Assembly: GCF_900176655.1 (NCBI RefSeq)
Contig: NZ_LT838842.1
Location: 83,880-147,879, forward strand
From: Collinsella vaginalis
GTDB lineage: Bacteria; Actinomycetota; Coriobacteriia; Coriobacteriales; Coriobacteriaceae
DNA: 64,000 nt
Direction of reading: 5' to 3'
Shown: positions 1-64,000 of the stretch, one piece after another
Layout: every line of letters begins with the position of its first letter
How positions within the stretch are numbered: the stretch's first letter is position 1
The notes under the pieces: model-generated
Told to the model about the DNA's origin: nothing
The model's database searches: none
Seen by the model: the letters and a program-made list of their open reading frames with translations, nothing else
Program-made: the position numbers and the translations under genes

Positions 1-3000
1 GGCGAGAGCGGTCGCGAGCGCTGTGAGGTCAACGGCGGCATGCATGCGGCCCATCGCCGTCTCGATCGCGAGGCGCGCGGCGTCGAGCTCGGAAGCGGCG
101 GGGCCATCCTTGGACAGCAGCGCCTCGCCCACGCCGATCGCCGCGTTGAGCCTGCTCACGTCGGCATCAAGGTAGGAGGTGCCGTTCGCAAGCAGGGCGC
201 GGGCACGCGTGAGCACTGAGGTGAGCCGCTCCAAGGCGTCGTTGCGGCCGAAGGCGAACCAGTCCACATTTGCCACGAACCCACCGTTGCCGCCGTCCGT
301 CCGCAGGGTGAAGTACACGGTGTGGGTGCCCGTCACCGTCTCGGGAAGCGCGGCGGTCACCTGCTCGTACGCGTTCCAATTGGTGCCTGTCGCCGGGATC
401 GACACCGTCGTGATCGGATCGCTGTCAAGCAAATCCAGGCGGATCTCGATGCGGCCGTTCTTCCCGCAGCGCGCCGAGTTGTTCACATAGCGCACCGTGA
501 GCGTCGAGGCGCCCTTGGAACCGAAATCGAGACCTGCGTAGCCGAGCCAGGCGCCGTCGTAGGTCGCCCCGACATTGTTGATCGTCGTGTTCGAGGTCGA
601 ATCCGTGCTCGTCTCCGTCTTGAGGTTGCCACCACTCCAGGAGTCGCGCTCCTCGGCCTGCAGGGTCTCATAGGCCGAGCGCTGCGCGGTCACACCCGAG
701 GTGGCCCGGGAGATCGCCGTCGCCAGCGCCTCAGCCGCAGCGTCCACCTGGTCTGATGTGGCACCGTCGAAGCTCGCGACCGCTGCGGCCGCGTCCTGGG
801 CGGATGTCAAGGCTGCAGCCTGATCGGCGCCGAGGGTGCCGCCGTCGAGCAGGGACTGGGCCTCGGCGATAAGATCGGCGAGGCGGCTGTCGGTGCGCGC
901 CATCTCAGAGGCGACCTCCTGATCGCTCAGCGCCTTTCCGTAGACGGTGAAGCTCGAGATGGACCCATCGAAATACGGGTCGCCCCAGAAGTCGATGCCG
1001 CCGACGCGGAAGAACGAGCTGGGATCCGCCACGGCCCCGGCGAGGCTGCTGTCGGCGGTGCCGGTTGCCGCAAGCTTCCCGTTCAGGTAAAGCTTCGCGA
1101 CCTGGCCGCTCTGAACGTACGTCACATACGCCCCAAACCCAGCTGAGACGCCGTTCTGCGCTGCCGTGCGGCGTTCACCGGCGCCCGCCAGATTGAGACC
1201 GCTGCGCAGCAGGTTGTTCAGGGCCACGACGAAGAAGTTGCTCTTGTCGGACCCGGCCCCGATAAGCATCTGGTTGTTCTCCGTCGAGGCGAGGTTCACC
1301 CACGCGGAGATCGTCGCGTCGTCACCGAGGGATCCGAGGACCCCCACCGGCACGTTCAGGTACTGGCTCGCGTCGGCATCAAGCTTGAGGACGCCATTCG
1401 AGACCTGAGCCCCGTTGACGAGCGTCGCATCGTAGCCGTTGCCGCTCGTGTCGGACACGCGACCGCCGGCGGAGCTATCAAAGGTGTACGAGGCGACCTC
1501 GCCGTTCGCGCCCAAGGTGCCTGAGCTGACGTTGACCTCGAAGCCTGCGCTCACTCCCTGGTAGGAGACGGAGACGGTCCCCTTCCCTGTCTCACGAGGC
1601 AGCTGGCCGATCTCGAGCTCGTCGCTCGAGAGGGCAAGCGTCCGCGTGTAGGACGAGGTGCCGTACGCGATGCTCACCGAACCGCCCGTGAGGTCGAGGG
1701 TGTCGCCCACGCGGTAGTCGACGGTCGTGGGCGCGGTGACGGTCAGGGACGTCGGCGTCAGGCGGGACACGATCCTGAGGGCGCCGAGCGCGGTGTCGGC
1801 GCGGTTCTCGACTTCCGCCGCGGCAGCGCCTGCGAGGGCCTCGTCGGCGAGGGAGATGCGCACGGGGAAGGTCTCGTTCTCAGATGTCATGTCGCGTATC
1901 GTCCCTGCGAGGTGTATCGACACCTCAGTGTCGGAGGTGCGGGTGACCGTGGCCTCAACACCCTCGGGCACACCCGAGAGGGTGACGCCTGCAGCCACCG
2001 CGTCAGCATCGGCGAAGGCCGCCTCACCGGACAGGGTGGCCTTGACGCTGGCGTCCACCACGCCGTCGGCAGCCTCGATCGTGCTCGCGTCGAGCGAGAG
2101 CGACGAGGTGTAGGCGGATACGGTGTCGGAGTTCGAGGCAGAGGGGGCCGCAGCGCCATCGGACGCCCAGTCGCTGGGCTGCTCGCCCATCTGGAGGACC
2201 AGCTTGCCGCCACGGGAGATCTCCCCCGTATCCAACCAGGTGCGATCGAACGAGGAGCCGTTCAGCTGCGCCGACTGAATGTACATCGCCGTGGGCGAGG
2301 TTCCCTCGGCGCGGATCGTGAAGGTCTTCCCATCACCCACGTCGAGCGTCATGCTCTCGAAGAACGGGGAGCCGATCTGGAAGGTGGTATCGCCGGGCGC
2401 AAGCGGGAAGATGCCCATGCCCGCGGCCACGTACATCGCGGCCATCGTGCCCGCGTCGTCGTCCATGGTCTCCAGGAGCCCGTCGGGTGCCAAGCGGTAG
2501 ACCTGCTCATAGCTTGCGGGGCGGTACTCGCCGGTCCCGCTATAGCGGTTCCAGGTCTTGCCCGTGTAGATCTGGCGCACCCAGTACTGAGTCTCACTGG
2601 GCTTGCCGGCGATGTTGAAGTAGTACGGGGTCTGCAGGTCGATCTCGTTGGTGTTCGAGTGCAGCATCCTGCTGCCGTCGGCGTCCTCGCCCTTGGCGCC
2701 GTAGAGGGTGGAGAGGGCAGAGAGCATCTGGCTCTGCCCACCCATGAGCTCCATGAGCCCGCCCACATCGTTCGAATCCCACCAGGTGTACTGCCAGATC
2801 GTGCCCTGGTAGAGGCCGTTCGCCCTATAGCTCTCGGGATCGGCGTTCATCCAGGCACCCGAGGCGTCCTTCGGCCAGAGCAGGCCGACCGAAGTCCCGT
2901 CCGCCGCTGTGACGGCATCGGCGCGGTAGATGTTCTTGTAGCTCATCGCGTACTCGGAGAACTGCGCCGCCTCGTCGGTGTGGCCGAGAGCCGTGGCGAT

Positions 3001-4506
3001 CTTCGCAAGGGCCCAGTAGTCGTAAGCGCACTCGACGGTCTTGTCGACGCGCCCCGGCACGTAACCCAGGGTGTCGGCGACGGAATCGTACGACGAGGCG
3101 ACGAACGCCTTTGCCGCCTCGTATGCCGCCTCGAGGTTGGGGATGTCCATGTAGCCCTTCGCGATGCCGTCCGCGAGGATGGCGATCGCATGCTCGTTTC
3201 GCACCGTGAGCACCGGTTGGGTGTCGTTGCCCCAGGTGCTGATGCCCGTCACGAACATGTCGGCGACGGACCTGATGATATCGGCGTACACGTCCGGGGC
3301 GATGAGGCCGATCATCGGGTACTTGCGGAAGTCGTCCCACATGGTCCAGGAGTCGTAATGCGTGTAGCCCGCGGCCGTGTAGACCTTGCCATCCGTGCCG
3401 CGGTAGGTTCCGCTCGTGCTCGTGGCGTTCACCGGCGTCGTGAACATGCGGTACAGCTCGGTGTAGAAGAGGCGAAGCCGTGTGCCGTCCGGGTCGCTCG
3501 TCTGGCTGCTCTGGATGGAGACCTTGCCGAGCATCTCATTCCACGCGGTGTCGGCCTGCGAGCGCACCTGGTCGAAGTCCCATGAGGAGTCCTCGGTCTT
3601 CATATCGATCTTGGCCTGCTCCGCGCTGATCGGCGAGATGGCGGTCTTCACCTGGACCTGCTGGCCCTTGGAGACCGCAAGCTCGAGCACGGCACCGAGA
3701 TCGTTGCCGGTGAGCTCGCGACTGTCCGTCAGCGTGTTGCCGTTCCAGGTGCGCACGCTGGTGACGGGCGTGTCGATCACCGTGTAGAAGTACATGGTGT
3801 ACTTTCCATGGCCGCTTACGTTGCGGCCGGAGAACCGACCGGAGAGGGCCACCGTCCCGTCATCGAGCGTCTCGACGTTCAGGATGGCGTCGCGCACGTC
3901 GGTGCCGTGGTAGGTGTAGTTGAGGTCGAGGACGATCGAGGCCGTTCCCGCTGAGGGGAAGGTGTAGCGCTGGAAGCCCGTTCGCGTCGTCGTGGTCATC
4001 TCAGCTTTGATCGATCCCATCGAGGACTGTGCGGTGCCCTCGTCTTGGCCCGTGTTGGGCGTGAGGTCCACCGCATAGTATCCGGGCGACGCCTCCTCCT
4101 GATCGTGACTGAACGACTGGGCGCGGCTCTCGAGTGTCGGCTTCCCGGTGTAGGTGACGTAGGTGGGCGTGATCAGCACGTCGCCGCCGGCACCCTGGCC
4201 GCCCACGCCCTCGATGCGCGTGTGCGAGAAACCCGAGATCTTGTCCTTGCTGTAATCGTAACCGGCATGATCGTCGGTCGCATGCGGGTAGGTGTCGGGG
4301 CTCAGCTTCACAATACCGTACGGTGAGATCGCCGCCGGCGTCTGCTGCCCGTTGTCCACCTCGGTGCCCATGAAGGGGTCGACGAGCGAGGTGAGGCTCA
4401 CCGGCTGGGCCCAGGTGCGGACCGCGGTGCCGGCAAGGGCGACAAGTGCGAGGACGATGGCAACCGGCAGGATGCGGCGCTTGAACGTCCTGGATGAAAG
4501 CGTCAT
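1..4506 (-). CDS. Secreted GH92 alpha-1,2-mannosidase with LamG, FIVAR and CBM6-like domains; 3' end outside window
   Basis: The reading frame is open from an ATG at 4506 to the window edge (1502 codons, no stop), so the C terminus is missing. A basic start and hydrophobic stretch (residues 10-30) form a signal peptide. The GH92 N-terminal signature follows (VDPFMGT near residue 42, LSPDTYPH, GYDYSKDKISGFSHT). The catalytic half shows a TNEID acid region near 615 and MDDDAG near 680, the position of the family's catalytic aspartates, then the GIFPLAPG and IGSPFF blocks. Beyond about residue 790 come Ig-like segments, a LamG/concanavalin fold (about 1003-1200), a FIVAR helical segment (1203-1268), a CBM6-like domain (1284-1415) and a second FIVAR. 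GH92 enzymes are calcium-dependent exo-mannosidases acting on high-mannose N-glycans and yeast mannan. An AAAGGAA ribosome site precedes the start. It lies 19 nt after the phosphatase gene, so the two are probably co-transcribed. A C-terminal wall anchor is likely but not visible. Confidence 0.9.
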   Translation of the reverse strand, partial: MTLSSRTFKRRILPVAIVLALVALAGTAVRTWAQPVSLTSLVDPFMGTEVDNGQQTPAAISPYGIVKLSPDTYPHATDDHAGYDYSKDKISGFSHTRIEGVGGQGAGGDVLITPTYVTYTGKPTLESRAQSFSHDQEEASPGYYAVDLTPNTGQDEGTAQSSMGSIKAEMTTTTRTGFQRYTFPSAGTASIVLDLNYTYHGTDVRDAILNVETLDDGTVALSGRFSGRNVSGHGKYTMYFYTVIDTPVTSVRTWNGNTLTDSRELTGNDLGAVLELAVSKGQQVQVKTAISPISAEQAKIDMKTEDSSWDFDQVRSQADTAWNEMLGKVSIQSSQTSDPDGTRLRLFYTELYRMFTTPVNATSTSGTYRGTDGKVYTAAGYTHYDSWTMWDDFRKYPMIGLIAPDVYADIIRSVADMFVTGISTWGNDTQPVLTVRNEHAIAILADGIAKGYMDIPNLEAAYEAAKAFVASSYDSVADTLGYVPGRVDKTVECAYDYWALAKIATALGHTDEAAQFSEYAMSYKNIYRADAVTAADGTSVGLLWPKDASGAWMNADPESYRANGLYQGTIWQYTWWDSNDVGGLMELMGGQSQMLSALSTLYGAKGEDADGSRMLHSNTNEIDLQTPYYFNIAGKPSETQYWVRQIYTGKTWNRYSGTGEYRPASYEQVYRLAPDGLLETMDDDAGTMAAMYVAAGMGIFPLAPGDTTFQIGSPFFESMTLDVGDGKTFTIRAEGTSPTAMYIQSAQLNGSSFDRTWLDTGEISRGGKLVLQMGEQPSDWASDGAAAPSASNSDTVSAYTSSLSLDASTIEAADGVVDASVKATLSGEAAFADADAVAAGVTLSGVPEGVEATVTRTSDTEVSIHLAGTIRDMTSENETFPVRISLADEALAGAAAAEVENRADTALGALRIVSRLTPTSLTVTAPTTVDYRVGDTLDLTGGSVSIAYGTSSYTRTLALSSDELEIGQLPRETGKGTVSVSYQGVSAGFEVNVSSGTLGANGEVASYTFDSSAGGRVSDTSGNGYDATLVNGAQVSNGVLKLDADASQYLNVPVGVLGSLGDDATISAWVNLASTENNQMLIGAGSDKSNFFVVALNNLLRSGLNLAGAGERRTAAQNGVSAGFGAYVTYVQSGQVAKLYLNGKLAATGTADSSLAGAVADPSSFFRVGGIDFWGDPYFDGSISSFTVYGKALSDQEVASEMARTDSRLADLIAEAQSLLDGGTLGADQAAALTSAQDAAAAVASFDGATSDQVDAAAEALATAISRATSGVTAQRSAYETLQAEERDSWSGGNLKTETSTDSTSNTTINNVGATYDGAWLGYAGLDFGSKGASTLTVRYVNNSARCGKNGRIEIRLDLLDSDPITTVSIPATGTNWNAYEQVTAALPETVTGTHTVYFTLRTDGGNGGFVANVDWFAFGRNDALERLTSVLTRARALLANGTSYLDADVSRLNAAIGVGEALLSKDGPAASELDAARLAIETAMGRMHAAVDLTALATALA

Positions 4507-4525
4507 GGAGGTTCCTTTCGCTTCG

Positions 4526-6573
4526 TTAGCGGCGCACGGCGCGGCGCCGGGAGCCGAGGGCGATGAAGATGATCGCCGTGGCGAGGGTGGCGAGAACGAC
4601 GATCGGGGTTGCATCGGCCGTCTTCGGCAGATCGCGCTTGGTGGTCTTCTGCGCGGAGCTCGTGGAAGACGCGGTGTCAGACCCCGTGTCGGCGGAACCG
4701 GAGTCCGCGTTGCCGGCGCCTGCATCCGATGAGCCCGTGCCATCATCCGTGCCGTTACCGGTGTTGCCGCCGTTATCCGTACCGCTATCGGTGCTGCCGT
4801 TGGTGCCGGTGCCATCGTCCGTACCACCGGTGTTGCCGCCGGTGTCGCCGCCGTTATCCGTGCCATTGCCGTTGTCGGTGTCACCACCCGTGCCCGAGCC
4901 GTCGCTCGCGGCGGGAACGGTCACCGTGCGAGTCGCGGTCTGGGTCTGCCCCTCGAAGGTGACCGTGTAGGTGATGGTGTAGACACCCGGCTCATCGGTG
5001 TCGACATAACGAATCTCGGATCCGTCCTAATCGGTCACGCTCACATGCACGAGGTCGGTAAGATCATCCCCCTCGGCGCTCGCCGCGCTCACGCCCTCCA
5101 TGGGGTCGAAGGTTGAGGACGCCTCAAGCGTACCGTCGGCGGGCGCGGTGATCGCCGGGGCATCGGTCCGCTTGATCGTGAAGCTGTCCATCTTCGTGAG
5201 CTCGCCGTTGTCTGCGTAGTACGTGTCAAGCGAGAGCGATTGCGCGCTGACGATGACGCTTGTGATGCTCTTACGGCTTGACTGGTCCTGCGCGGCCACA
5301 TACCCGGGAAGCGCCGAAGTGGAGAGATTCTCGTTCATCGGGTAGTACTTGGAGCCTGAGGACGAGTTCGCGGTGAGGTAGAGCACCTCGCCAGCCGCCG
5401 GGTTGCGAACCTCGGTCGGGACGGGCTCACCGGCGGAGACGTCGTTGCCCTCGGGGACGACCGGCGTCGTGCCGTTCATCATGTAGGTCCGCGTGAAATA
5501 GTGGTCGTGGCCCATGAGGACCGCGTCGATACCCAGCTCGGAGAAGATCTGGGGAAGTGTGTTGCGGAGATCCACGACGTCCTTGTCCCCGTAATGCCGC
5601 GCAAGACTGAACACCGAGTGGTGGAAGGCGACGATCTTCCACGTGGCGTCGGGATTCTGGGCGATCGCCTCCTGCATGAACTGGCGGTGCATCGCCACGC
5701 CCTCGTTGTTGGAGTTCAGCACCATAAACAGGACCCCGTTGTAGGTGAACCAGTAGTCACCGGACATCGAGCCCGTGTCCGTCCGAGCGCCAAGGCTCGA
5801 GACGTTCGGCAGGTTGAAGTAGTCGGAGTAGCGGGTGTTGCCGACGTCGTGGTTTCCCACGCTCACCGCCTGGGCGAGTGAGGTGAGGCCCGCCGCTGAG
5901 AAGTAGTTGTCGTACTGATCGTCGCTTTGTTTATCGTTCACCTGATCGCCGACGGAGATCATGAACGCGGGATTGAGCGCGTCGGCAAGGCTGAGCGTGT
6001 CGGACCAGCCAGCGGTATCGCTGCTGGTCGAGTTCGCACCGATCTGCGGGTCGCCGGCGAGCAGGAAGGTGAACGTGGACGAGGCCCCTTGGGCGCTGCT
6101 CGTGAACTCCGCGATCGGCGACCACGCCGCATCATTACCGACGCGGTAGAGGTAGGTGGTGTTCTCCTGGATATCGGTGATGGTCGCCTTGTAGGCGGTG
6201 TACCCGGTCCGCTGCGCCTCCGTGCCCGTGGCCGCAACGCGCACGGCCCCTTCCTCGGGGAACGAGCTTCCGTCCTCATAGGCCGCCGGCTTAGCGACGA
6301 ACTCGACATAGGAGGTCTCGCTTGAGGTGCTCAACCAGGAAAGGTTCCGCGAGGTCTCGGTGGCGCCCACCTCAAGGGAGACGTCGCGAACATTCGGGGC
6401 ATCGATAGACGGGTTGGACTCTTCGGTTGCGGAGGTTGCGGCGATGTCTGCTCCAGCCCGCTCAGGACCGAGCAATGACCCAGCACCCACGGCGGTGAGC
6501 GCAAGCGCCAGAATGACCAGGACGCCGATCCAGACCCTCGTGGATCCAGCACGCCGTCCTCTTGCAACCTCAT
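4526..6573 (-). pseudogene. Wall-anchored purple-acid-phosphatase-like metallophosphatase, disrupted by an amber codon and an N-terminal frameshift
   Basis: The central frame (stop at 5027) carries an FN3-like purple acid phosphatase N-terminal domain and a calcineurin-type phosphoesterase with GDPQIG, GDQVN, GNHDVG, FHHSVFS and GHDHYFTRTY. It ends in SVTD at a TAG (5027-5029). The same frame continues without another stop as DGSEIRYVDTDEPGVYTITY, a Gly/Asn/Thr-rich spacer, LPKTA, a hydrophobic helix and RRRAVRR. This matches the intact paralogue at 43.2-45.7 kb, so the TAG interrupts one ancestral gene. At the 5' end the best start (ATG at 6573, four bases after AAGGGGG) is one base out of frame with a clear signal-peptide segment (WIGVLVILALALTAVGA, about 6531-6481). 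The only in-frame common start, GTG at 6490, would omit most of the signal peptide. If translated at all, the product would lack secretion and anchoring. Two sequencing errors are the alternative. Confidence 0.8.
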
Positions 6574-6646
6574 ATGACCCCCTTACTGCGGCACGCGGAC
6601 ATCGCGATATCGACCACGCGCCTCAACTGAACATGTGCGTGCTCAA

Positions 6647-6661
6647 GTCTGGTGACCAGAC
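6647..6661. promoter_or_regulatory. Dyad GTCTGGTGACCAGAC upstream of surface operon
   Basis: Seven-base arms (GTCTGGT/ACCAGAC) flank a single G, about 75-90 nt before the phosphatase start. It has the shape of an operator or a 5'-UTR hairpin. No binding protein can be named. Confidence 0.35.
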
Positions 6662-6742
6662 GTAAGGGAATCATCAGCGATACTTCAGCGTTTCTGCAGA
6701 TGGAGGCTACCTTGCCCTGAAATAGTTCGTGTTTATTTATTT

Positions 6743-6752
6743 GTTGCGCAAC
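6743..6752. promoter_or_regulatory. GTTGCGCAAC palindrome, copy 1 (surface operon)
   Basis: Perfect 10-bp palindrome about 175 nt upstream of the phosphatase ATG in an AT-rich stretch. The same 10-mer precedes the SARP regulator, the intact phosphatase and the SHIRT-repeat surface protein, which points to a shared operator. Confidence 0.55.
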
Positions 6753-7076
6753 CGTATTGAGATCATGTACACGGCATAGACCACGTGAAATACGGGCTAT
6801 GCCGCATCGATATTCCGGGATAATTTATCGGACATCCATACGGTTCGGCGCATGGCTGTTCTTTAGGAAGTCATAAGTTTCCATTCCGGTGCCGAGCGGC
6901 GATTCGACGCCGGATCCTCGGCCCAGCAGCCAACCCCGCGCACGACGGATGGTTTAAGACCGCTCAGATCCGGCCTCCGCCCCACCCTCCGCGCCGCGCC
7001 GCGGCAACGTATCCGCATGCGCCGGGTGCATCGCCGCGAGCGGGATCGAGCGTATTCAGGTTGGCAGCACGCGCCT

Positions 7077-7116
7077 TCAAAAGATGCGGCGCCAGGGTGT
7101 TGTCCCCGGCGCCGCA
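7077..7116 (-). terminator. Rho-independent terminator of aspS
   Basis: Perfect 9-bp inverted repeat TGCGGCGCC/GGCGCCGCA (7085-7093 and 7108-7116). Read on the minus strand the stem is followed by TCTTTT. It lies about 27 nt after the aspS stop. Confidence 0.75.
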
Positions 7117-7142
7117 CAGACGGGTTTTGCGCACAGACGTCC

Positions 7143-8915
7143 CTACAGCAGACGCAGCGAGACCTCCTTGAGCTGGCGCGCCGAGACCTCGCTCGGAGCG
7201 TCGCTCATCAGGTCGGAGCCTGAGCTCGTCTTGGGGAAGGCCATGACCTCGCGGATGGAGTCCGCGCCGGCGAGCAACATGCAGACGCGGTCGAGGCCGA
7301 GGGCGAAGCCGCCCATCGGGGGAGCGCCGAACTCGAGGGCGTCCATCAGGAAGCCAAACTGCTCGCGGGCGCCCTCAGGGGTGAAGCCGAGTTTCTCGAG
7401 GATGCGCTCCTGGAGCGCGGCGTCGTGGATACGCATGCCGCCGCCGCCCGCCTCGAATCCGTCCATCACGAAGTCGTACGTGCGAGACCCCACGGAGAGC
7501 GGATCGGTGTCCAGACGGTCGATATCGTCCTCGACAGGCTGCGTGAAGGGCTGGTGCTCGGCCGCATAGGCGCCGCGGTCCTCGTCCCAGTGGAAGAGCG
7601 GGAAGTCCACGACCCAGAGGAAATCGTGGCCCTCGCGCGGGATGTCGAGGGCATCCGCCATATGGCAGCGCATGCCGCCCAGGATCTCGCAGCTCTCGAG
7701 GCGCGGACCGGCGGCGAACATCACAAGGTCGCCGGGCTCCACCTCAGCGCGCTCGCGCAGGGCAGCCATCTCCTCCTCGGAGAAGAACTTGACGATGGGG
7801 CTGTTGATGCTGCCGTCCTCGCGGAAGGCGATCCAAGCGAGGCCGCGGGCGCCGAGCTCGCGGGCAACGGGCTCGAGCTTGTCGATCTTGGCACGGGCCC
7901 AGGTGCCGGCACCCTTGGCGTTGATGCACTTGACAACCGAACCCTCGGTGTTCGCCGCGCTCGCGAAGACCTTGAACGACGAGCCCTTGAAGATATCGGT
8001 GACGTCGACCAGGTGCATACCGTAGCGGGTGTCGGGCTTGTCGATACCGTAGGTCTCCATCGCGTCCCAGTAGCTCAGGCGGCGCAGCGGCGTGGGCATC
8101 TCGACGCCCATCGCGGCGAAGGCGTCCGAGAGGACATCCTCGAGCTCCGCCATGACGTCATCCTGGTTGACGAAGCTCATCTCGATGTCCACCTGCGTGA
8201 ACTCGGGCTGGCGGTCGGCACGGAGATCCTCATCGCGGAAGCACTTCGCCACCTGGTAGTAGCGCTCGACGCCGCCCACCATGAGGAGCTGCTTCAGGAG
8301 CTGGGGGCTCTGGGGCAGGGCGTAGAAGTGACCAGGCTGGATACGACTGGGTACGAGGAAGTCGCGGGCACCCTCGGGCGTTGACTTGAAGAGGCTCGGG
8401 GTCTCGACCTCCATGAAGGCACGACGGTGCAGGGCCTCGCGGATGGCGAAGATGAAATCGGAGCGCAGCTTCAGGTTGGCCATCATCTTTGGACGACGGA
8501 TATCGAGGTAGCGGTAGCGCAGGCGAATGTCCTCACCGGCCTCGATGTGGTCCTCGATCTGGAACGGAGGGGTCTTGGAGCGGTTTAGGATCTCGATCTC
8601 GGAGATGAGGACCTCGATGTCCCCCGTGGCGAGCTTCGCATTCTCCATGCCCTCGGGTCGGCGGCGCACGGTACCCCGGACCTTGACGGGCCACTCGGAG
8701 CGGATGGTCTCGGCGGTGTGGAACGCGGTGCCGCCGGAGTGCTCGGGATCGAAGGAGATCTGCGTGACGCCCGCGCGGTCACGCAGGTCGACGAAGATGA
8801 GGCCGCCGTGATCGCGGCGACGCCACACCCAACCGGTGAGTGTGACCGTGCTCCCGATGTGCTCGGCCGTGAGCTCGCCGCAGGTGTGCGTGTGCATTGC
8901 ATGGGTGTCCGCCAT
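7143..8915 (-). CDS. aspS: Aspartyl-tRNA synthetase
   Basis: Class IIb aminoacyl-tRNA synthetase that charges tRNA with aspartate in the cytoplasm. At 590 residues it is the normal bacterial length. The OB-fold anticodon-binding domain spans about 1-110. The class II core follows, with LRYRYLDIRRP near 132, motif 2 around FRDEDLRADRQPEFTQ (226-241), the bacterial GAD insertion in the middle and motif 3 ALGLDRV near the C terminus. The ATG at 8915 has a GGAGGT ribosome site. The OB-fold has histidine (H36 in RRRDHGG) where E. coli AspRS has leucine; variation here has been linked to non-discriminating enzymes that also charge tRNA-Asn, so this enzyme may work with GatCAB. The gene appears monocistronic, with its own terminator. 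Confidence 0.97.
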   Translation of the reverse strand: MADTHAMHTHTCGELTAEHIGSTVTLTGWVWRRRDHGGLIFVDLRDRAGVTQISFDPEHSGGTAFHTAETIRSEWPVKVRGTVRRRPEGMENAKLATGDIEVLISEIEILNRSKTPPFQIEDHIEAGEDIRLRYRYLDIRRPKMMANLKLRSDFIFAIREALHRRAFMEVETPSLFKSTPEGARDFLVPSRIQPGHFYALPQSPQLLKQLLMVGGVERYYQVAKCFRDEDLRADRQPEFTQVDIEMSFVNQDDVMAELEDVLSDAFAAMGVEMPTPLRRLSYWDAMETYGIDKPDTRYGMHLVDVTDIFKGSSFKVFASAANTEGSVVKCINAKGAGTWARAKIDKLEPVARELGARGLAWIAFREDGSINSPIVKFFSEEEMAALRERAEVEPGDLVMFAAGPRLESCEILGGMRCHMADALDIPREGHDFLWVVDFPLFHWDEDRGAYAAEHQPFTQPVEDDIDRLDTDPLSVGSRTYDFVMDGFEAGGGGMRIHDAALQERILEKLGFTPEGAREQFGFLMDALEFGAPPMGGFALGLDRVCMLLAGADSIREVMAFPKTSSGSDLMSDAPSEVSARQLKEVSLRLL

Positions 8916-9074
8916 GGATACCTCCGAAGTCCGTGCCGCCCCGTGCCGGTGCGGGCGACGATGTTACAGACCGCGCGGCTGCGTAGACAGCGGAGCCGCA
9001 CATGACCGCCTATGATAGCGCGGGCGGCCTGTGAGCGACACCCCCGCCGGACCCACGGCCCAGTTTTAACATTG

Positions 9075-9136
9075 CGGCGGGCGCAATGAGAGCACCGTGC
9101 GAATCGCGCTCGACGCCCGCCTCCTTGCGCCCGCCG
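9075..9136 (-). terminator. Inverted repeat after the radical SAM gene (possible terminator)
   Basis: Perfect 12-bp arms CGGCGGGCGCAA/TTGCGCCCGCCG (9075-9086 and 9125-9136) with a 38-nt loop, starting 4 nt after the stop of the gene at 9140. No clear U-tract follows, so its role as a terminator is uncertain. Confidence 0.35.
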
Positions 9137-9139
9137 GGC

Positions 9140-10489
9140 CTAACGCACCGTGCCGTCAGCGAAAACGAGTTCGCGCTCCGGCCCGGTGAGCTGGGATCTT
9201 GCCTGGTCACGCAGCTCATTCAATCCGGAGAGGAACTGGCGCTGCATGACGAGGGCGTAGTAGCGGCCGCGGCGCGTGAGCGTCAGCTCGCGGTCGTTGT
9301 TCGTTTGGAACGCGCCGTTCGCCTGCATGAAGGCCATCTCCATCGGCAGGCCACGCTCCACGCTCACCCCGAAATCACGCTTGAACCGCTCCTTGTCCAG
9401 GCGCAGGGCGTAGAGGTCCTGCATGAACCGGTAGCGCATGAGATCACGGCGGCTCATCTTCGTCTTGCCCATGAGCGACATCCGGCCTGACTCGATGGCC
9501 TCGTTGTACTCCTTGATCGAGAAGGTGTTCACGTAGATGGTTCCATCGAGGTGCGTGACCGACCCCGAACCGATCGCCGGGTACTCCTCGTAGGAGACAC
9601 CGAACTCATCGACAGACGCCGCGCTCTCACCGCATGCATGGAGGTTCCGCCCCGTACGGTTGAACGTCCAGACCGTACGCCGCTCAAAGGCGGGATCAGA
9701 TCCGCCGGCGAGCTCCTCGTCGAGGATCTTGTAGTACTCGTACTCCCGCTCGTAGTTGGGGTGACCGAGCGTATCCAGCATGTGCCTGGTGGTGGCGTTC
9801 GAGAAATACAGGGGGCTGAAGGTGGTCTGCTGGCATCCGCTCTCCCGAATCCGCTCGATATCGCGGCGAAGAACCTCCTCCGTCTGCGATGGAAAGTTGA
9901 AGATCATGTCCACGTTCAAGATGTCGAAGTGCTCCCGCGCCTCTTGGATGCGCTCGAAGATCTCCTCGCCGCTCCCGTACTTCTCATAGCGGTCCATCTG
10001 CTTGAGCAGGGTGTCATCGAAACTCTGCACGCCGACGGAGAGCCGTTGGATGCGGCCCTCCATCTTCTCCAGGTAGGGTCCCGTCAGATGGTTGGGGTTC
10101 GTCTCAGAGCAGACCTCTTTGATAGAGAAGGTGTCGCGAGCGAGGTCGAGGGTCTCGCAGAGCTCGTCGATCATGATGGTCGGCGTGCCACCGCCGCAGT
10201 AGATGCTCTCGAAGTCGTAACCGAGATCCTTGAGCATGAGCATCTCGCGGCGGAGGTTCTTGAAGTACGGCCGTGCCACCTCCTCGCGGAAGGGGTAGCG
10301 GTTGAAGCTGCAGTAGGGGCAGAGCCGTTGGCAAAACGGGATGTGCATGTAGAGCATGTAGCGCAGGCCGGGCTTCGGGCCCGGAAGCGTGCGCTCGGTC
10401 GCAGGCTCGAGCCTCAGCTCGCGTTTGGCCATCGTCTTGATCACCCGTGTCAGCATGCGCTCGGAAATCACATCTGCTCCATTCAGCAT
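9140..10489 (-). CDS. HemN/HemW-family radical SAM protein (coproporphyrinogen III oxidase-like)
   Basis: This 449-residue protein has the radical SAM cluster motif CxxxCxxC as C53-C57-C60 (HIPFCQRLCPYCSF) and the SAM-binding GGGTP at 99-103. The order HIPFC, YCGGGTP, ETNP and SVGVQSFDD is typical of the coproporphyrinogen dehydrogenase superfamily, which includes HemN, the heme chaperone HemW and the anaerobic heme-degrading ChuW/HutW group. The C-terminal third resembles the HemN C-terminal region only loosely. No heme biosynthesis gene is nearby, so a role in heme handling rather than synthesis is likely, and the exact reaction is not determined. The start is not well fixed because no strong ribosome site precedes 10489. 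An alternative start is the M in MLTRVIK, 11 codons in. Confidence 0.75.
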   Translation of the reverse strand: MLNGADVISERMLTRVIKTMAKRELRLEPATERTLPGPKPGLRYMLYMHIPFCQRLCPYCSFNRYPFREEVARPYFKNLRREMLMLKDLGYDFESIYCGGGTPTIMIDELCETLDLARDTFSIKEVCSETNPNHLTGPYLEKMEGRIQRLSVGVQSFDDTLLKQMDRYEKYGSGEEIFERIQEAREHFDILNVDMIFNFPSQTEEVLRRDIERIRESGCQQTTFSPLYFSNATTRHMLDTLGHPNYEREYEYYKILDEELAGGSDPAFERRTVWTFNRTGRNLHACGESAASVDEFGVSYEEYPAIGSGSVTHLDGTIYVNTFSIKEYNEAIESGRMSLMGKTKMSRRDLMRYRFMQDLYALRLDKERFKRDFGVSVERGLPMEMAFMQANGAFQTNNDRELTLTRRGRYYALVMQRQFLSGLNELRDQARSQLTGPERELVFADGTVR

Positions 10490-10558
10490 CTCATTCGCAA
10501 CGCTTGGTATGGTACCTCTTCCACCACGGCATGCCGCAAGGCTCTCCTCAGCGGGACA

Positions 10559-13500
10559 TCATACGAACGCCTTCAGACCCGATGTGTTGATGATCTCCTC
10601 GTAGAGCCGCTGCGTCTCCTGCTCAGGTTCGCCGGCGCGGTCCTCGCGCAGATAGTACAGGTGGGACGAGTACAGATCAACGACCTCGCGGCGGCGTCCC
10701 GTCTTATCGAGGACCTGCATCGAACGGCGCAGGACGTCTTCGCGTCCCGGGCACTGGCCGAGGGCGGCATCCGCGAGCCACGACGCGACGGCCGTGTCCC
10801 CCTCCCCCATCGCGGCGTCGATACCCTGGATCAAGCAGTCGATGTACTTCGACTCATAGACCCTCCGCATGCGCGTGAAAAACGCGATCTCCCCAAACCC
10901 GGGCGTGTACAGGGGACCGAGGTAGAGCTTCTCCAGCTTCAAGCAAGCATCGATGACCACCTGCGGGGATGTGCCCGCCCGCTGCAGCAGGATGCTCCGC
11001 ACGAGGAGGTCGAACTCGGCGACGTCCGATGCGATGTACTCGGTGTTGAGACCGATGCCGTCACCTTGCGAGAGGATGTACTGCGGACCTCCTTTCGCCT
11101 GGCCGAACGCTGATCGCAGCGCCGAGGTCGCGGTGTAGAGGTTCTGAAGCGCCCGGCGCTGCTCGGTTGAAGGCCACAGCTCGTCTGCCAGGACATGCCT
11201 GCCGACGAAGGCGCCGAGCGCAAGGGTGAGGCGCGCGGCCAGGACGCCGGAGCGCTTCCTCCCCCATAACCGCTCTGTCAGATGGTGGCCGTTCTTGCTC
11301 ACCTGGAATCCGCCGAGCAGCCTGATGCTCACCTGACCGAGGTCTGCCAGGCCCTCAACCACGGTGAGCCGTGCGGGCGATGCCGGGAGCCCTCCCCCTT
11401 CCGCACGCTCATGCGCGAATAGGTACTGGGCCGCTATCGCGCTCGGCAGCAGGCGGCGCATAGGGTCGGCACGCTTACCCATGACGCTCAGGGCGAGGCG
11501 CGCGAGCGGCCTGAAGCCGGCTTCGAGCAGCACCTCCCGATGCACCGAGTACCAGACCGAGAGATCAGAATCGTAATCCGCCGCGGACAGCATCAGCGCG
11601 ATGGACCACGCCTCAGCCGGGTCATCCGTCGTCCTCGAAAGATCCAGGACATCAGCCTCCTCGCGGATCATCACGCGGGAGCTGTTGAGCAAGGTGGCGA
11701 CCTGCTCGAGCAGGCTCGCCCACCCTCTCAGGAAACCCTGGTGCGGCTCAGCGAATTTCAGCACCTGCTGCCCTCTGAACCGCGCGTTCACCAACTGCCC
11801 CAACACGGCGCACTGCCAGCCCTCTGCGATCATGTACAGCAGCTGCGTGCTCACATCGGATTCCCGAACCGCCACGGTGACCATGTCGCTGAACGCGCGC
11901 TCATCGACCACGGGAAGGCCGGCAAGCAAGCGTTTGAGCGAGGCGGCCGCACGAACGCGGGTCGCAAGCGGTATGAGCCTCCGCTCGGTCAGCATGCTGA
12001 CCATGTGCTCAAGACTACGATTCTCGATACGGCCGTCTGGCGGATCCTGGCTGAGAGCACCGATGAGCACGGCGTCGATCTCACGAAGGAGCTGCGGGAC
12101 GTCCACGGAGCCCGTCTGCCCGCCTGAAGACCCTGTCGCCACGATAGGCGCCTCGAGAGACCGGCCGCCTAGCCCCTCCAAGAAGCCACGATAGGTGCGG
12201 ACGTGTTCCAGCAGCTGCTGCTCAACTTTGCCGTGAGCCTGCCGCAGATAGTCCTCGCCAAGCTGCGGCAGGTCGATACGCGCGCAGGACCCCCATACCT
12301 TCCGAAAGGCGAGCGCGATTCCCCAGTCGGCAGCTGGAACCTGTTCCTCGATCTCATGGGCCCGACGGCTGAGCTCCCGGCAGGTCGAACGGGCCATGCG
12401 GTACTCACCCACCAAAAGCGATGAGAGGTGAAGGGCGAGCACCGTGCCGACATCGACGCTCGCCGCGCGCTCAGCGCTGATACCGCCTATCACCATGCGA
12501 ACGAAGTCGGCGCGCCCGGCGCAGGCGAACGCGGCCGGCGAGCCCCCGATGACCTCGAGCGCCTGCTCGAGGTCGAATGCCATCTCCATGAGCGCGATCG
12601 CGCGATCGACCCGTCGCGCTTTAATCTCGATGCGCACCGCCTTGAGCAGCATGTCGGGATGGGATTTCGCCAGATCCCGCCGCAGGGCCCTCAGGGCGGG
12701 GCCGCTCCCCTTGCCCAAACACGAGAAGGTGCGCTCCTCGGAACCAACCAAGAACACCGGGTACTCGCGCTGCAGCCTGCTGAGCACGCCGCCGTGCACC
12801 CGCATGCCGCACCGCTCGAGGTCGGCGAAGGACCCATCGCCGATCAGCAGCAGCAAGGTGATGAGTCTGCTCAGCGCCCCGCGGCTACGGTCCGCCTCCT
12901 CAACGACCGCGCGGTACAGCGTGGCCGTGCGTTCATCTAACGGAGCTTCCCCGCCCTCTCCGCGGGACAGCGCCGCAAGGGCAGGCATCAACAGGGGGAT
13001 CCCGCGAGTGAGCCCGTAGCCATCGATCGCGCCGGATATGGAGAACGCCTTCGCCCATCGAGCATACTCACCCGGCTTCACGAGAAGTGCGGCGCTGCCG
13101 GCCTTATGGGAATCCCCCAAGGCATTCACAAGGGCCCGATTGGCAGGGGTGCACGACACCACAGCGATGACCCCGCCTTCGCGAAGATCGCGAAGCTCCG
13201 CTACGAAGGCCTTGATTTCCGCACCGGAAAGCGGGGGAACTTCATCCACCAGGAGAAACGGCTCACGGGCGCCGGAAAGCTCCTGCCCGAGGGACTTGAG
13301 CTCGCAGATGAGATCAGCCGTCTCCTTGCGGGCCCCGCTGATGAGCCGGACCGTGCCGCGCGTGAGGTCCGCGCGCACCGCATCGGCCACCTGCAACAGC
13401 AACGAGGTCTTCCCAAACCCCTCTGGCGCGCAGATGAATGCGATACCGGCCGCAGCGGACTGGCGAATGACATCTCCCACCAGCTCCTCGCGTGCAACGG

Positions 13501-13621
13501 AAACAGGAGCGCCCTGAAACGGAGGCGGCAGCGCGTTCTCGCTCCCCGCTTCCCGAACAGTTTCCCGACGCTGCGCGCCAGTCCCTTTTGACTGACACCG
13601 CGTGTTCGCACCCTTGCCCAT
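10559..13621 (-). CDS. Large SARP-family transcriptional regulator with N-terminal ATPase domain
   Basis: A 1020-residue protein. Near the N terminus a P-loop (APEGFGKT, 65-72) and Walker B (FLLVDE, near 122-127) define a STAND/AAA-type ATPase like those of MalT and AfsR. A long helical middle follows. The last ~245 residues hold an OmpR-like winged helix (RLLGGFQVSKNG, then GRKRSGVLAARL, ADELWP) and a BTAD region (SDVAEFDLLV to YSSHLYYLREDR), the SARP architecture. The ATG at 13621 follows GGAGGAGG; the upstream in-frame ATG (13666) has none. Such proteins are usually pathway activators switched by nucleotide or ligand binding. No obvious target operon is adjacent. The GTTGCGCAAC palindrome 190 nt upstream also precedes the surface-protein loci, hinting at autoregulation or a common regulator, although characterised SARPs prefer direct repeats. 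Confidence 0.85.
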   Translation of the reverse strand: MGKGANTRCQSKGTGAQRRETVREAGSENALPPPFQGAPVSVAREELVGDVIRQSAAAGIAFICAPEGFGKTSLLLQVADAVRADLTRGTVRLISGARKETADLICELKSLGQELSGAREPFLLVDEVPPLSGAEIKAFVAELRDLREGGVIAVVSCTPANRALVNALGDSHKAGSAALLVKPGEYARWAKAFSISGAIDGYGLTRGIPLLMPALAALSRGEGGEAPLDERTATLYRAVVEEADRSRGALSRLITLLLLIGDGSFADLERCGMRVHGGVLSRLQREYPVFLVGSEERTFSCLGKGSGPALRALRRDLAKSHPDMLLKAVRIEIKARRVDRAIALMEMAFDLEQALEVIGGSPAAFACAGRADFVRMVIGGISAERAASVDVGTVLALHLSSLLVGEYRMARSTCRELSRRAHEIEEQVPAADWGIALAFRKVWGSCARIDLPQLGEDYLRQAHGKVEQQLLEHVRTYRGFLEGLGGRSLEAPIVATGSSGGQTGSVDVPQLLREIDAVLIGALSQDPPDGRIENRSLEHMVSMLTERRLIPLATRVRAAASLKRLLAGLPVVDERAFSDMVTVAVRESDVSTQLLYMIAEGWQCAVLGQLVNARFRGQQVLKFAEPHQGFLRGWASLLEQVATLLNSSRVMIREEADVLDLSRTTDDPAEAWSIALMLSAADYDSDLSVWYSVHREVLLEAGFRPLARLALSVMGKRADPMRRLLPSAIAAQYLFAHERAEGGGLPASPARLTVVEGLADLGQVSIRLLGGFQVSKNGHHLTERLWGRKRSGVLAARLTLALGAFVGRHVLADELWPSTEQRRALQNLYTATSALRSAFGQAKGGPQYILSQGDGIGLNTEYIASDVAEFDLLVRSILLQRAGTSPQVVIDACLKLEKLYLGPLYTPGFGEIAFFTRMRRVYESKYIDCLIQGIDAAMGEGDTAVASWLADAALGQCPGREDVLRRSMQVLDKTGRRREVVDLYSSHLYYLREDRAGEPEQETQRLYEEIINTSGLKAFV

Positions 13622-14061
13622 CGAGACCTCCTCCGTGTGACGTGTACAGAACGCTACGGCACGCACACGAGATCTGAGGGAAGAAGTTCTCTCCTGAAGG
13701 TGGCTTTGTCAGGTCTGAGCCAGATCAATCGCAATCTAAGCGCAAAGGGCAAGATTGGCTTTTCATCACACGGCTGATTCCCCTTTTCGGTCTTCGTGTA
13801 TGCGCACTGTTGCGCAACACCACTCTACCTGATGCTTTGCCAACCCCTCCTGAGGGAACCGGTGGCAGGACGGTTTTGAGCGATGAATGGGAGCATCTGT
13901 GTTGCTAATTATATACGTACTACAAAATAGAAGAAAATGAACGACTATCTGTTAGATATAGCCCAGTTTCTCGGAATCCTGTTGACAACAGATAGCCATA
14001 TGTGCTGTCCGGAGCAAGCCGATGGCATGCGCACCGGCACCGCTCGATCTGCACCGCCAAG
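13622..14061. other. Intergenic region upstream of the SARP gene
   Basis: No gene is supported. It holds the 5' region of the SARP regulator (GGAGGAGG site and palindrome copy 2) and an AT-rich stretch at about 13900-13960 of unknown role, then the terminator of tRNA-Pro. Confidence 0.5.
13809..13818. promoter_or_regulatory. GTTGCGCAAC palindrome, copy 2 (SARP regulator)
   Basis: Perfect palindrome, extended by one base on each side (TGTTGCGCAACA), about 190 nt upstream of the regulator start. A similar half-site TGCGCA lies ten bases away at 13801-13806. Confidence 0.5.
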
Positions 14062-14095
14062 AAAAAACGGTCCGGCAGCTGCTCTGCCAGACCGT
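14062..14095 (-). terminator. Terminator of tRNA-Pro
   Basis: On the minus strand a strong GC stem (CGGTCTGGCAG...CTGCCGGACCG) is followed by TTTTTTC, a few bases after the tRNA 3' end. Confidence 0.8.
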
Positions 14096-14108
14096 ATACA
14101 AACAATGG

Positions 14109-14182
14109 TCGGGTTGACTGGATTTGAACCAGCGACCCCCGCGTCCCGAACGCGGTGCTCTACCAAACTGAGCCACAACCCG
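14109..14182 (-). tRNA. tRNA-Pro (anticodon CGG)
   Basis: The minus strand folds as a complete 74-nt cloverleaf. The acceptor stem is CGGGTTG/CAACCCG, the anticodon stem CCGCG/CGCGG has loop TTCGGGA giving anticodon CGG, and the T-arm contains GGTTCAAATCC. The CCA end is encoded (14106-14108). A terminator follows directly. Confidence 0.93.
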
Positions 14183-14219
14183 AAAGCCCGAATATAGTAG
14201 CAGAAGACGCCTGGCGATG

Positions 14220-15119
14220 CTAGCCGACGGCAATATACGGACCGGATTTCTCCATCTTCGCCGCTTGGCCCCACCAGCCCATCTCATCGAGGGCCGCGAT
14301 CGCGATGCGCTCGGCGTCCATCTGCGTCTCGCAGACGGCGAAGCTCATCGAACCGGAACCGCAGACATCCGCGACGCGGACCCCCGGCTGCTCGCGCAGC
14401 CAGGTGAGGACCTCACCCACCTCGGGTGAAACGCGCACCGCGGCCGGTCCCAGGTTGTTCGCGACATGCTCGAAAATAGCCGTCTCATCGTGCTCGCGCA
14501 TGGCGGTGAGCAGCGGCTCCAGAGGCGATGGTTCCGCAGGGTCCTCATCGAAGGCGCGGTATGCCGCGACGGCGGTGACGCCGCTGCCGTCGGCGCTCGG
14601 CTTCACAAGCGCCACCGGCGTGCCTGTGAGCGGGCGGAAGAGCTCCCGTAGGGTGTCTCCCCGCCCGTCTAGATACGCCGGGGGGCCATAGAGGAAGAAC
14701 GGCACGTCAGCGCCGATGGCGCGGGCAACCTCCTCGATGCGAGGATCGGCGGGGTCGATATCCCAAAGCTGGCAGATGCCGAGGATCACGGCGGCCGCAT
14801 CGGTGGATGGTCCGCCGAGGCCCGCACGGATGGGAATGTGCTTGTCGATGAGGATCGTGAACGAGGCCTCGCGCTCGAAGGCCTCCCCCATCGCCCGCGC
14901 CGCACGATACGCCGTGTTGGACTCCATGGGGAAATCCGCCGGCGGAACCGTATGCACAGCAAGCTCATGGGAAGGGGAGATCGCCACGGTATCCGCAAGG
15001 TCGATCGCCGTCATGACGGTATCGACCCGGTGGTAACCGTCCTCCTCGCACCCCGGATGCACGCCGAGGTACAGGTTGATCTTCGCGGGCGCGGTGATCA
15101 GGAGGAATTTTCGGGGCAT
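14220..15119 (-). CDS. ispE: 4-diphosphocytidyl-2-C-methyl-D-erythritol kinase
   Basis: GHMP-family kinase of the MEP (non-mevalonate) isoprenoid pathway; it phosphorylates the 2-hydroxyl of CDP-ME with ATP. The 299-residue protein opens with APAKINLYL, the family's N-terminal signature. The ATP-binding glycine-rich loop is PIRAGLGGPSTDAAA (about 96-110), where most homologues have GLGGGSSDAA, and the C-terminal GSGSMSF block is present. The ATG at 15119 lies 4 nt after the veg stop, so the two genes form one transcript. Longer in-frame starts upstream would run into veg and are rejected. Confidence 0.95.
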   Translation of the reverse strand: MPRKFLLITAPAKINLYLGVHPGCEEDGYHRVDTVMTAIDLADTVAISPSHELAVHTVPPADFPMESNTAYRAARAMGEAFEREASFTILIDKHIPIRAGLGGPSTDAAAVILGICQLWDIDPADPRIEEVARAIGADVPFFLYGPPAYLDGRGDTLRELFRPLTGTPVALVKPSADGSGVTAVAAYRAFDEDPAEPSPLEPLLTAMREHDETAIFEHVANNLGPAAVRVSPEVGEVLTWLREQPGVRVADVCGSGSMSFAVCETQMDAERIAIAALDEMGWWGQAAKMEKSGPYIAVG

Positions 15120-15123
15120 CGGC

Positions 15124-15420
15124 TTAGTGCTCCTCGAGCTGGTTGCCCAGCGGGGTGAACAGGTGCTCGCCGCTCTCGGGATCAAACAGCTCAACCGTAC
15201 CCGTGAGAATATCCACGTACTGGTAGGACTGGCGAGATTTGCGACCACGGCGCTCGTCGACCTCGACGATGAACACCGCAGGGTGCACGTTCTTGATGAC
15301 GCCCATGCGCTCGATCACACGGGTGCGCCCCATGTTGGCCTTCACGCGCACGCGATCGCCGACCATCTCAGCCAAGCGCTCGTGGATGTCTTCAACGTGG
15401 TTTACTTCCTGCTCCTCCAT
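15124..15420 (-). CDS. veg: Veg-family protein (DUF1021)
   Basis: A 98-residue protein with the core MVGDRVRVKANMGR, then VIKNVHPAVFIVEVDE and QSYQYVDILTGTVEL, characteristic of the small Veg family. In Bacillus subtilis Veg promotes biofilm formation; its molecular activity is poorly defined. The ATG at 15420 follows GGAGG at normal spacing and is preferred over a TTG two codons upstream. It overlaps nothing and is followed after 4 nt by ispE, a gene order also seen in Firmicutes. A TATAGT-like -10 lies about 30 nt upstream. Confidence 0.88.
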   Translation of the reverse strand: MEEQEVNHVEDIHERLAEMVGDRVRVKANMGRTRVIERMGVIKNVHPAVFIVEVDERRGRKSRQSYQYVDILTGTVELFDPESGEHLFTPLGNQLEEH

Positions 15421-15529
15421 AGACAAGCCTCCATACAGGCAGAATACGCCTTACTATAGTTTTGGTAGCTAATCAGTATAACAGGGCTGTATATGGATGT
15501 GGTCAACTGCACGTCAAGATCATAGGGGC

Positions 15530-15613
15530 CGGTTGCCGCTGAATGCACGGGGGTTCATGTCTACGGCCTCCTGCATCATCTGCTCGTCGACGGTTGCCGC
15601 TGAATGCGCGGGG
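15530..15613. repeat. Two 22-bp direct repeats, 61 bp apart
   Basis: CGGTTGCCGCTGAATGC followed by A/G and CGGGG occurs at 15530 and again at 15591, between veg and dtd. The pair is non-coding. The spacing is close to the 62-bp period of the array at 41.2 kb, but the sequence is different. Confidence 0.6.
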
Positions 15614-15650
15614 CGCCTCTCAGAGACAGGACCGCGCGCGTACCTGCCGC

Positions 15651-16097
15651 TCAAAGCTCGGCGGTATCGAGCAAGACCGTGAACGGGCCATCGTTCACAA
15701 GGCTCACCTGCATATTCGCTCCGAAACGCCCTGTCTCAACCGTCCCCAGGTCCGCCCGCACCAGTGAGACGAAGTGCTCGTACAAACGCTCGGCCTCAGC
15801 AGGCGGAGCGGCTGCGGTGAAGGAGGGGCGGCGACCACGCCGGCAGTCCGCATACAGCGTGAACTGCGACACCACGAGGACCTCCCCCGCCGCCTCCGCC
15901 AGGGAGCGGTTGGTCTTCCCCTCATCATCCTCGTTGATGCGCAGGTCTCGGAGCTTTGACCAGAGCTTGTCCGCTGCGGCCTCGGTGTCCCCGGCGCCCA
16001 CGCCGAGCAGAACCAGGTAGCCGCGGCCGATGGAGCCGACCGTCTCTCCTGCGATCTCAACAGATGCGCTTCTCACACGCTGGACGTGGGCCCTCAT
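15651..16097 (-). CDS. dtd: D-aminoacyl-tRNA deacylase
   Basis: Removes D-amino acids (and glycine from tRNA-Ala) mischarged onto tRNAs. At 148 residues it matches the family. It carries the active-site block SQFTLYAD (77-84) and a C-terminal NDGPFT in place of the usual NxGPVT, which keeps the Gly-Pro element that reads D-chirality. Its ATG overlaps the TGA of rdgB (TCAT at 16094-16097), so translation is probably coupled. It is the last gene of a five-gene minus-strand operon of quality-control and cell-wall functions. Confidence 0.93.
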   Translation of the reverse strand: MRAHVQRVRSASVEIAGETVGSIGRGYLVLLGVGAGDTEAAADKLWSKLRDLRINEDDEGKTNRSLAEAAGEVLVVSQFTLYADCRRGRRPSFTAAAPPAEAERLYEHFVSLVRADLGTVETGRFGANMQVSLVNDGPFTVLLDTAEL

Positions 16098-16747
16098 GCC
16101 GTCGGTCCCACCGCGCCACCTGGCGCGAGCCTGGCCGCAAGGTCTGTGAGCGCGTGGAAACGATGGCTGATGGCGTTCTTCTCCGCAGGCTCCAGCTCGG
16201 CCATCGTCCGTCCCGGTGTCTCATCCGGCAGGAACAGGGGATCATAGCCGAAACCGTTCTCGCCCTGCGGCACATAGCCGATCCTTCCCTCGCATGAGCC
16301 CGTTCCCGTGAGCACCATGCCATCGGAGCTGATGAGGGCGATCACGCTCATGAAGCGCGCGGTCCGCTCGGAATCAGCGACATCCGCCAGGTTCCACAGG
16401 AGCTTCTCGTTGTTCGCGGCGTCATCGCCGTGGACGCCGGCATAGCGCGCCGAGTACACACCGGGCGCTCCGTCAAGGGCGTCCACCACAAGACCGGAGT
16501 CGTCGGCGATAGCCGTGAGGCCCGTCTCGGCAACAGCCGACTCAGCCTTGATCAGCGCGTTCTCGAGGAAGGTCTCCCCCGTCTCCTCCGGATCGGGAAA
16601 GTCCCCGAGCTGCCCTAAGGCGACGAAGCGCACATCCGGGAGGACCTGCGCGAGGATGGATTCGATCTCAACAAGCTTATGGGCGTTGCCGGTGGCGACC
16701 ACGACCGTGCGGGCCGGGTCGAGGGTGCTCATGTCAACAGCCTCCAC
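16094..16747 (-). CDS. rdgB: XTP/dITP diphosphatase (RdgB/HAM1 family)
   Basis: Hydrolyses non-canonical purine nucleotides (XTP, dITP) to keep them out of DNA and RNA. The ~217-residue protein has VVATGNAHKLVEI at the N terminus, ADDSGLVVDALDGAPGVYSA in the centre and GFGYDPLF plus ISHRF towards the end, all family signatures. Two starts are possible: GTG at 16747 with AAGGAG upstream, or ATG at 16732 with GGAGG upstream. It lies 66 nt after rph and overlaps dtd by 4 nt. The pairing with rph and murI is a common bacterial gene order. Confidence 0.95.
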   Translation of the reverse strand: MEAVDMSTLDPARTVVVATGNAHKLVEIESILAQVLPDVRFVALGQLGDFPDPEETGETFLENALIKAESAVAETGLTAIADDSGLVVDALDGAPGVYSARYAGVHGDDAANNEKLLWNLADVADSERTARFMSVIALISSDGMVLTGTGSCEGRIGYVPQGENGFGYDPLFLPDETPGRTMAELEPAEKNAISHRFHALTDLAARLAPGGAVGPTA

Positions 16748-16813
16748 AGCTGACTCCTTCTTAGGTGGCCCATTGCGCGGGCGGTCGGGTGCGATCGGCG
16801 CATCCTGATACTG

Positions 16814-17548
16814 TTACTCCTGGAAAGCGGTGACCTCGTTCTGCAGGGCGATGAGCTTCCTGATCCCCGCATCGCCGAGGTCGAGCAGGGTGCCCAGACG
16901 GGCGCGGTCGAAGGTGATGCGCTCGCCGGTGCCTTGGAGCTCAACCATCTCGCCGGTATCGGTCGCGACGACGTTCATATCCACCTCAGCGCGCGAGTCC
17001 TCGGCGTAGTCGAGGTCGAGCAGGCACGCGCCGTCGACCACACCCACGGAGACGGCGGCGACCTGGCCGATGAGCGGGAGGCGCGCGATCTTGCCCGCCT
17101 CGACCCAGGCCATGAGGGCGTCGTGGAGGGCCACCCAGGCACCGGTCACACTCGCCGTGCGCGTGCCGCCATCGGCCTGGAGCACATCGCAGTCGACTGT
17201 GACCGTGTGCTCGCCGAGGGCCTTGAGGTTCACCACCGCGCGCAGGCTTCGCCCGATCAACCGCTCGATCTCCATGGACCGTCCCTTGCGCGATCCCGTC
17301 TCACGGCGGGTGCGGCGGTTCGTCGATGCGGGCAGCATGGCGTACTCGGCCGTGACCCATCCGGCATGGCTCGCACGGCGCCAAGCCGGCAAGCCCTCCT
17401 CAACTGTGGCGGCGCAGAGCACGCGCGTGTCGCCGAACTCCACGAGGCACGAACCGAGCGCGTGCTTCATGACGTCGCGGGTGAGCGTGACCTTCCTCAT
17501 CTCGTCAACCGCGCGACCGTCCGCGCGGGGCACCTCGATCCTCTCCAT
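16814..17548 (-). CDS. rph: Ribonuclease PH
   Basis: Phosphorolytic 3'-5' exoribonuclease that trims tRNA 3' ends; it acts as a hexamer. The 244-residue protein is of standard length, with R-rich [12 protein letters not shown] and [16 protein letters not shown] (phosphate and RNA binding) and [14 protein letters not shown] plus [15 protein letters not shown], typical of the family. The order murI-rph-rdgB-dtd on one strand with short gaps indicates co-transcription. Confidence 0.96.
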
Positions 17549-17655
17549 GCATCTTCCTTCCTATGTGCGGCCGGAACGCCGGCCGGCTGATGATCTCGTT
17601 GCACTCGGGCCTTCTGGCGCAAGCCCGCCGGCACTGTGCCGCTCTGGCCGCGAAC

Positions 17656-18543
17656 TCACCGGAGCTCCTCAAGCTCGGTGATACCCACCTGCTCGACACT
17701 CTTCAACGGCTTGCCGAAGATGAAGCTCCCCGCTGCGGCGAAAGCGGCGATGTTGTCTGCCGTGGTGGCGAACCGGTGCTCCGGCGCGGCGTCCGCCGGC
17801 GCGAGCTGATCACGGCGGGCGAGGATATCCTCGAGCTCGACGGTGGTCTCCTCCGCCGAGCTCACCACGCGCACCCCCGGGCCAAGGGCCCGACCGATGG
17901 GACCGGCGAGCAGCGGGAAATGCGTGCAGCCAAGCACGACGGTGTCCACCCCCGCCTCGCGAAGCGGAGCGACGGTGCGTGCCACCTCATCGTGCACGGA
18001 GGGGACATCGAAAATGTCGCGGCCCTCGAGCCACCGCTCCTGCACATGGGCGCCGGTCGCGAGCTCGCGCTCGACGATGTCGACGAAACTCGAGGCGGCG
18101 CAGCTCGAGACCGTGACGCCTGCATCGCGCTCCTGAATAGCGCAGGCGTATGCCCCGCTCGCAACCGTGAGCTCGGTCGCGAGGACTCCCACGCGGCGCG
18201 TCCGCGTGCTGTTGATGGCCGCCCGCGCGCCCGGCGCGATGACGCCGATGACCGGTACGGGCAGCAGGCGCTGGAGCGTGCTCAAGGCCGCGGCTGTGGC
18301 CGTGTTGCAGGCGATGACGATGATCTTCACGTCGCGGGTCTCGAGCCACCGAGCAGCCTCGAGGGCGAAGGTGCGAACCTCGTCCGCAGAGCGGATGCCG
18401 TATGGGCAACGCGCGGTGTCACCGAAGTAGCGGATGGACTCCCGTGGCAGGCCCGTCGCGATGGACCGTGCCACCGTGAGGCCGCCGAGGCCCGAATCGA
18501 AGACGCCGATGGGCCGGGAATCACCGGCTGCGGCTGTGTTCAT
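17656..18543 (-). CDS. murI: Glutamate racemase
   Basis: Interconverts L- and D-glutamate to supply D-Glu for peptidoglycan. The 295-residue protein has DSGLGG (16-21), the first catalytic cysteine in ACNTATA (C79) and the second in LGCTHFPLL (C206). The ATG at 18543 follows AAAGGAG; the 18 codons upstream of it in frame are not needed. It lies 70 nt after the HAD phosphatase gene and 107 nt before rph. Confidence 0.95.
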   Translation of the reverse strand: MNTAAAGDSRPIGVFDSGLGGLTVARSIATGLPRESIRYFGDTARCPYGIRSADEVRTFALEAARWLETRDVKIIVIACNTATAAALSTLQRLLPVPVIGVIAPGARAAINSTRTRRVGVLATELTVASGAYACAIQERDAGVTVSSCAASSFVDIVERELATGAHVQERWLEGRDIFDVPSVHDEVARTVAPLREAGVDTVVLGCTHFPLLAGPIGRALGPGVRVVSSAEETTVELEDILARRDQLAPADAAPEHRFATTADNIAAFAAAGSFIFGKPLKSVEQVGITELEELR

Positions 18544-18613
18544 GCTCGCTCCTTTCCAGACAGGGGGCGGAGGCGCGATACGGCCACGTAACCGCATATC
18601 GCCCCGGCCGGCC

Positions 18614-19519
18614 CTACGCCTGGGCCTCGAGGATGGTCCGCATCGCGCTCACCCAACCGTCGACGATGCGGCCGCGGGTCACGTAGGCGTTCTTGCGCTC
18701 CGCCATGAACTCCGCGGCGCCAGGATTCTTGAGGCCATTTTCCACCAGGAGGAACGTCCCCACAGCATCTGCCATGGCGAAATCGGAGCGGGCATCTCCC
18801 AGGGCGACGGCCGTCTCGGGATCGATGCCGCGCAGCTCGCAGAAGCGTTCTATGCCGCGACCCTTGGTGAGGCCCGCGGGAGAGATATTGAAGGCGCGCC
18901 CGCGGACGCCTGCGGGCAGCCGGAGCGTGGTGGGGGCCGAGATGTAGTTCAGAAAACCGTTGTCCCCCCAATCGAGGCCGACCCCGGCCTCGGCTAGAAC
19001 GGCCTCAGCCTCCTCATCGGGGATCTCGCCGCGCAGCCCGACGGTGACCTCGCGGTGCTTGTAGCCGTTTGACATGTCGTTGTGGTATTCGAGCAGGCCG
19101 GGCCAGCGAGTGGCGAAGACCTCGCAGATCCCGGTTCGCTCGATGACCTCGTGCGGGGAAAGCCCGCACGAAGGGTCGTACGCCATGTCGGCGGTGAAAT
19201 AGCGCCAGTCGTTCTTCTTATGGTCGATCATGAGGAGGCCGCCCATCTCCCCGATGTAGGCGTTGAGCCCAAGGATGCGGACGTCCTCGTGGAGCATCGA
19301 CCGGTTACGGCCTGAACAGGGGATGACCTCGATCCCAGCGCGCTTGAGATCGACGAGCACCTGGACGAGCGCGAGGCTCGGTTGGCCATCGGCATCGGCG
19401 AGAGCGGTCGAGCCGGGTGCGAGCATGGTGCCGTCCATATCGGTGAAGACATAGCGGACTTTTGACAGGCGCGCACGGAGCTCACCGTCGGCGCGCTCTG
19501 GCAAGACGGAATACGGCAT
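18614..19519 (-). CDS. HAD-superfamily hydrolase (Cof-like)
   Basis: A 301-residue predicted phosphatase of the haloacid dehalogenase superfamily, type IIB cap. Motif I is FTDMDGT (D27, D29), motif II a serine/cysteine region near PCSGRN, motif III a lysine in GLTKGRG, and motif IV GDARSDFAMAD. These proteins dephosphorylate sugar phosphates or similar small molecules; the substrate cannot be told from sequence. The ATG at 19519 follows AAGGAGG. It is the first gene of the operon leading to murI. Confidence 0.85.
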   Translation of the reverse strand: MPYSVLPERADGELRARLSKVRYVFTDMDGTMLAPGSTALADADGQPSLALVQVLVDLKRAGIEVIPCSGRNRSMLHEDVRILGLNAYIGEMGGLLMIDHKKNDWRYFTADMAYDPSCGLSPHEVIERTGICEVFATRWPGLLEYHNDMSNGYKHREVTVGLRGEIPDEEAEAVLAEAGVGLDWGDNGFLNYISAPTTLRLPAGVRGRAFNISPAGLTKGRGIERFCELRGIDPETAVALGDARSDFAMADAVGTFLLVENGLKNPGAAEFMAERKNAYVTRGRIVDGWVSAMRTILEAQA

Positions 19520-20496
19520 GGATCCTCCTTTTGGGTTCGGCCCACCATCATACCCGGATTGCACGGGACACGCGCTTTATAGACGGTCGATCCATCCGGG
19601 CAGCGAAACAACCGACTGAACAGGAGGTGCCTTCGACTTGCACGGGTTGGGCAATCTAAGTGATGGCCCTCGGAGGCGGAAGGCGGAATGGAATGGTTAT
19701 GACACCACCAGCTTGAACTACCAAAGACTACCAAAGGTAGTCGCATCGGTTCGGTTTGGACCACTATAGACAGGTCATTGGTTTGGGCTATTGCCGGTGG
19801 CGCTGCGCTTGCGTATGCCACCGGCATCGGGTTCCTAGAACAAATAGTCATATCTAATTGAATGGTTTATTATTCAAATTTATAAGTTTTTAATTCATAA
19901 TATTTTGTTCTATAATTCTCGATTTTTACAGGCACGAGTTTAGTAGTAGAAAATGTCAGATCTGCGTCATCCCAGAGACCGGGGCGGGGAAAGTTTGGCT
20001 TCCAGTCACTGAACCGCGCGTCGCAAAGAAATAACTATAAGCATATGTCTCTCATTTTGATCTTCCTTCTAGGGCCAGACACGCGAATGTACGCCATCTC
20101 AGCCGAACCATGCCTTGCATAGACTCAGATCTGACATTTTCTACTAGACGACCCTCCCGCAGCTTCGAATCCAGCTTGATTCGGTGCTTCTTCAGGCATC
20201 CACACGTATAGGTGATTGCAGATACCTCTGTGCATCTGAGGACATACCAACGCGAGGGCAATCTGTGTGACGCCCCCTGCATCTAGGATATGGACCCGGC
20301 ACCAGCAAGCAGGCTGCGCCCGCGCCGTGCCGGCCCATCCGGCCCTCGATGTGGTGCCTGCCCGAGCCCGTACAACGCGTTGTGACAAGCCCGGAGAAAA
20401 CGTAGCGATGAAACTGGGGTCAAGGGGGGCGAGGCCCCACCGCCAACCGTATGGCCATCCACCTGCTCATCCGGTTCAGGTATACTGTCGGGGCCC
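19520..20496. other. Gene-poor gap with AT-rich DNA and an inverted-repeat element
   Basis: No convincing gene in 977 bases. From 19855 to 19935 the DNA is strongly AT-rich, unlike its surroundings. Next comes the inverted-repeat element at 19944-20146. At 20480 a TATACT sequence is the likely -10 box of the tRNA-Val gene. Confidence 0.6.
19944..20146. repeat. MITE-like inverted-repeat element, copy 1
   Basis: A 203-bp element bounded by 25-bp terminal inverted repeats beginning TAGTAGAAAATGTCAGATCT (24 of 25 bases match between ends). The interior has no credible gene. Copy 2 at 35258-35440 has the same termini but a different interior, sharing only a 13-base block GCCAGACACGCGA. No transposase is nearby. 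No clear target duplication can be assigned; both ends abut TAG/CTA triplets. Confidence 0.8.
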
Positions 20497-20569
20497 GGGC
20501 GATTGGCGCAACGGTTAGCGCAGGTGCTTTACACGCACAAGGCTGGGGGTTCGAATCCCTCATCGCCCA
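20497..20569 (+). tRNA. tRNA-Val (anticodon TAC)
   Basis: A 73-nt cloverleaf: acceptor GGGCGAT/ATCGCCC, D-arm with GCGCAACGGTTAGCGC, anticodon loop TTTACAC (TAC), T-arm GGGGGTTCGAATCCCTC. The CCA end is not fully encoded. A TATACT -10 box lies about 12 nt upstream and a terminator 16 nt downstream. Confidence 0.93.
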
Positions 20570-20584
20570 CCCTCTGAAGAACAC

Positions 20585-20607
20585 GGCCCCCACACGGGGG
20601 CCTTTCT
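20585..20607 (+). terminator. Terminator of tRNA-Val
   Basis: GGCCCCC-ACAC-GGGGGCC stem-loop followed by TTTCT. Confidence 0.8.
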
Positions 20608-20844
20608 CATGCCTTCGCACCAATATCCGGCGCAACAGCCACTCGGCCCACGTGCGCGGGCCATCCCGGTCACCAGGTCGTGCAGACCGACGCAGGCCGC
20701 CGACGCAGGCCAATGCCCCCTGCCTCCACGCGCGCGGGCCGTCCCGTCATGGATCGCCGATGGCGGGAATCGGATGATGCCGCATCTTGAAATCGCACGC
20801 GGTATCCTTGAAGGATCGCAACCGCTTCCCCTGAAGGAGGGCCT

Positions 20845-22521
20845 ATGCCCGCAGCCACGCAGATCCCCCGAAGCCTCGCCTCATATGTGCGGCTGCTGGA
20901 TACTGAAGGCATCCTTGCGGACATCTCGCTCCCCGCACACCCAGAAAGCGGAATCTGCGGCGCGGCGGGAAAAGACGGCGCCGTCGGCGACACCATAGGC
21001 AACGGACGCGGTGCATCCCCCTCGGATACCGCTCATGCCGGCGCCCCCGATGCGCACGAGAGCGACAAGGCACGCCGCGCCAACGTGGAGGGGCTTCAAG
21101 ACCTGCTCATCGACTTCGCTACCGACGACTCGCGCGAGGTGTGTCCGCACACCCTCTTCGTGTGCAAGGGGGCGACCTTCAAACGCGCCTACCTGCTCTC
21201 CGCCATCGAGGCCGGGGCGGTGGCCTACGTGTCTGAGGTTGACTACCACGTCGGCATCCCTCTCGTGCGCGTCACCGATATCCGCATCACCCTGGGCCTC
21301 CTCGCCGACGCCGCCTACGACCATCCCTCCGGCGACCTCTCGGTCTGCGCATTCACCGGAACCAAGGGTAAGACCACCTGCGCCTACTACCTGAAGCACC
21401 TCCTGGACGCCCGGGCACGCCGCATCCACGCGACGCCCGCCGGCCTCTTCTCAACCGTTGACTACTTCGATGGCGTGGGCTCGGGGTCGTCCTCGCTCAC
21501 CACACCCGAATCGTTCCAGCTCGAGCGCCAGCTCGCGAATGCCCGCACGGCCGGCCTCGATTACGTGGTCATGGAAGCCTCGAGCCAGGCCCTCAAATAC
21601 GAACGCACCCGTGGTGTCGATTTCGCCGTAGGAGCCTTCATCAACATCGGCGAGGACCACATCTCCCCCATTGAGCACCCTGACTTCGAGGACTATTTCA
21701 CAAGCAAGCTCAAGCTCTTCAAACAGGCACGCACGGCCGTGGTGAACCTCGATATGGACCATGTCGACCGCGTGCTCGGCGCTGCCCGCGCCTGCCCCGA
21801 TCTGATCACCTACGCGCTCAAAGATCCCCGCGCCGACGTCTTCGCCGAAGCGCTCTCCGCAACGGAGCGGGGAATCGTGGCGCGCGTCCGCACCCCGTCG
21901 TTCACCCGCGAGATCGAGATTGCCACACCCGTTGCCTTCAACGTCTCAAACGCCCTCGCGGTGATCGCTTGTGCCCTCGCGCTGGGCGTCGAGGAGGAGG
22001 ACATCGTTCATGGCTTCCAGGATGTCCGCGTACCCGGCCGCATGGAGCTCTACCCCATCGCCTCAGGGCGCATCCTCGGTGTGGTCGATTACGCGCATAA
22101 CGGCATGAGCCTCGAGACCCTCCTCACCGACCTGCACAAGACCTTCCCCGATCGCGAGCTCGCCGTGGTCTTCGGAGCGACGGGCGGCAAGGGCGTAGAT
22201 CGACGCGAGACCATGGGCGAAGCCGCCGGCCGGTTGGCCGACCGCATCGTGATCACCGAGGACGACCCTGGCCCAGAGGACCCCGCTGCCATCGCAGACG
22301 CCATCGCCGCTGCCGTGCACCGCCAAGGGAAGGTGCCCTGCCAGATTATCCTTGACCGCGTCGAGGCCATCCGCACCTGCGTGCGCGAGACGGCCCGACC
22401 GGCCCTCGTGATCGTGACCGGCAAGGGCAGCGATCCCTATATGCTCAGGAACGGCGTGCACGAGCCCTATGTTCCCGACGGCATCACGCTCGCGCAGGCG
22501 CTTGAGGAGTTCGAGGCCTAG
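20845..22521 (+). CDS. murE: UDP-N-acetylmuramoyl-tripeptide synthetase (MurE family)
   Basis: Adds the third amino acid to UDP-MurNAc-L-Ala-D-Glu in peptidoglycan synthesis. The 558-residue protein has the Mur-ligase P-loop GTKGKTT (172-178), TTPESFQLE, EASSQALKYERTRG and the C-terminal GATGGKG and ITEDDPGPEDP blocks. The position that reads DNPR in meso-diaminopimelate-adding enzymes reads DDPG here (about 474-477), so DAP is unlikely; lysine or ornithine would fit Coriobacteriia. Residues 38-78 form a low-complexity insertion rich in Gly, Ala and Asp, unusual for the family. The ATG follows GAAGGAGG. It stands alone, convergent with argJ. Confidence 0.93.
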   Translation: MPAATQIPRSLASYVRLLDTEGILADISLPAHPESGICGAAGKDGAVGDTIGNGRGASPSDTAHAGAPDAHESDKARRANVEGLQDLLIDFATDDSREVCPHTLFVCKGATFKRAYLLSAIEAGAVAYVSEVDYHVGIPLVRVTDIRITLGLLADAAYDHPSGDLSVCAFTGTKGKTTCAYYLKHLLDARARRIHATPAGLFSTVDYFDGVGSGSSSLTTPESFQLERQLANARTAGLDYVVMEASSQALKYERTRGVDFAVGAFINIGEDHISPIEHPDFEDYFTSKLKLFKQARTAVVNLDMDHVDRVLGAARACPDLITYALKDPRADVFAEALSATERGIVARVRTPSFTREIEIATPVAFNVSNALAVIACALALGVEEEDIVHGFQDVRVPGRMELYPIASGRILGVVDYAHNGMSLETLLTDLHKTFPDRELAVVFGATGGKGVDRRETMGEAAGRLADRIVITEDDPGPEDPAAIADAIAAAVHRQGKVPCQIILDRVEAIRTCVRETARPALVIVTGKGSDPYMLRNGVHEPYVPDGITLAQALEEFEA

Positions 22522-22654
22522 CCGGAACCGACCAACGGCGCTGAACTGCCACCGGGATCCAGCCGGCCGCCGACGTTCGATACCGCTCGGTCTTCAATAC
22601 AGCGTCGGTCAACGCACGGTCACACGTCGCTGGGCCCGATACGCCCTCAAACGG

Positions 22655-23917
22655 TTAACGACGTGCGGCATGCTCCACGTAGCCGGCCGTGAGGTCGCAC
22701 GTCCAGATCGTCGTCTCGGCCTCTCCGGCCCCGAGGTCGATCGAGATCACGATCTCCCCCGCCTCGAAACGACGCGCCGCCTCATCGGCATCGATGGCGA
22801 GCGCCACGCCCGCGCGGCAGGCGGGAATCCCCATGAGGTCGACGTCCACATCCTCCTGCTCGAATGTGGCCCCGCTGCGCCCAAGCGCTGCCAACACGGG
22901 CCCCACAGCGCAGACGCGCCCGGCGATCTGTGCCTTCACCAGCGGCGAGGTGGCGACCGCGCGGGCCGTGGCGTCGGCGTCGTCGGCGTTCACCGCGCCG
23001 GACACCCGGACGGTCACAAGCTTGGACGCCCCCGTGCCGTCGGCTGCGATCTGGCGGGCCAGGGTCTCGCAAACCTGGAGCGCGACATAGGAGAGCTCCT
23101 CGAAGGCCTCCGTGCCCGGCTCGATCGTCGGCGCGTCCGCTCCGGCCGCGCCGCTCGACAGCATGATGCAGGTGTCGTTCGTGGAGCTATCGGAGTCCAC
23201 CGTCACCTTGTTGAACGTCCGCGCGACGCACTCCTTCAGGATCCGCTGCAGGGAGGACTGCGAGACCGGGGCATCCGTGGTGATGACGGCGATCAGAGTC
23301 GCCATATTCGGCATGACCATGCCCGAGCCCTTGCACATGCCACCAACCGTGAAGGTGCGGTCCGCATAGGCGAGGACCTTGCTCGCGTAGCTGATCGCGC
23401 ACTCCTTGGGGTGCGTGTCCGTGGTCATGATGGCCCGCGCGGCGTCCGCTCCGCCCTGAGGGCCGGCTGCGTCGATGACCTCGGGCAGCATCGTGTCGAA
23501 CGGCTCGATGCCAAGCGGAACGCCGATGGGGCCGGTTGAGGCCACGAGCACCTGACTGGGATCGCAGCCGAGGATCTGCGCGGCGATCTCACAGGTCTCG
23601 CGGGCGCAGGCAAGGCCCGCCTCCCCCGTGGCGGCGTTCGCGTTACCGGCGTTCAGGACCACGGCCTGCACCAGACCCGCTCCCCCGCCATGTGCAAGGT
23701 TGGCGCGGCTCACGCGCACCGGTGCGGCGGCGAAGGAGCTCGTGGTGAAGACCGCCGAGGCGGGCACCGGCTCCTCGGTCAGGAGCACCGCGAGATCGGG
23801 CGCGGACGATCCCGCGCGGATCCCCGCCGCCACCGCACCGACCCGGAACCCCGCCGGCGAGGTGACGCCGCCATCGGTGACGGGCCTGAGCGCGTTGTCG
23901 AACTGTTCAAGATCCAT
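22655..23917 (-). CDS. argJ: Bifunctional ornithine acetyltransferase/N-acetylglutamate synthase
   Basis: Transfers acetyl from N-acetylornithine to glutamate in arginine/ornithine synthesis. The 420-residue precursor self-cleaves before a nucleophilic threonine; the expected site is visible as KGSGMVMPNMATLIAV (Ala-Thr near residue 204). The N-terminal VTSPAGFRVGAVAAGI and the TVDSDSSTNDT block are family signatures. The ATG at 23917 has AAGGAG upstream; longer in-frame starts are not supported. No other arg gene is in the window, so it is isolated here. Confidence 0.95.
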   Translation of the reverse strand: MDLEQFDNALRPVTDGGVTSPAGFRVGAVAAGIRAGSSAPDLAVLLTEEPVPASAVFTTSSFAAAPVRVSRANLAHGGGAGLVQAVVLNAGNANAATGEAGLACARETCEIAAQILGCDPSQVLVASTGPIGVPLGIEPFDTMLPEVIDAAGPQGGADAARAIMTTDTHPKECAISYASKVLAYADRTFTVGGMCKGSGMVMPNMATLIAVITTDAPVSQSSLQRILKECVARTFNKVTVDSDSSTNDTCIMLSSGAAGADAPTIEPGTEAFEELSYVALQVCETLARQIAADGTGASKLVTVRVSGAVNADDADATARAVATSPLVKAQIAGRVCAVGPVLAALGRSGATFEQEDVDVDLMGIPACRAGVALAIDADEAARRFEAGEIVISIDLGAGEAETTIWTCDLTAGYVEHAARR

Positions 23918-24101
23918 ATGTCGGAACTCCTTCATCGGTGCGGGCCGGTTGGCTCTCATCTTCCAGTGTAGCGAGACGCGCGCACAGAAATATGTAGACG
24001 AAAAAACTCACGCACGAACACCCCTCAGCCGAGGGAGGCCGCTTGCGCGGCGACCGGGCTTGCCACGAGGCCATCAGCGCTGATCAGGTGCGCTGCGGTA
24101 A

Positions 24102-24133
24102 GAAAGCGCCCCGGCTGCAAGCAGTCGGGGCGC
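24102..24133 (-). terminator. Terminator of the alcohol dehydrogenase gene
   Basis: Perfect 7-bp GCGCCCC/GGGGCGC arms (24106-24112, 24127-24133), followed on the minus strand by TTTCTT. It lies about 50 nt after the stop. Confidence 0.75.
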
Positions 24134-24183
24134 AAGGAGGGCATCGACACCCAATCAGGGGAGGTTCCTCTTTGGAGGGTTCC

Positions 24184-25398
24184 TTAGAAGTCCACGTCCT
24201 GATCGTTGTAGACGCACTCGAGGAGCTGCTCCATCTCCTCCTGCGTGGGCGTGCGCGGGTTGCTGAGCGTGCAGGCGTCCGCGATGGCGAGTTCGGCGAT
24301 CTCGGCCTTCTTCGACACGAACTCCTCGTAGTCGATGACGGACGTCTCGGCCTTGACGCCGCTGGCGCCGTAATTCTTGATGCCCTGCGGGATGTTCAGG
24401 GCGTCGTTCAGCTCGCGGATCTTCTGCACGAGGGCGGCCACGAGCTCATCCTCGGTCTCACCGGCAAGGTGCAGGACCTCGCGGGCGATGTAGGCGTAGC
24501 GGGTGCGGGCGCGGTCGTCCTTGGCATTGAACTGGATGACCTTGCCGAGGTACATGGCGTTCGCGCAGCCATGGATGATGTGGTCGCCCGAGAAGGCGGC
24601 GCCGGTCTTGTGCGCCATGGAGTGCACGATGCCGAGCAGGCCCGAGGAGAAGGCGATACCGGCGATGCACTGGGCCTCGTGCATGTGGGCACGGGCCTCA
24701 TGGTCGCCCTGATAGGACTTCGGCAGCCACTCGACGATCTCACGGATGGCATGGAGCGCGTTGGCATCGGTGAACATCGAGGCGGCGGTGGAGACGTAGG
24801 CCTCGATGGCGTGGGTCAGGGCGTCCATGCCGGTGTGGGCGCAGAGCTTCTGCGGCATGGTGTAGGTGAGCTCGGGGTCGACGATGGCGACGTCGGGCGT
24901 GATGTTGAAGTCGGCCAGCGGGTACTTGATGCCGCGCTCGTAGTCGGTGATCACGGAGAAGGCCGTGACCTCGGTGGCCGTGCCGGAGGTGGAGGCGACG
25001 GCACAGAACTTCGCCTTCTGGCGCAGCTCAGGGAAGCTGAACGGGACGACGGCCTGCTCGAAGGTCTCCTCCGGGTACTCGTAGAAGAGCCACATGGCCT
25101 TGGCCGCATCGATGGGCGAACCGCCGCCGAGGCCGATGATCCAGTCGGGCTGGAAGGCCTCCATGGCCTTGGCGCCCTTCATGACCGTCTCGACTGAAGG
25201 GTCGGACTCGACGCCCTCGAAGATCTCGACCGCGAAACCGGCCTCCTTGAGATCGGCCTCAATGTCCTGCAGGAACCCGCCGCGGCGCATGGAGCCGCCG
25301 CCGGTGACGATCATGGCGCGCTCGCCCTTGAGCTTCTTGACCTCGTGACGCGCCCCCTCGCCGAAATACAGGTCGCGCGGGTTGGTGAACTGTCCCAT
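24184..25398 (-). CDS. Iron-containing (group III) alcohol dehydrogenase
   Basis: A 404-residue NAD(P)-dependent dehydrogenase that likely reduces an aldehyde to an alcohol during fermentation. It has the nucleotide-binding GLGGGSPIDAAKA and the family blocks STSGTATEVTAFSV, DPELTYTMP and HTGMDALTHAIEAYVS. The histidines of HSMAHKTGAAF and HGCANAM complete the iron site with the Asp of DALTH. The closest described subgroup is the butanol/methanol dehydrogenase-like class; the substrate is not determined. The ATG at 25398 follows GAGGGG. Its terminator is at 24.1 kb. Confidence 0.92.
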   Translation of the reverse strand: MGQFTNPRDLYFGEGARHEVKKLKGERAMIVTGGGSMRRGGFLQDIEADLKEAGFAVEIFEGVESDPSVETVMKGAKAMEAFQPDWIIGLGGGSPIDAAKAMWLFYEYPEETFEQAVVPFSFPELRQKAKFCAVASTSGTATEVTAFSVITDYERGIKYPLADFNITPDVAIVDPELTYTMPQKLCAHTGMDALTHAIEAYVSTAASMFTDANALHAIREIVEWLPKSYQGDHEARAHMHEAQCIAGIAFSSGLLGIVHSMAHKTGAAFSGDHIIHGCANAMYLGKVIQFNAKDDRARTRYAYIAREVLHLAGETEDELVAALVQKIRELNDALNIPQGIKNYGASGVKAETSVIDYEEFVSKKAEIAELAIADACTLSNPRTPTQEEMEQLLECVYNDQDVDF

Positions 25399-25773
25399 AT
25401 GGATCCCCTCCACTCCAGGGGCGAAACCCCTGAGAAACGGGGCACCGATGCGGCCCCGTAATGACCAAATGCGGTGCGGCGGAAACGGCTCCGCCCCCAC
25501 GATGTGTGTAGAAATTGTATCACCATAGTTGTTTAGGGGCGCTACAAATAGCTACTCCGTGGGCATATTTGCCTGCAAAGTACGGTTAGGTGCCCACACT
25601 TTTGCCGGATAGGCGTATGCCCGGATCCGAGCTGGGCCATCGGCCCATCGACTCCCGGTGTTGTTTCATACGATGCGCGGCCCTCGTCCTTGGCTGCGAA
25701 GCCTAGCAACCGATGGCCAGCTGCTAGTATCTTGGGTCATCGGCACACAAGGGCCCCAGGGAGCGGAGGCGAG
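25399..25773. other. Divergent promoter region
   Basis: 375 bases between the divergent dehydrogenase and NusG-II genes. It holds an inverted pair GTGGGCA/TGCCCAC (25560-25600 region). TACAAT on the minus strand near 25516 and TAGTAT on the plus strand near 25725 are candidate -10 boxes. No gene is seen. Confidence 0.45.
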
Positions 25774-26172
25774 ATGAAGATCGGAGACCGGGTGCTCATC
25801 GTGGTGGTCAGCGTGGTCCTCGCAGGCGCTGCCCTGTGGTTCGCCCTAGGCGGCAACACGGCCGCGAGCCCCTCTCCGCTCGTTGTGGTCACCCAATCGA
25901 AAAGCGGGTTCTACCAGGTGAACCAGATCACGGATGATATTGAGTTCACGGTCGAGACCCCCGGCACCGGCGAGGGTGCGGACGCCGATCATGGCGAGAA
26001 CGTGGTGCGCATTCATGACGGCCACGTTGAGGTCGTCGAGGCGGACTGCGAGAACCAGCTCTGCGTGCAGCATGCGCCCATCAGTAAGGCCGGCGAGCAG
26101 ATCGTTTGCCTGCCGCACGGCGTGGTCGTGCAGGTCGCCGAACGCGCCGATGACATCGCGCGCCTGAGCTGA
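25774..26172 (+). CDS. Membrane-anchored NusG domain II-like protein
   Basis: A 132-residue protein with one N-terminal membrane helix (about 8-30, VLIVVVSVVLAGAALWFAL) and an exported domain. That domain ends with VVRIHDGHVEVVEADCENQLCVQHAPISKAGEQIVCLPHGVVVQV, the compact NusG_II (DUF1312) fold. The paired cysteines in DCENQLC and CLPHG are conserved in this family. These proteins occur in many Gram-positive anaerobes, often near heptaprenyl diphosphate synthase or Rnf genes, and their role is unknown. The ATG at 25774 follows GGAGG; longer in-frame starts lack a site. Confidence 0.82.
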   Translation: MKIGDRVLIVVVSVVLAGAALWFALGGNTAASPSPLVVVTQSKSGFYQVNQITDDIEFTVETPGTGEGADADHGENVVRIHDGHVEVVEADCENQLCVQHAPISKAGEQIVCLPHGVVVQVAERADDIARLS

Positions 26173-26289
26173 GCATTCATCGGAAAGTCGCGGCCCTGCG
26201 GCGCGGTGCGCGTCCGCATGACGGGGTATAGTAAACGAACTTAACCGGCGGGGATGTCGACTCCGCCGTCGCGACGGAAGGGAGGCGTC

Positions 26290-27369
26290 GTGGCCTTCGA
26301 CCCCATCCAGGAGGACTGCCTGCGCCTCGTACTCGAGAACATGCGCCGTGAGCGCGTGCTGCCTCTTGAGAACCCCTTCTACATCGAGCGCGCGATGACG
26401 GTCTTCCAAGAGGACACGGCCCGGCTCATACGCACGGATCGGGACCGTTCCTTCCACCTCACCGCCCGTGCCGCCGAGGTCATCGACTACCGGGCTCCAT
26501 TCGCCGCCACCGAGGAGGAGATCACCCATCAGGAGGACCTCGCCCAAGGCTACCTCGCTGAGGCCGTGAACCTCGACAGCTCCAACTGGGATGCCCGGCG
26601 TATGCTCGCTGAGCTCGAATCAGAGTCGAACGACGACTTCCTCGCCTTCCTCATCGAGCACCGCCCCGAGGTCGAACGGGACCTCAAGACACGCATCGAG
26701 GGGGCGGACAACCCCTATGATCGCGAGTTCGTCCGCGATCTCGCACATCGACCCCACCTGCGCTGGCTCGCGACAACGGCCTCTCGCTCGCTCATCGCTG
26801 GCAGGTATCGCCAGGCGCTGCGCATAGCCGAGGAGAGTCTCACCGTCGCACCTGACGATCCCGCCGGCGTGCGCCACACCGCCATGCTCACCTTGGCGAA
26901 ACTCGAGAGCAGCGCGGAGGAGCTCAAGCGGTTCCGTCGGCGCCATGCCCTCGCCTACCGCGTCGAGCGGCCGCGCCGCCGCCATCACCTGGCGGAGCGC
27001 GACCTCGATCCTTGGTCCCTCATCGCTCAGATGAGCACCGGTTGGCGGTCCTTCGACCTCGACACCGCCAACCGCGCCCTCGCCACCCTGCTCAAACGCG
27101 GGAGCCATGCGGCCGAGGCCCTCTACCACCAGGCGGAGTTTCCCGAGGGCATATTCTCCCGCGTGAGCGTCGAACCCGGCAGCGAGGATGAGCTGATCCT
27201 CGCGCTCTCCGAGGCCACCCCGCTGCTCCAGGAGGGACTGGGTGCCCCCGAGGGAGCCTCGTTCTCCACGTGGGTGGCCGAGAACGAGCTGGTGCAGCGC
27301 GGCCTTGATTCATCTGGCGGCCGCGCCCTCGAGCGCCTGGGCACCCGCGGGCGCGAAGGGGGCAACTGA
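26290..27369 (+). CDS. Conserved unknown protein, TPR-like helical
   Basis: A ~359-residue cytoplasmic protein without signal peptide or membrane segments. It is helix-rich; a stretch near residues 175-215 (AGRYRQALRIAEESLTVAPDDPAGVRHTAMLTLAKLE) has the spacing of a TPR or ST7-like repeat. No catalytic motif is recognisable. The GTG at 26290 follows AAGGGAGG and is chosen over an ATG 36 nt upstream. Its stop overlaps the ATG of the next gene (TGATG), so the two are translationally coupled. The partner has a similar helical stretch. Confidence 0.7.
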   Translation: MAFDPIQEDCLRLVLENMRRERVLPLENPFYIERAMTVFQEDTARLIRTDRDRSFHLTARAAEVIDYRAPFAATEEEITHQEDLAQGYLAEAVNLDSSNWDARRMLAELESESNDDFLAFLIEHRPEVERDLKTRIEGADNPYDREFVRDLAHRPHLRWLATTASRSLIAGRYRQALRIAEESLTVAPDDPAGVRHTAMLTLAKLESSAEELKRFRRRHALAYRVERPRRRHHLAERDLDPWSLIAQMSTGWRSFDLDTANRALATLLKRGSHAAEALYHQAEFPEGIFSRVSVEPGSEDELILALSEATPLLQEGLGAPEGASFSTWVAENELVQRGLDSSGGRALERLGTRGREGGN

Positions 27370-28418
27370 TGGAGCCAGCCTCCTATATCCCGCGCTACCT
27401 CGAGTGCGAGTACCTCCGCACCCATCCTGATCTCACGCCGGCAGCTCAGCGCTTGGTGCGCGAGGAGATCACCGCGCATCCGGAGCGCTTCGCCACCGGC
27501 GAGCACGCCCGCTCGCTGGTCGCCTACGCCCGCGTCCACAACCGACTCCTTCGGGAGCTCGCCCGCATGGACAACCTCCCCGATGAAGAGTTCGAGCAAC
27601 GCAGAAACGCCTTGTTCGATAGCGCCCGCGCCGAGCTCCGCGGCATCGGCGAGGCTGATCGCCTCTGCGTGGACGCCCGCCTGACCGACATCATGCTCGC
27701 CGATGTCCCCCTCGACGCCCTGATCAACGACCTGCTGTCGCTTGAGCGCAGTGTGGCCGAGTACCTGACCGGCGGGGTCCTGGGCTTCTCGGCCGACGCG
27801 CCGCATTTCTGGGACGAGACCGCCCTGCAAGACGACGGGGTCGACGCGGCCGAGCGCACATCGTCGGAACCCGAGGTCATCGGCTGGCTGCACACCCTTG
27901 AGGCGATCGCCGAGCTCTGCCTCGCAAGCGCGCGGTACCGTGCGGCGGCGCAGTACGCGCGCCGCGTCATGCAAGCGCGCGGGTACCCCAACAACGCCCG
28001 CGGGACGTTGCTCCTAGCCCTTGCCCGTTTGGAGCTCGAAGACGAATTCTTCGCCCTCGTCGAATCAGAGGGGGAGGAGGACGAGCATGGCTGGGGGCCC
28101 ATTGCAGGCTCCCCCTGGTACCTGCTGAGCCGTGTGATCCTCCTGTACAAGACGGGTCGCGAGCGCGCCGCCCGCCGCGCCCTCAAGGAGTTCGCGCAGC
28201 GGTGCGACGGCGGTGCCTTCTTCCTGCTGAATCCCGTCTACCTGACCCCGTACCTCCCCGTGCGCCCGCCCACGGAGCACGCCTGGGAGCAGTCGCACCA
28301 AGCCGTCTGGGAGGCGGACGGCATCATCGCCGACTGCCCCGACTTCGGCACCTGGGCGGCCGATGTCCCCGGCATCGGGGAGATATCCGAGTCGTTCGCT
28401 CGCAAGAACGGGTTCTAA
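27369..28418 (+). CDS. Conserved unknown protein, TPR-like helical, coupled to upstream gene
   Basis: A 349-residue soluble protein. A segment near 194-235 (ARYRAAAQYARRVMQARGYPNNARGTLLLALARLE) resembles the repeat in the preceding gene in position and pattern, so the pair may have arisen by ancient duplication. The C terminus is aromatic- and proline-rich (NPVYLTPYLPVRPPTEHAW). No enzymatic motif is visible. Start and stop codons of the two genes overlap, which suggests a complex with fixed stoichiometry. Function unknown. Confidence 0.7.
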   Translation: MEPASYIPRYLECEYLRTHPDLTPAAQRLVREEITAHPERFATGEHARSLVAYARVHNRLLRELARMDNLPDEEFEQRRNALFDSARAELRGIGEADRLCVDARLTDIMLADVPLDALINDLLSLERSVAEYLTGGVLGFSADAPHFWDETALQDDGVDAAERTSSEPEVIGWLHTLEAIAELCLASARYRAAAQYARRVMQARGYPNNARGTLLLALARLELEDEFFALVESEGEEDEHGWGPIAGSPWYLLSRVILLYKTGRERAARRALKEFAQRCDGGAFFLLNPVYLTPYLPVRPPTEHAWEQSHQAVWEADGIIADCPDFGTWAADVPGIGEISESFARKNGF

Positions 28419-28510
28419 CCGCAGACCGGGGCGAAGGCGCCGAAACGCGGCGCGGCAGGCGCGGGCGGCGCGTGCTACAGTTGATCGGCCAGCCCTATCG
28501 AGAGGTCGCC

Positions 28511-28963
28511 ATGTCGCAGTTTCCCTTGAATTCCATCGTCGCGGTCCACTACACCGGTCGCTTCGACGACGGGTCGATCTTCGACACCACGGAGGGGCGC
28601 AAACCGCTCACCTACAGGGAGGACGCCCACGAGGTGGTCCCTGGCTTCGAGGCCGCCGTACGGGGCATGGAACCCGGGGAGCGGCGCCACGTGCAGCTCG
28701 CGCCCGAGGAGGCCTACGGCCCCCATCGCCCCGAACTCGTCTACCACATGCCGACGATCGAGATCCCCAACTACGACGACCTCGTGGTCGGCCAGATGAT
28801 CTACCTCATGAACCACGAGGGGTATCAGCAGCTCGCGCGCGTGCTGCGTGTCGAGGACGACGGTGAGACATATTTCGATTTCAACCACCCCATGGCCGGA
28901 TGCACCTTGACCTTCGATCTCGAGCTTGTGAGCCGTGAGTACGGGACGGGCACCGGGGCCTGA
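28511..28963 (+). CDS. FKBP-type peptidyl-prolyl isomerase, SlyD-like
   Basis: A 150-residue protein beginning VAVHYTGRFDDGSIFDTTEG, the FKBP core, with VVPGFEAAVRGMEPGERR and APEEAYGPHRPE. An insert-in-flap chaperone domain follows (about 75-125), as in SlyD, and the strand LTFDLELV closes the FKBP fold. It catalyses cis-trans isomerisation of prolyl bonds and acts as a folding chaperone. The His/Cys-rich metal-binding tail of E. coli SlyD is absent. The start is the ATG at 28511; a much longer in-frame reading upstream overlaps the preceding gene and is rejected. Confidence 0.93.
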   Translation: MSQFPLNSIVAVHYTGRFDDGSIFDTTEGRKPLTYREDAHEVVPGFEAAVRGMEPGERRHVQLAPEEAYGPHRPELVYHMPTIEIPNYDDLVVGQMIYLMNHEGYQQLARVLRVEDDGETYFDFNHPMAGCTLTFDLELVSREYGTGTGA

Positions 28964-29085
28964 GGCACGGCGTGACGTGACGGGCTTTGACGCGGTGGCT
29001 TGGCGCGGGCATCACCGCGCCGCACACCGCGCTGTGATGCCCTGCGTCCATCGGCGGCGAGAGACCTAGGGAAAGGGGCGTAGCT

Positions 29086-29883
29086 TTGGATATGAGACGG
29101 CCACAGCGGGGTGTGATCTGCCCCGGTTGTCCGCATCGAGCCGCCTACGTGGTGGTGAAGGACGCCGTGGGGCGCGGCCGGGGGCGCGTGACCTGCGGAG
29201 ACGCCGGCTGCTCGGCTGTCGGCGCCGTCCACCCTGCGGCGAGCGCCTGTGCGGGCGGGCAGGATGTCCTGCTCCCCCGGTACAACCAGCCGATCCCCAC
29301 AGGCTTTGCGGAGGAGCCGGGAGCGCTGCGCTGCGCCCATTTCGTCAACGCAACCGCTGTCGGCACGGACGGCGGCGCGCCCTCGGCCGGGCAGCTCGCC
29401 ATGGAGGGCTCAAGCGCCCTGCTCTGCGTCATGGCCTCCGATGCGCGGTTCCTGACGGAGCCGGGAGTCACTGGGCTCGCGCACGAGCTCGAATCCCTCG
29501 GGTACGAGCGGACGTCGGTCCTCGACCCCTTCGACACAAGCGCCTCGGGAGAGGCGATCGCCGCCCTGATCGATACGGGTGGGGCGCATGCCGTGACCTT
29601 CTCATCCCCCTGCGCGCAGCTCCTGCGCCGCAGGCCGGGGCTCGGTGGGCCTGCCGAGGTGGACCGTCTCTCATGCGTGGGCTGCCAACGCTGCGTGCAG
29701 ATCACCGGCTGCCCAGCCCTCAGCTTCGCCCCACCGTCAGCCCAGATCGACCCTGTGTCCTGCACCGGTTGCGACCTCTGCGCCGATTACTGCCGCACGC
29801 GCGTGATCTTCTCACCTCGCACCGGTGAATCCCCGGCCGCCCGTCAGCGGAGACGCTTCGAGGCTGCGGGGATCGTCGAGTAA
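29086..29883 (+). CDS. Reduced IorA-like protein with two 4Fe-4S clusters
   Basis: A 265-residue protein matching the ends, but not the middle, of indolepyruvate ferredoxin oxidoreductase alpha subunit. The N terminus has ICPGCPHRAAYVVVKDA and VTCGDAGCSAVGAVHP, like the TPP-domain opening of IorA. The C terminus has a two-cluster ferredoxin: CVGCQRCVQITGCP and CTGCDLCADYC. The intervening segment is short (about 140 residues) and lacks the GDS...N thiamine-diphosphate/Mg motif. No IorB-like partner is adjacent. The likely start is TTG at 29086, seven bases after GAAAGGGG; an ATG lies two codons later. It is probably an electron-transfer or assembly protein rather than a full oxidoreductase. 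Confidence 0.7.
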   Translation: MDMRRPQRGVICPGCPHRAAYVVVKDAVGRGRGRVTCGDAGCSAVGAVHPAASACAGGQDVLLPRYNQPIPTGFAEEPGALRCAHFVNATAVGTDGGAPSAGQLAMEGSSALLCVMASDARFLTEPGVTGLAHELESLGYERTSVLDPFDTSASGEAIAALIDTGGAHAVTFSSPCAQLLRRRPGLGGPAEVDRLSCVGCQRCVQITGCPALSFAPPSAQIDPVSCTGCDLCADYCRTRVIFSPRTGESPAARQRRRFEAAGIVE

Positions 29884-29976
29884 GTGGATCTTGTTACATC
29901 CGCGCGGTGGATCCGCCCGGAGCATCCGACCTCCCCGCACCGGCTACCTTTTCGCGGTGACACCCATCCCATCTGC

Positions 29977-29982
29977 TATACT
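29977..29982 (+). promoter_or_regulatory. -10 box of tRNA-Glu
   Basis: TATACT, 10 nt upstream of the tRNA 5' end. A GTGACA about 14 nt upstream of it is a weak -35 candidate. Confidence 0.55.
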
Positions 29983-29992
29983 GCTGCACGCT

Positions 29993-30066
29993 GTCCCCAT
30001 CGTCTAGCGGCCTAGGACGTCGCCCTTTCAAGGCGAAGATCACGGGTTCGAATCCCGTTGGGGGCA
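29993..30066 (+). tRNA. tRNA-Glu (anticodon TTC)
   Basis: A 74-nt cloverleaf: acceptor GTCCCCA/TGGGGGC, anticodon stem with loop CTTTCAA (TTC), T-arm CGGGTTCGAATCCCG, discriminator A. The CCA end is not encoded. A strong terminator follows at 30081. Confidence 0.94.
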
Positions 30067-30080
30067 CCATCGATATCGCG

Positions 30081-30110
30081 AGCGCGGACCTTGGCTGGTT
30101 CGCGCTTTTT
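30081..30110 (+). terminator. Terminator of tRNA-Glu
   Basis: AGCGCGGACC-TTGGCT-GGTTCGCGCT (one mismatch) followed by TTTTT. Confidence 0.85.
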
Positions 30111-30231
30111 CATGCCTCTCGATCCACCTCACCTCGTGCGCCGTGGCACAACTCCGACCTGCCCCAACGCGAGTATCATGGGTTCAAATACTGCGGAGAC
30201 CGCGGGGCCCATCGAGATGGAGGCGGGCCAT

Positions 30232-31020
30232 ATGCATCTGTTACGGGAGTTCTGCGCTGAGAACATGGAGCACCTGCCCGCCGCGATCTCCACCGGCGCC
30301 GGGCGCATCGAACTCTGCGACAACCTCGCGGTTGGCGGGACGACGCCAAGCTTCGGAGTCATCCGTGCCGCCGTCGCCCTCGGACGCACCTGCAGCGTTC
30401 CCATCATGGCCATGATCCGACCGCGCGGTGGGGATTTCCTCTACACGCCCGCCGAGGGCCAGATCATGTGCGACGACCTCCTGATGGCGCGCCGCCTCGG
30501 CGTCCATGGGGTCGTGTTCGGCTGCCTCACCACCACTCCCGATGGGAACCCCATCCTCGACCGGAGCCTGACTGAGCAGCTTGTCGGCATCGCCCGTGAA
30601 CCGGTCTTCGACGAGCAGGGCCATGCGCTCGCGGATGCGCGCATCACCTTCCACATGGCCTTCGATGCCTTGGACGAGGGTCGCCAGCGGGAGGCGATCG
30701 ACATCCTCGCCGACCTGGGCGTCGAGCGCGTCCTCACGCACGGCGGGCCCCTAGCCTCCCCTATCGAGGACCATCTCGGCCATCTGCGGGAATTGATCGC
30801 ATACGCCGACGGGCGCATCCGGATCCTGCCCGGCGGGGGGATCACCTGCCTGAGCGCCCCCGTGATCGCCCGCGCCCTCGGCGTCGACGAAGTCCACGGC
30901 ACCAAGGTCGTCCTGGCCTCGAGCGATGGGATGATGCGCCCCGAGGAGTCTTCTCAGGTGTTAAACCAGACCCCTGAGCCCGTCGCAGATGACGCTGTGC
31001 TCGTGGGGGCGACCGCGTAA
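30232..31020 (+). CDS. cutC: CutC-family protein
   Basis: A 262-residue TIM-barrel protein of the CutC family, with AGRIELCDNLAVGGTTPS, PIMAMIRPRGGDFLY, GVHGVVFGCLT, TFHMAFD and RILPGGGI in order. CutC was linked to copper tolerance in E. coli, but its biochemical role is unsettled. The ATG at 30232 follows GGAGG; a second ATG five codons upstream is also possible. It is convergent with glnA and shares the bidirectional hairpin at 31.03 kb. No copper transporter is nearby. Confidence 0.93.
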   Translation: MHLLREFCAENMEHLPAAISTGAGRIELCDNLAVGGTTPSFGVIRAAVALGRTCSVPIMAMIRPRGGDFLYTPAEGQIMCDDLLMARRLGVHGVVFGCLTTTPDGNPILDRSLTEQLVGIAREPVFDEQGHALADARITFHMAFDALDEGRQREAIDILADLGVERVLTHGGPLASPIEDHLGHLRELIAYADGRIRILPGGGITCLSAPVIARALGVDEVHGTKVVLASSDGMMRPEESSQVLNQTPEPVADDAVLVGATA

Positions 31021-31058
31021 AACGCAGCGGGGCGAGCGCCCACCGGCACCCGCCCCGC
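31020..31058 (-). terminator. Hairpin between cutC and glnA (glnA terminator)
   Basis: GCGGGGCG (31027-31034) pairs with CGCCCCGC (31051-31058). Read on the minus strand the stem is followed, after four bases, by TTTT, and it lies 21 nt after the glnA stop. Confidence 0.55.
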
Positions 31059-31079
31059 ACAAGCCCATCGCGACGTGTG

Positions 31080-33170
31080 TTACACGTAGAAGAGGATGTC
31101 GTCGTAAGTGGGCACCGGCCAGTAGTCGGCCGCCACGATCTCCTCCATGGCGTCCACGGTCGCCCGCAGGGTCGCCATGGCAGGGGCCACCTCATGGGCG
31201 TAGCAGTTCGCCTGCTCCTGGTTGTCCACCGTGGCCTCCGCCTTCTGGTGCACCTCGTCCAGGGCCTCGATGGCCTCGTTGATGTCCGTGATGCCGCGGC
31301 AGAGCTGGTTGAGCGTGTTCTGCTCCCACTGCATGGCCTCCTCGGCCCCCGCCGCGCGGATCGTCTCCAAGCCCTTCGCCACCTTCGTGGCGTACGCCGT
31401 GATCACCGGGCGGTACGTGCGGCGCGCCTCGCGCACCATTGTCGTGGCCTCGATGTTCATGAGCTTGTTGTACTTGTCAAGTTTGCTGTCGTAGCGGCAG
31501 ATCACCTCGGAGCGCGTGAGGACGCCCATCTCCTCGAAGAGCTCGATGTTCTTCTCCGCGACCAGGCAGGGCAGGGCGTCGGCCGTCGTGCGGTTGTTCA
31601 CGAGACCGCGGCGCTCAGCCTCCTCGTACCAGTTGTCGGAGTATCCGTCGCCGGAGAAGAGCACGCGCCGGTGCGCGATGAGCGACTGCTTGCAGTACTC
31701 GAGCGCCGCCTCCTGGAAGGACTCAGCGGGCACCTGCTCGAGCGCGTCTGCCATGGACTTCAGCGACTTGGCCACCGCGGTGTCGAGGACCATGTTGGCA
31801 TCGGAGACATTTGCCTCGGAGCCCACGGCGCGGAACTCGAACTTGTTGCCCGTGAAGGCGAAGGGGCTCGTGCGGTTGCGATCGGTGTTGTCGCGCTCGA
31901 GCTTGGGTAGGGTGTCGGCGCCGAGGTCGAGCACGCCGTGTATGGCATGGACCGAGGCCTTGCCGTCCATGATCGTCTGGACGACCTCGGTGAGCTGGTC
32001 GCCGAGAAAGATGGAGATGATAGCCGGCGGCGCCTCGTTCGCACCGAGGCGGTGATCGTTGCCGCAGCTCGCGGCCGACATGCGCAGCAGATCCTGGTAG
32101 TTGTCGACCGCCTCGATGACGGCGGTCAGGAAGACCACGAACTGCAGGTTCTCAAGCGGGGTCTCACCGGGATCGAGCAGGTTCTCATCCTCGGTGCCGA
32201 GCGACCAGTTGTTGTGCTTGCCGGAGCCGTTGACCCCGTCGAAGGGCTTCTCGTGCAGCAGGCAGACGAGGTCGTGCCGGGAGGCGATGAGCTTCATCTT
32301 CTCCATGATGAGCAGGTTGTTGTCGACCGCCTCGTTAACCTCGCTGTATACGGGCGCGAGCTCGTGCTGGCAAGGCGCGACCTCGTTGTGCTTCGTCTTC
32401 GAGGGGATGCCGAGGGCCCAGAGCTCGTTGTCGAGGTCCTTCATATAGGCGGACACCGTGGGCCGGATGGCGCCGAAGTAGTGCTCCTCGAGCTCCTGCC
32501 CCTTGCAGGGGGTCGCGCCGAAGAGGGTGCGGCCGCAGATCACGAGGTCGCGGCGGCGGCGGTAGGCGTCCTTGCGGATCAGGAAGTACTCCTGCTCATC
32601 GCCGACGGAGGGGACCACGCGCTTGGGCTTCTTGCCGAAGAGCGCGAGGATGCGCTTGGCTTGGACATCGAGCGTGGTCATCGAGCGCAGCAGCGGGGTC
32701 TTCTTGTCGAGGGCCTCGCCGTTGTAGCTGCAGAAGGCCGTGGGGATGCAGAGCACCTCGTCCTTCACGAAAGCCGGGCTCGTGGGATCCCAGATGGTGT
32801 AACCACGGGCCTCGAAGGTTGCGCGGAGCCCGCCGTTGGGGAAGCTCGAGGCATCCGGCTCGCCCTTGACCAGGGCCTTGCCGGAGAACTTAGTGATGGC
32901 CGTGCCGTCCCCAACCGGGTCGAGGAAGCTGTCGTGCTTCTCGGAGGTGATACCCGACAGCGGTTGGAACCAATGGGCGTAGTGCGTGGCGCCGCGCTGG
33001 ATCGCCCACTCCTTCATGGCGTACGCGACCGCGTTGGCGACATCGAGATCGAGGGGCTGGCCCTCCTCGATGGTGGCGGCGAGCTTCTTGTACACGTCTT
33101 TCGGCAGCCATTTCCTCATCACGGCGTCCGAGAAGACCTCGGTTCCATAGCGATCGGTCAGATCGGCCAT
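31080..33170 (-). CDS. glnA: Glutamine synthetase type III
   Basis: ATP-dependent amination of glutamate to glutamine, the main ammonium-assimilation step. The 696-residue length fits type III (GlnN) enzymes, much longer than type I. The GSIII N-terminal block [16 protein letters not shown] opens the protein; [32 protein letters not shown] and [16 protein letters not shown] carry ammonium, ATP and metal residues. The C-terminal ~200 residues are the helical extension specific to type III. The ATG at 33170 follows GAAAGGGAG. Type III enzymes predominate in Bacteroidetes, some Firmicutes and gut Coriobacteriia. Confidence 0.95.
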
Positions 33171-33410
33171 CGACAGCTCCCTTTCTCCGCATGCCACCGC
33201 AGATGGCGGTGTCCGCAGGGGTGTCCTCATCCCTGTGGATGAGGGTAGGTTACGGGCCCTGTGTTTCCCGACCGTTACCAAAGCGGCTGGGCGCAAAACA
33301 CCTCACAGAGAGTACCCCAGCTGACGCTTGGGCGCTGAGCGCGCATATCCCCTGCATAAAATCACTCGCCGCCGATATTGCGCGCATGTTTCCGCTGCTC
33401 CCAATAGATC

Positions 33411-33438
33411 TTGGAAACTCACCCTGCTGCCATATAAT
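33411..33438 (+). promoter_or_regulatory. Promoter of metF
   Basis: TTGGAA (33411-33416), 16-base spacer, TATAAT (33433-33438). Transcription should start near 33445, giving a ~118-nt leader with no riboswitch that I recognise. Confidence 0.7.
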
Positions 33439-33563
33439 CGGGCGCACACGACGGAGGGTGGCGCGGCGCGCAGAGGCGAACGGCCCCCGGACAAGGAGGG
33501 GCAATGCCACGAGGTGGGGAGCACGCCGAAACGCCGAGGGTCGACCCCGGGCAAGGAGGAGCC

Positions 33564-34439
33564 ATGCGCATCGACGAGGTGTTTGAGCGAGCTGGGGCAG
33601 CGCGGAAGCTCCCCGTCTCATTCGAGATCTTCCCGCCCAAGGGCGAGCTCACCCTCGAGCGGGGGCGCGAGGTCGGCTCTGAGCTTGCGGCCTTCGACCC
33701 CTCGTTCATCAGCGTCACCTACTCAGCGGGCGGCAGCGGCAACAAGGGCGCCACGACCAAGATCGCCGAGGCCATCACCGCAGAAAGCGGCATCCCCACC
33801 GTCGCGCACCTCACCTGCATCTCGCTCTTCCGCGATGAGGCCGCACGCAAGATCGAGAAGCTGCGCGCACATGGAATCGAGAACGTGCTCGCCCTGCGCG
33901 GCGACATCCCAGCCGACGACGACCGGTCGAATCCCCATCCCGCCGACTTCCGGTACGCGAAGGATCTGATCCCCCTGCTCGTGGATGCCGGATTCTGCGT
34001 GGGAGCGGCCGCCTACCCCGAGGGCCATATTGACTGCGACGACCTCGACCGCTCCGTGCGCCACCTGCGCGAGAAGCAGGATGCGGGCGCGAGTTTCCTC
34101 GTGACCCAGCTCTTCTTTGACAACGAGTACTTCTATCGCTTCCGGGAACGAGCCGATCGCGCGGGCATCACCGTGCCGATCAGCGCCGGGGTCATGCCGT
34201 TCATGAGCAAGCAGCAGATCAGCCGCATGGTCTTCATGTGCGGCGCCTCGCTCCCCTCTCCGGTGATCAAGCTTCTCGCGCGCTTTGAGGACGACCCAGT
34301 GGCCCTGCGACAGGCGGGCATCGACTACGCCTGTCGCCAGCTTGAGGACCTTGCGGAGCACGGGGTGGACGGCCTGCATGTCTACACCATGAACCGCGCG
34401 GATGTGGCGAGCGCCTGCATGAGCGCCGTGCGGGTGTAG
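33564..34439 (+). CDS. metF: 5,10-methylenetetrahydrofolate reductase
   Basis: Reduces methylene-THF to methyl-THF, the methyl donor for methionine synthase. The 291-residue TIM barrel has SFEIFPPKGE at the N terminus, FISVTYSAGGSG, HLTCIS, NVLALRGD and VTQLFFDNEYFYRF, the FAD- and folate-binding blocks. The chosen ATG (33564) follows AAGGAGGAGCC. A second in-frame ATG at 33504, with its own AAGGAGGGG site, would add 20 residues; the two site-plus-start regions are near repeats of each other. The stop is 4 nt before the MetH reactivation gene, so the two are one operon. Confidence 0.95.
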   Translation: MRIDEVFERAGAARKLPVSFEIFPPKGELTLERGREVGSELAAFDPSFISVTYSAGGSGNKGATTKIAEAITAESGIPTVAHLTCISLFRDEAARKIEKLRAHGIENVLALRGDIPADDDRSNPHPADFRYAKDLIPLLVDAGFCVGAAAYPEGHIDCDDLDRSVRHLREKQDAGASFLVTQLFFDNEYFYRFRERADRAGITVPISAGVMPFMSKQQISRMVFMCGASLPSPVIKLLARFEDDPVALRQAGIDYACRQLEDLAEHGVDGLHVYTMNRADVASACMSAVRV

Positions 34440-34443
34440 CACC

Positions 34444-35202
34444 ATGGCGATGATCGTCCCCGAGGGACTTGCCGCGCCGGTACTCTACCGGCCACATGGC
34501 GGTGAGCTGCCCCGGCTCGATCGGGCTGAGATGCTCCGCTATCTCGGGTTCTCCGGCCAGGAGATGGAGTCCGAGCTCAAACGGCGCATTGACGCCGTGG
34601 CCGATGACGTTGAACGGAACTTCACGCCAGCGGGCGTGCGCAGGGTCTTCGCCGTCGACGCGATAGGGGTCGATGATGAGGGCGCACCCGCCATCAAGCT
34701 CGTCGGCACCTCCGTGGTGCTCCAGGGCCTTGACATCTACCGCCATTTGAAGGACGCCCGGCTCTGCGTGCTTATGGCTTGCACGCTCGGGATGGAGAGC
34801 GAGCGGCGCCTGCGGGCGGGCACGGCCTCGTCGGTTGAGACGACAGTGCTCGACGCAGCCTGCTCGGCCTATATCGAGGCGGCTGTGGAGGCGATGGACC
34901 AAGAGGCCAGGGCCGACGCGGCAACCCTCGGGCTCTCCGCGAACTGGCGCTTCTCCTGTGGATACGGGGACTGCCCGCTTACGGCTCAGCCTCGGATTGT
35001 GAGCGCTTTAAATGCGGGGAGGTTGATCGGGCTCACCGTCACACCAACCAATCTGCTGCTGCCGAGCAAGAGCGTGACGGCAATGATCGGGCTGTTCGAT
35101 GGCCCGGTGCACGACGCGAACACGCGGCCCACTTGCGGCATCTGCAGGCTGCGCGAGGGCTGCTCCTTCCGTGCACGGGGGACCACCTGCTACGGGGGCT
35201 GA
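34444..35202 (+). CDS. Stand-alone methionine synthase reactivation protein
   Basis: A 252-residue protein matching the SAM-dependent activation domain that forms the C terminus of E. coli MetH. The SAM-binding block is RFSCGYGDCPLTAQ (RxxxGY), followed by LLPSKSVTAMIGL. A C-terminal cysteine cluster (CGICRLREGC, then C) is an addition typical of free-standing forms in anaerobes. It reductively remethylates cob(II)alamin formed when MetH loses its cobalt methyl. The MetH at 35.9-38.5 kb lacks this domain, which explains the split. It lies 4 nt after metF. Confidence 0.88.
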   Translation: MAMIVPEGLAAPVLYRPHGGELPRLDRAEMLRYLGFSGQEMESELKRRIDAVADDVERNFTPAGVRRVFAVDAIGVDDEGAPAIKLVGTSVVLQGLDIYRHLKDARLCVLMACTLGMESERRLRAGTASSVETTVLDAACSAYIEAAVEAMDQEARADAATLGLSANWRFSCGYGDCPLTAQPRIVSALNAGRLIGLTVTPTNLLLPSKSVTAMIGLFDGPVHDANTRPTCGICRLREGCSFRARGTTCYGG

Positions 35203-35257
35203 GACGGAGGCCATCACCGCATGAAAGCGCGAACCCAGCCCCCTGCCCGACCGGGCC

Positions 35258-35440
35258 TAGTAGAAAATGTCAGATCTGCGTCATTTTGCCAGACACGCGA
35301 TCCTGCATCTCGGGTTTTGAACATATTCCCATGTGCAATTTATGGGAACATCCATGTGGCCCAGGGCGTTTCGACATCTTTGGCACCCTTCTGAGGTTCC
35401 CTCGGCGGTCGGGGCGACGCAGATCTGACATTTTCTACTA
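35258..35440. repeat. MITE-like inverted-repeat element, copy 2
   Basis: A 183-bp element with perfect 25-bp terminal inverted repeats beginning TAGTAGAAAATGTCAGATCT; the match extends one base further on each side. The interior differs from copy 1 (19.9 kb) except for GCCAGACACGCGA. On the minus strand a 51-codon frame opens at the ATG inside one terminus and closes at a TGA inside the other, but there is no ribosome site. Confidence 0.82.
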
Positions 35441-35921
35441 GCATCCTCTGGCAAAATGGAGTGTTATTAAAATCTGCTCGTCAGAAGAAACATATATTTA
35501 GATATTTATATCGATTTATTTATATTCTCGGCGATAAGTGATACGTGCTGGACGTTGGCGTCGGGTCATACCACCGTTGGCCCGGATGCGGCGCCCAAAC
35601 CGCGCCCGAAACCGCATCGGTGATCAAGAGCCTGAGCCTCGTCAGCACGGTTACAGCCCTCTGATCGCTCCCCGCACCTGACGCCGCCGCCAGCGCCAGA
35701 CTGTATGCACGGAAGGACAGGAGAACGTCATCTCGGGGCACTCCCACGGGCGATCTGCATGAAGGTGCAGTCGAAAGGAGGTTTTTGGGCCTATTGGTGC
35801 GAACGACACGGAGCACCAAGCGCGAGGGCGTGGGCGCCGGCACAAAAGCTCGGCGCGCGATCTCTATGCGCAGCCTGGAGAGCGCTGCGCCCAGGCCCAC
35901 AACGCGATCCGCCCGCCGGGT
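35441..35921. other. Intergenic region downstream of metH
   Basis: No gene is seen in 481 bases. Positions 35450-35530 are AT-rich. A REP-like hairpin lies at about 35720-35790. No U-tract terminator was recognised for metH. Confidence 0.5.
35720..35790. repeat. REP-like hairpin, isolated copy
   Basis: Starts AGAACGTCATCTCGGGGC and ends AAAGGAGGTTTTTGGGC around a short inner inverted repeat. It is a degenerate member of the family clustered at 50.1-50.6 kb. Confidence 0.5.
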
Positions 35922-38468
35922 TCACCCGCCAAAGACCTCCTCGGCGATGCGCGCACTCTCCGCCGCGTCCTTGGCGTAGAAATCCGCTCCGATAGCCCGG
36001 GCGTACTCGGGTGTGAGCACAGCCCCGCCAACGATAACCTGCACACCCGGCGCCTCCGCATGAAGCAGCTGAATCGTCTCCTCCATGCTTGCCACCGTCG
36101 TGGTCATGAGCGCCGAGAGCCCCACGAGCCTGACATCGCGGTCGCGAACCACATCGAGCACCGTCTGCGGATCGACATCACGCCCCAGGTCGATGACCGT
36201 ATAGCCATAGTTCTCGAGCAGCATCTTCACGATGTTCTTGCCAATATCGTGGATGTCGCCTTTCACCGTGGCAAGCGCGATCGTGCCCTTATCCGTCAGA
36301 TCTCCTGCCGGCATCAGACGTTTGATCGCATCGAACCCCGCGCGCGCCGCCTCGGCGGAGGCCATGAGCTGCGGGAGGAAGAACGCCCCGCTGTCGAATC
36401 GGCGGCCCACCTCATCTAAGGCGGGGATGAGGCGCTCGTTGATGAGATCCATGGGATCGCAGGATTGCAGCAGCTCCTCGGTGAGCGCCGCCACCTCGCC
36501 CTTGCGGCCGGAGATGATCAGCCAGCGCATGGGATCCCCCTCGTCATCCGATGCGTTGCCCGGCGCGCCGGGATCTGCCGCGGACGAGACGCCCGTCGAC
36601 GGGGCGCCCGTCGCCACCGGCACCTTATACGGATCATCCCACGACCCAAATCGCTCGATATAAGCCTCCGACCCCGCGTCCTCACCGCAGATCACCCGAT
36701 AGGCGCGGACGGTGTCCATGTAGCGAGCGCTCCCGGGGTTCATGATCGGCGCGTCGAGCCCCGCGCCCAGGGCGGCCGAGAGGAAGGTGGCGTTCATGAG
36801 CTCGCGCGCCGGCAGGCCGAAACTCACGTTCGAGACGCCGAGTGCGCACTTCACACCCAGGCGCCCCTTGCACATCGTCACGGCGCGGAGGATCTCCTCG
36901 GCCTGCTCCTGGTTGGTGGAGGCCGTCATGACCAGGCAATCCACGAGGATGCGTGAACGGTCTATCCCCCACCGCTCGGCCTCGGAGACGATCCGCTCGG
37001 CCACGGCGAAGCGGCCCTCCGCCGTCTCGGGGATCCCGTCATCGTCCAGGGCGAGGGCGATGAGGTTCGCGCCGTAGTGGGCCGCGATGGGAAAGATCTC
37101 GTCCATGACATGGCGCTTGCCGCTCACCGAGTTGATGATCGGCACACCGGGGCAGCGTCGCACGGCCGCCTCAACGGCGCGTGCGTCCGTTGAATCGATC
37201 TGCAGAGGCAGGGTGGTCGCGGCGGTGAGCCGCTCGACGGCCTGCGGGAGCACAGCCGCCTCATCGAGCTCAGGTAGGCCCACGTTCACGTCGAGGATGT
37301 CCGCGCCCTGCTCCTGCTGGCTGATGCCCTGGCTCACCAGATAGTCGAGGTTTCCCTGGCGCAGCGACTCCTTGAGGAGCCGTTTTCCCGTGGGGTTGAT
37401 GCGCTCCCCGATGACGGCGATCTTGTGGCGATCTGCGGGTAGGCTCACGATGGCCTGGGCCGAGGTGACCGTGAGTGCAGGGGCGATGGCGCGCACCGAC
37501 GGCGTCCGGTCGTCAATGAGGCCCTTGAGCAGGCGAATATACTCGGGATCGGTGCCACAGCACCCCCCGATCACCGAGACGCCCGCCTCGATCATGGCCG
37601 TGACCGCCTCCGCGTACTCAGGCGCGTGGATGTCGTAGACCGTATGGCCGCACTCCACATGCGGCAGGCCCGCGTTCGCCTGCACCATGATGGGCCGCTC
37701 GGTGACGGCGAGCATCCTCTTCGCCAGCGAGGCGAGCTCCGCAGGGCCGAGCGAGCAGTTGATGCCGACGACGTCCGCGCCGAGGGCGCTCAAGGTGACC
37801 GCTGCGATCTCGGGACTCGTGCCGAGGAAGGTGCGGCCATCGGCCTCGAAGGTCATCGTGGCGAAGATCGGCAGATCGCTGTTCTCCTTGGCCGCGAGAA
37901 CCGCCGCCTTGGCCTCGAGCAGATCGGTCATGGTCTCGATCACGAACAGGTCGGCCCCGGCCGCCGCCGCAGCGCGAACCTCCTCCGCGAAAAGGCTATA
38001 TGCCTCATCGAAGGACATCGTGCCGAGCGGGCGGAGCAGAGAGCCAAGCGGGCCGATGTCGGCCGCCACATACCGTGCCCCGGCCGCACGAGCGCAAGCC
38101 ACGGCCGCACGGAAAACCTCGTCCAAGCGCTCGCCCGCCCCTTCGGTCGCGAGCTTAAGCCGGTTGGCTCCGAAGGTGTTGGTGGTGACGACCTCGGACC
38201 CCGCCTCCACATACGCGCGGTGAACGGCCGTGACCGCTGCGGGGTCCGTGAGGCAGAGCAGCTCAGGCAAGGCCCCGGCCTCGAGGCCCGCGGCCTGGAG
38301 CATCGTCCCCATGGCGCCGTCGAAGAGCAGGTGCCGGCGACCCTCGAGAACCGCACGGAGGTCATCGTCGACGATGCGCAGAGCGTCGAGGCTGCGCGGG
38401 GCGTACGCGGACGCGGCGGCCCCGCCCTCGGTCACGCGGGCGATGTAGTCGGGCTCGATCTGCGGCAT
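35922..38468 (-). CDS. metH: Cobalamin-dependent methionine synthase without activation domain
   Basis: Transfers methyl from methyl-THF through B12 to homocysteine. The 848-residue protein has the homocysteine-binding barrel (about 45-335, with LFDGAMGTML, NTFGAN, GINCSLG and the zinc motif GGCCGT), the pterin-binding barrel (about 365-620, with IGERINPTGKR, DVNVG and LQIDST) and the cobalamin module. That module starts with the helical cap near 655 and has the B12 ligand motif DIHDIGK near 745 and VIVGGAVLT. A Gly/Ala/Ser-rich linker near 640 joins the halves. The reactivation domain is absent and encoded by the gene at 34.4 kb. The ATG at 38468 follows GAGGAG. Confidence 0.96.
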   Translation of the reverse strand: MPQIEPDYIARVTEGGAAASAYAPRSLDALRIVDDDLRAVLEGRRHLLFDGAMGTMLQAAGLEAGALPELLCLTDPAAVTAVHRAYVEAGSEVVTTNTFGANRLKLATEGAGERLDEVFRAAVACARAAGARYVAADIGPLGSLLRPLGTMSFDEAYSLFAEEVRAAAAAGADLFVIETMTDLLEAKAAVLAAKENSDLPIFATMTFEADGRTFLGTSPEIAAVTLSALGADVVGINCSLGPAELASLAKRMLAVTERPIMVQANAGLPHVECGHTVYDIHAPEYAEAVTAMIEAGVSVIGGCCGTDPEYIRLLKGLIDDRTPSVRAIAPALTVTSAQAIVSLPADRHKIAVIGERINPTGKRLLKESLRQGNLDYLVSQGISQQEQGADILDVNVGLPELDEAAVLPQAVERLTAATTLPLQIDSTDARAVEAAVRRCPGVPIINSVSGKRHVMDEIFPIAAHYGANLIALALDDDGIPETAEGRFAVAERIVSEAERWGIDRSRILVDCLVMTASTNQEQAEEILRAVTMCKGRLGVKCALGVSNVSFGLPARELMNATFLSAALGAGLDAPIMNPGSARYMDTVRAYRVICGEDAGSEAYIERFGSWDDPYKVPVATGAPSTGVSSAADPGAPGNASDDEGDPMRWLIISGRKGEVAALTEELLQSCDPMDLINERLIPALDEVGRRFDSGAFFLPQLMASAEAARAGFDAIKRLMPAGDLTDKGTIALATVKGDIHDIGKNIVKMLLENYGYTVIDLGRDVDPQTVLDVVRDRDVRLVGLSALMTTTVASMEETIQLLHAEAPGVQVIVGGAVLTPEYARAIGADFYAKDAAESARIAEEVFGG

Positions 38469-38852
38469 CGGTGCTCCTCACGGTGGCGGTAGCGATGAAC
38501 CTCCAGTATAGATGCGGAAAACTTCACAGGGGTAATCGGGGCGGGGCGTAATACAGGCGAAAAGAGGGATACGGCGTACGCGGGGCAGCGCGCGACCTGT
38601 GCGAAATCCAGCGGCGATGGAAGCGCACGCTCGGGCTCGGGACGATGCCCTCTGGATCCAGGCGGTCCCGAAGGGCCCCTCACTGAACCGGCGGGGCGGG
38701 TGCATCCATGTGAGCTCCGCGATCGGCAGGCAACGCGCACCAGCAGATCAGCCCGCCATGTTACGACCTCGCCGCCCCGGCGCCGTACCCTCCCCGCCCC
38801 TGCACAGGCGCGGTAGAATCGACGTACCAGAACCCGACACGAGAGGGCACGC
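38469..38852. other. Divergent region between metH and UPF0210 gene
   Basis: 384 bases of GC-rich DNA holding both promoters. I looked for a cobalamin-box sequence or SAM riboswitch core upstream of metH and saw none. No gene is supported. Confidence 0.5.
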
Positions 38853-40217
38853 ATGTCGATCACGCCGCAGGAAATCGCCGAGACCCGAGGCATGGTCTCC
38901 GAACAGCACCTGGACATCCGCACCATCACCATGGGCATCTCGCTCATGGGCTGCGCCGACGAGAGCCTCCCGCGCATGTGCACGAAGGTGTACGACTACG
39001 TCACGCGCACCGCGGAGCACCTGGTCGAGACAGCGGAGAGCCTCGAGCGCGAGTACGGGATCCCCATCGTCAACAAGCGCGTCTCCGTCACCCCGGTGGC
39101 GCAGATCGCCGCCGCCTGCCCCGACGCCGACCTCGTGCCCCTCGCCCATGCGCTCGACCGCGCGGCCGAGACCCTCGGCATCGACTACCTCGGCGGCTAC
39201 TCCGCCCTCGTGCACAAGGGCACGGGAGACGCCGACCGCCGCCTCATCGCCTGCATCCCCGAGGCGCTGGCGGCCACGAGCCGTGTCTGCTCGAGCCTGA
39301 ACGTCGCGAGCCTGCGCGCGGGCATCAACATGGACGCCGTCCTCCTCGCCGCCGAGACAATCCGCCGCGCCGCCGAGCTCACCGCCGGTCAGGAGAGCGT
39401 CGGCGCGTCCAAATTCGTCGTCTTCGCCAACATGGTCGAGGATTCGCCCTTCATGGCCGGCGCGGTCCACGGCTCAGGCGAGGCGGATGCCGTCATCAAC
39501 GTGGGCGTCTCCGGCCCCGGCGTGATGGCCGCGGCGCTCGAGCAGCTGCCCGAGACCGCCGACATGATGGACGTCGCCGAGCGCATCAAGCAGACGGCCT
39601 TCAAGATCACCCGCGCCGGCGAGCTCATGAGCCGCGAGGCCGCGCGCCGCCTCGGCGTCGAGAAGGGCATCGTGGACCTCTCCCTCGCGCCCACGCCCGC
39701 CGTAGGCGACTCCGTGGCCCGGATCCTCGAGATCATCGGCGTCGGCCAGTGCGGCGGCCCCGGCACCACCGCGGCCCTGGCCCTCCTCAACGACTGCGTG
39801 AAGAAGGGCGGCGTCATGGCGAGCTCGAGCGTGGGCGGGCTCTCGGGCGCCTTCATCCCCGTGTCGGAGGATGCCGGCATGATCGCGGCCGCCAAGGCGG
39901 GCGCCCTGAGCCTCGAGAAGCTCGAAGCCATGACCTGCGTCTGCTCGGTGGGCCTCGATATGATCGCCATCCCCGGCGACACGAACGTGGAGACCATCGC
40001 TGGTATCATCGCCGACGAGATGGCCATCGGCGTCATCAACAACAAGACCACGGCCGTGCGCATCATCCCCGCGATCGGCAAGGGCGTGGGCGACGCCGTT
40101 GAGTACGGCGGCCTCTTCGGGAAGGCACCGGTCATGCCCGTGAACAGCTACGCGGGCACCGTCTTCGCGCACCGGGGCGGCCGCTTCCCGGCGCCGCTGA
40201 ACTCGCTCAAGAACTAA
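38853..40217 (+). CDS. UPF0210/PFL-like family protein (DUF711)
   Basis: A 454-residue protein of the DUF711 family, with [44 protein letters not shown] and GISP-like [11 protein letters not shown], ending [13 protein letters not shown]. The fold is related to pyruvate formate-lyase, but a glycyl-radical motif is not evident, and function is unknown. In many bacteria it follows a small ACT-domain gene (UPF0237); no such gene is directly upstream here. The ATG at 38853 follows GAGAGGG. Codon use is extremely GC-biased, suggesting high expression. Confidence 0.9.
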
Positions 40218-40312
40218 GCGACAGAGCGGCGCGCAGTGGAGCCGGCGAAGACCGGGTTGAGGGTTTCAAGCTGGATGTACGCGCGCGACAAACGGCCGAT
40301 AGGAGATGTGCG

Positions 40313-41179
40313 ATGGAATCGGTGCTTCTCGAGACCGACTGGAACGACGAGTGGATGCGCCTGCAGCGATCACGTCGCCGGGCTGACCTGCCCTCCTGGT
40401 GGGACGAGCGCGCGAAGCACTTTCGCCCCCGTGAGACCGCGCCCTACGCCCGGGAGTTCATCCGCCTCATGGAGCTCGAGCCCGGCGCATCCGTCCTCGA
40501 TATGGGGTGCGGCGGCGGGTCCCTCGCCATCCCGCTCGCCCGCGCCGGCCATCCCGTCATCGCGGCCGACTTCTCCCCCGCCATGCTGAACGCGGTGCGC
40601 GAGGGAATCGCTCATTACGGCCTCCAGGGGCTGCTGCAGGCACGTGAGCTTGCTTGGGCGGATGACTGGGAGGCCGCCGGCGTGATGCCAAAATCCGTGG
40701 ACGCCGCCATCGCGAGCCGGTCGATCGCCACCGAGAACCTGGCCGACGCCCTCCTGAAGCTCGACCACACGGCACGCCGACGCTGCTGCATCACGCTGGT
40801 GACCGGCGCGAGCCCGCGCATCGATACGGCGGTGATGGACGCGATCGGGGCCGTGTACACGAACGGCTGCGATTACGTGTACGCCTTCAACATCCTCGTC
40901 GGCCTCGGTGCCGCACCTGAGGTGCGCTACATCGACTCACCCAGGCGCGACACTTTCGATTCCCTCGAGGCCGGAGTGGAGGATTTCAGTCGCATGCTCG
41001 AAGGCGGCAACGAGGGGAGGCTGGACGAGCTCCGCAGCTACCTCGCAGCGCACATGGTTGAGAACCCCCATGCCGGTGAGCCCGGGTCCAAAGGGGTCCC
41101 ACAGGGTCGCTACATGCTCGATCACGAGCGCATCGTCCGCTGGGCCTTCCTCTCGTGGCAGCCGCGGAATCTGGGCTGA
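40313..41179 (+). CDS. SAM-dependent class I methyltransferase
   Basis: A 288-residue protein with the SAM-binding motif I VLDMGCGGGSLAIPLA (about 61-76) and motif II acidic VIAADFSPAML. The acceptor is unknown. The N-terminal ~45 residues (WNDEWMRLQRSRRRADLPSWWDERA) and the C-terminal aromatic stretch form a small subfamily of anaerobe methyltransferases. The ATG at 40313 follows GGAGATG weakly. It may share a transcript with the UPF0210 gene 95 nt upstream. The 62-bp repeat array begins just after its stop. Confidence 0.82.
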   Translation: MESVLLETDWNDEWMRLQRSRRRADLPSWWDERAKHFRPRETAPYAREFIRLMELEPGASVLDMGCGGGSLAIPLARAGHPVIAADFSPAMLNAVREGIAHYGLQGLLQARELAWADDWEAAGVMPKSVDAAIASRSIATENLADALLKLDHTARRRCCITLVTGASPRIDTAVMDAIGAVYTNGCDYVYAFNILVGLGAAPEVRYIDSPRRDTFDSLEAGVEDFSRMLEGGNEGRLDELRSYLAAHMVENPHAGEPGSKGVPQGRYMLDHERIVRWAFLSWQPRNLG

Positions 41180-41205
41180 CGCCATCTTCTTGCCCAATGC
41201 GCATA

Positions 41206-41524
41206 CCCGCGTTGTGTTTTTGAGGGCAATGCACAGCTTGCCGGCCGACGAAAGGGCTGTGCCAGGTATCTCAAATGCAATTTTGGGCGTTGTGCATAGA
41301 TCGGAACCTGCGGATACAACGAGGGGTGCTCTCCTGTTGCATTTTTGGCCGCTGCATGCAGGTTATCGGCGATGAGCGTGGCAGAGCTCGTTTCCCTACT
41401 GCGTTTTTAGGCGCTGTGCATAGATCGGCACCTGTGGATGCGACGGATAGTATGCTCCTGTTGCATTTTTGGACGTTATGCATATAGGTTTACGCTAACA
41501 AGAGGCGAGCTATGAACCGACCTA
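41206..41524. repeat. 62-bp tandem repeat array (five units)
   Basis: A block like TGCATTTTTGGNCGYTGTGCATA recurs at 41214, 41276, 41338, 41400 and 41462, that is, at exactly 62-bp intervals, with a weaker unit near 41525. About 24 bases per unit are conserved and the rest diverges. Units 2 and 4 also share ATAGATCGG and ACCTG. 62 is not a multiple of three and stops occur, so it is not a repeat-protein gene. Confidence 0.8.
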
Positions 41525-41944
41525 TGCAAAGTTCGCGTTTTGTACCATCTCTGAACTGGGGTTTTCATTTCACTAGTTGAACTGCCCTCATCCGCCTATG
41601 CATAGATCAAAATATTGCAAATCCTGCGCGAATAGATTTGCAACTGATGGACGGAGGCGAAACCAAAAGCCTACTTCGAAAGGCCGCGGGCCGAGAGAGT
41701 CTCCATCGGAAGACCGAACACGGGATCGCGGCGGCGACGCCTCCATATCGCGGTGGCCACTGCCGAGACCGCCATCCCACCATGCACAGCGCAGCCCAGG
41801 TCGCCTCAACGCACGCGGCCCGTTCAGTCCGCCGTTCCACCACACGCGGTCCACTCCAGCCTCGTGGTCGAGTGCAGTGGCAAGAACGGCCGCCGTCTCA
41901 AGCGCCATGCGACCCGTTCAGACCGCCTTGCGCATTGCCATCAC
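41525..41944. other. Intergenic region between repeat array and yibE/F gene
   Basis: No gene is supported in 420 bases. A further CTATGCATAGATC near 41596 echoes the 62-bp unit. No terminator with a U-tract was recognised for the yibE/F gene. Confidence 0.5.
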
Positions 41945-43129
41945 CTATGCCGCGCTGGCACGGCCGTCGCCGTCCGGTTTCGCGCTCTCTTGAGGGACGG
42001 CGACTAGCGCGCAGATGACGGCCACGATCGGCACGCAAAGCACCACGGCGATCCCGCCCACGAAACTGTGCAGGAGCTCGATCGCCATGTAATCGGAGGA
42101 GATAAGCTGCGTGAACTCCACACCATAGGCCACGAGCACGAGCAGCGAGGTCAGACTCGAGCCCGTGAAGGCGAGGATCAGCGTCTGGCTCATCGTGCCG
42201 ATCATGTCGCGGCCCACGTTGAAGGCCGATACCATGATCTGCCGGCGCGAGATCCCCGGATCCTGCTCGCGCAGCTCGAAGAGGGACGCGGCAATGGACA
42301 TGCACATGTCCATGACGGCGCCGAGCGAGGCCACGAGCACGCCCACGAAGAGGGTCTGCTGCACGTCGAGGCCTGTGACCCGGGAGATGATGATCAGCTC
42401 CTCCGCGCTCCCCTGATTGAAGCCGCTCACGCGCAGCAGCGCGGAGAACGCGAGGTAGACCGCCATAGCGGCAAGAAGCCCCAGCACCGTCGAGGCGATA
42501 GCCGCATAGGTCTTCTCACTCCAACCGTTCAGCAGCAGCATGGAGAACACCGTGATGACCACCATCGTGATGAGCCCCATCGGGATGGCCGGCAGGCCGC
42601 TGAAGATGGCGGGCAAGAGGAAGCAGACCACCATGTAGAGGGCGAAGGCGAGCCCGATCATGCTGCGTGCGCCCTTCAAGCCGCCCACGACGACCATGCA
42701 GACGGCGAAGGCGATGAGGATGCCCGCGCTCGGCAGGATGCGATCGTAGTTGAAGACCGAGTAGTACGGGGTGACGCCCTCCTGCCGCTCCGCCTTGATG
42801 ATCACGCGCTCGCCCACGCGACCGAGGACGTTATGATCAGCTGAGATGCTGTTCGCGGCCTCGACCGTCTCGCCGGCGAACTCCCCGCTCTCGATCCGTA
42901 CCTCAAGTGTCTGGTATCCGAGATAGCGCCCCGTCCCCTCCTCCGGGGTCAGGTCCTCAGAGACCACCCGCGTCACCGTGGCCGAAGGGTAGCTCACGCC
43001 GTTGGCCGTGAGCAGTTGAAACGAGGTGTCGCGGCTCTGAGCGAAGAAGAACACGGCGACAACCACGGCGAGCATGGCGGCAACCGTTGCGAGATCACGG
43101 AGACGGTCGATGGAGAGGCGTTTGATCAC
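41945..43129 (-). CDS. YibE/F-like multi-pass membrane protein
   Basis: A 394-residue protein with an N-terminal membrane helix (about 12-30), an extracytoplasmic domain (35-125) and seven or eight further helices, a typical YibE/F layout. Characteristic blocks are VGGLKGARSMIGLA, GAVMDMCMSIAASL and QIMVSAFNVGRDMIGTM. The family occurs widely in Gram-positive bacteria as a transporter-like protein of unknown substrate. The start is GTG at 43129, after GAAAGGAA. It lies downstream of the phosphatase gene, separated by a hairpin. Confidence 0.9.
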   Translation of the reverse strand: MIKRLSIDRLRDLATVAAMLAVVVAVFFFAQSRDTSFQLLTANGVSYPSATVTRVVSEDLTPEEGTGRYLGYQTLEVRIESGEFAGETVEAANSISADHNVLGRVGERVIIKAERQEGVTPYYSVFNYDRILPSAGILIAFAVCMVVVGGLKGARSMIGLAFALYMVVCFLLPAIFSGLPAIPMGLITMVVITVFSMLLLNGWSEKTYAAIASTVLGLLAAMAVYLAFSALLRVSGFNQGSAEELIIISRVTGLDVQQTLFVGVLVASLGAVMDMCMSIAASLFELREQDPGISRRQIMVSAFNVGRDMIGTMSQTLILAFTGSSLTSLLVLVAYGVEFTQLISSDYMAIELLHSFVGGIAVVLCVPIVAVICALVAVPQESAKPDGDGRASAA

Positions 43130-43158
43130 GGGATTCCTTTCGGATTTATGTACGGCGT

Positions 43159-43191
43159 AGGCCGCCGACCCATGCTAGCGGTCGGCGGCCT
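43159..43191 (-). terminator. Hairpin between phosphatase and yibE/F genes
   Basis: Perfect 12-bp AGGCCGCCGACC/GGTCGGCGGCCT arms with a 9-nt loop, 38 nt after the phosphatase stop. No U-tract follows, so it may be an attenuator or an mRNA-stabilising stem. Confidence 0.5.
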
Positions 43192-43228
43192 CACGTCAAG
43201 CGAACGAGGGCGTGTTGTAGCGCGCTGC

Positions 43229-45715
43229 TTAACCCTGCTTGCGCATGCGCATGACGCCCACAGCAACCAGAGAGGCAGCCAGGGCAGCGGTCCCGATGAG
43301 GACCGCGGGCAGGATGACGTCGCCGGTCTTCGGCAGGGTCTTCTTACCGCCCTTCTTCACCGCGGGCTTCTTAGATACATCGGGCGTGGCGGAGTCAGAC
43401 GGCGTCTCGGTAGACGGCGTGCCCGGGGTGGTCGGCGTCTCCGGGGTCGAAGGCGTGGTCGGAGTTTCCGGCGTCGTCGGAGTCTCAGGCTCAACCGGGG
43501 TCTCAGGCTCGACCACGTTCACCGTGAGCGTGGCGGATGCCGTGGAGCCGTAGGCGTCGGCGACCGCGTACTCGATCGTGAAGGTGCCGGCCGCAGCCGT
43601 GTTCACCGCCTCGACCGTGGATCCGCTGGCATCGCGAACCGTATAGGTCAGTGCGCTGGTCAGATCATTGCCCAGGGCGTCGACAGCACTGACGCCGGCA
43701 AGCGGGTCGAAGGCGGCACCCGTCTCGACGGTCGCGGCACCATCGGTCCCCGGCAGGGTGATCGTCGGCGCGGCGACGCGTTTGATCGTGAAGGTGTCGA
43801 GACGCTTCAGCTCCGAGCCTTCGGAATAGTAGGTGTCGAGCGTCACGGCGTCGGCGGACACGGAGACGTTCGTGATGGTGCGCCGGCGGCTCTGATCCTG
43901 GGCGGCGGAGTAGCTGGGAAGCCCCGTGGCGAACTCGCTGTTCAGGGCGTAGTACTTGGAGCCGGAGGCGGAGTTGGCCGTCAGATAGAGCACCTGGTTC
44001 GCCGCCGGGTTCACAACCTCGGTGGGCGCGGGCTCCTTTTTGCTCACATCATGCCCCGCAGGCACAACCGGGTTCGCGCCCTCCATCATGTAGGTGCGCG
44101 TGAAGTAGTGGTCGTGTCCCATGAGCACGACATCGATCCCGAGCTCGGAGAAGATCGGGGAGAGCTCGGCGCGGCGCTGGTTGATCTTGGGTTCTACAGC
44201 ATGGTCGGCAAGCGAGTATATGGAGTGGTGGAAGGTCACGAACTTCCAGGTGGCTTCCGGGTTCGCCGCGATTGCCTGCTCCATAAACTGCTTGTGCTTG
44301 GCCGTTTCCGTACTGTTCGAGTTCAGGTCCATGAAGAGGACGCCGTTGTAGGTGAACCAGTAGTCGCCGGACTGGGCACCCGCCCCGGTTGCACCGAGGG
44401 CGCCGACGTTCGGCATGTTGTTATAGTCGGTGTAACGGGAGCTGTTATCGTGGTTGCCCACGGTCACGGCCTGCGGCGTGGACTTCAAAAGCATGGGTGC
44501 GAGATAGGAGTCGTACTCGCTATCCCTACCCGAGTAGTTGTTCACCTGGTCGCCTGCGGAGACGAGGAAATCGGCGTTGAGCGTGCTGGCAAGGTTGAGG
44601 GTCCCCGTCCAACCCTGCTCGTCATTCGCCGCGTTGCCACTCGCCCCGATCTGGGGGTCGCCGGCGAACAGGAAGTTGAAGGACTGGTTCACGCCCTGGG
44701 CCTCGGTGGTGAACTCAACGGGATCGGCCCACTTCTCGTCGTTGCCCACACGGTAAAGATAGGTGGTGTTTGCGGCGATGCCGTCAACGGTCACCTTGAA
44801 GGAACGGTAGCCCGCCCGCTGCGCCGCGGCCGCCGTGGCGGTCACCTTGGTCGCGGAGGCCTCGGGGAAGGCGTCGCCCGTCTGGTAGCCGGCCGGTTTG
44901 ACGGCGAGCTCGACGTAGGCGTCCGCCGCCGTGGTGCCGATCCAGTTGAAGTTGCGCTGGCTCTCCGTGGCGCCGACCGCGAACTCGACGTTCTTGATAT
45001 CCGCCTCTGCAGCAGGCTCCTCCTCCGCGGAACCGGTGGTGAGCGTGAGCTTCTGGAGGTCGAAGTAGATGTCCGAACTCGAGGCGCGGCCGTTGTGCAG
45101 CTCGACCGCGACCACGTTACCGGTCGACTTGAGATTCAGCGACTTGATGTCTTTGAATGCAATAGTGGCCACGATCGGGTCACCGGCGTTTGACCCGCCA
45201 TAGCCCTGCGCATCGAAGCTCTCATCATGACCGCCGGCGATGCGGACGCCGTTCACATAGATCGTCGCCGCATCATCATAGACAAAGCTGCCTTCGATCC
45301 CGGTGACCGCAGCGGGGTCGTCCACGTCGAACGCATAGTGGAAGTAGTACACGGGGATATCGTCCTTGGTACCCGCAATATACTGATTGAGCAGGACCGC
45401 GGGTGTATATCCGCCACCCAAGCCTGCGATGGCACCTCTTTTGGCCCCAAAGCTGCCGGAACCGAGTTTCCAACCGACGACAGCAGCCGAGGTCTTCCAA
45501 CCGCCTGCGGGCTTCTGGTTGTCATCCCTGTAATCCCACACGGTTTTGCCTGAGACCACGATGTCCGTGGACGTGCCGGCGGCAGTGGCCTTCACAGGCG
45601 TGGCCGCACTCCAGGCGAAACCGGCGACAACCAGCGCCACAACCGCGAATACCGCAAGGCAGGCGCGCCATCCGGCCTTTCGTGTCGCGGCGAACCGCTC
45701 AAAAACCTGTTTCAT
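43229..45715 (-). CDS. Wall-anchored purple-acid-phosphatase-like metallophosphatase (intact)
   Basis: An 828-residue secreted protein. A signal peptide (about 12-40, ACLAVFAVVALVVAGFAWSA) is followed by a beta-rich carbohydrate-binding-like domain (50-225, with VWDYRDD and YFHYAFDVDD), an FN3-like purple acid phosphatase N-terminal domain (240-345) and a calcineurin phosphoesterase: GDPQIG near 351, GDQVNN 388, GNHDN 419, FHHSIYS and GHDHYFTRTY near 533. An Ig-like domain, a Pro/Glu/Thr-rich spacer of PETPTTP-type repeats, LPKTGD, a membrane helix and RMRKQG end it, so sortase should anchor it. Compared with the broken copy at 4.5-6.6 kb it has an extra N-terminal domain. The ATG at 45715 follows GGAGGAG; an ATG seven codons upstream is possible. 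Confidence 0.92.
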   Translation of the reverse strand: MKQVFERFAATRKAGWRACLAVFAVVALVVAGFAWSAATPVKATAAGTSTDIVVSGKTVWDYRDDNQKPAGGWKTSAAVVGWKLGSGSFGAKRGAIAGLGGGYTPAVLLNQYIAGTKDDIPVYYFHYAFDVDDPAAVTGIEGSFVYDDAATIYVNGVRIAGGHDESFDAQGYGGSNAGDPIVATIAFKDIKSLNLKSTGNVVAVELHNGRASSSDIYFDLQKLTLTTGSAEEEPAAEADIKNVEFAVGATESQRNFNWIGTTAADAYVELAVKPAGYQTGDAFPEASATKVTATAAAAQRAGYRSFKVTVDGIAANTTYLYRVGNDEKWADPVEFTTEAQGVNQSFNFLFAGDPQIGASGNAANDEQGWTGTLNLASTLNADFLVSAGDQVNNYSGRDSEYDSYLAPMLLKSTPQAVTVGNHDNSSRYTDYNNMPNVGALGATGAGAQSGDYWFTYNGVLFMDLNSNSTETAKHKQFMEQAIAANPEATWKFVTFHHSIYSLADHAVEPKINQRRAELSPIFSELGIDVVLMGHDHYFTRTYMMEGANPVVPAGHDVSKKEPAPTEVVNPAANQVLYLTANSASGSKYYALNSEFATGLPSYSAAQDQSRRRTITNVSVSADAVTLDTYYSEGSELKRLDTFTIKRVAAPTITLPGTDGAATVETGAAFDPLAGVSAVDALGNDLTSALTYTVRDASGSTVEAVNTAAAGTFTIEYAVADAYGSTASATLTVNVVEPETPVEPETPTTPETPTTPSTPETPTTPGTPSTETPSDSATPDVSKKPAVKKGGKKTLPKTGDVILPAVLIGTAALAASLVAVGVMRMRKQG

Positions 45716-45835
45716 CTCTTCTCTCCTCCATCGCATAAGCCGTCGTATTCGCGAGACCGCCCCCCAAGGCAAGCGGACATGCCCGTCTGATGATATGAAA
45801 GGGGTATCAGGTCAAAATAAGTTGCGTACTAGGTT

Positions 45836-45845
45836 GTTGCGCAAC
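45836..45845. promoter_or_regulatory. GTTGCGCAAC palindrome, copy 3 (intact phosphatase)
   Basis: Perfect palindrome about 125 nt upstream of the phosphatase start. A near half-copy GTTGCGTAC begins 15 bp away at 45821, so this site may bind two dimers. Confidence 0.55.
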
Positions 45846-46084
45846 TCATGTCTGCTCTCAGTAAGCCCGCAGCGTAAGCGGCTGGATAACCCAAAGGGAC
45901 ACGGACGGACCCTGGTACTTACCGTCCTCGCATACCGACTGGAGGAACAACCCATGTGGGCACGGACGGACCTCTTGTTGGTGCATCCTCCCCCGCGGGG
46001 CTTCCCAGCGTCCGCGGACATCTCCATACCCTTCGAGTCACCTGCTACAATAGCCTGCGAAAAACCAGTGGAAAGAAGGTCCCC

Positions 46085-46384
46085 ATGGCACTCAACGGAA
46101 AGCAGATCCGTCATCTTCGCAGCCTCGCCCATCACCTGAACCCGGTCGTCTTCGTCGGCAAGGCCGATATCACCGACGCCCTCGTGGACCAGGCAAACCA
46201 GGCCCTCGAGGCGCATGAGCTCATCAAGTGCGGCGTGCAAGACGGCAGCGACCTCTCTGCTCAGGAAGCGGCCGCGGAGCTCGCGGAGCGCACCGGGTCC
46301 GACGTGGTCCAGGTGATCGGACACCGCTTCTCCCTCTATCGTCTGAGCGATAAAAAGGGCATCGAGCACATCCAGCTGCCGTAA
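46085..46384 (+). CDS. yhbY: YhbY/CRM-domain RNA-binding protein
   Basis: A 99-residue CRM-domain protein with GKQIRHLRSLAHHLNPVVFVGK, the conserved N-terminal helix-loop, and VVQVIGHRFSLYR at the C terminus. YhbY (YqeI) associates with pre-50S ribosomal subunits and probably aids assembly. The ATG at 46085 has a GAAGG site and a TACAAT -10 box about 35 nt upstream (46046-46051). The longer in-frame reading starting near 45956 lies upstream of that promoter and is rejected. Confidence 0.92.
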   Translation: MALNGKQIRHLRSLAHHLNPVVFVGKADITDALVDQANQALEAHELIKCGVQDGSDLSAQEAAAELAERTGSDVVQVIGHRFSLYRLSDKKGIEHIQLP

Positions 46385-46544
46385 CGAGCTGAAGCCCCCA
46401 AGCTGAAACTTCTCAGACGTACATGACCTATTTGCGTCCGCATGAATGGCGGTGCCGGGCCGCAGCTCGCTTCGGCCCGATCACGGCACCCAGGCTGCGG
46501 TGCGCGTCGTGAGCCGAGGCACGACCGGATGCACAAGATGGGAG

Positions 46545-46612
46545 CAGAACGTCATCTCAAAGCGGTCACGCAGGCAATCTGCCTGAAAGCGCGGTCGAAC
46601 GTAGGTTTCGGG
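46545..46612. repeat. REP-like hairpin, isolated copy
   Basis: Begins CAGAACGTCATCTC, has the inner hairpin CAGGCA-ATC-TGCCTG, and ends GAACGTAGGTTTCGGG. It is the clearest inner stem of the family found in cluster at 50.1-50.6 kb. Confidence 0.65.
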
Positions 46613-46707
46613 CCCGTATAACCGCATCTCATCGCACGATCAATGTCTCAGGAGTTTGATCGGTGCACAGGTGGATCCTCGGCCCTCGGGCTGTTGTCGA
46701 GCGGCCT

Positions 46708-46886
46708 CCTGGCCAAAAAAGGCGTCGAGGATGTAGTTTCCGAGATGCACGGCGTACCTAAAAGACGCCGGTTAGGTTTAAACGCATAGCCATATATGTT
46801 CAAACCTGTATTCCAAGGCAAAAGCAGCCACCTGAACACCTGAGATAGGAGTCGCGAAATACAGCCTCAACGCCCTTTTTGGCCAG
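46708..46886. repeat. TGGCCAAAAA inverted-repeat element, copy A
   Basis: CTGGCCAAAAAAGGCGTCGA, then GGATGTAGTTTC, on the plus strand (46708-46740) faces a minus-strand counterpart CTGGCCAAAAAGGGCGTTGA, then GGCTGTATTTC (46855-46886). The span is ~180 bp. Copy B at the window end (63743-63929) has the same layout. Confidence 0.7.
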
Positions 46887-46991
46887 CCGCCCGCTGAGGC
46901 GCCGCACGAACATGCGTGATGAAGCTACCGCCACCAACCTCCACTGACCCGCTTGAGCTTCATCACGCCGATAACATGCTTCGACACACGG

Positions 46992-47024
46992 AAAACCCGG
47001 CACCCCATGGGGCACCGGGTTTTC
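46992..47024 (-). terminator. Terminator of ppc
   Basis: AAAACCCGGCACCCC faces GGGGCACCGGGTTTT with a two-base internal mismatch. On the minus strand the stem ends in TTTT, 58 nt after the ppc stop. It could also act on the plus strand. Confidence 0.7.
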
Positions 47025-47081
47025 GACGAGCGAGATGATGCGTAGAGCTGGCCTGTGCGAACGGCGTGGGGCCGTGCTACC

Positions 47082-49805
47082 CTACCCTGTGTTCTGGAGA
47101 CCCGCCGAGACACCGGTGACGGTTGCCAGGATCAAGCTCAGATACTCGGCCTTCGCCTCTTCGGAAAGCTCATCCTGCTGCATGCGGACGGTGCGCAGGG
47201 CGCGAACCTGGGCGATGGACAGTGCATCCACATAGGGGTTGCGCACGCGGACCGCGCGGCCGAGGACCCGGCGATGCTGCAGCGGCCAGTCATCGCCCAC
47301 GATGGCGAGGGTCCAGCGGCGCGTGAGGAGCATCTCGCGATAGACCTTCTCGGAGAGATCAGGTCGATCTCCCAAGGCCAGATAGAGCTTGGCGATGCGC
47401 AGGTCGGTCTTGGCGATCGACATCTCGATGTTGTCGATGAAGGTGGTGAAGAGCGGCCACTCCTTGTACGCGCGGCGCAGGAGGTCGAGGTCGCCGAGCT
47501 TCTCGCAGGCGGAACCGAGGCCGTACCAGGCAGCAAGGTTGATGCGCGCCTGGCTCCAGCTGAACACCCAGGGGATGGTTCGCAGGTCGTCGAGGGACTT
47601 GGCGCCGAGACCGCGCTTGGCCGGACGGCTGCCGATGGGCAAGAGACCGATCTCGGTGAGCGGCGTCACCGTGCTGAACCACGGCGTGAAATCGTCGGTG
47701 TGCAGCAGATCGAGGAAGGCGTCGTGCGAGGCGCGCGAGAGCGTCGACGCCATCGCGGCGTACTTCTCCGTCATCTCAGTGTTCGTGCGCTCCACCGACG
47801 GGGCGCTCGTGAGCAGCGTGGCCGCAGCAACGCTCTCCACATGACGTTCGGCGAGAGCCTGGTTGCCGTAGCGCGCGAAGATGACCTCACCCTGCTCGGT
47901 GAGCTTGAAGCAGCTGTTCACCGACCCACGGGGTTGGGCGAGCACCGCGCGGTTGGCCGGGCCGCCGCCACGGCCCACGGCCCCGCCGCGGCCGTGCATG
48001 AGCGTGAGGTCGATGTCGTTGCGCTCGGCCCAGGCCACGATCCGCTCCTCGGCGGCGTGCAGGGCGAGCGTGGCCGTGGTGGGGCCGGCGTCCTTCGAGG
48101 AATCCGAGTACCCGAGCATGATCTCGAGCTTGCGGCCGGTCTCGGCGAGGCGCTTCTGCACGCCGGGCACCTCGAGCATCCCATCGAGGACGTCGACGCA
48201 GTTCTCCAGATCCTCAAGCTGCTCGAACAGCGGGACCACATCGATCACCGGCACGTCCTCAACGTGCGCGAAGGCGAGGTTCGCGAGCTCGTAGACGTCC
48301 GCCACATTCTGGGCGCTCTTGGTGAAGGAGATGATGTAGCGGCGGGCCGCCTTCAAACCAAACCGGCGCTGGATCATGCCGAGGGCGCGGAAGGTGTCGA
48401 GCACCTCGCGGGTCATCGGGTCAAGCTTGCCCTGGCGGCCATGCTCGCGGATATCGGCCAGCGCGCGGCTGTGCACGACGGAGTGCTGACGGAACTCGGT
48501 CTCGACCATATGGAAGCCGAAGGTCTCCACCTGCCAGATGATCGTCTGAACCGGGCCGTAGGCGGCGCGGACGGCACCCGCCTCGGCGAGTGACCGCTGC
48601 ACGACGCGCAGATCTTCGAGGAACTCATCGGCATTGCGGTACATGGTGTCGGCCACGCGGCGGACCGTCGCATTCAGACGCTCGGCCATGACGATCATGA
48701 CGGCGCGGTGCATCTCGGAGGCGGAGATCCCCATGGCGCGCTCGGTCAGGATCTCGCTGAGCTCGACCTGATGGTTCCACAGGTTGATGAGCTCCTCTGA
48801 AGGCGGCGTGTAGCGGGCCTCGAGCGTGAGGTTGCGGCCCACGCGGCGGCACTTGTCCTCGAGCTTGCCGATCATGTGCGTCGCGTACTTGTGGGCCACC
48901 TCGCGGCTGACCTTGGCCGTCACGTTGGGGTTGCCGTCGCGGTCCGTGCCGATCCAGCTGCCGGGATGGAAGAACGCCGGGCAGAGCGGAGGCACGGTGC
49001 CCGCGCGCTCGCCGAGCATCCAGTCGTCGAAACGGCGGTAGACCTCGGGAATGGTGTCGAAAAGCGTGTTGTCGAAGATATCGATGATCGTGTCGGCTTC
49101 CTCGACGGGCGTAGGCTTCTTGAGCGCCACGGGCGAGGTGCGCACGAGGGCGTCGATCTCCTGGAGCATGTGGCGCTCGTTCTCCATGAGGTCGGTGCCG
49201 CCGAGAAGGGGCCGCTCCTCCAGAAGGCGGGCGATGCGGCGGATCTTGCCCTCAACGGCCTTGCGGCGCGCCTCGGTGGGGTGCGCGGTGAAGACCGGGT
49301 GGAACTCGAGGCGGTTCAGCAGCTCGACGGCATGCTCGCGGCCCACCTCGTCCACCAGCTGGTGGAAGGCAACCGTGAGCTCGTTTGCCGGATCGGCCGG
49401 CGTGCCCGCAACAGCGTCGAGCACGACGCCGCCCTCGCGCTCGCGGAGCGATTGGACGCGGTAGTTCTCCTCAGAGAGGTTCGCCAGGTGGAAGAAGGAG
49501 GTGAAGGCGCGAACCAGGACCTGCGCGTGGTCGATATCGAGGCGGTCGATGAGGGCCACGGCATCGCGGAAGGCGGCGGCGCCCGCTCCGCTCTCGGACG
49601 GGATGCCCTCGGCGTCGATGGCCTCGCTCACGGCGTCGGTGCCGGGGTTGCCCTCGTTGGCCGTGACCACGCAGGCCAGGAGCTCGTCGAAAAGGCTCCG
49701 CACCTGTGGGTCGTACTCGTCGAGGACCTTGCGCTCCAGGCGCAGGAACAGCGCCAGATGGTCGCGTAGGCTCTCAGGGATATCGATCTCGGTGATCTCG
49801 GACAA
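47082..49805 (-). CDS. ppc: Phosphoenolpyruvate carboxylase
   Basis: Anaplerotic carboxylation of PEP to oxaloacetate. The ~907-residue enzyme has the catalytic histidine block VFTAHPTEARRKAV, the LMLGYSDSSKDAGP-type substrate loop, MHGRGGAVGRGGGPANRAV and the invariant C-terminal QNTG. The start is the TTG at 49805, after GGAGGGGG. The ATG further upstream (49859) would lie before the TATAAT at 49842-49847, which fits a promoter -10 box, so it cannot be the start from that promoter. Confidence 0.94.
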   Translation of the reverse strand: MSEITEIDIPESLRDHLALFLRLERKVLDEYDPQVRSLFDELLACVVTANEGNPGTDAVSEAIDAEGIPSESGAGAAAFRDAVALIDRLDIDHAQVLVRAFTSFFHLANLSEENYRVQSLREREGGVVLDAVAGTPADPANELTVAFHQLVDEVGREHAVELLNRLEFHPVFTAHPTEARRKAVEGKIRRIARLLEERPLLGGTDLMENERHMLQEIDALVRTSPVALKKPTPVEEADTIIDIFDNTLFDTIPEVYRRFDDWMLGERAGTVPPLCPAFFHPGSWIGTDRDGNPNVTAKVSREVAHKYATHMIGKLEDKCRRVGRNLTLEARYTPPSEELINLWNHQVELSEILTERAMGISASEMHRAVMIVMAERLNATVRRVADTMYRNADEFLEDLRVVQRSLAEAGAVRAAYGPVQTIIWQVETFGFHMVETEFRQHSVVHSRALADIREHGRQGKLDPMTREVLDTFRALGMIQRRFGLKAARRYIISFTKSAQNVADVYELANLAFAHVEDVPVIDVVPLFEQLEDLENCVDVLDGMLEVPGVQKRLAETGRKLEIMLGYSDSSKDAGPTTATLALHAAEERIVAWAERNDIDLTLMHGRGGAVGRGGGPANRAVLAQPRGSVNSCFKLTEQGEVIFARYGNQALAERHVESVAAATLLTSAPSVERTNTEMTEKYAAMASTLSRASHDAFLDLLHTDDFTPWFSTVTPLTEIGLLPIGSRPAKRGLGAKSLDDLRTIPWVFSWSQARINLAAWYGLGSACEKLGDLDLLRRAYKEWPLFTTFIDNIEMSIAKTDLRIAKLYLALGDRPDLSEKVYREMLLTRRWTLAIVGDDWPLQHRRVLGRAVRVRNPYVDALSIAQVRALRTVRMQQDELSEEAKAEYLSLILATVTGVSAGLQNTG

Positions 49806-49841
49806 AACGCGTCCCCCTCCGTTTTTGGCCAGTGCCTGCCC

Positions 49842-49847
49842 ATTATA
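49842..49847 (-). promoter_or_regulatory. -10 box of ppc
   Basis: TATAAT on the minus strand, about 37 nt upstream of the TTG start. It decides against the longer ATG start. Confidence 0.55.
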
Positions 49848-49859
49848 GGACGAACGCAT

Positions 49860-50729
49860 TTAGCGCTTTATTACGCAAAAGTAAATCATGCGTTTCCATA
49901 AAATCGGCGAACGGGGGTTTCAAGACTGTGAACAGCAGCGGCGAGGGTTGCGGACGGGTGGGTGAGTTGGGGTGGCGTGCGCACGCTCGCAAGCGGCTGC
50001 ACGGGCATGATGGCGCGCAAAGCGCGGGCGACCCAGGTGACGGCGGTCCCAAAGAGAACTAGGATCGGTCTCGACCCGAAAACCTGGTGTGGCTGCCCGT
50101 CATGCGCGCAAAACGTACTTTCCCGGTCGTCTCCGAGCAGGCATCGCTCGGTGCGTCCCAATTCGCTTGTAAAACGTACTTTCCTGACCGCCTCCAGGCA
50201 AATTGCTTGGCAGGGCGCCTCGAAAAGACGTTTTCGGGATGAGATCGGCAGCCCGGCGGCTCAGAGACACGACGCCAACGTTCGACACGCAACCCAACAC
50301 CGCTGCGGCGAACCCACTTCTGCTCGTAAACGTGCTTTCAAGCCGCATCCGGGTAACGCGCCCCGCCACGGATCCGGGCTCACGAGCAAAACGTCATCTC
50401 GAAGCTGTTCCCAGGCAAATCGCCGAGAAAACGACATCGAGATGACGTTTTCCCGGGCAGAATCGACAGCAACTAGCCGGTTCAGAAAACCCTCTTCTGG
50501 GCCCTATCCCCACCACCCGTCATGCAGAGGGACTAAAGCATACTTTCAGACCCATCTCTTAGGCATTCTGCCTGGAGACGGGCTCGAGATGACGTTTTCC
50601 ACTTTAAGCGTGTCGATCCGCCTCCTACGCACCGCAAGCTCCAGCAGCCCGCGGCGCGCACTCCACGCTGAAGCAGCCTCACGCGGTGGCCGCACACGCG
50701 GCAAGCCCCAGGGACCCGGCCACTTGCCC
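49860..50729. other. Gap between ppc and hisS filled with REP-like repeats
   Basis: 870 bases with no gene. 50108-50600 is a cluster of large imperfect hairpins (separate entry). The remaining parts show no recognised feature. Confidence 0.7.
50108..50600. repeat. Cluster of five REP-like palindromic repeats
   Basis: Five degenerate copies of a ~65-70-bp hairpin start near 50108, 50167, 50333, 50384 and 50533. The best (50384-50453) opens GCAAAACGTCATCTCGA and closes TCGAGATGACGTTTTCCCG. A central small stem (AGGCA-N3-TGCCT in the best copies) is framed by GC-rich inner arms. Variant outer arms read AAACGTACTTTC. The cluster occupies most of the ppc-hisS gap. No REP-associated transposase is in the window. 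Confidence 0.8.
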
Positions 50730-52046
50730 TCACCCCAGGTGCGTCGACACCCACGCCGCCACCTCGGCACGCGGCACGAGCTCCTCCTCGTGCGTGCCCA
50801 GGTCGCGCACCTTGACAGCGCCGGCGGCGAGCTCGTCCTCCCCTATGATGACAATCAGGCGAGACCCGAGCTTGTCGGCCTGCTTGAACTGGCTCTTGAG
50901 CGATCGGCCCTGGTAATCGGCCTCGGTGCGAACGCCCGCACCCCGCAGGGCGCGGCAGACGGCGAACGCCTCACCGCGGAGCTCCGCCCCGGCATTCGCC
51001 ACGTACACGCTGGGCTCCTCATCGCTTCCCAGATCGCCGCCGAAGGCCTCGAGCGCGAGCAGGGCGCGCTCGAAACCCACGGCGAACCCGACGCCCGCCG
51101 TGGGCTTGCCGCCCTCGAGCTCCACGAGACCGTCGTAGCGCCCTCCGCCGCCGATGGAGCCCACGCCCGCACCGGGCGCCTCGACCTCGAACACCGTGCG
51201 CGTGTAGTAATCGAGGCCGCGGACGAGGGTCGGGTCCTCCACGTAGGCCACGCCCGCCTCGTCGAGATAGCGCTTGACCTGGTCATAGTGAGTCGCGCAC
51301 TCATCGCAGAGGTGGTCGGGGGCGAGCGGGGCGCTCGCCATGACCGCACGGCACGACTCGTTCTTGCAGTCGAAGGCGCGCAGCGGGTTGATCTCAGCGC
51401 GCTCGAGGCATTCATCGCACATCTCGTCTGCGTGAGCGAGGATGAAATCGCGGACGAGATCGCGGTATGCCGGACGGCACGTGGGGTCGCCCATGGAGTT
51501 GATGAGCAGCCGGAGCTTTGAGACGTCGAAGCCCAGGCGCCGGTAGAAGTCCATGAGCATGATGATGCACTCGGCGTCGGCTGCCGGGTCGGGAGCCCCG
51601 AGCCACTCGATCCCCACCTGGTGGAACTGGCGCAGACGGCCCTTCTGTGGGCGCTCACCGCGGAACATCGCCTCGGCGTAGTAGCCCTTGAACGGGGCGG
51701 CGCCCTGCGGCACCAGGTTGTTCTCGACCACAGCGCGCACCACGCCCGCCGTGCCCTCGGGGCGGAGCGCCAGGCGCTGCTTGGGCTTCAGGGCCGCGTC
51801 GCTCCCCTCCTCGAGCACGCGCGCGAAGTTGGCGCCCGAGAACACGCGGAACATCTCCTTGCGCACCACGTCCGTGGACTGGCCGATGCCGTGCACGAAG
51901 ACATCGAGCTGCTCGATAGCCGGCGTCTCAACGGGCGAGAAGCCGTATGGGCCGAACGTCTCGGCGGCGATCTCCTGCATCCGCTGCCACGCGCGCATCT
52001 CGCGCCCCATGAGGTCCTTGGTTCCCTCTGCCTTCTGTGCCTGCAT
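50730..52046 (-). CDS. hisS: Histidyl-tRNA synthetase
   Basis: Class II synthetase charging tRNA-His. At 438 residues it is of normal length. Motif 1 lies near PVETPAIEQLDVF, motif 2 is FRGERPQKGRLRQFHQVGIE, and the histidine-specific blocks are LVRGLDYYTRTVFE and GGGRYDGLVE. The C-terminal anticodon-binding domain follows. The ATG at 52046 follows GAGAGGA; a longer frame upstream has no site. In many bacteria hisS precedes aspS, but here they are 42 kb apart. Confidence 0.96.
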   Translation of the reverse strand: MQAQKAEGTKDLMGREMRAWQRMQEIAAETFGPYGFSPVETPAIEQLDVFVHGIGQSTDVVRKEMFRVFSGANFARVLEEGSDAALKPKQRLALRPEGTAGVVRAVVENNLVPQGAAPFKGYYAEAMFRGERPQKGRLRQFHQVGIEWLGAPDPAADAECIIMLMDFYRRLGFDVSKLRLLINSMGDPTCRPAYRDLVRDFILAHADEMCDECLERAEINPLRAFDCKNESCRAVMASAPLAPDHLCDECATHYDQVKRYLDEAGVAYVEDPTLVRGLDYYTRTVFEVEAPGAGVGSIGGGGRYDGLVELEGGKPTAGVGFAVGFERALLALEAFGGDLGSDEEPSVYVANAGAELRGEAFAVCRALRGAGVRTEADYQGRSLKSQFKQADKLGSRLIVIIGEDELAAGAVKVRDLGTHEEELVPRAEVAAWVSTHLG

Positions 52047-52392
52047 GTCGTTCCTCTCCACAGCCGTTTTCCGTGCCCCATTATACGTGGCTCCCAAGCG
52101 CGCGCGGAGGAGGGCAGAATGACGGAGCATAGGGAGGATCGAAAGGGGCTACCCCGGGTGTGCGCGCAGGAGGGCGCGGGCAGCATCGATGATCAGCGAC
52201 TTCGTGTCTGCCCCGATGGCGCGCGGAGGAGGGATAAGGCGACGCGGCGCCATGAAGATAGGGTGGCGGCCGCGGCCGTGCGATCCGATACGACATCCGA
52301 ACGTCTGAAACAGGGCCATCGGGGAAAGATAGGTCATAGGTCATTGCATCCCCATTTCAACCGGTGCCTTTTGACACCCGAAAGGAGCACCC

Positions 52393-53337
52393 ATGTCCAC
52401 CATCAAGAACGTAACGATCGCAGGCGGCGGCGTCCTCGGAAGCCAAATCGCCTTCCAGGCGGCCTACAGCGGCTTCAACGTCAAGATCTGGTTGCGCAGC
52501 GCCGCCTCCATTGAGCGTGCGCGCCCCAAGATCGACCGTCTGCTCGACATCTACCTCAAGACCCTCGAGGCGTGGAAGACCAACCCCGCCGCCTACGCCC
52601 GCGGCTTCGCCGACTCCAAGGACCTCTCCGCCGCCGAGATCGACGAGCTCAAGGCCCGCGCCCAAGCCGCGCACGACAGCATCGTGCTCACGGACAGCTA
52701 CGAGGAGGCCGCCCGCGACGCCGACCTCGTGATCGAGGCCATCGCCGAGGACCCCGAGCAGAAGATCGCCTTCTACACCGAGCTCGCCAAGCACCTCCCC
52801 GAGAAAACGATCATCGCAACCAACTCCTCCACCATGCTCCCCAGCACCTTCGCCGAGCACACCGGCCGTCCCGAGAAGTACCTCGCGCTCCACTTCGCCA
52901 ATGAGATCTGGCGCAACAACACCGCCGAGGTCATGGGACACGACGGCACCTCGAAGGAGGCCTACGACGCCGTGGCCCAGTTCGCGGCCGACATCCACAT
53001 GGTCCCGCTGCTGCTGCACAAGGAGCAGCCCGGCTACATCCTGAACACCATGCTCGTGCCGTTCCTGAATGCCGCCGAGGTCCTGTACGCCAAGGGCGTG
53101 GCCGACCCCGAGACGATCGACAAGACCTGGCAGCTCGGCACCGGTGCTCCGGCCGGCCCCTTCCGCATCCTCGACGTCATCGGCCTCACCACGGCCTACA
53201 ACGTGGTCATGCTCGATCCGCAGGCCAAGGACCCCGAGACGATCCAGGGCAAGATCGCCGCGCTCCTGAAGGAGAAGATCGACGCGGGCAAGACCGGCGT
53301 CAACGCGGGTGAGGGCTTCTACAAGTACACCAAGTAA
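52393..53337 (+). CDS. 3-hydroxyacyl-CoA dehydrogenase-type NAD-binding protein
   Basis: A 314-residue stand-alone dehydrogenase. The Rossmann motif is GGGVLGSQIA (11-20), and IEAIAEDPEQK and NSSTM follow the family. The catalytic histidine block is HFANEIWRNNTAEVMGH rather than the HFFNP of fatty-acid enzymes, a variant common in lactobacilli and Coriobacteriia whose substrate is unclear. The C-terminal helical domain carries GFYKYTK. The ATG follows GAAAGGAGC, and a very strong terminator follows the stop. No other beta-oxidation or butyrate gene is adjacent. Confidence 0.88.
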   Translation: MSTIKNVTIAGGGVLGSQIAFQAAYSGFNVKIWLRSAASIERARPKIDRLLDIYLKTLEAWKTNPAAYARGFADSKDLSAAEIDELKARAQAAHDSIVLTDSYEEAARDADLVIEAIAEDPEQKIAFYTELAKHLPEKTIIATNSSTMLPSTFAEHTGRPEKYLALHFANEIWRNNTAEVMGHDGTSKEAYDAVAQFAADIHMVPLLLHKEQPGYILNTMLVPFLNAAEVLYAKGVADPETIDKTWQLGTGAPAGPFRILDVIGLTTAYNVVMLDPQAKDPETIQGKIAALLKEKIDAGKTGVNAGEGFYKYTK

Positions 53338-53369
53338 GGCGCATGGCCACATAGGCTCCGCAGCGCGAA

Positions 53370-53408
53370 ACGCGGCGATGGGACGTGCTCCCGTCGCCGC
53401 GTTTTTTC
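53370..53408 (+). terminator. Terminator of the hydroxyacyl-CoA dehydrogenase gene
   Basis: A 14-bp stem ACGCGGCGATGGGA/TCCCGTCGCCGCGT with one G-T pair, followed by TTTTTT. Confidence 0.93.
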
Positions 53409-53534
53409 AATATCCGTCGCGATCGGCGCGCGGGGCGCCGGGGCGGTGCCGCCAAAGCCACGCATAGGCTCGGTCGCGCGGCGCTGGCACCACACACGCG
53501 AGCCGCCAGAGGCGCGTACCCCACCCGCCCAACA

Positions 53535-54650
53535 TCACGCCTTTGAGCTGGAGGCTGCTGCAGACCGACGCCGGGGGACCTTCAGAAACGAGAGCTGCGT
53601 CTCCGACAACACAATGGATGAGAAGATCAGCGCGAAGCCGAACAGGAGGCGCGCGGTGACGACCTCCCCGGTCATCAGCACCGAGAACAGGACGCCTGAG
53701 GGAGACTCGAGGGAGAGCAGGAGCGACCCCGTTGAGGCGGGAACGTGCGCGAGGGCGAGGTTCTGGATGAGGAGGCCCACGCAGGTCCCGATCACCGACA
53801 GGAAGGCGAGGACGCCAATGAACTCAGGGGTCACCGCGGCGAGCGGCAGCGGAGGCTCCAGGATGATCGCGGGCGGCAGGCTCATGACGCCGACGGTCAG
53901 GAACATCCAGAACGTGATGACGTTGACGTCGAGGTCCCGACCGAACTTGGCCACGGACGCGATCTGCACGGCAAAGAAGACGGCGCCGATAAGTGAGAGA
54001 ACGTCCCCTGCGCCAGCCGATAGGCTGTCGAGGGCGACGAGACCGATGCCAGCCAGGCAAAGCACGGCAGCGCCCACGTTGTAGCGCGTGAGCTTCTCAC
54101 GGCTGATGAGATAGCTGATGAAGGGGACGAGCACGCAGTAGGTGCCTGTGAGGAAGGCGTTCTTGCCGGCGGTTGTCAAGCCGAGCCCCGTGGTCTGGAA
54201 TGTGTACGCAACCCAGGTGACGAGGCCGACGCCGATGCCGACGACGAGGTTGCGCCGGTTCAGGTGCGCCTGGATGCGACGGCGGAACAGGATGAGCATG
54301 ATGATGGCCGAGACCAGGAAGCGCACGACGAGCAGCTGGTAGGTGGGGATGACGTTCAGGGCGTCCTTCATGACGAAGAACGAAAAGCCCCAGATCAAGG
54401 CCATGCCGAGGAGCAGGAGCTTCCAGAAGAGCGGCGAGCGGGCACCGGCACCGCGAAGCTCGCCGGGCACACGGTCCTCGGGTGCGACAGGGGTATCGCT
54501 CTGAGAGGCGGCGTCGGCACGGACGGCCGCGCGCTTCTCGCGAAGCTGGGAGAAGAGCTGCTGGACGGCGGCCCCGGCGCGCTCATCGCGCATGCCGGCA
54601 CGGCAGGAGCCGCGGCGGGATCGAGTTTTAGATGAAGGATGGACGGTCAT
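53535..54650 (-). CDS. EamA-family DMT transporter
   Basis: A ~371-residue membrane protein with ten predicted helices in two EamA repeats (first from LLLLGMALIWGFSFFVMKDAL, second from LSLIGAVFFAVQIASVAKFG). The Drug/Metabolite Transporter superfamily exports amino acids or other metabolites; no substrate can be assigned. A long Ser/Arg/Ala-rich cytoplasmic N terminus (about 70 residues) is unusual. The start is uncertain: the ATG at 54650 lacks a good ribosome site, and the M of MRDERAG (54593) is an alternative. Confidence 0.87.
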   Translation of the reverse strand: MTVHPSSKTRSRRGSCRAGMRDERAGAAVQQLFSQLREKRAAVRADAASQSDTPVAPEDRVPGELRGAGARSPLFWKLLLLGMALIWGFSFFVMKDALNVIPTYQLLVVRFLVSAIIMLILFRRRIQAHLNRRNLVVGIGVGLVTWVAYTFQTTGLGLTTAGKNAFLTGTYCVLVPFISYLISREKLTRYNVGAAVLCLAGIGLVALDSLSAGAGDVLSLIGAVFFAVQIASVAKFGRDLDVNVITFWMFLTVGVMSLPPAIILEPPLPLAAVTPEFIGVLAFLSVIGTCVGLLIQNLALAHVPASTGSLLLSLESPSGVLFSVLMTGEVVTARLLFGFALIFSSIVLSETQLSFLKVPRRRSAAASSSKA

Positions 54651-54726
54651 GGTCGGGCATCCGCTTCTCGCATGGGAAGGCGTGGTGTCCGCGCCGGCGC
54701 AGCGCCGGTCGCCGCCTCAGATGATG

Positions 54727-54760
54727 GCAGGGGCGCACCGGACCCCCGGTGCGCCCCTGC
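54727..54760. terminator. Perfect 15-bp hairpin upstream of the EamA gene
   Basis: GCAGGGGCGCACCGG pairs exactly with CCGGTGCGCCCCTGC across a four-base loop, 130 nt after the PTS gene stop and 77 nt before the EamA start. There is no U-tract. It may insulate the two genes or attenuate the second. Confidence 0.5.
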
Positions 54761-54889
54761 AATGTACCACGCTGATCAGGGCGTTCTCAATCCATCGAGA
54801 TAAAGCGGGCGGAATGGGCACGGACACAGCGCGCAGCTAGAGGCCGCGCACCGCATCCCCCATCGTCCTAGGCGCCGCCCCCTCAAACG

Positions 54890-56254
54890 TTAATTGGAGG
54901 AACGGGACGTGAGGACCATCGCGATGGCGAACGACGACGCCACGGCGATCACGATGCCGAGCAGGGCAAAGGGGAAGTACGGTCCGATGTAGGCAACCAG
55001 GCTGAAGATGCTTGACAGGATGTACCCGTAGATGCGGACGCCGAAGGCGCAGATCACCGCGCTGGCGATGCCGGCACCCAGGCAGGCGGCGGCGAACGCC
55101 TTGCGATACTTCGAGAGCACACCGAACAGCGCCGGCTCGGTGATCCCGAGGAACGCGGAGACCACGGCACCCGCGATGACGCCCTTCTCACGCTCGTCAT
55201 CCGTCTTGAGGTACATGGCCGCAGTCGCACCCGCCATGGCGAGGTTCGCCATGAACATGGTGGGCATGAGCATGTCCCAACCCTGGTTGGCGAAGTTCTG
55301 GAGCGCAACCGGGGTCATGGCGTGGTGCAGGCCCAGGAAGACCAGAATGGGACGGGTCACGCCCATGATGAACCCGGCCAGCACCGGCGAGAAGGTGAAC
55401 AGGGCGCTCACGCCAGCGGCAAGGGCGTCACCGAAGTAGATGCCGATGGGGCCGATGACCGTGAAGGCCACGATACCGGTGACGAACAAGGAGATCAGCG
55501 GCGTGAAGACCGTGCGCATGATCTTGGGCAGGTGGCTGTCCACGAAGCGCCACACATAGCTCAGGGCCAGTGTCGCGAAGATGATGGGGATGACCGTGCC
55601 CGCATAGCTGAACACGGGAACCGGCAGCACACCGAAGAGCATGAACCGCTCGATCTCACCCGCAGCCACCGCGGCGGTCATGGCCGGGTACTGCATAGCG
55701 GCCGCGATGGCGACGGCAACGTACTGGTTCGTCTTGAAGATCTTCGCGGCGCTCGCGGCGACGAAGAACGGCAGGAAGGTGAAGACGCCGCTCGCCAGCA
55801 TGTCGAGCACGATGTAGGTGTCGGTCTGGTTGGAGATGACCCCGATGGCCGCCAGGCCCGCCAGGAGGCCCTTGATCATGCCGGCGCCGGCGATGGCGGG
55901 CACGATGGGCCCGAAGGTGCCGGACACGACGTCCATGAAGCGGATCAGGAGGTTCTTCTTGTCGGAGCCGTCCGCATCGAGGTTCTCGTCGATCGCGTCC
56001 TGCTGCGCCATGCCGAGCTGATCCATCAGCGGCTTGTAGTAGTCCTCGACGTCGGTGCCGATGACGATCTGCAGCTGCCCGCTGTTGAACTGCGCGCCGA
56101 CTACCGGGTCGATGGCGTTGAGCGTCTCGAGATCGACCGCCGCCTCGTCCTTCAGCGCGAACCGCAGCCGCGTCATGCAGTGCCAGGCGTTCGACACGTT
56201 CTGCTTGCCGCCCACCGCCTCGATGATCTGCGCCGCCGCATCAGAGTGCGTCAT
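54890..56254 (-). CDS. PTS sugar transporter, EIIBC (glucose/sucrose/beta-glucoside family)
   Basis: A 454-residue phosphotransferase component with an N-terminal IIB domain (about 1-85) and a IIC membrane domain (about 105-450, ten helices). The phosphorylated cysteine is C26 in NAWHCMTRLRFAL, and the IIC loop GITEPALFG is the substrate-binding signature of the family. The IIA domain is absent and must come from elsewhere. The ATG at 56254 follows AAGGAGG. It is divergent from the RspA-like gene, and a GntR regulator lies beyond, so the substrate may be a sugar whose acid is dehydrated by that enzyme. The exact sugar is unknown. Confidence 0.9.
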   Translation of the reverse strand: MTHSDAAAQIIEAVGGKQNVSNAWHCMTRLRFALKDEAAVDLETLNAIDPVVGAQFNSGQLQIVIGTDVEDYYKPLMDQLGMAQQDAIDENLDADGSDKKNLLIRFMDVVSGTFGPIVPAIAGAGMIKGLLAGLAAIGVISNQTDTYIVLDMLASGVFTFLPFFVAASAAKIFKTNQYVAVAIAAAMQYPAMTAAVAAGEIERFMLFGVLPVPVFSYAGTVIPIIFATLALSYVWRFVDSHLPKIMRTVFTPLISLFVTGIVAFTVIGPIGIYFGDALAAGVSALFTFSPVLAGFIMGVTRPILVFLGLHHAMTPVALQNFANQGWDMLMPTMFMANLAMAGATAAMYLKTDDEREKGVIAGAVVSAFLGITEPALFGVLSKYRKAFAAACLGAGIASAVICAFGVRIYGYILSSIFSLVAYIGPYFPFALLGIVIAVASSFAIAMVLTSRSSN

Positions 56255-56439
56255 GTGTTCCTCCTTGTAGTAGCGTGCCGACGCCGTGTCGGCACCGGAC
56301 TCCATTGGTCCGCGTGGCTCGGATCTTCCTGGTGGACAGGCACCCGCTCCGTTCCCACGCGGCCGATGCACCGAATACTACCAATCCAATCTTCTGTTCG
56401 ATATGGGGGTCACATTCGGTCAAATTCATATATAGGCAG

Positions 56440-56452
56440 TTGAATGCTTCAA
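56440..56452. promoter_or_regulatory. Dyad TTGAA-TGC-TTCAA between PTS and rspA genes
   Basis: A symmetric 13-base site in the divergent promoter region, 136 nt before the dehydratase start and about 190 nt before the PTS start. It is a candidate operator for the nearby GntR/UTRA regulator. Confidence 0.4.
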
Positions 56453-56588
56453 TTCGGATCCCTTCCAAGAGAAATTGGACTGGAATATTGCCCGATTTAA
56501 CCTGTTTCCCAATCCACGTTGACCGCGCTTTCCCCACTTTGGTTCAATGCCGACAGGATAAGCACGCGAGACAGGGAACGAGGACCGC

Positions 56589-57788
56589 ATGTCGCCCACC
56601 GTCATCACCGACGTCAAAAGCTACGTCTTGAAACCCGATAAGCACAACCTCATCGTGGTACGCGTCGAGACCGACGCGGGAGTGGTCGGCGTTGGTTGCG
56701 CAACCTTCCAGTTCCGCCCCACTGCCGTGCAGGCTGCCGTCGACGAGTACCTGAGGCCGTTCCTCCTGGGCAAGGACGCCAACCAGATCGAGGACCTGTG
56801 GAGCGCCATGTTCTACAACTCGTATTGGCGCAACGGGCCGGTGCTCAACAACGCCATCTCCGGCGTGGACATGGCCCTGTGGGATATCAAGGGAAAACTC
56901 GCGCACATGCCCCTCTACCAGCTATGGGGAGGCAGGTCGCGCACGGCCATCCCCGCCTACACGCACGCGGTCGCCGACACCTTCGCCGACCTGTGCGACC
57001 AGATCAACGGCTACCTCGTCGAAGGCTACCGTTTCATCAGGGTCCAACTGGGATTCTACGGCGGTACGGCGGCTGACCTGCCCCTGCCCGACCAGCCGCT
57101 CGAGGGCTCGTACTTCGACCCCGAGCGCTACCTCTCCGCTCATCTCGCGCTCTTCCGCGATGTGTACGGGCGGTACGGCGATCGCTTCCAGATGCTGCAC
57201 GACGTGCACGAGCGCCTGACGCCCAGCCAGGCGCTGCGCCTCGCCAAAGGAGCCGAGCCGTACAACCTCTTCTTCCTCGAGGACCCCGTGCCCCTTGAAC
57301 AGAACGAGTGGCTGGGCAGGATACGGGCGCAGACGGCCACACCGATCGCCACCGGAGAGCTGTTCAACAACCCACGGGAGTGGATCGACCTGCTCCGCAA
57401 CCGCGATATCGACTTCCTGAGGATCCACGTGTCCCAGGTGGGCGGCATCACCCCCGCGCTCAAGATCGCCCACGTCGCCGAGGCCATGGGCGTGCGCATC
57501 GCCTGGCACACCCCCTCGGACATCTCCCCCATCGGTCTTGCGGTGAACGCGCACCTGAACGTCCACCTGCGCAACGCCGCCATCCAGGAGCACATCGAGG
57601 TGCCGCAGAACACGCGCGAGGTCTTTGAGGGCGCGCCTGAGGTGCGCGGCGGGTTCATCTACGCGCCTGAGGAGGACGGTATCGGCGTATCCTTCGATCC
57701 TGCTGCGGCGCTGCGGTTCCCCGGGCAGTTCAAGGAGCACCCTTGGACGCAGAGCCGCGTCATCGACGGCACGGTCGTAGCCCCGTAA
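56589..57788 (+). CDS. Mannonate-dehydratase-like enolase-superfamily protein (RspA family)
   Basis: A 399-residue member of the mandelate-racemase/muconate group, D-mannonate/gluconate dehydratase clade. Metal ligands fall in LHDVHE (about 204-208), FFLEDP (229-234) and TGELF (about 255-259); the catalytic-site histidine block is AWHTPSD, and [12 protein letters not shown] is also typical. Clade members range from efficient D-mannonate dehydratases to enzymes with low activity on several sugar acids, so exact activity is uncertain. The ATG follows GGGAACGAGGA-like sequence weakly. The locus with a PTS transporter and GntR repressor indicates sugar-acid catabolism. Confidence 0.88.
56695..56704. 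promoter_or_regulatory. GTTGCGCAAC palindrome inside the dehydratase gene
   Basis: A fifth copy of the 10-mer, about 105 nt into the coding sequence (codons for VGCAT). Its position inside a gene makes chance or an internal operator both possible. Confidence 0.25.
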
Positions 57789-57806
57789 CGGGCCCTCGAC
57801 ACACGG

Positions 57807-58526
57807 CTACGCATCCACCGAGACGAGCCGCGCGCGATGGATCTCCCGATCGAAGGGGCGGATGTAGGACACCGCGTATTCGATGGCCGTGACCTCGCTG
57901 ATCTCGAAGACCCGACCCGTTGAGAGCACCGCGCGGTTCTGGATGTGCATCGCGGGCTCGCTCTTTCTGCACCCGAGGAGCTGAGCCTCGCCCCGCGTGA
58001 GGTTCTTCGGCGCATAGGTGCTCATATAGTGCGAGATACGGTATCCCTTCGCCTCGACATACGCTTGGATCGAGCTCTCCACTACGGCAGGCGTGAGGTC
58101 GGGGAAGAGCGATGCCGGCAGACTCGAGGTCTCGATCTGCTCGATGACCCCGTTCACGATACGGAGCCTGAGGAAGCGCCACACGAGCTCCGTCTCGGGA
58201 ACCTGAAAGATCTGCATCTCCTCAGCTGTCGCCGGCCCCCTGCCGAACTCCAGGCACTTCGAGACGATCTTCGCATACGGCGCCCGGGTCAGGGAGTTGA
58301 AGACGAGTGGATTGATGCGGAACTGGTCGCGCACGTAGATCCCCGACCCCTGGACGAGCTCCACGACCCCAATGTCCGCGAGGTTGCGGACCGCCGCCTG
58401 GACGGTGTACCGCGAGACCCCGTACGCCTGGGCGAGCTCGCGTTGCGTGGGGAGCTTCCCGCCGGGGTACTGGCGCTGGTAGATCTTGCTCAGCAGATCC
58501 TGGACGATGAACTCCGATTTCTTCAT
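57807..58526 (-). CDS. GntR-family transcriptional regulator (HutC/UTRA type)
   Basis: A 239-residue regulator. The winged helix spans about 5-70, with GGKLPTQRELAQAYGVSRYTVQAAVRNL (recognition helix) and VELVQGSGIYV. The UTRA ligand-binding domain fills the rest. HutC-type GntR repressors sense sugar phosphates or small effectors. It lies 18 nt from the convergent dehydratase gene and, with the PTS gene, likely controls this locus. The ATG at 58526 follows GGGAG. Confidence 0.9.
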   Translation of the reverse strand: MKKSEFIVQDLLSKIYQRQYPGGKLPTQRELAQAYGVSRYTVQAAVRNLADIGVVELVQGSGIYVRDQFRINPLVFNSLTRAPYAKIVSKCLEFGRGPATAEEMQIFQVPETELVWRFLRLRIVNGVIEQIETSSLPASLFPDLTPAVVESSIQAYVEAKGYRISHYMSTYAPKNLTRGEAQLLGCRKSEPAMHIQNRAVLSTGRVFEISEVTAIEYAVSYIRPFDREIHRARLVSVDA

Positions 58527-58730
58527 GGTGCGCTCCCGCCCCGTTCGATGCATGTTGCCAACGCCATGGTGTCATGTCGGCCCGGCAGCGCGCAAGGGAT
58601 CTCGGCCCGCGTGTATCCCAGACTTCCGCCTTGTCTGCGCTGCATGGATGCAGACGCGCAACACCTGGAAGCCCGTGCGCCGCCCACCCTGACCTAGGCA
58701 GGCGCCACGCACCGGACCTGCCGGTACGGG

Positions 58731-58760
58731 AAAAGGGGCCCGCCCGGAAGCAAGCCCCTT
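58731..58760 (-). terminator. Terminator of the SHIRT-repeat surface protein
   Basis: AAGGGGC (58733-58739) pairs with GCCCCTT (58754-58760). On the minus strand TTTT follows, 38 nt after the stop. Confidence 0.6.
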
Positions 58761-58797
58761 CATGTGCGCCGGATCGCGCGGGTGGCGCCGTGCCCTG

Positions 58798-61133
58798 TTA
58801 TCGCTTCTCGTTGCGCGCGCGACGGCGCAGCGCCAGGCTGCCGAGACCCGCTGCCGCGCCGGTTGCCGCAGCGGCAGCGGCGACGATCATCGCGTCCCCT
58901 GTGGCAGGGAGCTTGGCTGAGGACTTCTTCACCGCGGGCGTCTTCTTCCCCGGCTTCTTGCCCGTGTCGGTGCCGGGATCCGCCGGGCCGGGCTTCACCG
59001 GATCGGCGACGAACTCCCAGAGGCCCACGAGGGAGATGTCCTCGGTCAGCGCGATGGAGCTTTCGGTGAACTCGTTGCCCGGAGCGACGCTGTCCCGATA
59101 CCAACCCTTGAACACCCAGGTGCCGCCATCAACCTTATGGTCGGACGGCGTGGGCACGGTCGCTGGGGTTCCGTGCTCGGCCTCGACCTCCGCAGGGGCA
59201 GTGAGGTTCCCCGGCAGATCTTTACCCGGAGTGCCGGAAACATAGGAGAACGTGACCCGGTGCACGGCGGGGCGGAACTCCCAGGCACCCACGAGCGCCA
59301 GATCCTCATCGCCCATGGTGATCGAAGCGCCCGAAACCTCATTGCCCTCGGCGATGGCACCCTTGTACCAGCCTTTGAACTCCCAGCTGCCACCTTCCAC
59401 CGGCACGGAGCCAGGCGCGGGCAGGGTGAGCTCTTCGCCTGCGCGCGCCATGCCCGCCGGAGGCGCCACGATGCCGTCGGGCAGGGCTCGTCCCTCGGAG
59501 ACGGACTCATAGGAGTACGTCACGTTGTGCATGGCCGGCCGCCAATAGCCCAGAGAGACGGTGTTTGACCGGCTCGTCCCCATCGAGATCGAGGTCGAGA
59601 GGGCCGTCTGCCCGAGGATCGGAAGGTTCAAGAACCCGGCGTGGGGCACCACATTGCCGGTGACGGTGCCTTGGACGTTAATGAGCTGCATCCCCTGGGT
59701 CTCGGCGAGCTCGGCGGCTTTCTCATCGGAGATCGTCAGCGTCCGCGAGGCGGGATCCGGGGAACCCGCGGCAGCGTGCTCGGCCAGGGGCACTGCACGG
59801 AGCTTCATGTTCGAGACGATGGTCTCGCCCTTGCTCTTCCCCGGCGCAGCCACCACGTTGGCCTCGCGGATCTTCTCGGCGTCGCCGTGGCGCAGGATCG
59901 TGCGGATGGTGAGTGTGTGGCTGCCTCCGGTCTTCACATCGAAGCGCGTCTTGGGGCTGGCGTTGCTCACAAGCGAGGAGAAGCTCGCCTTGGTGTTCCC
60001 GAGATCTGCGCCCGTGTTGGGATCGACGATGTTGAGACGCTCGCGGGCGGCGTTCAGCACGTACAGGGGACGCCATGAGTAGCTCTCGAACTCAAGGGAC
60101 AGGGTCTCCGGAACGGAGATGCCCTCGCCGAGCTCGATATTGAGGTCGACATACGTATAGGACCTGTCGTTCGCCGCAGTCGGCAACTCGTTGTTGCCGG
60201 AGAGCAGCTCACTGTAGTTGCGGCTCAGCACCGGAAGCCACTGGTTCGAGGCAGCGGGGTTCTTGTAGACGACCATCGCGGTAGAGTTGTCCATGGAGAA
60301 CTCGGAGCCTAGGACGACCTCGTTCACGGACGTGCGGTCGTCTTTCTTGACATAGGTGTCAACGACGGTGACGTCGCCGGTCGCATCGTCCCGGGTGGTG
60401 CTGTGCAGCGGGCTGTTGGGGAGGAAGTCCTCGGCGGGGGTGTTCCCGTTCACCCGGATCGAGACGGAACCGGGCGCAAATCGCCTGAGACCGCCGGTCA
60501 GCGCCTGGAACAGGCCGAAGTTGCTGTCGGGCAGTGGTGAGTCGGGCTCGGTAAGGCTGAAGTAGATGCCGTACAGACGGGCATCTGCAGGGATGCCGTT
60601 GGGGAAAGCCGTTGAGATGAGGTCCTCCGAGGAGAAGAAGCGGGCGCCCGGGGCGACCTTCCCGTTCACCGGCGGTTGATCTGACCATCCGAGGAAGACC
60701 TTGCCCAGGCCGCGCAGGGAACCCTGGTTCACGATCGGCGCGCCGATCTTGTCAGTCGGCTGGGTGAAATCGCGCACGGTGTCCTGCTTGGTGCGGGACT
60801 CGTTCGTCCACTGGCCCACGAGGCTCACGGAGCCGGCGTACGTGCCCTGGGCTTCCGGTGCCGCAGCACGCAGCGCCTCTCCGACGGGGGTGGACTCCTG
60901 CGCCGTGGGGGTAACGTCGTCGACGGGCGATGATGAGGTGGAGGGGTCTCCTCGGAACCGGACGCGCTCTCTTGCGAGGTGGCGTCGCTCCCAGCTGCAG
61001 CCTCGTCAGCAGACCTCTGCTCTGTATTGACGACAGCAGGTGCCCCGGTTTCGGAGACGGTCTCAGCGTATGCGTTCGTGGCAGGGACTCCTCCGCCAAC
61101 GAGCGCGATCTTCGGAATGGTCTGCTTTCTCAT
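58798..61133 (-). pseudogene. Wall-anchored SHIRT-repeat surface protein with an N-terminal frameshift
   Basis: The main frame (58798 to about 60935) encodes a large surface protein. It has a beta-rich N-terminal region and then two SHIRT-like repeats, as in streptococcal adhesins: one around 59530-59270 (HNVTYSYES to ALVGAWEF) and one around 59265-58985 (HRVTFSYVSGTPGKDLP to SLVGLWEF). It ends with a Pro/Gly/Lys spacer, LPATGD, a membrane helix and RRRARNEKR. The start codon and signal peptide (MRKQTIPKIALVGGG, ATG at 61133) lie in another frame. The frames meet near 60940, where a run of four C (minus strand) after GAGGAGA would read through as EETPSTSSSPVDDV if one more C were present. So it is frameshifted, phase-variable or mis-sequenced. 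It likely works in adhesion. Confidence 0.75.
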
Positions 61134-61200
61134 GGTGCCTCCTGGTTCGAGCCCGTCTGTTGCAACTGCGCTGATGGGCTTGGCGGGGGTGTCTTCTGCA

Positions 61201-61210
61201 GTTGCGCAAC
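61201..61210. promoter_or_regulatory. GTTGCGCAAC palindrome, copy 4 (SHIRT-repeat protein)
   Basis: Perfect palindrome 68 nt upstream of the start codon. Close by are two other dyads, ATAGTAT-CGA-ATACTAT (61218-61234) and GTGTACAC (about 61241), so the promoter region is unusually rich in symmetric sites. Confidence 0.55.
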
Positions 61211-61609
61211 CAACGTGATAGTATCGAATACTATAGAAATGTGTACACTATATGGATAATCTAACAGTTCACCATAAACAATACAAAACACCAGGTAATT
61301 TGATTGCTTCATATTGTTCAAGAGGTTTTTTAAACCCTTTTTTATTATCATTTTCTAATATATGACATTTATAATATATATTTACAAAGACATTATATGC
61401 AATATTAATAATGTATTATCCATTTCAATGCCATATAAAAGACCCCAAGCCCGTTTCGACCAATGGATATGTCCATGATCAAAACGAGCTCGGGGTCACA
61501 TGCTTGAGCGCTAGAATTTCGGCACATTTGGATAATGAGCCAATGCTACAAGCACTATTCCGACGGGGCTATCAGGCAGTCATGAGCATGCCAAGATCGT
61601 ATCGCGCCT
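61211..61609. other. AT-rich gap between surface protein and aldolase
   Basis: No gene is seen in 399 bases. Positions 61255-61430 are the most AT-rich stretch in the window, in sharp contrast to the flanking genes. They contain several TATAAT-like and T-tract sequences. The aldolase terminator follows. Confidence 0.65.
61434..61497 (-). terminator. Long imperfect hairpin, terminator of the aldolase gene
   Basis: GACCCCAAGCCCGTTTCGA pairs, with a few mismatches, with the sequence ending AACGAGCTCGGGGTC. The arms are ~26 bases. On the minus strand the stem is followed by TTTTATATGG. Confidence 0.7.
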
Positions 61610-62461
61610 TTACGCCCGACCGACGGAGCCCAGGTTCTCCATGCGGGTCTTCACGATCTTCGTGATCTCCGCCATGCCCTGCTTGGCAGGCTTCTTCGGA
61701 TCAAAGTTGTCCGGGTTCTCGGCCATGTAGGCCATGAATCCCTTGGTGTATGCCTGGCGCAGCTCGGTCGCGTAATTCACCTTGGAGATGCCGTTCTTGA
61801 TAGCCTCGGCGACCTGCTCGTCAGGCACGCCCGAGGTGCCGTGCAGCACGAGCGGGATGTCGATCTTGGCCGCGATGGCGCGCACGACGTCCTGCTGCAC
61901 GTGCGGGGTGCCGTGATAGATTCCGTGAGCGGTACCCACACCGATCGCGAGACTCGTGCAGCCCGTGCGCTCCACGAACTCAAGCGCCTCATCGGGATCG
62001 GTGTAAGGGTTCTCCCCCTCAACCAGCGGACCGTCGTCCTCTTTGCCGCCGACCTTGCCAAGCTCGGCCTCGACCGGAATCCCCAGGGCGCGGCCCACGC
62101 GGGCGACCGGGGCGGTGACGGCGATGTTCTCCTCAAACGGCACGTGGCTGCCGTCGATCATCACGGAGGTGTAGCCCGTCTTCATGGCCTGCATGCAGCG
62201 GTCGAAACCGTCGCCGTGATCGAGGTGGAGGGCCACCGGAACCGAAGCGCGAGCCGCGGCGGCGGAGACGATACCATAGAAATAATCGAGACCCGCCGAC
62301 TTGATGGTGCCCGGGGTGGTCTGCATGATCACCGGGGACTTCGTCTCCTCGGCAGCCGCAAGAATCGCCATGACAAACTCGAGGTTCTCCACGTTGAAGG
62401 CGCCGACACCGTAGTGGTTCTTGCGCGCTTCCTTGAGCATCTCCATGGTGGTGACCAGCAT
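61610..62461 (-). CDS. fba: Class II fructose/tagatose-bisphosphate aldolase
   Basis: A 283-residue zinc aldolase cleaving fructose- or tagatose-1,6-bisphosphate to two triose phosphates. The catalytic Asp and first zinc His are in HLDHGDGFD (D81, H82). The second and third zinc histidines are in GVGTAHGIYHG and LVLHGTSG. The short form resembles KbaY/GatY as much as Fba, so tagatose-bisphosphate is possible. It is divergent from a DeoR regulator, a pairing typical of catabolic loci. The ATG at 62461 follows a GGGAGC-like site. Confidence 0.92.
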   Translation of the reverse strand: MLVTTMEMLKEARKNHYGVGAFNVENLEFVMAILAAAEETKSPVIMQTTPGTIKSAGLDYFYGIVSAAAARASVPVALHLDHGDGFDRCMQAMKTGYTSVMIDGSHVPFEENIAVTAPVARVGRALGIPVEAELGKVGGKEDDGPLVEGENPYTDPDEALEFVERTGCTSLAIGVGTAHGIYHGTPHVQQDVVRAIAAKIDIPLVLHGTSGVPDEQVAEAIKNGISKVNYATELRQAYTKGFMAYMAENPDNFDPKKPAKQGMAEITKIVKTRMENLGSVGRA

Positions 62462-62775
62462 GTTCGAGCTCCCTTCTGCCCGTCCGCTGCCGGGCGATCA
62501 TCCGCCGCGCCCCTCTGGCCGACGCCGATGCCTCCACTATACGAGATGTGCCGCCCTCGCCTGCGCCGTCTTTCGGGGTGTCAGTGGCTAAAAATCCGAT
62601 CACACGCAAACGAAGGAAAGGAAAGTGTGCTCCCATTTCTCTTAAAGCCTGTTATATCGTCCATTTTGTTTCCTCATTTCCATCGTATCGTGTAAAAGAT
62701 GGGGAACTGATTTTCTTTTTTCTTCTTTAAAAGAAAGTTGAGAAAATAACCCGAGACCGACGATAAGGGGCTGCC
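62462..62775. promoter_or_regulatory. Divergent aldolase/deoR control region
   Basis: 314 bases between divergent genes. The deoR-proximal half is AT-rich and contains nested symmetry: TTCTTT-A-AAAGAA (62723-62735) inside TTTTCT...AGAAAA (62711-62716 and 62741-62746). It is a likely operator of the DeoR protein. Confidence 0.5.
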
Positions 62776-63588
62776 ATGGCACGCCGACCGAAACGCACAA
62801 CCCGCACGTTCGCTGAAGAGCGACAGACAGCCATCCTCGATATGCTCGAGCATGAGACGACCGTGCAGGTCGCCGATCTAGCCCGGATCTTCGGCGTGTC
62901 CTCCGTCACCGCGCGCGCCGACCTCGACGCGCTCGCCTCCGCCGGCAAACTGCGACGCACCCATGGCGGTGCGATCTCCCTGCAGCGAACTCTCACGGTG
63001 TCGGTGCAGGACCGTCGCGTGAATGTGAACGCCGATGCCAAACGTGCCATCGCCGCCGTAGCGCTCGAGTTGGTGCACGACGGCGACACCCTGATCGTGG
63101 ATTCCGGCACCACAGCCCTCGAGTTCGTGCGCGCCCTTGACGTCAGATCGGGCATCACCGTGATCACCGCCGACATGACCATTGCGGACTACATAGATGA
63201 GAGCCTGCCCTCCATCAGCGCCGTCGTCCTCGGTGGCTCGCTGAGAAAGGGGCATCGCTACCTATACGGACCCCTCACCCAGGCGGCGCTCGCAGAGCTC
63301 CATGCCGATCTCGCAGTCATCTGCCCTGGCGGTTTCGTCACCTCGCGCGGTTTCATGACCGACTTCCCGCAGATGGCCGAGGTGAAGAAGGGAATGTTGG
63401 ACGCCGCTGCACGCCGTGTCGCCTTGATGGATGCAAGCAAGATATCAGCTCGCAGCATGCTGCGTTTCGCGGATATAGACGACCTCGACGACATCGTGAT
63501 GGACCGCGACCCCGCCGGTATCATCGCCGCTACCATCGCTGAGTTGCCCGAAGACCGCCGTCCCTGGCTCCATCTCGCGGCGAGATAG
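62776..63588 (+). CDS. DeoR-family transcriptional regulator
   Basis: A 270-residue repressor. The N-terminal DeoR helix-turn-helix (about 14-70) reads ERQTAILDMLEHETTVQVADLARIFGVSSVTARADLDALASAGKLRRTHGGA, then a sugar-phosphate-binding ISOCOT domain with DGDTLIVDSGTTALEF and MDASKISARSM. These regulators respond to phosphorylated sugars such as tagatose-6-phosphate or fructose-1-phosphate. The divergent aldolase is the obvious target. The ATG at 62776 follows AAGGGG. Confidence 0.9.
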   Translation: MARRPKRTTRTFAEERQTAILDMLEHETTVQVADLARIFGVSSVTARADLDALASAGKLRRTHGGAISLQRTLTVSVQDRRVNVNADAKRAIAAVALELVHDGDTLIVDSGTTALEFVRALDVRSGITVITADMTIADYIDESLPSISAVVLGGSLRKGHRYLYGPLTQAALAELHADLAVICPGGFVTSRGFMTDFPQMAEVKKGMLDAAARRVALMDASKISARSMLRFADIDDLDDIVMDRDPAGIIAATIAELPEDRRPWLHLAAR

Positions 63589-64000
63589 ACGCACATCACC
63601 TCTTACGGATCGTCTCCGCAACATTGGCACAGCGAGAACTTCATAGCCACGGCGGAAGGCGCGCGTCACTCAGGAGCCCCGCCTCATCTTTTTAGCCCCG
63701 AAGCCATCCGCGCAGTGCTTCATGCTGCACGATTCTGCTCGCCTGGCCAAAAACATGGTTGAGGCTGTATTTATGAGATGGCGTTTGAACTTTGGAAGCC
63801 CAGATCTCCGGCAGCACGTCCTCAGATTATAGAAATAAAATACATATATCTATAAATGTAAATGATATTTAGCAGACTGATACGCGGGCTGATTCCAAAA
63901 ATACATCCTCGATGCACTTTTTGGCCAAGCGCACGAATTCTCACATGTCATCAAGACTACTCAAGGATAGAGACGGCAGAATCCTCGAGCGTAACAGTGT
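63589..64000. other. Non-coding end of window with a repeat element
   Basis: No gene is seen. 63743-63929 is copy B of the TGGCCAAAAA inverted-repeat element; the rest has no recognised feature. A terminator for the DeoR gene was not identified. Confidence 0.6.
63743..63929. repeat. TGGCCAAAAA inverted-repeat element, copy B
   Basis: CTGGCCAAAAACATGGTTGA then GGCTGTATTT (63743-63772) faces, on the minus strand, TTGGCCAAAAAGTGCATCGA then GGATGTATTT (63898-63929). The ~185-bp span and AT-rich interior match copy A in length but not sequence. Confidence 0.7.

Follow-up and report, generated by a model that had tools for sequence, protein, structure and literature searches.

A REPIN-like family of imperfect palindromes of exactly 64 bp in Collinsella vaginalis and its differently armed counterpart in a sister species

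REP sequences and REPINs are considered to need RAYT transposases. REPINs are inverted doublets held at a fixed distance around a variable spacer, with singlets as their remnants (Bertels and Rainey 2011, PMC3116915), while CGTC-tagged REPs present an unpaired CGTC tag followed by a stem of 8-9 bp that begins with AT and a loop of 4-5 bases (Di Nocera et al. 2013, PMC3733652; the text of this paper nowhere mentions Actinobacteria, Coriobacteri- or Collinsella). The palindromes described here were characterised in a stretch of 64,000 nucleotides of Collinsella vaginalis DNA (the window) and in the one genome to which it belongs, an assembly of 2,161,687 bases in 23 contigs that is 92.6% complete. 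Like REPINs (PMC3116915), they have two conserved motifs in inverted orientation whose distance is fixed while the spacer varies; the resemblance extends to their intergenic location, clusters and lone-half remnants, and to the two alternative folds available to them, a long hairpin or two half hairpins. Conversely, no RAYT has been detected for the C. vaginalis family, its units measure exactly 64 bp and variants of nearby length were not encountered, its main class lacks a conserved long hairpin, and a sister species has different arms.

With the CGTC-tagged REPs (PMC3733652) the family shares the existence of REP dimers without a known transposase, and the most usual arm of C. vaginalis, termed A below, contains CGTC. 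This CGTC is nonetheless paired with the right arm in copies that carry two A arms, the arms of the sister species are devoid of CGTC, and the 8-9 bp stem after the A-arm CGTC is, by inspection, not formed in most copies. An unpaired GTAG at the base of the palindrome was not found either, since the A, B and sister arms have no GTAG and that of the C-type right arm sits inside the arm. As in BIMEs, the REP/iREP pairs with linkers (PMC8266576), imperfect palindromes form part of larger units, with conserved flanks and a tandem spacing of ~130-165 bp in the A/C class; in this comparison, which is one of anatomy and not of sequence, the core fixed at 64 bp and the lack of a GTAG tag set the C. 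vaginalis family apart. MITEs are similarly short, non-autonomous and numerous, with inverted ends, but neither a related full-length transposon nor a target-site duplication was found at the sampled loci. ERIC sequences are also imperfect palindromes in larger units, from which the present family differs, again by anatomy and not by sequence, in its core fixed at 64 bp. The anatomy is thus REPIN-like, although no RAYT was found, neither a GTAG nor a CGTC tag fits, and the long hairpin is not conserved in the main class.

The element is a 64-bp imperfect palindrome with the usual left arm AAAACGTCATCTCG (A) and a right arm that, read inwards, is AAAACCTACTTTCG (C), AAAACGTACTTTCG (B) or A. The preliminary description had proposed two outer-arm sub-types, which were borne out, and the C type, which provides the largest class with its right arm, has to be added as a third. 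The arm pattern AAACGTNMTYTC has 74 exact matches genome-wide as opposed to 8 for the reversed control, and AAACGTCATCTCGA has 41 as opposed to 0; the repeat occurs far above chance. Further copies elsewhere in the genome, on which the preliminary description had made its reading depend, are represented by at least 87 full copies in addition to lone halves, recovered by a profile search around arm matches; these counts are lower bounds, as copies in which both arms have decayed go uncounted. A small central stem had also been proposed, and AGGC-loop-GCCT does often lie at the centre of the element, a feature that can be asserted for many copies and not for all.

The length of the element appears to be rigid. 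When arms that converge within 160 bp of each other were matched into pairs, a procedure that imposed no length, 65 of the 70 pairs measured exactly 64 bp between their outer ends and none fell at 60-63 or 65-68 bp; the alignment of 82 copies did require 64 bp and was left out of this claim. The two inverted sequences at a preferred distance that characterise REPINs were therefore found in 65 pairs here and in 46 in the sister species. From copy to copy, an average of ~44% of spacer sites differ in C. vaginalis and 50% in the sister, and overall the differences amount to 37-50% in the spacers and 10-29% in the arms, the conservation of the arms being partly due to the copies having been found by them, from which the length test is free. 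A spacer less conserved than the ends, likewise typical of REPINs, is thus present in copies that were found by their arms. Furthermore, the distance between neighbours within clusters varies from about 90 to 250 bp. Since both the spacers and the distances between elements are variable, small insertions and deletions do happen outside, and it therefore seems that selection or the mode of copying constrains the length within the element.

In the window, the gap between ppc and hisS had been described as containing five palindromes of ~65-70 bp in the interval 50108-50600. Dispersed imperfect palindromes are indeed present there, but only three are complete, the other two being left halves, and the elements of the window measure 64 bp (Table 1). 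The single copies reported at 35.7 and 46.5 kb were recovered as well, which brings the window to five full elements, two of them single and three in the cluster, and two left halves. Each lone left half begins 61 bp ahead of the next element. The gap is ~806 bp long in C. vaginalis versus ~145 bp in the sister species, where it holds no elements. A comparison of the window with Rfam returned only tRNAs and aspS above threshold, and the palindromes match no curated RNA family.

Table 1. Elements and bordering genes in the window, with examples from the sister species.
Feature	Position	Strand	Remarks
Full 64-bp element	35722-35785	+	A/C class, flanks conserved; nhmmer E 1.8e-16
Full 64-bp element	46546-46609	+	A/C class, flanks conserved; nhmmer E 8.1e-17
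ppc, phosphoenolpyruvate carboxylase	47082-49859	-	Pfam PF00311; borders the cluster
Lone left half	50110-50140	+	AAAACGTACTTTCC...; right arm not recognisable; weak nhmmer half match
Full 64-bp element	50171-50234	-	B-type arms AAAACGTACTTTC.../...GAAAAGACGTTTT; nhmmer E 2.2e-13
Degenerate lone left half	50327-50358	+	TAAACGTGCTTTC...; no recognisable right arm; inner end guessed
Full 64-bp element	50388-50451	-	A/A arms AAAACGTCATCTCG...CGAGATGACGTTTT; nhmmer E 8e-16
Full 64-bp element	50535-50598	+	Degenerate B-type left arm AAAGCATACTTTC, A-type right arm; nhmmer E 2.2e-11
hisS, histidyl-tRNA synthetase	50730-52130	-	Pfam PF13393; borders the cluster on the other side
Sister 64-bp palindromes, examples	L188:2672-2735, 4683-4746, 5298-5361		

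Folding differs markedly between classes. The A/A class folds well, with a mean z of -4.4, and its member at 50388 is the strongest hairpin of the window (RNA fold z -5.0); the family of the sister species also forms strong hairpins (z -6.7). The A/C class, the largest, is barely better than shuffled sequence (z -1.1), and its arms pair at ~9 of 14 positions. Compensatory changes in the arms, another expectation of the preliminary description, did not appear within the genome: the 82-copy alignment gave no covariation for in-register pairing, and neither register 65 nor shifted registers supported any stem. A strong negative covariation signal at 16-49 and 18-47, which persists after reorienting the copies, is taken to reflect subfamily structure. 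Each half-element has a potential short inverted repeat of its own that combines AAAACG and CGTTTY (at 19-24); it is clear for the right half but weak for the left one, and the sister counterpart is ATGCCG with CGGCAT at 20-25. What the commonest subclass conserves is the arms and the spacing only, not the long hairpin. 

Nearly all copies are intergenic, and the 3 of 82 that lie in predicted frames are in low-scoring or possibly overlong ones from a simple codon-usage gene call. Their neighbours are ordinary chromosomal genes, mostly co-directional or convergent, with a divergent gene pair at one locus. This placement, together with the strong folding of the A/A and sister classes, could be expected of elements acting at the RNA level, namely 3' hairpins that serve as terminators or mRNA stabilisers and are kept for that function. 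Such a role is nevertheless very improbable, given that the commonest class folds poorly, that no covariation was seen, that terminator-like sites are not in excess in the ppc-hisS gap, and that both orientations relative to transcription occur.

The family appears to be restricted to its species. None of the 66 further Coriobacteriaceae genomes contains the A arm, and among the order's other 396 genomes it was found only as single matches in nine. In viral contigs only isolated 15-16-mer matches were seen, and the full element of the C. vaginalis family was absent. The closest relative compared, Coriobacteriaceae SIG40 (G029/G067), whose Ppc is 92% identical, lacks the C. vaginalis arms and presents a family of its own, in which ATGCCGAGCGTTCGTAAT, 28 bases and ATTACGAACGCTCGGCAT add up to exactly 64 bp. 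The core of the sister arm, GAGCGTTCGTRAT, has 133 exact matches in that genome, none in the control and no more than one in each of the other family genomes, and its convergent arms form 46 pairs at exactly 64 bp with none at 60-63 or 65-68 bp. Counted by eye, the sister arm agrees with the B arm at 8 of 14 bases in equal positions, a likeness that may hint, not strongly, at common descent. Within 100 kb taken from a sister contig, the stretch that could be aligned to the window had no element position common to both species. As no 64-bp peak emerged in ten other Coriobacteriaceae genomes, of which 80 kb each were sampled, only these two species are known to date to have the frame. The unusual feature of the system is this rigid length, common to two families with unrelated-looking arms. 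A repeat of equal length and different sequence in the sister suggests, at the level of sequence, what may be a fast-changing family of parasitic DNA. The central motifs GGCARATYTGCC and GCAGATTTGCC were considered as a possible connection with other repeats of Collinsella and were rejected, with no shared enriched core; the 7 matches of GCAGATTTGCC in genome G035 lie inside an unrelated repeat of that genome.

The surroundings of the copies also bear on their origin. In A/C copies at unrelated loci the conservation extends for another 20-35 bp to either side, and such copies often lie in tandem groups, about 130-165 bp apart; together these features point to a larger unit having been duplicated locally. 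One could alternatively regard the arms as paired sites of a species-specific DNA-binding protein, such as a nucleoid or chromosome-organising factor or a global regulator, with half-sites about six helical turns apart that are spread or retained by selection to the benefit of the host. The exact 64-bp spacing (~6.1 turns), kept while the hairpin pairing of the A/C class is not, and the higher conservation of the arms than of the spacer would suit this proposal. It is considered improbable all the same, because the flanks shared by A/C copies at unrelated loci argue for copying by descent and not for convergent sites, while the arms differ between two such close sisters, no positions are common to them, and tandem copies are clustered in single gaps.

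With regard to a mobilising enzyme, Y1_Tnp proteins (PF01797) of RAYT type are present in 55 of the 67 family genomes, so REP biology is not foreign to this family. A search of the genome for a RAYT, which the preliminary description had recommended, gave no PF01797 hit in C. vaginalis or in the sister, whose assembly is 98% complete. Moreover, a profile built from five local RAYTs had no match at E<=10 in either species, and the same profile picks up four genes in the two positive controls. The absence from C. vaginalis is not final, since the assembly is only 92.6% complete. No other mobilising gene was seen in the sampled neighbourhoods of the copies, and among the sampled loci there was no target-site duplication, with no clean empty site aligned. 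These could still be ordinary RAYT-borne REPINs whose RAYT was lost or missed and whose population is now decaying. Their anatomy matches that of REPINs (PMC3116915), RAYT-type genes are common in the family, part of the assembly is missing, and the copies are old judging by their spacer differences (44%). What makes this account unlikely is the lack of a RAYT in the sister too, even with the local profile; the two species nevertheless differ in their arms, which implies that the arms changed in lineages that are both now without one. In addition, the clear palindromes adjoining RAYTs in relatives are 33-43 bp long, not 64, and the GTAG tag is missing. The label REP-like therefore fits in that the elements are dispersed, intergenic, inverted, clustered and species-specific, but not with respect to the RAYT or to the hairpin of the commonest subclass.

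The explanation preferred here, with a probability of roughly two in three, is that the palindromes are non-autonomous mobile elements of a REPIN-like kind, with rigid geometry, species-specific arms and a mobiliser that may be lost, diverged or of another kind. Mobility is inferred from the copy number, the species restriction and the non-shared sites. The unit would consist of two inverted half-elements of ~32 bp, the outer 14 bp of each acting as a conserved recognition motif, so that two such motifs stand exactly 64 bp apart from outer end to outer end. A presumably dimeric enzyme would read both motifs and copy the unit into intergenic DNA, and clusters would then arise as units of ~130-160 bp are duplicated locally in tandem. 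The sequence of the arms would change fast and family-wide together, tracking the specificity of the enzyme in what may be co-evolution, and the sister species would thus combine the same 64-bp frame with other arms. This enzyme, apparently not the usual RAYT, may no longer be present, may be encoded in the ~7% that the assembly lacks or may be a member of a different family. A more doubtful idea is that of a class of small replicators defined by geometry and not by sequence, as inverted motifs of 14-18 bp exactly 64 bp apart that are mobilised by a non-RAYT enzyme with a specificity switched between the sisters under an unchanged frame. The two sisters, both rich in REPIN-like units that are equal and rigid in length but have different arms, and both without a detected RAYT, constitute a clean natural pair for questions about the enzyme that mobilises repeats of this type and about changes in its specificity. 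They also provide a case of length conserved despite an unconserved spacer and, in the main class, an unconserved hairpin.

Several other repeats were observed alongside these elements. At G000:C2:724359-724533 and 726445-726619, direct half-elements with ~50-bp spacing occur in two places separated by 2086 bp; their layout differs from that of the inverted 64-bp unit. The sister loci L188 and L189 also hold a further repeated word, ACTGGTACAAGT. On sister contig G067:C18 (30697-33385 of a 100-kb piece starting at 15001), two identical direct 64-bp elements flank ~2.56 kb with a transposase-like frame, recognised by eye, and a putative secreted protein; the unaligned gap of the window that matches this segment is 44 bp. 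More MITE-like are 19947-20143 and 35261-35437 of the window (197 and 177 bp), which have perfect 18-bp inverted ends TAGAAAATGTCAGATCTG, 12-mers of which were encountered six times in the genome sequence sampled. Another MITE-like candidate at 46711-46884 (174 bp), with near-perfect 20-bp inverted ends GGCCAAAAARGGCGTYGAGG, adjoins the 46546 element, and a degenerate third end of this type lies at 63907-63926. In Collinsella sp. AK_207A (L088, ~4390-4760), the region upstream of ppc contains an unrelated tandem repeat of ~30 bp (GGTTGCTAAGCAGATTTGCCACCAGGAGGA and variants). Finally, genome G003 (L262, L265) contains another palindrome family around GATATC, with a ~42-bp core and a variable outer stem, for instance at L262:4489-4558.
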